Shown here: in pieces, positions 1 to 12,063 of the stretch | Position numbering within the stretch: the stretch's first letter is position 1 | Layout of the letters: the number at the start of each line of letters is the position of its first letter | Origin: Candidatus Fermentibacterota bacterium | GTDB lineage: Bacteria; JAFGKV01 | DNA: 12,063 nucleotides | Reading direction: 5' to 3' | Assembly: GCA_016928395.1 (NCBI GenBank) | Contig: JAFGKV010000102.1 | Span: 1 to 12,063, forward strand | The notes under the pieces: model-generated | Seen by the model: only the letters and a program-made list of their open reading frames with translations | Databases searched by the model: none | Told to the model about the DNA's origin: nothing | Position numbers and translations under genes: made by a program

Positions 1-60
1 AGCGGGCGGTGTAGGGATTTGTGTAGAGACCATGCGCAACCCCACACAAGGAGTGTCTGT

Positions 61-450
61 ATGAGAACAGCGCTGGCGATCTCGATTCTGGCCATGGTCG
101 TGTGCCTTGCGGGAGCACCAGGGCTCCACGCCGATCCGTCGGATCTCACCGTGGATGTCAGGATCTCACCCTCAACCATCGTCATCGGAGCCCCGGGCGA
201 CTGGGTGACCGCCCATGCTGACATACCGTATTCATCGGTGAATACTGCAACCGTGGCCCTCGATGGGATTCCCGCCGCGTGGACCAAGGCCGACGCGCGG
301 GGAAACTTGGTGGCTAAGTTCGCCCGGGCCGACGTGGAGGCAATCGTGGCTCCGCCGTCGGCAGTCTTGACCCTTGCCGGGATGACCGACGATGGCGTTC
401 CTTTCGCGGGTTCGGATCTCGTAACGGTCGTCGTTCGGGAGATGCGCTAA
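61..450 (+). CDS. Small secreted single-domain protein of unknown function
   Basis: The protein has 129 residues. I chose the ATG at 61 because AAGGAG (48-53) lies 7 nt upstream and the protein then opens with a classic signal peptide: basic MRT, hydrophobic residues to about 20, and a likely cleavage after Gly-Leu-His-Ala near residue 24. An in-frame start at 19 would add 14 polar residues ahead of the signal and has no ribosome site. The mature part is about 105 residues, looks all-beta, and contains no cysteine. It carries DVRISPSTIVI, WVTAHADIPYS, LDGIPAAWTKAD and LTLAGMTDDG, which resembles an immunoglobulin-like or surface-attachment domain usually found as one unit of larger exported proteins. 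Here it stands alone, with no anchor or transmembrane segment. The sigma-factor operon begins about 150 bp downstream on the same strand, so it could be a target or neighbour of that regulon, but nothing links them directly. Function is unknown. Confidence 0.8.
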   Translation: MRTALAISILAMVVCLAGAPGLHADPSDLTVDVRISPSTIVIGAPGDWVTAHADIPYSSVNTATVALDGIPAAWTKADARGNLVAKFARADVEAIVAPPSAVLTLAGMTDDGVPFAGSDLVTVVVREMR

Positions 451-600
451 ACGCGGCGTGATCTGAGATGAGAACAGCTTCGTCGCCACGGGTGGACCCA
501 GGATCAGGCACACCGTGGCGGCGAGGCGCATTCTGTTTCGCGGCGCTGCCCATACGGTTTCCTCCCGGCGGCGGTGCCCCCACGGAGGAGAGAGAACGAG

Positions 601-678
601 ATGCATGCCCAACCACATCGGGGCGCGAGGGGGGCAAAGGCGCGACCACCCCTTCCATCCGGGCTCTGCCCATCATGA
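601..678 (+). CDS. Putative 25-aa leader peptide coupled to the ECF sigma gene
   Basis: A 26-codon frame, rich in Arg, Pro and Gly, starts at the ATG at 601 behind a strong purine-rich site (GGAGGAG, 584-590, 10 nt upstream). It stops at TGA 676-678, which overlaps the sigma-factor ATG (675-677) as ATGA. The sigma gene has no recognisable ribosome site of its own: the 20 bases before 675 are C/T-rich. The only strong site nearby serves this short frame. That arrangement fits translational coupling by termination-reinitiation, so the peptide may matter less than the act of translating it. The composition is not that of a signal peptide and shows no run of a single amino acid that would suggest attenuation. 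A chance frame in GC-rich DNA is possible. Confidence 0.4.
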   Translation: MHAQPHRGARGAKARPPLPSGLCPS

Positions 679-1217
679 ACACCGCGTCAGATGCCTCATT
701 GGTGGCACAGTGTCTCGACGGCAGGCGGGAAGGATACGCGGAGCTGGTGCGCAGGTATCAGGGGCCTGTGTTCGGTCTGGCGTATCGAATGACGCGCAGC
801 CACGAGGATGCCGAGGATCTGGCCCAGGAGACCTTCATCCAGGCATATCGAAAGCTCCAAAGCTATGACACGGCGTATCCCTTTCGCGCCTGGGTGTTGC
901 GCATTTGCGCCAATCGAGCCAAGAACCGGTTTCGGAGCACCGACCGCCGTCGCAGGGCCGAGGAAGCCCATGTCGAGATCCATCCGCCGGACGCCGGGGC
1001 CATGGAGCCCGATCTCGTTGCCCTGGATGAAGCCATCGCCCGAATACCCCAGATGCTCCGTATCCCCCTGGTGCTCAAGCATGTAGAGGGATTGCCGTAT
1101 GAAGAGATCGCGCAGGTGCTCGGCATCGGCATCAGCGCGGCCAAGATGCGGGTGAAACGAGGCAGGGATGAACTGGTCCGGCTGCTTCATCCCGAATCAG
1201 GGAGGGTTACCCAATGA
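675..1217 (+). CDS. ECF-subfamily RNA polymerase sigma factor
   Basis: This 180-residue protein has the two-domain layout and length of an extracytoplasmic-function sigma factor, which directs core RNA polymerase to specific promoters. Region 2 spans about residues 19-86, with the core-binding helix DAEDLAQETFIQAYRKL (45-61) followed by FRAWVLRICANRAKNRFR. A charged linker rich in Arg and Glu follows. Region 4 spans about 118-172, with IPQMLRIPLVLKHVEGLPYEEIAQVLGI and the recognition helix AAKMRVKRGRDEL. The frame is open back to 468, but the added residues are Pro/Arg/Gly-rich and unlike a sigma factor, so ATG 675 is the start. It lacks its own ribosome site and overlaps a short upstream frame by ATGA. 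Its stop overlaps the next start (1214-1217), so sigma and putative anti-sigma are translationally coupled. It probably controls its own operon, although I could not identify a convincing ECF-type promoter upstream. Confidence 0.95.
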   Translation: MNTASDASLVAQCLDGRREGYAELVRRYQGPVFGLAYRMTRSHEDAEDLAQETFIQAYRKLQSYDTAYPFRAWVLRICANRAKNRFRSTDRRRRAEEAHVEIHPPDAGAMEPDLVALDEAIARIPQMLRIPLVLKHVEGLPYEEIAQVLGIGISAAKMRVKRGRDELVRLLHPESGRVTQ

Positions 1218-1798
1218 AGGGGAGTAAGGAACACGTTCACAGGATGCTGGATGGAGATCCGGCCGCGTCAGCAGAACTCTCTCCTGACCAAACTGAAGAA
1301 CTCGCCACGTATGCGAAGGCCCTGCGGGGGCTGGAAACGGCACGCGTGTCGGTGCCCCCGGGCTTCACCGAGCGGGTCATGGCGGTGCTTCCCGAGAGTA
1401 TCGATGTGCCTTGGGGCGAGAGGATCAGATCGTTGTGGCCGGGGCAAGGCAGATGGGTCATCCCTGCCGTGGCCGGCGCCATGGCGACTGTGCTGTGTGC
1501 TTTTGGTGTGCCTTTGATCACAGGAGGCACGAACCGCCCCGTGGAGGTGACGTTTGAGCTGCATGCACCCGACGCGCGGAGCGTGGAGCTTATCGGCAGT
1601 TTCAACGGATGGAGGAGGGGAGAAGCCGCCCTCCAGGGACCTGACGCCACAGGACACTGGTCAGTGACCGTGCCACTTGATCCCGGCAGGCACGAGTACC
1701 TGTTCGTCATCGATGACCGGCAGATGGTGCCGGATCCTTCGGCTTCGCTGTATCGTCCAGATGGTTTCGGCCGCACCAACGCGGTCATCGACATCTAA
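1214..1798 (+). CDS. Membrane-anchored putative anti-sigma factor with external CBM48 glycogen-binding domain
   Basis: The protein has 194 residues. The start is fixed by GGAGG (1201-1205) and the 4-bp ATGA overlap with the sigma gene. Residues 1-75 form a helical cytoplasmic segment (HRMLDGD, then DQTEELATYAKALRGLETARV, then PPGFTERVMAVLP). This resembles anti-sigma domains in size and pattern but lacks the zinc-binding HxxxCxxC motif. One transmembrane helix spans about 81-102. Residues 109-194 form an AMPK/isoamylase-type carbohydrate-binding module (CBM48): VELIGSFNGW (124-133), GHWSVTVPLDPGRHEYLFVIDD (147-168, quoted in two parts below), and the closing PDP...G..NAVIDI. The aromatic residues of that family are present at Trp133 and Trp149. 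The key pieces are GHWSVTVPLDPG and RHEYLFVIDD. Family knowledge says such modules bind alpha-glucans or act as protein-interaction modules. I infer that the external module senses a ligand or partner and releases the sigma factor. Ligand and mechanism are unknown. Confidence 0.85.
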   Translation: MKGSKEHVHRMLDGDPAASAELSPDQTEELATYAKALRGLETARVSVPPGFTERVMAVLPESIDVPWGERIRSLWPGQGRWVIPAVAGAMATVLCAFGVPLITGGTNRPVEVTFELHAPDARSVELIGSFNGWRRGEAALQGPDATGHWSVTVPLDPGRHEYLFVIDDRQMVPDPSASLYRPDGFGRTNAVIDI

Positions 1799-1811
1799 GG
1801 GGGTATCAACC

Positions 1812-2603
1812 ATGCATATGTCACGAATGACGCGGGCCGTGCTCCTCATGTGGGGTGTTGCCATCACGGTGTCTACATCCGCCGGAGACACCGTCCCCAC
1901 TGACTGGCCGGCGCTGCAGAGCCTGTGTGAGGAAGCCGGCCTCGACGCCACGCCGGTCCGAGAGATCTTCAGGCATTGCCAGCGAGAACGCATCGGTATC
2001 GGCGATGCCCACGCAATGCTGGGATGGGCGATTGAAGCCTCGCGCGAGGAGTTGCCGGCGCGTCCGGTCATGGCGAAGATCGTCGAGGGGCTGGGGAAGG
2101 GAGTGCCGCCCGAGGACATCGCGGAGGTGTCACGGCAAAGGGTTCGGCATCTCTACCGAGCCAGGGAGATCATTAGGGCGGCGGACGGACGGCTGGCTGT
2201 CGAGCCGGTGATCGTCGCCGGGGCCCAGGCCATGGAGAGCGGCGTGAGCGAGGATGCGGTACGAGTCGTGGTGGAGGCGGGGCGCGATAGCAGGGCGGGA
2301 GATCTCCAGGCTCTGCTGGAGGCCGGCGAAGAGCTCTATCTGGCGGGATTCGGTTCCGAGGATATCCCCCCGATGCTGATCGATTGCCTGCAGCGGCGCC
2401 TGAATCGTGTCGAACTCAGGAGAGCGGTTCGGTATGCCTGTCAGCAGAGGCAGCGGGGTATGGAGCCTCGTAGGATCCGCCAGGCGCTGTGGGGGGGAGA
2501 ACAGGGTTCACAACAGCAGCACCAAAACCGCGAGCACAATGGCCAGGGCGGCGGGATAGGGCCTGGCCCCGGCGGGCCGCGCCACGGACGCGGTAGGCCG
2601 TGA
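1812..2603 (+). CDS. Exported helical-repeat protein with Gly/Gln/His/Arg-rich tail
   Basis: The protein has 263 residues. The start is ATG 1812, behind AGGGGG (1798-1803) and 13 bp after the putative anti-sigma stop. The N-terminus is a signal peptide or signal anchor (MTRAVLLMWGVAITVSTSAG). Residues 30-228 look almost wholly helical and contain about five degenerate units of the form Gly-hydrophobic-x-x-(E/D)-(D)-(I/A): IGIGDAHAM (61), KGVPPEDIAEV (96), ESGVSEDAVRVV (142), LAGFGSEDIPPML (178) and QRGMEPRRIRQAL (214). The last 35 residues are low-complexity, rich in Gln, Gly, His, Arg and Pro, and probably disordered. The stop overlaps the next start as GTGA (2600-2603), which ties it to the beta-barrel gene. 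I do not recognise a family. Its place between a sigma/anti-sigma pair and a likely outer-membrane protein suggests a periplasmic adaptor, which is inference only. Confidence 0.8.
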   Translation: MHMSRMTRAVLLMWGVAITVSTSAGDTVPTDWPALQSLCEEAGLDATPVREIFRHCQRERIGIGDAHAMLGWAIEASREELPARPVMAKIVEGLGKGVPPEDIAEVSRQRVRHLYRAREIIRAADGRLAVEPVIVAGAQAMESGVSEDAVRVVVEAGRDSRAGDLQALLEAGEELYLAGFGSEDIPPMLIDCLQRRLNRVELRRAVRYACQQRQRGMEPRRIRQALWGGEQGSQQQHQNREHNGQGGGIGPGPGGPRHGRGRP

Positions 2604-3544
2604 GACCCTTCGGGGGGCCGGCGCGCTGCATCATCATGGCGGGCGTTTCCATAGGCCGATGTCTTGCTGCCGAGATCTACCTTTCACCACAGATCGAGAC
2701 ATCGGTCGGTTACGATTCGAACCGTTTCCAGATGGAGGCAGGTGCCGGCTCGGCCTACGGCGTTCTGATGCCGTCAATCGATATAACTTCGTTCATCTCC
2801 TCCACCGTTGAGCTGCAGGCCGCCTTGGCGTACCAGAAGAGGGGCTTTCTAAGGGAGGGATTCTCCCATGCAGAGCATGCCAGTGGAATTCTCGGTCTCT
2901 GGCATGCAGGCGCGTGCTGGGAGGGAGGAGTGTCGTTGGCTGCTGCCCGGACCCGTGACGCAGCCATTCCCGAGGACGATCTGGCCCGCGGCGGGTTCTC
3001 TGCGGGGCTGACATACAACGACCTGGCCGGGAGGCGCTACGAGTTTGCAGGCGCACTGGAGAGGGTCGCGTACGATTCGGCGGAAGACGAGGACGGGAAA
3101 TCGGTGACGGGAACGCACTGGCGTCTGAGGCCAGCCGTCAGGCTTCCTATCGGTCCGGGAGTCTTCTTGTGGGGTGAGCCCGTCGCTGAGGGGTTCACCT
3201 GTAATGACCCTGGCAGGGAGTACACAGGGTGCGGGATCAGCCTTGGGTTGGACTACTCGCCGCCGGCTCCCCTGCGCGCAGGTGTGTCAGTGGACTTGGG
3301 TGTCCACGATTATGCGAACCCTGCTGACGCTTCTCTCTCCAAGACGGATGCCACGGCGCGATCATTCACCCTGTGGTGCGCGATGCGAACCAGTGCCCGG
3401 GCCGAGTTGTTCGCCGACCTGCAGGGAGGGACGTTCTGGAGCGACGACACTACAACGAACTATGGCCGATGGCAGGGGCGATTGGGAATTCGTCTACGGC
3501 ACGATGCGGAGATAGGCCCGCTGCGCCGCTTTGCCGGGGGGTGA
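2600..3544 (+). CDS. Putative outer-membrane beta-barrel protein
   Basis: The protein has 314 residues. GTG 2600 overlaps the upstream stop by 4 bp. An internal ATG at 2636 (residue 13) is an alternative start, but the region from residue 8 to 24 (RCIIMAGVSIGRCLAAEIY) serves as the export signal either way. The mature protein has the alternating polar/hydrophobic pattern and aromatic-Gly turns of a transmembrane barrel. It opens with YLSPQIETSVGYDSNRF, typical of the first strand of barrel proteins. Further strand-like segments include TVELQAALAYQK, GFSAGLTYN, YEFAGALERVAYD, HWRLRPAVRLP, GISLGLDYS, AGVSVDLGVHDY, AELFADLQGGTFW and the closing WQGRLGIRLRH. The very end (IGPLRRFAGG) does not finish on an aromatic residue as many barrels do. 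As the last gene of the ECF operon it is the likely surface component. Substrate and function are unknown. Confidence 0.75.
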   Translation: MRPFGGPARCIIMAGVSIGRCLAAEIYLSPQIETSVGYDSNRFQMEAGAGSAYGVLMPSIDITSFISSTVELQAALAYQKRGFLREGFSHAEHASGILGLWHAGACWEGGVSLAAARTRDAAIPEDDLARGGFSAGLTYNDLAGRRYEFAGALERVAYDSAEDEDGKSVTGTHWRLRPAVRLPIGPGVFLWGEPVAEGFTCNDPGREYTGCGISLGLDYSPPAPLRAGVSVDLGVHDYANPADASLSKTDATARSFTLWCAMRTSARAELFADLQGGTFWSDDTTTNYGRWQGRLGIRLRHDAEIGPLRRFAGG

Positions 3545-3802
3545 GCTGTGTGGCACATCTGAAAACGGATAGCCAGTGAAGAGGTAAAGAAGCAAAGAGG
3601 TAACGGAAGAGAAGGGCGTCGGTGGTGCAGCCGTGGATACGCGGCACATCCGACACGGCGCCGATAGCTGGAAGCCTACCGCGCAGTAGATCGAACGCAA
3701 AACCTCTGCCGGACTGGCACACCGGCTGTGTATGTGCAGATTGATCCATGATTTGCCCGACACCCCGCGGACGCTGCCCGGCCGGCCCCGGAGGAAACCA
3801 AG

Positions 3803-4015
3803 GTGAACGACAATCCGATCGATTCCAGGCCACGGCACTTCGATGATGAAGGTAATGAGCTGAACCCTGACCTGATCACGAAACCGTCCCTATGCCTCTC
3901 CTGGGCCAAGCATGACGACCCTGACGAGGAGATCCCCTGCAATCTCACCCGCGTGGATCAGGACGGGGAAGAGGAGTTTGAATGCGCGGCGTACGAGCCC
4001 AAACACCCGCGTTGA
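3803..4015 (+). CDS. Small acidic cysteine-containing protein, function unknown
   Basis: The protein has 70 residues and starts at GTG 3803, 6 nt after a strong GGAGGAA (3790-3796), which supports it being real. It is very acidic (FDDEGNELNPD, HDDPDEE, DQDGEEEFE). It has no signal peptide or transmembrane segment, so it should be cytoplasmic. It has three cysteines at 31, 46 and 61, evenly spaced by 15 residues. The first sits in CLSW, where a CxxC pair would need Cys at 34; the codon there is TGG, one base from a Cys codon. A metal-binding or redox role is possible but unproven. It lies 111 bp before the serine deaminase start on the same strand, so the two may be cotranscribed. I do not recognise a named family. 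Confidence 0.7.
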   Translation: MNDNPIDSRPRHFDDEGNELNPDLITKPSLCLSWAKHDDPDEEIPCNLTRVDQDGEEEFECAAYEPKHPR

Positions 4016-4126
4016 AGCCTGCGCAAAGCGGCCCCCGTGACGGCCGTGATCCGTGTCGGCGGCGCCCCGTCGAAGAAGGCTTGGAGCGTCCACGCCTTCG
4101 AGAGTGAGCCACCGGAGGACATCACC

Positions 4127-5350
4127 ATGAACTCGATCCGTGAGCTGTTCCGCATCGGACGCGGACCATCGAGCAGCCACACCATGGGGCCGCGAACCGC
4201 TGCAGAACGATTCGCCTTGAAATACCCTGACGCGTATCGCTTCCGGGCAACACTGTTCGGCAGCCTTGCCGCTACTGGCAAGGGTCATTTGGCAGATCGC
4301 GCCGTCAGCGAGGCCTTGGCGCCCCGTGAGGTCGAGATCCTGTGGCGTGCTGAGGTGAGCCTGTCCGAGCACCCGAATGGCATGCGCTTTGAGGCACTGG
4401 ATGCCAGCGAAGGCGTTCTTGGGGCATGGCAAGGCTACAGCGTCGGCGGCGGCGCAATCCGAGAAGAGGGAATTCCCGCAGAGGAGCGCAAGGTCTACAG
4501 CCGTTCCACCATGACAGAGATTCTCACCCATTGTGAGGAGCGCGGCCTGGCGTTCTGGGAGTATGTGATGGAACAGGAGGGCGATGATATCCTGCAGTTC
4601 CTGCAGGAGGTGTGGCACGTCATGGCCACCGCCATTGATCGCGGCCTTCGGGCCGAGGGCGTGTTACCGGGGTCCCTGGGATTGCCTCGTCGTGCATGGT
4701 CATTCTACCGACGCGCGGCCGAGTCCAGTCCGTATTTTCAGAGGCGCCGGGTAATCTCGGCCTACGCACTGGCCGTTGCCGAGGAAAATGCCGCCGGGGG
4801 CGAGATCGTGACTGCGCCGACATGCGGTGCTTCCGGCGTGTTGCCCGCGGCCTTACGTGCCATGCAGGAGGAGACAGACTGCGGTGATGATGTTCTGCTT
4901 CGGGCTTTGGCCACCGCCGGTCTGATTGGTAACATCGTGAAGCACAACGGGTCGATCTCCGGGGCAGAAGTCGGGTGTCAGGGGGAGATCGGCACCGCCT
5001 GCGCCATGGCCTCGGGAGCCGCAACGAAAATGCTGGGCGGCAGCATTCATCAGATCGAGTATGCCGCCGAGACCGGGCTGGAGCATCACCTCGGGCTCAC
5101 CTGTGATCCTGTCGCCGGATTGGTGCAGATCCCGTGTATCGAACGGAATGTGTTCGCTGCGTCTCGAGCATTCGCCTGTGCCGACTTCGCGCTGCTCACG
5201 GATGGCCGCCACCGCATCTCGTTTGATGAGGTCGTGAAGGTCATGGTCGAGACGGGGCGAGACCTCCTGCCCCGTTATCGTGAGACAGCAGGCGGGGGTC
5301 TGGCGGGGTCATTTGCTCGCCGGCCTCGGCCAGTCCTCGCAGAACCTTGA
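4127..5350 (+). CDS. sdaA: L-serine ammonia-lyase (L-serine deaminase), iron-sulfur dependent, single-chain
   Basis: The enzyme converts L-serine to pyruvate and ammonia in the cytoplasm, using a [4Fe-4S] cluster whose open iron site holds the substrate. The protein has 407 residues. ATG 4127 is 7 nt behind GGAGGA (4114-4119), and the protein then begins MNSIRELFRIGRGPSSSHTM as family members do; a frame open back to 4037 adds nothing conserved. The beta domain spans about 1-120, with SSSHTMGP at 15-22. The catalytic alpha domain follows, with TAPTCGASGVLP (229-240), KHNGSISGAEVGCQGEIG (272-289) and HHLGLTCDPVAGLVQIPCIERN (320-341, over 20 residues only if extended). Cys284, Cys326 and Cys337 are spaced 42 and 11 apart, matching the cluster cysteines of the characterised Legionella enzyme (343, 385, 396). 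The chain is roughly 45 residues shorter than E. coli SdaA, mainly in the beta domain. It also lacks the C-terminal cysteine that occupies the active site in the Legionella protein. Confidence 0.96.
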   Translation: MNSIRELFRIGRGPSSSHTMGPRTAAERFALKYPDAYRFRATLFGSLAATGKGHLADRAVSEALAPREVEILWRAEVSLSEHPNGMRFEALDASEGVLGAWQGYSVGGGAIREEGIPAEERKVYSRSTMTEILTHCEERGLAFWEYVMEQEGDDILQFLQEVWHVMATAIDRGLRAEGVLPGSLGLPRRAWSFYRRAAESSPYFQRRRVISAYALAVAEENAAGGEIVTAPTCGASGVLPAALRAMQEETDCGDDVLLRALATAGLIGNIVKHNGSISGAEVGCQGEIGTACAMASGAATKMLGGSIHQIEYAAETGLEHHLGLTCDPVAGLVQIPCIERNVFAASRAFACADFALLTDGRHRISFDEVVKVMVETGRDLLPRYRETAGGGLAGSFARRPRPVLAEP

Positions 5351-5546
5351 CTCGTGAGGTCACAGCTCACCGTCCTGTCCCGCCCTCCCTCCCTCCTCCG
5401 CCAAGACGCCGGTGACCGCGTTCTTTATTTCTGTCTCAGGGATCTGTGGCACGCCTCATGCTCATGGGAGGGTGTGACATACGTGATGCGACCTGAAAGA
5501 GGATCCGCATCGTTGGGCAAGCTCAGTAGCATGAGAGGATACTACA

Positions 5547-5882
5547 ATGAAGCGTTCAGCTCTCTTCGCAGCCGCTTTGGTTCTTGTTGCCTCGACATTC
5601 TCCAGCCTGATCGCCAGCGAGTCAATGCCGGCTATGAGGATTGTCGGTGAGGTTGTCACGGAGAACGGCAAACCCGTTCCAGGCGCCGCTGTTCACTTCA
5701 CTCTGGTGACCGGGAACGGCAAGCAGTTCACCATCGTCGCAGAGACAAACCAGAACGGCAAGTATGGCATCAAGGATGTTCCGATGAGCAAGGGCCGCGG
5801 AGAAGTGTTCTTCCGCGATGCAATATATGCACAGCCGGTGGCCGTGAACGAACCCGTGAATGTCGTGAACTTTATCCTGTAG
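5547..5882 (+). CDS. Small secreted CarboxypepD_reg-like domain protein
   Basis: The protein has 111 residues and starts at ATG 5547, 7 nt after GAGAGGA (5533-5539). A signal peptide covers about residues 1-24 (MKRSALFAAALVLVASTFSS, then LIASES). The remaining 85 residues are one beta-sandwich of the carboxypeptidase-regulatory type: MRIVGEVVTENGKPVPGAAVHF (29-50, where GxVxxxxGxPVPGAxV is the hallmark), the ETNQNGKYGIKDVP turn (66-79), and closing strands ending in VNVVNFIL. Such domains are common as structural units on exported proteins, but here it is the whole protein, with no cysteine and no anchor. It stands alone, with its own upstream gap of about 196 bp and a strong hairpin 22 bp after its stop, so it is probably monocistronic. 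Function is unknown. Confidence 0.82.
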   Translation: MKRSALFAAALVLVASTFSSLIASESMPAMRIVGEVVTENGKPVPGAAVHFTLVTGNGKQFTIVAETNQNGKYGIKDVPMSKGRGEVFFRDAIYAQPVAVNEPVNVVNFIL

Positions 5883-5903
5883 CCAGTCGGTTCTTGTTGT
5901 CCC

Positions 5904-5933
5904 TCAGGGCGCACCATCCTTGGTGCGCCCTGA
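5904..5933 (+). terminator. Strong hairpin between convergent genes, probable terminator
   Basis: This is a perfect 12-bp inverted repeat, TCAGGGCGCACC and GGTGCGCCCTGA, around the 6-nt loop ATCCTT. It starts 22 bp after the stop of the secreted beta-sandwich gene. There is no T-run after it on either strand, so it is not a textbook intrinsic terminator. Its symmetry, stability and position between converging genes suggest it ends or protects the transcript from the left, and possibly also the minus-strand gene about 140 bp away. Confidence 0.65.
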
Positions 5934-6070
5934 ACATTGGTGCCGGATCTTCCCACCGACATGCGACACATCGGATGGAATCATCGGTTCCCACTCGCGG
6001 GTCGGTATGGCCGGATCGGAATCGACGGTGTGATCAGCGGAGGGGATTCTCTTTGGCGGGCCTCGATACA

Positions 6071-7162
6071 TTAGGGAAGATCAAGCGTCATCGTCCTCAC
6101 CTTGGGTAGGATTGTGGCGGAGTCAGGCTGGGCACCCTCTTCCTTGGGGACCACCAGTAGCGCAGGCGTTGCGTCATCCTCCAGATCCAGCCCATCGCGG
6201 TAGAGCGCGAGAATGACTCCGTCTTCGCCGTCAAGATCGCGGGAGTCGAGCCTCACCCTTCTCCCATCGGCATCCCCTACCTCGAGGGAGTACCCGCTGA
6301 TGGCGAGGTCCTGCCGGTAGGAGCGGATGGCACTGTCCTGCCGGTGGGGAGCATACAGCGAATCGTCGGAAAACGCCAGCAACCTGAACACCGGAACGCC
6401 CCAGTACTCAGATGAGTCGGTCCCCGAGGCCACGCGTACGCGGGCTCCGTGGCAGCTGGCGCAGCTCTGAAGGGTTTGGCGATCAACGTCAATCTGCATC
6501 CTGCCACGCATGGCTATGGCATAGGGTTGCGCGGGAACCCCGGTGATGCTGATACGACTGAGCCGCTGCACCGAGAGATGACCATCGACCATGGGTGTTG
6601 AGGGCCCCACCTTGATCGCCCGGACCAGCCCCATCGCGGCCGGCATGGGGGTGCCATCCCGAAGCATGGCCAGTATCCAGGTGCCCTGGCTTCGATCCAG
6701 GATTTCACGTCCTGAAAAGGCCATGCGATACCCGTCGTCGGCGGCGAAGGTGAGGGAGTGGTCGTCCTCAAGCCCGGCCCACTGCAGCAGGAGATCCGGC
6801 AGGCTAATGCCGGCCCATGTACCCGTGATCGCGTTCCCCGTGGTGGTGGTGAAGCCCCCCGGCCCTTCCACGCAGAAAGGTGACGCGGCAAGCTCGGCAA
6901 GTGAGATTGACAAGGTGTCTCCCGGCCGGGCCAGCATAAGAACCCACGGGGAGAGCGGGGAGTCCCTCAGTGCCGCGTCGAGAATGACAGAGCATGCCGT
7001 TCCGGAGGGTTCCGGGATCACCAAGGATGCTTCCTCTGCTTCGCGACCGAGCACAGCACCGGCCGTGCCGTCTGATGAGCTGCCAGAGAGCACGGCGGTT
7101 TGAGGCAGCACCGCCAGAAAGAGAAGGAAACCACTCAAAGAGGGAGGGGCGCATCTGCGCAT
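6071..7162 (-). CDS. Exported sulfite-oxidase-like (molybdopterin-type) protein with a central CXXCH haem motif
   Basis: The protein has 363 residues. The start is ATG 7162-7160, 8 nt after GGAGG (7175-7171 on the minus strand); the frame is open further upstream but without a ribosome site. A signal peptide covers about 1-26 (SLSGFLLFLAVLPQTAVLSG). Residues 75-208 follow the Oxidored_molyb pattern: FCVEG with Cys97 at the expected place of the molybdenum-ligand cysteine, TWAGISLPDLLLQWAGL (115-131), FAADDGYRMAFS (139-150), ILAMLRDGTPMPAAMGLVRAI (163-183) and a closing SVQRLSRISITG. C234-ASC-H238 is a single c-type haem attachment site. Residues 250-363 repeat the same pattern (YWGVPVFRLLAF, GYSLEVGDADGRRVRL, ILALYRDG, PALLVVP) but without a counterpart to Cys97. 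The likely role is periplasmic electron transfer or oxidation-reduction. Whether it binds a molybdenum cofactor is uncertain, because key contacts cannot be judged by eye. Confidence 0.7.
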   Translation of the reverse strand: MRRCAPPSLSGFLLFLAVLPQTAVLSGSSSDGTAGAVLGREAEEASLVIPEPSGTACSVILDAALRDSPLSPWVLMLARPGDTLSISLAELAASPFCVEGPGGFTTTTGNAITGTWAGISLPDLLLQWAGLEDDHSLTFAADDGYRMAFSGREILDRSQGTWILAMLRDGTPMPAAMGLVRAIKVGPSTPMVDGHLSVQRLSRISITGVPAQPYAIAMRGRMQIDVDRQTLQSCASCHGARVRVASGTDSSEYWGVPVFRLLAFSDDSLYAPHRQDSAIRSYRQDLAISGYSLEVGDADGRRVRLDSRDLDGEDGVILALYRDGLDLEDDATPALLVVPKEEGAQPDSATILPKVRTMTLDLP

Positions 7163-7197
7163 TGGGGGTACCTCCACAAGAACGTATGGTATGGCCA

Positions 7198-7214
7198 GCC
7201 GGGCCGAGCCCGGC
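7198..7214 (-). promoter_or_regulatory. GC-rich hairpin in the 5' leader of the haem/molybdopterin-type gene
   Basis: A perfect 7-bp stem (GCCGGGC / GCCCGGC) closes on a 3-nt loop. It lies 22 bp upstream of the GGAGG ribosome site of the minus-strand gene. If transcribed it would form in the leader RNA. No T-run follows, so it could be a structural or regulatory element, or simply GC-rich sequence. Confidence 0.25.
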
Positions 7215-7346
7215 CAAGACGAAGCGAGGAATAGCACCTGCTCCCGAGGGAAGGGTGAGGGTCTGAGTGCGATCGATGTGTACTCTGGGCACGGGATCTC
7301 TGTGTCGTACCCGAATCGCGGTATTCAAGGGTTGCGCGGATTCTCC

Positions 7347-7388
7347 GCACACCTAAGCTTGCGGCCCACATAGCTTTGCCTAGTGTGC
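7347..7388 (+). promoter_or_regulatory. Imperfect long hairpin in the leader of the DUF47-PiT operon
   Basis: GCACA..CTA (7347-7355) can pair with TAGTGTGC (7381-7388), and AAGCT inside it pairs with AGCTT (7372-7376), leaving small bulges and a loop near 7360-7371. It ends 41 bp before the start of the DUF47 gene. I saw no recognisable Pho-box in the divergent region. A regulatory RNA structure is possible but the pairing is imperfect. Confidence 0.2.
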
Positions 7389-7429
7389 GGCGGGCGCGCT
7401 GCCGGTCTCGAGTCCATGGGAGAAACAGC

Positions 7430-8107
7430 ATGAAACGACTCATTGAGAAGCTCTTCGGGGTTTCGCCGTTTGGTCCGCTGGTTGAGCATACAAAGAAGGT
7501 GCACGAATGTGTCAAGCTCGTGCGACCGTTGATGGAGGCCTGTATCCGGAGGGACCACGAGGAAATACACCGCCTCCAGGACCAGGTTTCCAGGCTTGAA
7601 TACGAGGCAGACCAGGTGAAGCATGCCATCAGGGAGCAGCTTCCGCGCCAGTACATAATGCCGGTGGACCGCAGCGATCTGGAACGCTACCTTCACAGCA
7701 TCGACAACGTCGCCGATCATGCGCAGGATTTCGCCATTGTCCTCCTCATTCGCAAGACCGCGATGCATGAGCAACTCGTCAGCGGATTCCTGGAGTTCGT
7801 CGATCAGATCATCGCGGTAAGCGAAATGCTCATGACCGCAGCCGAGGAACTGGGCACTCTGGCACAGGCGTCCTTCAAGGGCGCGGAGGCTGAACTCGTA
7901 CTGGAGCGCGTGGGTGGCCTGGGCAAGGCGGAGTGGAAGGCCGACCGCCTGCAGCGCACGTTGAGTCAGCATGTGTACGAACTCGAATCCGAGTTGGACC
8001 CCATCACCATCATCTTCTACGAGAAAATGATGCGTTCCCTGAGTGGGATCGCCAACTCGGCGGAGAACAGTGGCGACATTCTGCGGCAGATGATCGTCAA
8101 GAGCTAG
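7430..8107 (+). CDS. DUF47-family (PhoU-like) regulator of phosphate transport
   Basis: The protein has 225 residues. ATG 7430 lies 5-6 nt after GGGAGAA (7418-7424), and the protein begins MKRLIEKLFGVSPFGPLVEH, as usual for this family (TIGR00153/PF01865). It is all-helical and soluble, folding as a PhoU-like bundle. Conserved stretches include SRLEYEADQVKHAIREQL, a following PVDRSDLERYLHSIDNVADHA segment centred near residue 90, and ESELDPITIIFYEKMM with SLSGIANSAENSGDILR at the C-terminus. Family members are almost always encoded next to PiT-type phosphate transporters and are thought to bind metal and modulate transport or phosphate signalling. The transporter follows 15 bp downstream here, which confirms the assignment. 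The gene is divergent from the haem/molybdopterin-type gene, sharing a 267-bp upstream region. Confidence 0.93.
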   Translation: MKRLIEKLFGVSPFGPLVEHTKKVHECVKLVRPLMEACIRRDHEEIHRLQDQVSRLEYEADQVKHAIREQLPRQYIMPVDRSDLERYLHSIDNVADHAQDFAIVLLIRKTAMHEQLVSGFLEFVDQIIAVSEMLMTAAEELGTLAQASFKGAEAELVLERVGGLGKAEWKADRLQRTLSQHVYELESELDPITIIFYEKMMRSLSGIANSAENSGDILRQMIVKS

Positions 8108-8122
8108 GGGAGTGCCGGTCTC

Positions 8123-9409
8123 GTGATCACCGTACTCCTGGGCGGCACCGTGGCCTTGGGCCTCTACCTGGCCTGGACCATCGGCGGTAACGACTTCGCC
8201 AACTCCATGGGTGATGCGGTCGGCGCCCGGGCCGTATCCATCCCCAAGGCGATCCTGCTGGGGGCTCTGTGTGAGCTGGCCGGATCCACTTTGGCCGGAT
8301 CGCATGTCACGGACACGGTGCGCAAAGGCATCGTAGACCCGAACCACTTTGCCGGTGCGCCCGAGCTGGTGGCCCTGGGCATGATGGCTGCGTTGCTCGG
8401 GACGGCCCTCTGGCTGCACGTGGCCACCCTATTCGGGTTGCCTGTCTCCACCACCCATTCCATCGTGGGCGGCGTCGCGGGGTTCGGCGTGGTCGGCGCC
8501 GGTTGGGCGGCAGTGTCATGGGGCACGTTGAGTGCTATCGTCATGAGTTGGTTTATCTCCCCGCTGGTGGGCGGCATCCTGGCATACATCCTTTTCAAAC
8601 TGATCGTGCGGTTCATCCTCGGGCAGAGCCGGCCCGTCGACGCCGCGATACGCTGTGCTCCGTCAGTGATCTTCGTGGTGGTCGCCGTTCTGGTGTACTC
8701 GACCATGTTCAAGGCTCTGGGCAAGAAGCTGGCAGGCACGGCCCTTGAGGCTACAGGGCCCCCGGCCGTAATCCTGAGTGTCGGCCTTGGGATTGTCGCC
8801 GCGTTGATTGCCAGACCGATGCTTGCCTATCGCCTTCGAGGGCGCCAAAACCAGCCGCTTTCCATGCAGCTCTCCTCCATCGAGGCTGCCTTCGCCCCAC
8901 TGGTGGTCATCACTTCGTGCAGCGTTGCCTTCGCCCACGGCGCGAACGATGTCGCCAATGCGATCGGCCCGGTGGCCGCGGTGATGGACATCATCCAAAG
9001 CGGCACCGTCTCCATGAAGGCAATGGTTCCCTATTGGCTGCTTGGGCTTGGGGGCATTGGTATTGCACTGGGCCTGGCTACCTATGGCTATCGGGTCATG
9101 CTTACCATCGGGACCAAGATCACCCAGCTCACGCCCACCAGGGGCGTCGCCGCGGACCTGGCGGCTTCCACCACGGTCATCTCCTGTACGCTGCTGAAGT
9201 TCCCGGTCTCTACCACCCACACCATCGTGGGGGCCATCATTGGTGTGGGTTTCGCGCGGGGCCTTGGCGCGGTGAATCGGAAGGTGACTCGCGACATTTT
9301 CGGGTCATGGCTCATAACAGTCCCGGCTGCGGGGTTGTTATCCGCGGTTCTCTTCACCGCCGGAAGAGCCCTTGGCCTAGCCGATCTGATTCGCACTTCG
9401 TTCCCGTAG
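8123..9409 (+). CDS. pit: PiT-family inorganic phosphate transporter
   Basis: The protein has 428 residues and starts at GTG 8123 behind AGGGGAG (8106-8112). It is a polytopic inner-membrane symporter of the Pho4/PiT family, moving inorganic phosphate (often as a metal-phosphate complex) with protons or sodium. The family's internal duplication is plain. The first half has GGNDFANSMGDAVGARAVSI (21-40) and FGLPVSTTHSIVGGVAG (104-120). The second half has AHGANDVANAIGPVAAV (271-287) and KFPVSTTHTIVGAIIG (359-374). The paired GxNDxAN and PVSTTH motifs are the transport-site signatures. About ten hydrophobic helices are visible, with a cytoplasmic loop around residues 160-175 and another around 235-250. 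It forms a two-gene operon with the DUF47 regulator. The next gene on the strand is a sigma factor 165 bp away with its own promoter-like sequence. Confidence 0.96.
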   Translation: MITVLLGGTVALGLYLAWTIGGNDFANSMGDAVGARAVSIPKAILLGALCELAGSTLAGSHVTDTVRKGIVDPNHFAGAPELVALGMMAALLGTALWLHVATLFGLPVSTTHSIVGGVAGFGVVGAGWAAVSWGTLSAIVMSWFISPLVGGILAYILFKLIVRFILGQSRPVDAAIRCAPSVIFVVVAVLVYSTMFKALGKKLAGTALEATGPPAVILSVGLGIVAALIARPMLAYRLRGRQNQPLSMQLSSIEAAFAPLVVITSCSVAFAHGANDVANAIGPVAAVMDIIQSGTVSMKAMVPYWLLGLGGIGIALGLATYGYRVMLTIGTKITQLTPTRGVAADLAASTTVISCTLLKFPVSTTHTIVGAIIGVGFARGLGAVNRKVTRDIFGSWLITVPAAGLLSAVLFTAGRALGLADLIRTSFP

Positions 9410-9438
9410 AGGGGTCGTCGGCTTCCGGCTCTTGGCAG

Positions 9439-9452
9439 CCCGCTCTCGCGGG
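9439..9452 (+). terminator. Short hairpin after the PiT gene, weak terminator candidate
   Basis: CCCGC and GCGGG flank the 4-nt loop TCTC about 30 bp after the transporter stop. The sequence that follows is pyrimidine-rich (CCTTCTCGCTTCT) but not a T-run. Only a 5-bp stem is present, so this is a weak call. Confidence 0.25.
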
Positions 9453-9492
9453 TCCCAAACCTTCTCGCTTCTACACCCTCTCCTTCTCGGTC

Positions 9493-9520
9493 GGAACTGG
9501 GCCGGCCCGTTCCTGTGTAA
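9493..9520 (+). promoter_or_regulatory. Candidate ECF-type promoter upstream of the second sigma gene
   Basis: GGAACT (9493-9498) and GTGTAA (9515-9520) are separated by 16 bp. The -35 GGAAC is the commonest ECF signature, and the downstream element resembles the TCTAA/GTCTAA type. It lies about 55 bp before the GTG start at 9575, the right place for autoregulation by the sigma factor it precedes. The match is by eye only. The spacer contains the palindrome GGGCCGGCCC. Confidence 0.35.
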
Positions 9521-9574
9521 CGGTGGAAGGACACCTTCGTTGTACTGGGTGAACGCCTCGAACGGGAGAGTGGA

Positions 9575-10219
9575 GTGGACAGGGATCAGGAACGACGACT
9601 CGTCAAGGCCGCCCGAAAGAACCCCGAGGCATTCGGGGCGCTCTACGACGAGTATGCCGGGAGGATCCTGTCGTACACTTACCGTCTTCTGGGCTCCTTC
9701 GCCGACGCGGAAGAGGCCACCTCGGAGACGTTCTACAAGGCGATTCTCGGCATTGGCCGCTTCAGGTGGAGGCCCTGTGGGTTTCTACCCTGGCTCTACC
9801 GGATCGCCTCGAACGAGTCCGTGAATGTGCAGCGCCGGAGGGCCAAAGGCGCCGAGAGCCCTCTGTTCGAGAGGCTGCCCGGGCCGGTGAGGGATGAGCT
9901 GGAACAGAAAGAAACGGTCGAGTCGGGGCATGAGTTGGCGAAAGCCCTGGCGAGAGCTCTTGCCCAGCTTGACCCCCGCGATCGTCAGATCGTGACGCTC
10001 CACTACTTCCAGGGCGAGACCTACGCGCTTATTGCCAGGTCAACCGGCGTCAAGGAGAGTGCACTACGCGTCAGGGCCATGCGGGCTTTGCGCAGGCTGG
10101 AGCAGATACTCGAGAAGGAGGGCTGGAACCATGGAAGGGCACACGATGCAGGGTGGGCTGCCGGCGTCGATGGATGCGCCGAAGTTCCAGGCGTACCTGA
10201 GACAGCAGCTCATCTTTGA
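9575..10219 (+). CDS. ECF-subfamily RNA polymerase sigma factor, second locus
   Basis: The protein has 214 residues and starts at GTG 9575 behind GGGAGAG (9564-9570). Region 2 covers about 18-88 with DAEEATSETFYKAILGIGRF and FLPWLYRIASNESVNVQRRR. Region 4 covers about 122-182 with ALAQLDPRDRQIVTLHYFQG, ETYALIARSTGV and the recognition helix ESALRVRAMRALRRLEQIL. Residues from about 184 to 214 are a Gly/Ala-rich extension unlike normal sigma tails. They are encoded where the next gene has already begun (overlap 10131-10219, 89 nt), so this tail may be a by-product of the overlap. It is only distantly similar to the sigma factor at 675 and likely recognises different promoters. The downstream one-TM protein is the presumed partner. 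Confidence 0.93.
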   Translation: MDRDQERRLVKAARKNPEAFGALYDEYAGRILSYTYRLLGSFADAEEATSETFYKAILGIGRFRWRPCGFLPWLYRIASNESVNVQRRRAKGAESPLFERLPGPVRDELEQKETVESGHELAKALARALAQLDPRDRQIVTLHYFQGETYALIARSTGVKESALRVRAMRALRRLEQILEKEGWNHGRAHDAGWAAGVDGCAEVPGVPETAAHL

Positions 10220-10634
10220 ACATCAGCGCGTGAGCCTTGCGCGCTCCCGCAGGAATTGGCGGATGACCGCGCTGGTCGCCGTTGCCGTGTGTGTGGTCAG
10301 CATCGCGCGGCCCGGGATTCCCCACAGGGCCCGCGAATCCATGGCCGTGCTCCTCGGATCGCCCCACGGCCAGCCTGATGTGGAGTTGGCGTACCGCGAC
10401 GACTCCGTTCCCCTTGAGCATGCCCTGGCTGCGAGCCTGGCGCAGGACCGTGCCCTGGCCAGGCGGCTGGGATCGGGGCACGTCCTTGGGGCGCGTGCCC
10501 CGGAGCATACGTTCGTTGTCAGCAGGTTCCCCATCTCAGGAGGACGGGCGGTGAGCATCTATACGCCGCTCTCGAGCCCTCGACAGGATGGGGAGAACGA
10601 TGTCGTTTTCGCACATGATGGAGGTGTATGGTAA
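10131..10634 (+). CDS. Single-pass membrane protein, putative anti-sigma factor
   Basis: The protein has 167 residues. The start is ATG 10131, 8 nt after the strong AAGGAGGG (10115-10122) inside the sigma gene; ATG codons at 10146 and 10173 are possible alternatives. The layout is a short basic, helical cytoplasmic part (KFQAYLRQQLIFEHQRVSLA, ending RSRRNWR at 38-44), one hydrophobic helix (about 45-60, MTALVAVAVCVVSIAR), then about 105 extracytoplasmic residues without cysteines. The positive charges just before the helix predict an inside N-terminus. There is no HxxxCxxC zinc motif. Position and topology suggest an anti-sigma factor, but the cytoplasmic segment is short and no family is recognised. 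Its TAA (10632-10634) overlaps the PDZ gene's ATG by one base, so the two are co-translated. Confidence 0.72.
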   Translation: MEGHTMQGGLPASMDAPKFQAYLRQQLIFEHQRVSLARSRRNWRMTALVAVAVCVVSIARPGIPHRARESMAVLLGSPHGQPDVELAYRDDSVPLEHALAASLAQDRALARRLGSGHVLGARAPEHTFVVSRFPISGGRAVSIYTPLSSPRQDGENDVVFAHDGGVW

Positions 10635-11593
10635 TGCAACGCACACTCACTGTACTGGTACTCTGCGCCGCTCTTTTCCCCTTCGGGGTATCGGCCGGAG
10701 AAGGTGCGCATCTCGGGGTTATGCTCGGCTCCCTGGAAGATCTCGCCCAGAAGTTCGACTATGACGGCCGAGGTGCGCCAGTCGTCGAAGTGGTCAAGGA
10801 CGGCCCCGCGGCCAAGGCCGGGATGAAGGATGGGGATGTCATCATCGCCATCGACAAGGATGCCATTGTGGGGCCGGGGCATCTCAGGGAGGTGCTGAGC
10901 TTCCGCAGCCCAGGCGACAAGGCCCAGGTCACCGTCTGGCGCAAGGGAAAGAAGGAGACGCTGCACGTTGAGCTGGGGGAACGAACGAAGCTCCACCTCC
11001 TCGACCGCAGCGACTTCGCCAAGACCATTGTCATCAGCGGCGAACCCACGGCGTGGCTTGGGATACGAACTCAGGAGTTGTCCGAGCAACTGGGCGAGCA
11101 CTTCGGGGCCAAGGCGGGGGTGCTGGTCTCTGAGGTCATTGAGGACAGCCCCGCGGCCAAGGCAGGAATCGCCGCAGGAGACGTGATTGTCAAGGTGGGC
11201 GAAGAAACGGTCTCCCAGCCCTTCGAGCTGACCAAGGCCCTCGGAGACCGGGAACCCGGCCAGAAGATCACCCTTGTGCTCATCAGGCAGGGCAGGGAGT
11301 TGACCAAAGAGGTCGAGCTGGGGGAGACACCGAAGGAGTATCGCAGGGGGCGCCCTCAAGTCTTCAGGTGGAAGTCCGGCGATGAGGGAGGCAGCGACTG
11401 GAGTTTCTCTTTGCCCCGAGACCTTCCTCCGGGGGCCCTTCCGGGTATGGACTGGCTCGAGCTTGACGCGCGGGTAGACCGTGAGGAGCTGCAGAAGGAT
11501 CTGCAGGAACTCCGGGAGACTCTGAGCGAGCAAATGAAGGACATCCGTGCCGAGCTGGACGAGTTGAGGAAGAGTCTGAAGGCGCAGGACTGA
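10634..11593 (+). CDS. Secreted double-PDZ protein with C-terminal coiled coil
   Basis: The protein has 319 residues. I chose ATG 10634 over the in-frame ATG at 10628 because GGAGG (10620-10624) is 9 nt from the former and only 3 nt from the latter. A signal peptide covers about 1-22 (TLTVLVLCAALFPFGVSAGE). PDZ1 spans about 26-113: HLGVMLG as the binding-loop start, then VEVVKDGPAAKAGMKDGDVI and AIDKDAIVG. PDZ2 spans about 138-228: AWLGIRTQELS, then VIEDSPAAKAGIAAGDVIVK and VGEETVSQ. A Pro/Gly/Trp-rich linker follows (235-275), then a charged heptad-like helix (281-316, EELQKDLQELRETLSEQ and onward), probably an oligomerising coiled coil. No protease domain or Ser-His-Asp triad is present, unlike DegS or HtrA. 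In this operon it may sense C-terminal peptides of misfolded envelope proteins and signal to the membrane partner, which is inference. Confidence 0.88.
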   Translation: MQRTLTVLVLCAALFPFGVSAGEGAHLGVMLGSLEDLAQKFDYDGRGAPVVEVVKDGPAAKAGMKDGDVIIAIDKDAIVGPGHLREVLSFRSPGDKAQVTVWRKGKKETLHVELGERTKLHLLDRSDFAKTIVISGEPTAWLGIRTQELSEQLGEHFGAKAGVLVSEVIEDSPAAKAGIAAGDVIVKVGEETVSQPFELTKALGDREPGQKITLVLIRQGRELTKEVELGETPKEYRRGRPQVFRWKSGDEGGSDWSFSLPRDLPPGALPGMDWLELDARVDREELQKDLQELRETLSEQMKDIRAELDELRKSLKAQD

Positions 11594-11609
11594 TCTCGCA
11601 CGGCGCATC

Positions 11610-11640
11610 ACCGGCCGGGGCGCACAGCACCCCGGCCGGT
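11610..11640 (+). terminator. Probable terminator of the second ECF operon
   Basis: A perfect 11-bp GC-rich stem, ACCGGCCGGGG and CCCCGGCCGGT, closes on a 9-nt loop. It begins 16 bp after the PDZ gene's stop and is followed by the T-rich TTCCATTTGTTGGTCTT. Stem strength and position support an intrinsic terminator, although the T-run is interrupted. Confidence 0.75.
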
Positions 11641-11982
11641 TCCATTTGTTGGTCTTCCAGCAGGTCAAGCACACGGAGGAGTGGCCACTCATGCCGCCGG
11701 GACTCTGAATTCAATGCGGCCTCTGGGGTCGCACATCGCCGTCAGGGTGTTCTTGGTTGAGAGTGGGGCGGCGCGTGCGGAGTGGCCAGCCCCCGCGGTC
11801 GCCCGGACGGAGCGTCGTCGCCATCGATATCATTGAGGTTGTCGGGGACGAGGGCCCATCCCCGGATTCGACTCCGAGACCGATGGCCCCGGCACGGGCA
11901 GTGTGACGCCCTCCGCCTTCTGCGGGAGGCTTGACATTCGAAGGAGGGGGCAGTACGCTTGCGGCAGCATCTGAGTCGGGGT
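11641..11982. other. Stretch without a confident gene
   Basis: No frame here has both a ribosome site and recognisable protein content. It holds a perfect 12-bp palindrome GAGTGGCCACTC at 11679-11690, part of which (GGAGTGGCCA) recurs near 11779. It also holds a -35-like TTGACA at 11931-11936 with TACGCT 17 bp downstream, a weak promoter candidate pointing right into the tandem repeat. On the minus strand all three frames are open from the repeat into this stretch, stopping at 11830, 11742 and 11711. The tail of a gene entering from beyond the right edge is therefore possible. Confidence 0.4.
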
Positions 11983-12063
11983 CGGCTCCATCGGCTCCAT
12001 CGGCTCCATCGGCTCCATCGGCTCCATCGGCTCCATCGGCTCCATCGGCTCCATCGGCTCCAT
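11983..12063. repeat. Tandem repeat: nine perfect copies of the 9-bp unit CGGCTCCAT, reaching the window edge
   Basis: Nine identical 9-bp units fill 11983-12063 exactly and run off the right edge, so the true copy number is unknown. The unit length is a multiple of three, so every frame reads as a tripeptide repeat. On the minus strand these are Met-Glu-Pro, Gly-Ala-Asp or Trp-Ser-Arg; on the plus strand Ser-Ala-Pro, Gly-Ser-Ile or Arg-Leu-His. The perfect identity suggests recent expansion by slippage. A sequence ending inside such a repeat is also what an assembly break looks like. No upstream start or ribosome site is visible to decide a coding frame. Confidence 0.95.

Follow-up and report, generated by a model that had tools for sequence, protein, structure and literature searches.

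The window analysed here, the whole of a contig of 12,063 bases, carries a tight four-gene block on the + strand, from about position 675 to 3544, which on the evidence of sequence is one copy of a recurring bacterial signalling module. Sigma/anti-sigma switches as such are already known; what is new here is the variant with an external CBM48 domain on the predicted anti-sigma factor, together with a new family of partner proteins. A well-studied fold is thus paired with a new and tightly linked protein family, and the pair recurs across phyla. Anti-sigma factors are one of the chief means by which bacteria perceive their surroundings, and for most of them, to our knowledge, the signal is not known; the system offers a ready test case for whether a CBM48 in this position reads a sugar or a protein.

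Organization of the operon and its sigma factor

The block is made up of the following features:

675..1217, + strand: gene 1, ECF sigma factor (regions 2 and 4), from Pfam and NCBIfam; start codon inferred from the start of the domain
1214..1798, + strand: gene 2, predicted anti-sigma factor of 194 residues (a class I domain, one TM helix and a CBM48 on the outside)
1214..1438, + strand: gene 2, residues 1-75, class I anti-sigma domain of the zinc-less kind, with the helix-4 motif VPPGFTERVMAVLP
1454..1510, + strand: gene 2, single TM helix, residues about 81-99, from sequence and the AlphaFold model
1538..1795, + strand: gene 2, CBM48 / AMPK-type glycogen-binding fold, residues 109-194, from Pfam and structure comparison
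1812..2603, + strand: gene 3, exported helical-repeat protein, uncatalogued family
2046..2117, + strand: gene 3, family signature LPARPVMAKIVEGLGKGVPPEDIA
2496..2600, + strand: gene 3, C-terminal tail, Gly/Gln/Pro-rich, disordered
2600..3544, + strand: gene 4, probable outer-membrane beta-barrel

The order sigma factor, TM protein with an external CBM48, exported helical protein and barrel-like protein is that given in the initial annotation, and the junctions listed there are exact (ATGA at 1214-1217, 13 bases at 1799-1811 and GTGA at 2600-2603). The end of the operon at 3544 also stands, while its start had been placed slightly early, at 601, the ATG at 675 being the most likely one; the mechanical open reading frame of gene 1 opens at 468. 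The product of gene 1 matches the Pfam families Sigma70_r2 (1e-19) and r4_2 (1.5e-11), and its closest NCBIfam relatives are SigW and RpoE. The sigma factors of the related systems described below group on a tree beyond what shuffles give (6 changes versus 15), a grouping that does not establish a single clade.

Recurrence across genomes

A profile search with follow-up of the loci covered 386 genomes, nearly all of them unrelated to the window at every rank below domain. A sigma factor gene lying directly upstream of a gene for an anti-sigma domain, a TM helix and a CBM48 was found in at least 28 of these, belonging to 21 family groups, a lower bound because few candidates were scored per genome. 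The gene set, whose absence from related genomes had been named beforehand as an observation that would count against the proposal, is conserved in related systems, and the full order of sigma factor, anti-sigma factor, gene 3 and barrel is repeated, for example, in G267 (L068), in G069 (L067) and in the metagenome-assembled genomes (MAGs) L101-L103. The named loci come from Gemmatimonadota, Thermodesulfobacteriota and MAGs labelled as Pseudomonadota, labels that may err. A copy of the system was not found in the two genomes nearest to the window (G001 and G002, of the same genus and the same family), so that its distribution is patchy.

For comparison, 45 systems were taken, all of them located through their CBM48. 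In a mirror-tree test the distances between the parts correlate at 0.62-0.80, as expected of a module inherited as a unit. The CBM48-gene 3 pair is not singled out by this test (partial correlation of 0.27 given the sigma factor), and the partial correlation between sigma factor and gene 3 given the CBM48 is 0.62.

The anti-sigma domain of gene 2

Gene 2 is a well supported candidate for a transmembrane anti-sigma factor, in which an RsiW-type class I domain is joined through one TM helix to an external CBM48. The anti-sigma role had first been suggested as an inference, and the profile check proposed for residues 1-75 bears it out well at the level of domain membership. A profile (A5) built from 15 N-terminal segments of related systems and searched against all PDB sequences matched RsiW first (5wuq, 1e-16), with further matches to RsrA (7.5e-5), DdvA (3e-4), ChrR (1.4e-3), an anti-sigma factor of M. 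tuberculosis (3hug) and RseA (0.029); alignment to RsiW by hhalign gave a probability of 98%. The window's segment searched alone against the PDB gave no significant match. Its helix-4 motif, VPPGFTERVMAVLP, closely resembles that of RsiW, EAPADFTANVMAKLP. In the AlphaFold model the N-terminal part is formed by helices 2-12, 16-20 and 24-42 and a separate helix 51-58, that is, the three-helix bundle plus separate helix 4 of the class I architecture related to RsiW, RseA and ChrR, and it is followed by the TM helix (82-96).

The zinc-finger family zf-HC2 was matched by eight of the 15 N-terminal segments, and the Hx3Cx2C motif was found in L069, L070, L075 and L105. This motif, absent from the window's gene 2, is optional for membership of class I, being present in about 56% of class I anti-sigma factors, among which zinc-less forms are common (PMC7406223). 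The side of the TM helix towards the N-terminus is basic, which places the C-terminus outside. Gene 2 adjoins its ECF sigma factor gene through the overlapping ATGA, and the sigma factor gene is directly upstream in the 45 systems as well. From its family membership, we infer that gene 2 would bind and inhibit its sigma factor.

The external CBM48 domain

The identity of the external domain (residues 109-194) as a CBM48, put forward in the initial annotation, was confirmed by matches to AMPK1_CBM (9e-9) and CBM_48 (5e-8), both above the Pfam curated cut-offs. The AlphaFold model shows a beta-sandwich at residues 110-194 (pLDDT about 96), and comparison of residues 105-194 with the AMPK beta glycogen-binding domain (4yee) gave a Z of 13.4 and 1.7 Å over 84 residues. 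Trp100, Lys126, Trp133 and Asn150 of AMPK are, as we take it, the glucan contacts in the 1z0n structure. Two of them are kept in the window, where Trp133 corresponds to AMPK Trp100 and Asn189 to AMPK Asn150, and two are lost, with Leu163 at the position of Lys126 and Met171 at that of Trp133. Across the 45 systems Trp100 is kept in all, Asn150 in 27, Trp133 in 24 and Lys126 in none, and 44 have an aromatic residue, Phe or Tyr, at position 146. Both tryptophans are present in L067 and L101, for example. The retention of the first three makes sugar binding by the CBM48 of these systems possible, as far as sequence goes.

Gene 3, a family of helical proteins next to the CBM48

By its sequence, the product of gene 3 is a member of a new, uncatalogued protein family. 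It begins with a signal peptide-like stretch and, as had been proposed, is helical (AlphaFold model, with a pLDDT of about 97 from residue 31 to 220). The genes found downstream in relatives share the signature LPxxPLxxKxxEGxxKxxP, and many of them also have the Gly/Gln/Pro-rich C-terminal tail. A profile of 19 relatives built with the window left out recovered the window's gene 3 at 97.6 bits (E 4e-32). No convincing relative of the family was seen in Pfam, NCBIfam or the PDB; for the most part, Foldseek and VIA-align returned helical repeats of artificial design, the best at Z 9.4, which is uninformative. There was no Pfam match to the MucB/RseB domain in gene 3 or in five relatives, and the model is all-helical.

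When the 386 genomes were searched with a gene 3 profile (window plus named loci), 23 matches in 19 genomes were obtained, and a CBM48 gene adjoins gene 3 in every one of the 23. At one of these loci (G307:C33) gene 3 lies beside a CBM48 lipoprotein in the absence of a sigma factor gene, which ties it to the CBM48 rather than to the sigma factor. Gene 3 lies within 4 kb in 35 of the 45 systems; the other ten include at least one miss of the scan (L082) and some loci that are incomplete or masked. Two of the genomes among those ten, G117 and G381, have other helical proteins instead, and the one compared with gene 3 by hhalign, that of G381, was not joined to it.

Gene 4 and the second CBM48

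Gene 4, the part of the operon with the weakest support, encodes a protein with a likely signal peptide that is probably an outer-membrane beta-barrel. The barrel claimed for it is favoured by more alternating strands than expected (z 3.4), whereas the match to BBP2_2 (E 0.014) falls below the cut-off. The corresponding barrel of L101 matches DUF2860 above its cut-off.

A second CBM48 is encoded in the operon in 19 of the 45 systems, eight of them having it on or with a barrel-like protein; the window's operon has none. It is found at the C-terminus of barrel-like proteins, for example in L084 (above the Pfam cut-off), L109, L114, L115 and L191, on lipoproteins in L063, L068 and L192, among others, and on soluble exported proteins in L101-L103. 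The same module is therefore carried by the anti-sigma factor of the inner membrane and by partners that probably lie in the outer membrane.

A proposed docking model and its alternatives

The adjacency of CBM48 and gene 3, together with the second CBM48, would fit a docking function. Of the readings considered we favour, as quite possible if somewhat short of probable, the one in which the operon encodes a transmembrane ECF sigma/anti-sigma switch whose CBM48 docks to a periplasmic partner from its own operon. At rest, the anti-sigma domain would tether the sigma factor to the inner membrane, and in the periplasm the CBM48 would dock to the partner, most likely gene 3 or alternatively an assembly of gene 3 with a CBM48 borne by a barrel or a lipoprotein. 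Gene 3 would then act somewhat as RseB does on RseA, and the switch would report the state of that assembly in the envelope or at the surface. Should docking be lost, the anti-sigma factor would be left open to regulated proteolysis, and the freed sigma factor would direct transcription of its own operon and of other surface genes. A wider form of this proposal, which we hold only tentatively, is an unnamed envelope-spanning system of several phyla in which the gene 3 family would be the common partner of all the CBM48s, those of the inner-membrane anti-sigma factor as well as those that many members have on barrels or lipoproteins of the outer membrane; a fold of glycogen metabolism would in this way have been turned into the protein-docking part of a transmembrane sigma relay. 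Of the two functions offered in the initial annotation, that of a module that binds protein and controls the expression of surface genes would fit better than that of an alpha-glucan sensor.

The latter would have the external CBM48 bind glycogen, starch or maltodextrin and release the sigma factor, a mode of action with a precedent in RsgI (PMC12203970). The true CBM48/AMPK fold, the invariant Trp100, the frequent Asn150 and Trp133 and the aromatic residue at position 146 speak for it. If the signal were an alpha-glucan, genomes bearing the module should favour alpha-glucan enzymes, for which GH13 (PF00128) was used as marker. However, GH13 occurs in 19 of the 28 module genomes (68%), compared with 257 of the 386 sampled genomes (67%); nine module genomes, of which seven are 95% complete or more, are without it, and no GH13 match was seen inside the operons examined. 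In the window's own genome GH13 genes are numerous, and one of them encodes an exported protein with a CBM48; use of the module for alpha-glucans in this particular lineage is thus possible. Against this reading also stand the Met and Leu of the window at the positions of AMPK Trp133 and Lys126. With Lys126 absent from all 45 systems and GH13 not enriched, alpha-glucan sensing is not favoured as a general function, the signal is probably not starch or glycogen, and we judge this reading rather unlikely.

A related explanation is that a reshaped CBM48 groove reads another glycan, for instance peptidoglycan, exopolysaccharide or the capsule or O-antigen of the cell itself, whose export or display the barrel and gene 3 would serve. 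The kept Trp100, the aromatic gained at position 146, the drift of the alpha-glucan-specific residues and the exported and barrel neighbours would all suit it, but on non-systematic inspection a glycan-synthesis cluster was not consistently seen beside the operons, and we consider it unlikely. Still more improbable is that the CBM48 is a mere stable periplasmic cap over a protease site of the anti-sigma factor, with general envelope stress signalled via the protease and genes 3 and 4 merely targets: stepwise proteolysis does control the related anti-sigma factor RseA (PMC8103513), but the retention of the CBM48 type in 45/45 systems (all located by that domain), the presence of gene 3 beside it even without a sigma factor and its duplication on probable outer-membrane partners are more than a neutral cap needs.

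Relation to known systems

The SigW/RsiW system of B. subtilis and RpoE/RseA share with the window an ECF sigma factor beside a class I anti-sigma domain and one TM helix. The window differs from RsiW and RseA in its external part, a CBM48, as well as in the conserved gene 3 and barrel and in being zinc-less. In the RpoE-RseA-RseB system of E. coli the sigma factor, the anti-sigma factor and an exported protein are likewise encoded in one operon, and the exported protein, RseB, attaches to RseA at its external part (PMC8103513); the rpoE operon, however, has neither barrel nor CBM48, and gene 3 of the window is an all-helical repeat without similarity to RseB.

SigI/RsgI of Clostridium thermocellum likewise combines a TM helix with an external carbohydrate-binding-type module (PMC12203970). 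There, the sigma factor is of the SigI type, CBM3, CBM42, PA14 or GH10 modules lie beyond the cell wall and the periplasmic domain cleaves itself, whereas the window has an ECF sigma factor, a class I anti-sigma domain and a CBM48 that is probably in the periplasm. With ECF regions 2 and 4 and a class I domain instead, the window was not assigned to the SigI/RsgI systems. FecI-FecR-FecA signalling was also set aside, since neither genes 2 and 4 nor the relatives that were scanned gave a Pfam match to FecR or to a TonB-dependent receptor with signalling domain. The AMPK beta glycogen-binding domain (1z0m, 1z0n, 4yee) has the same fold as the window's domain (Z about 13) but is cytoplasmic, whereas that of the window is carried by an anti-sigma factor and faces away from the cytoplasm. 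No paper on this architecture was found in open-licence PMC full text, a scope that leaves the 2021 ECF re-classification outside.

The gene 3 signature can serve as a tag with which annotation, in which gene 3 belongs to no family, can be searched for the system. The CBM48 proteins are presumably labelled in databases as isoamylase early set domain proteins. Among plasmid records, four matches were seen, all in Vibrio and to the CBM48 only.

A second sigma locus in the window

Apart from the main operon, the window holds a further group of consecutive genes, as follows:

9575-10219, second ECF sigma factor
about 10056-10634, TM-like protein, following the second sigma factor
10628-11593, exported protein with two PDZ domains, following the TM-like protein

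The TM-like protein gave no match in Pfam. The region 9575-11593 may be another operon of the sigma/anti-sigma kind, in which the PDZ protein would be the effector. Elsewhere in the window, the minus strand (6071-7237) encodes an exported protein with weak similarity to molybdopterin oxidoreductases and a CxxCH haem-type motif.

CBM48 in other protein contexts

Among the compared loci, a C-terminal CBM48 was seen in the GGDEF proteins of L014, L017 and L099 and in the ParA/MinD-like ATPase of L009, all of which are probably cytoplasmic regulators. In the window's own genome, CBM48 also occurs on a GH13-type protein that is exported (L194 932-3379, on contig G000:C232).

Genes flanking the related operons

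Immediately upstream of sigma, a PHP-type phosphoesterase-like gene is placed in two related genomes (L062 6159-6917 and L065 6293-7015), and small Gly/Ser-rich exported proteins, similar to the Gly-rich tails that gene 3 proteins carry in the same genomes, occupy this position in L077 (4289-4660) and L080 (6017-6505). On the downstream side, in Thermodesulfobacteriota loci (L106 4775-5770 and L108 7122-8084), the gene after gene 3 codes not for a barrel but for an exported TPR protein that ends in an OmpA-like part, and a low-complexity exported protein comes next. In the Pseudomonadota MAGs, the operon has downstream of it a further exported protein that resembles gene 3 but is shorter (L101 5602-5964 and L103 9011-9610).

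TGA codons in two sampled genomes

The reading frames of the GH13 genes in genomes G245 (C1:630232-631620) and G372 (C1:430683-432071) continue across 9 and 10 TGA codons, respectively, which suggests that TGA is a sense codon in both.
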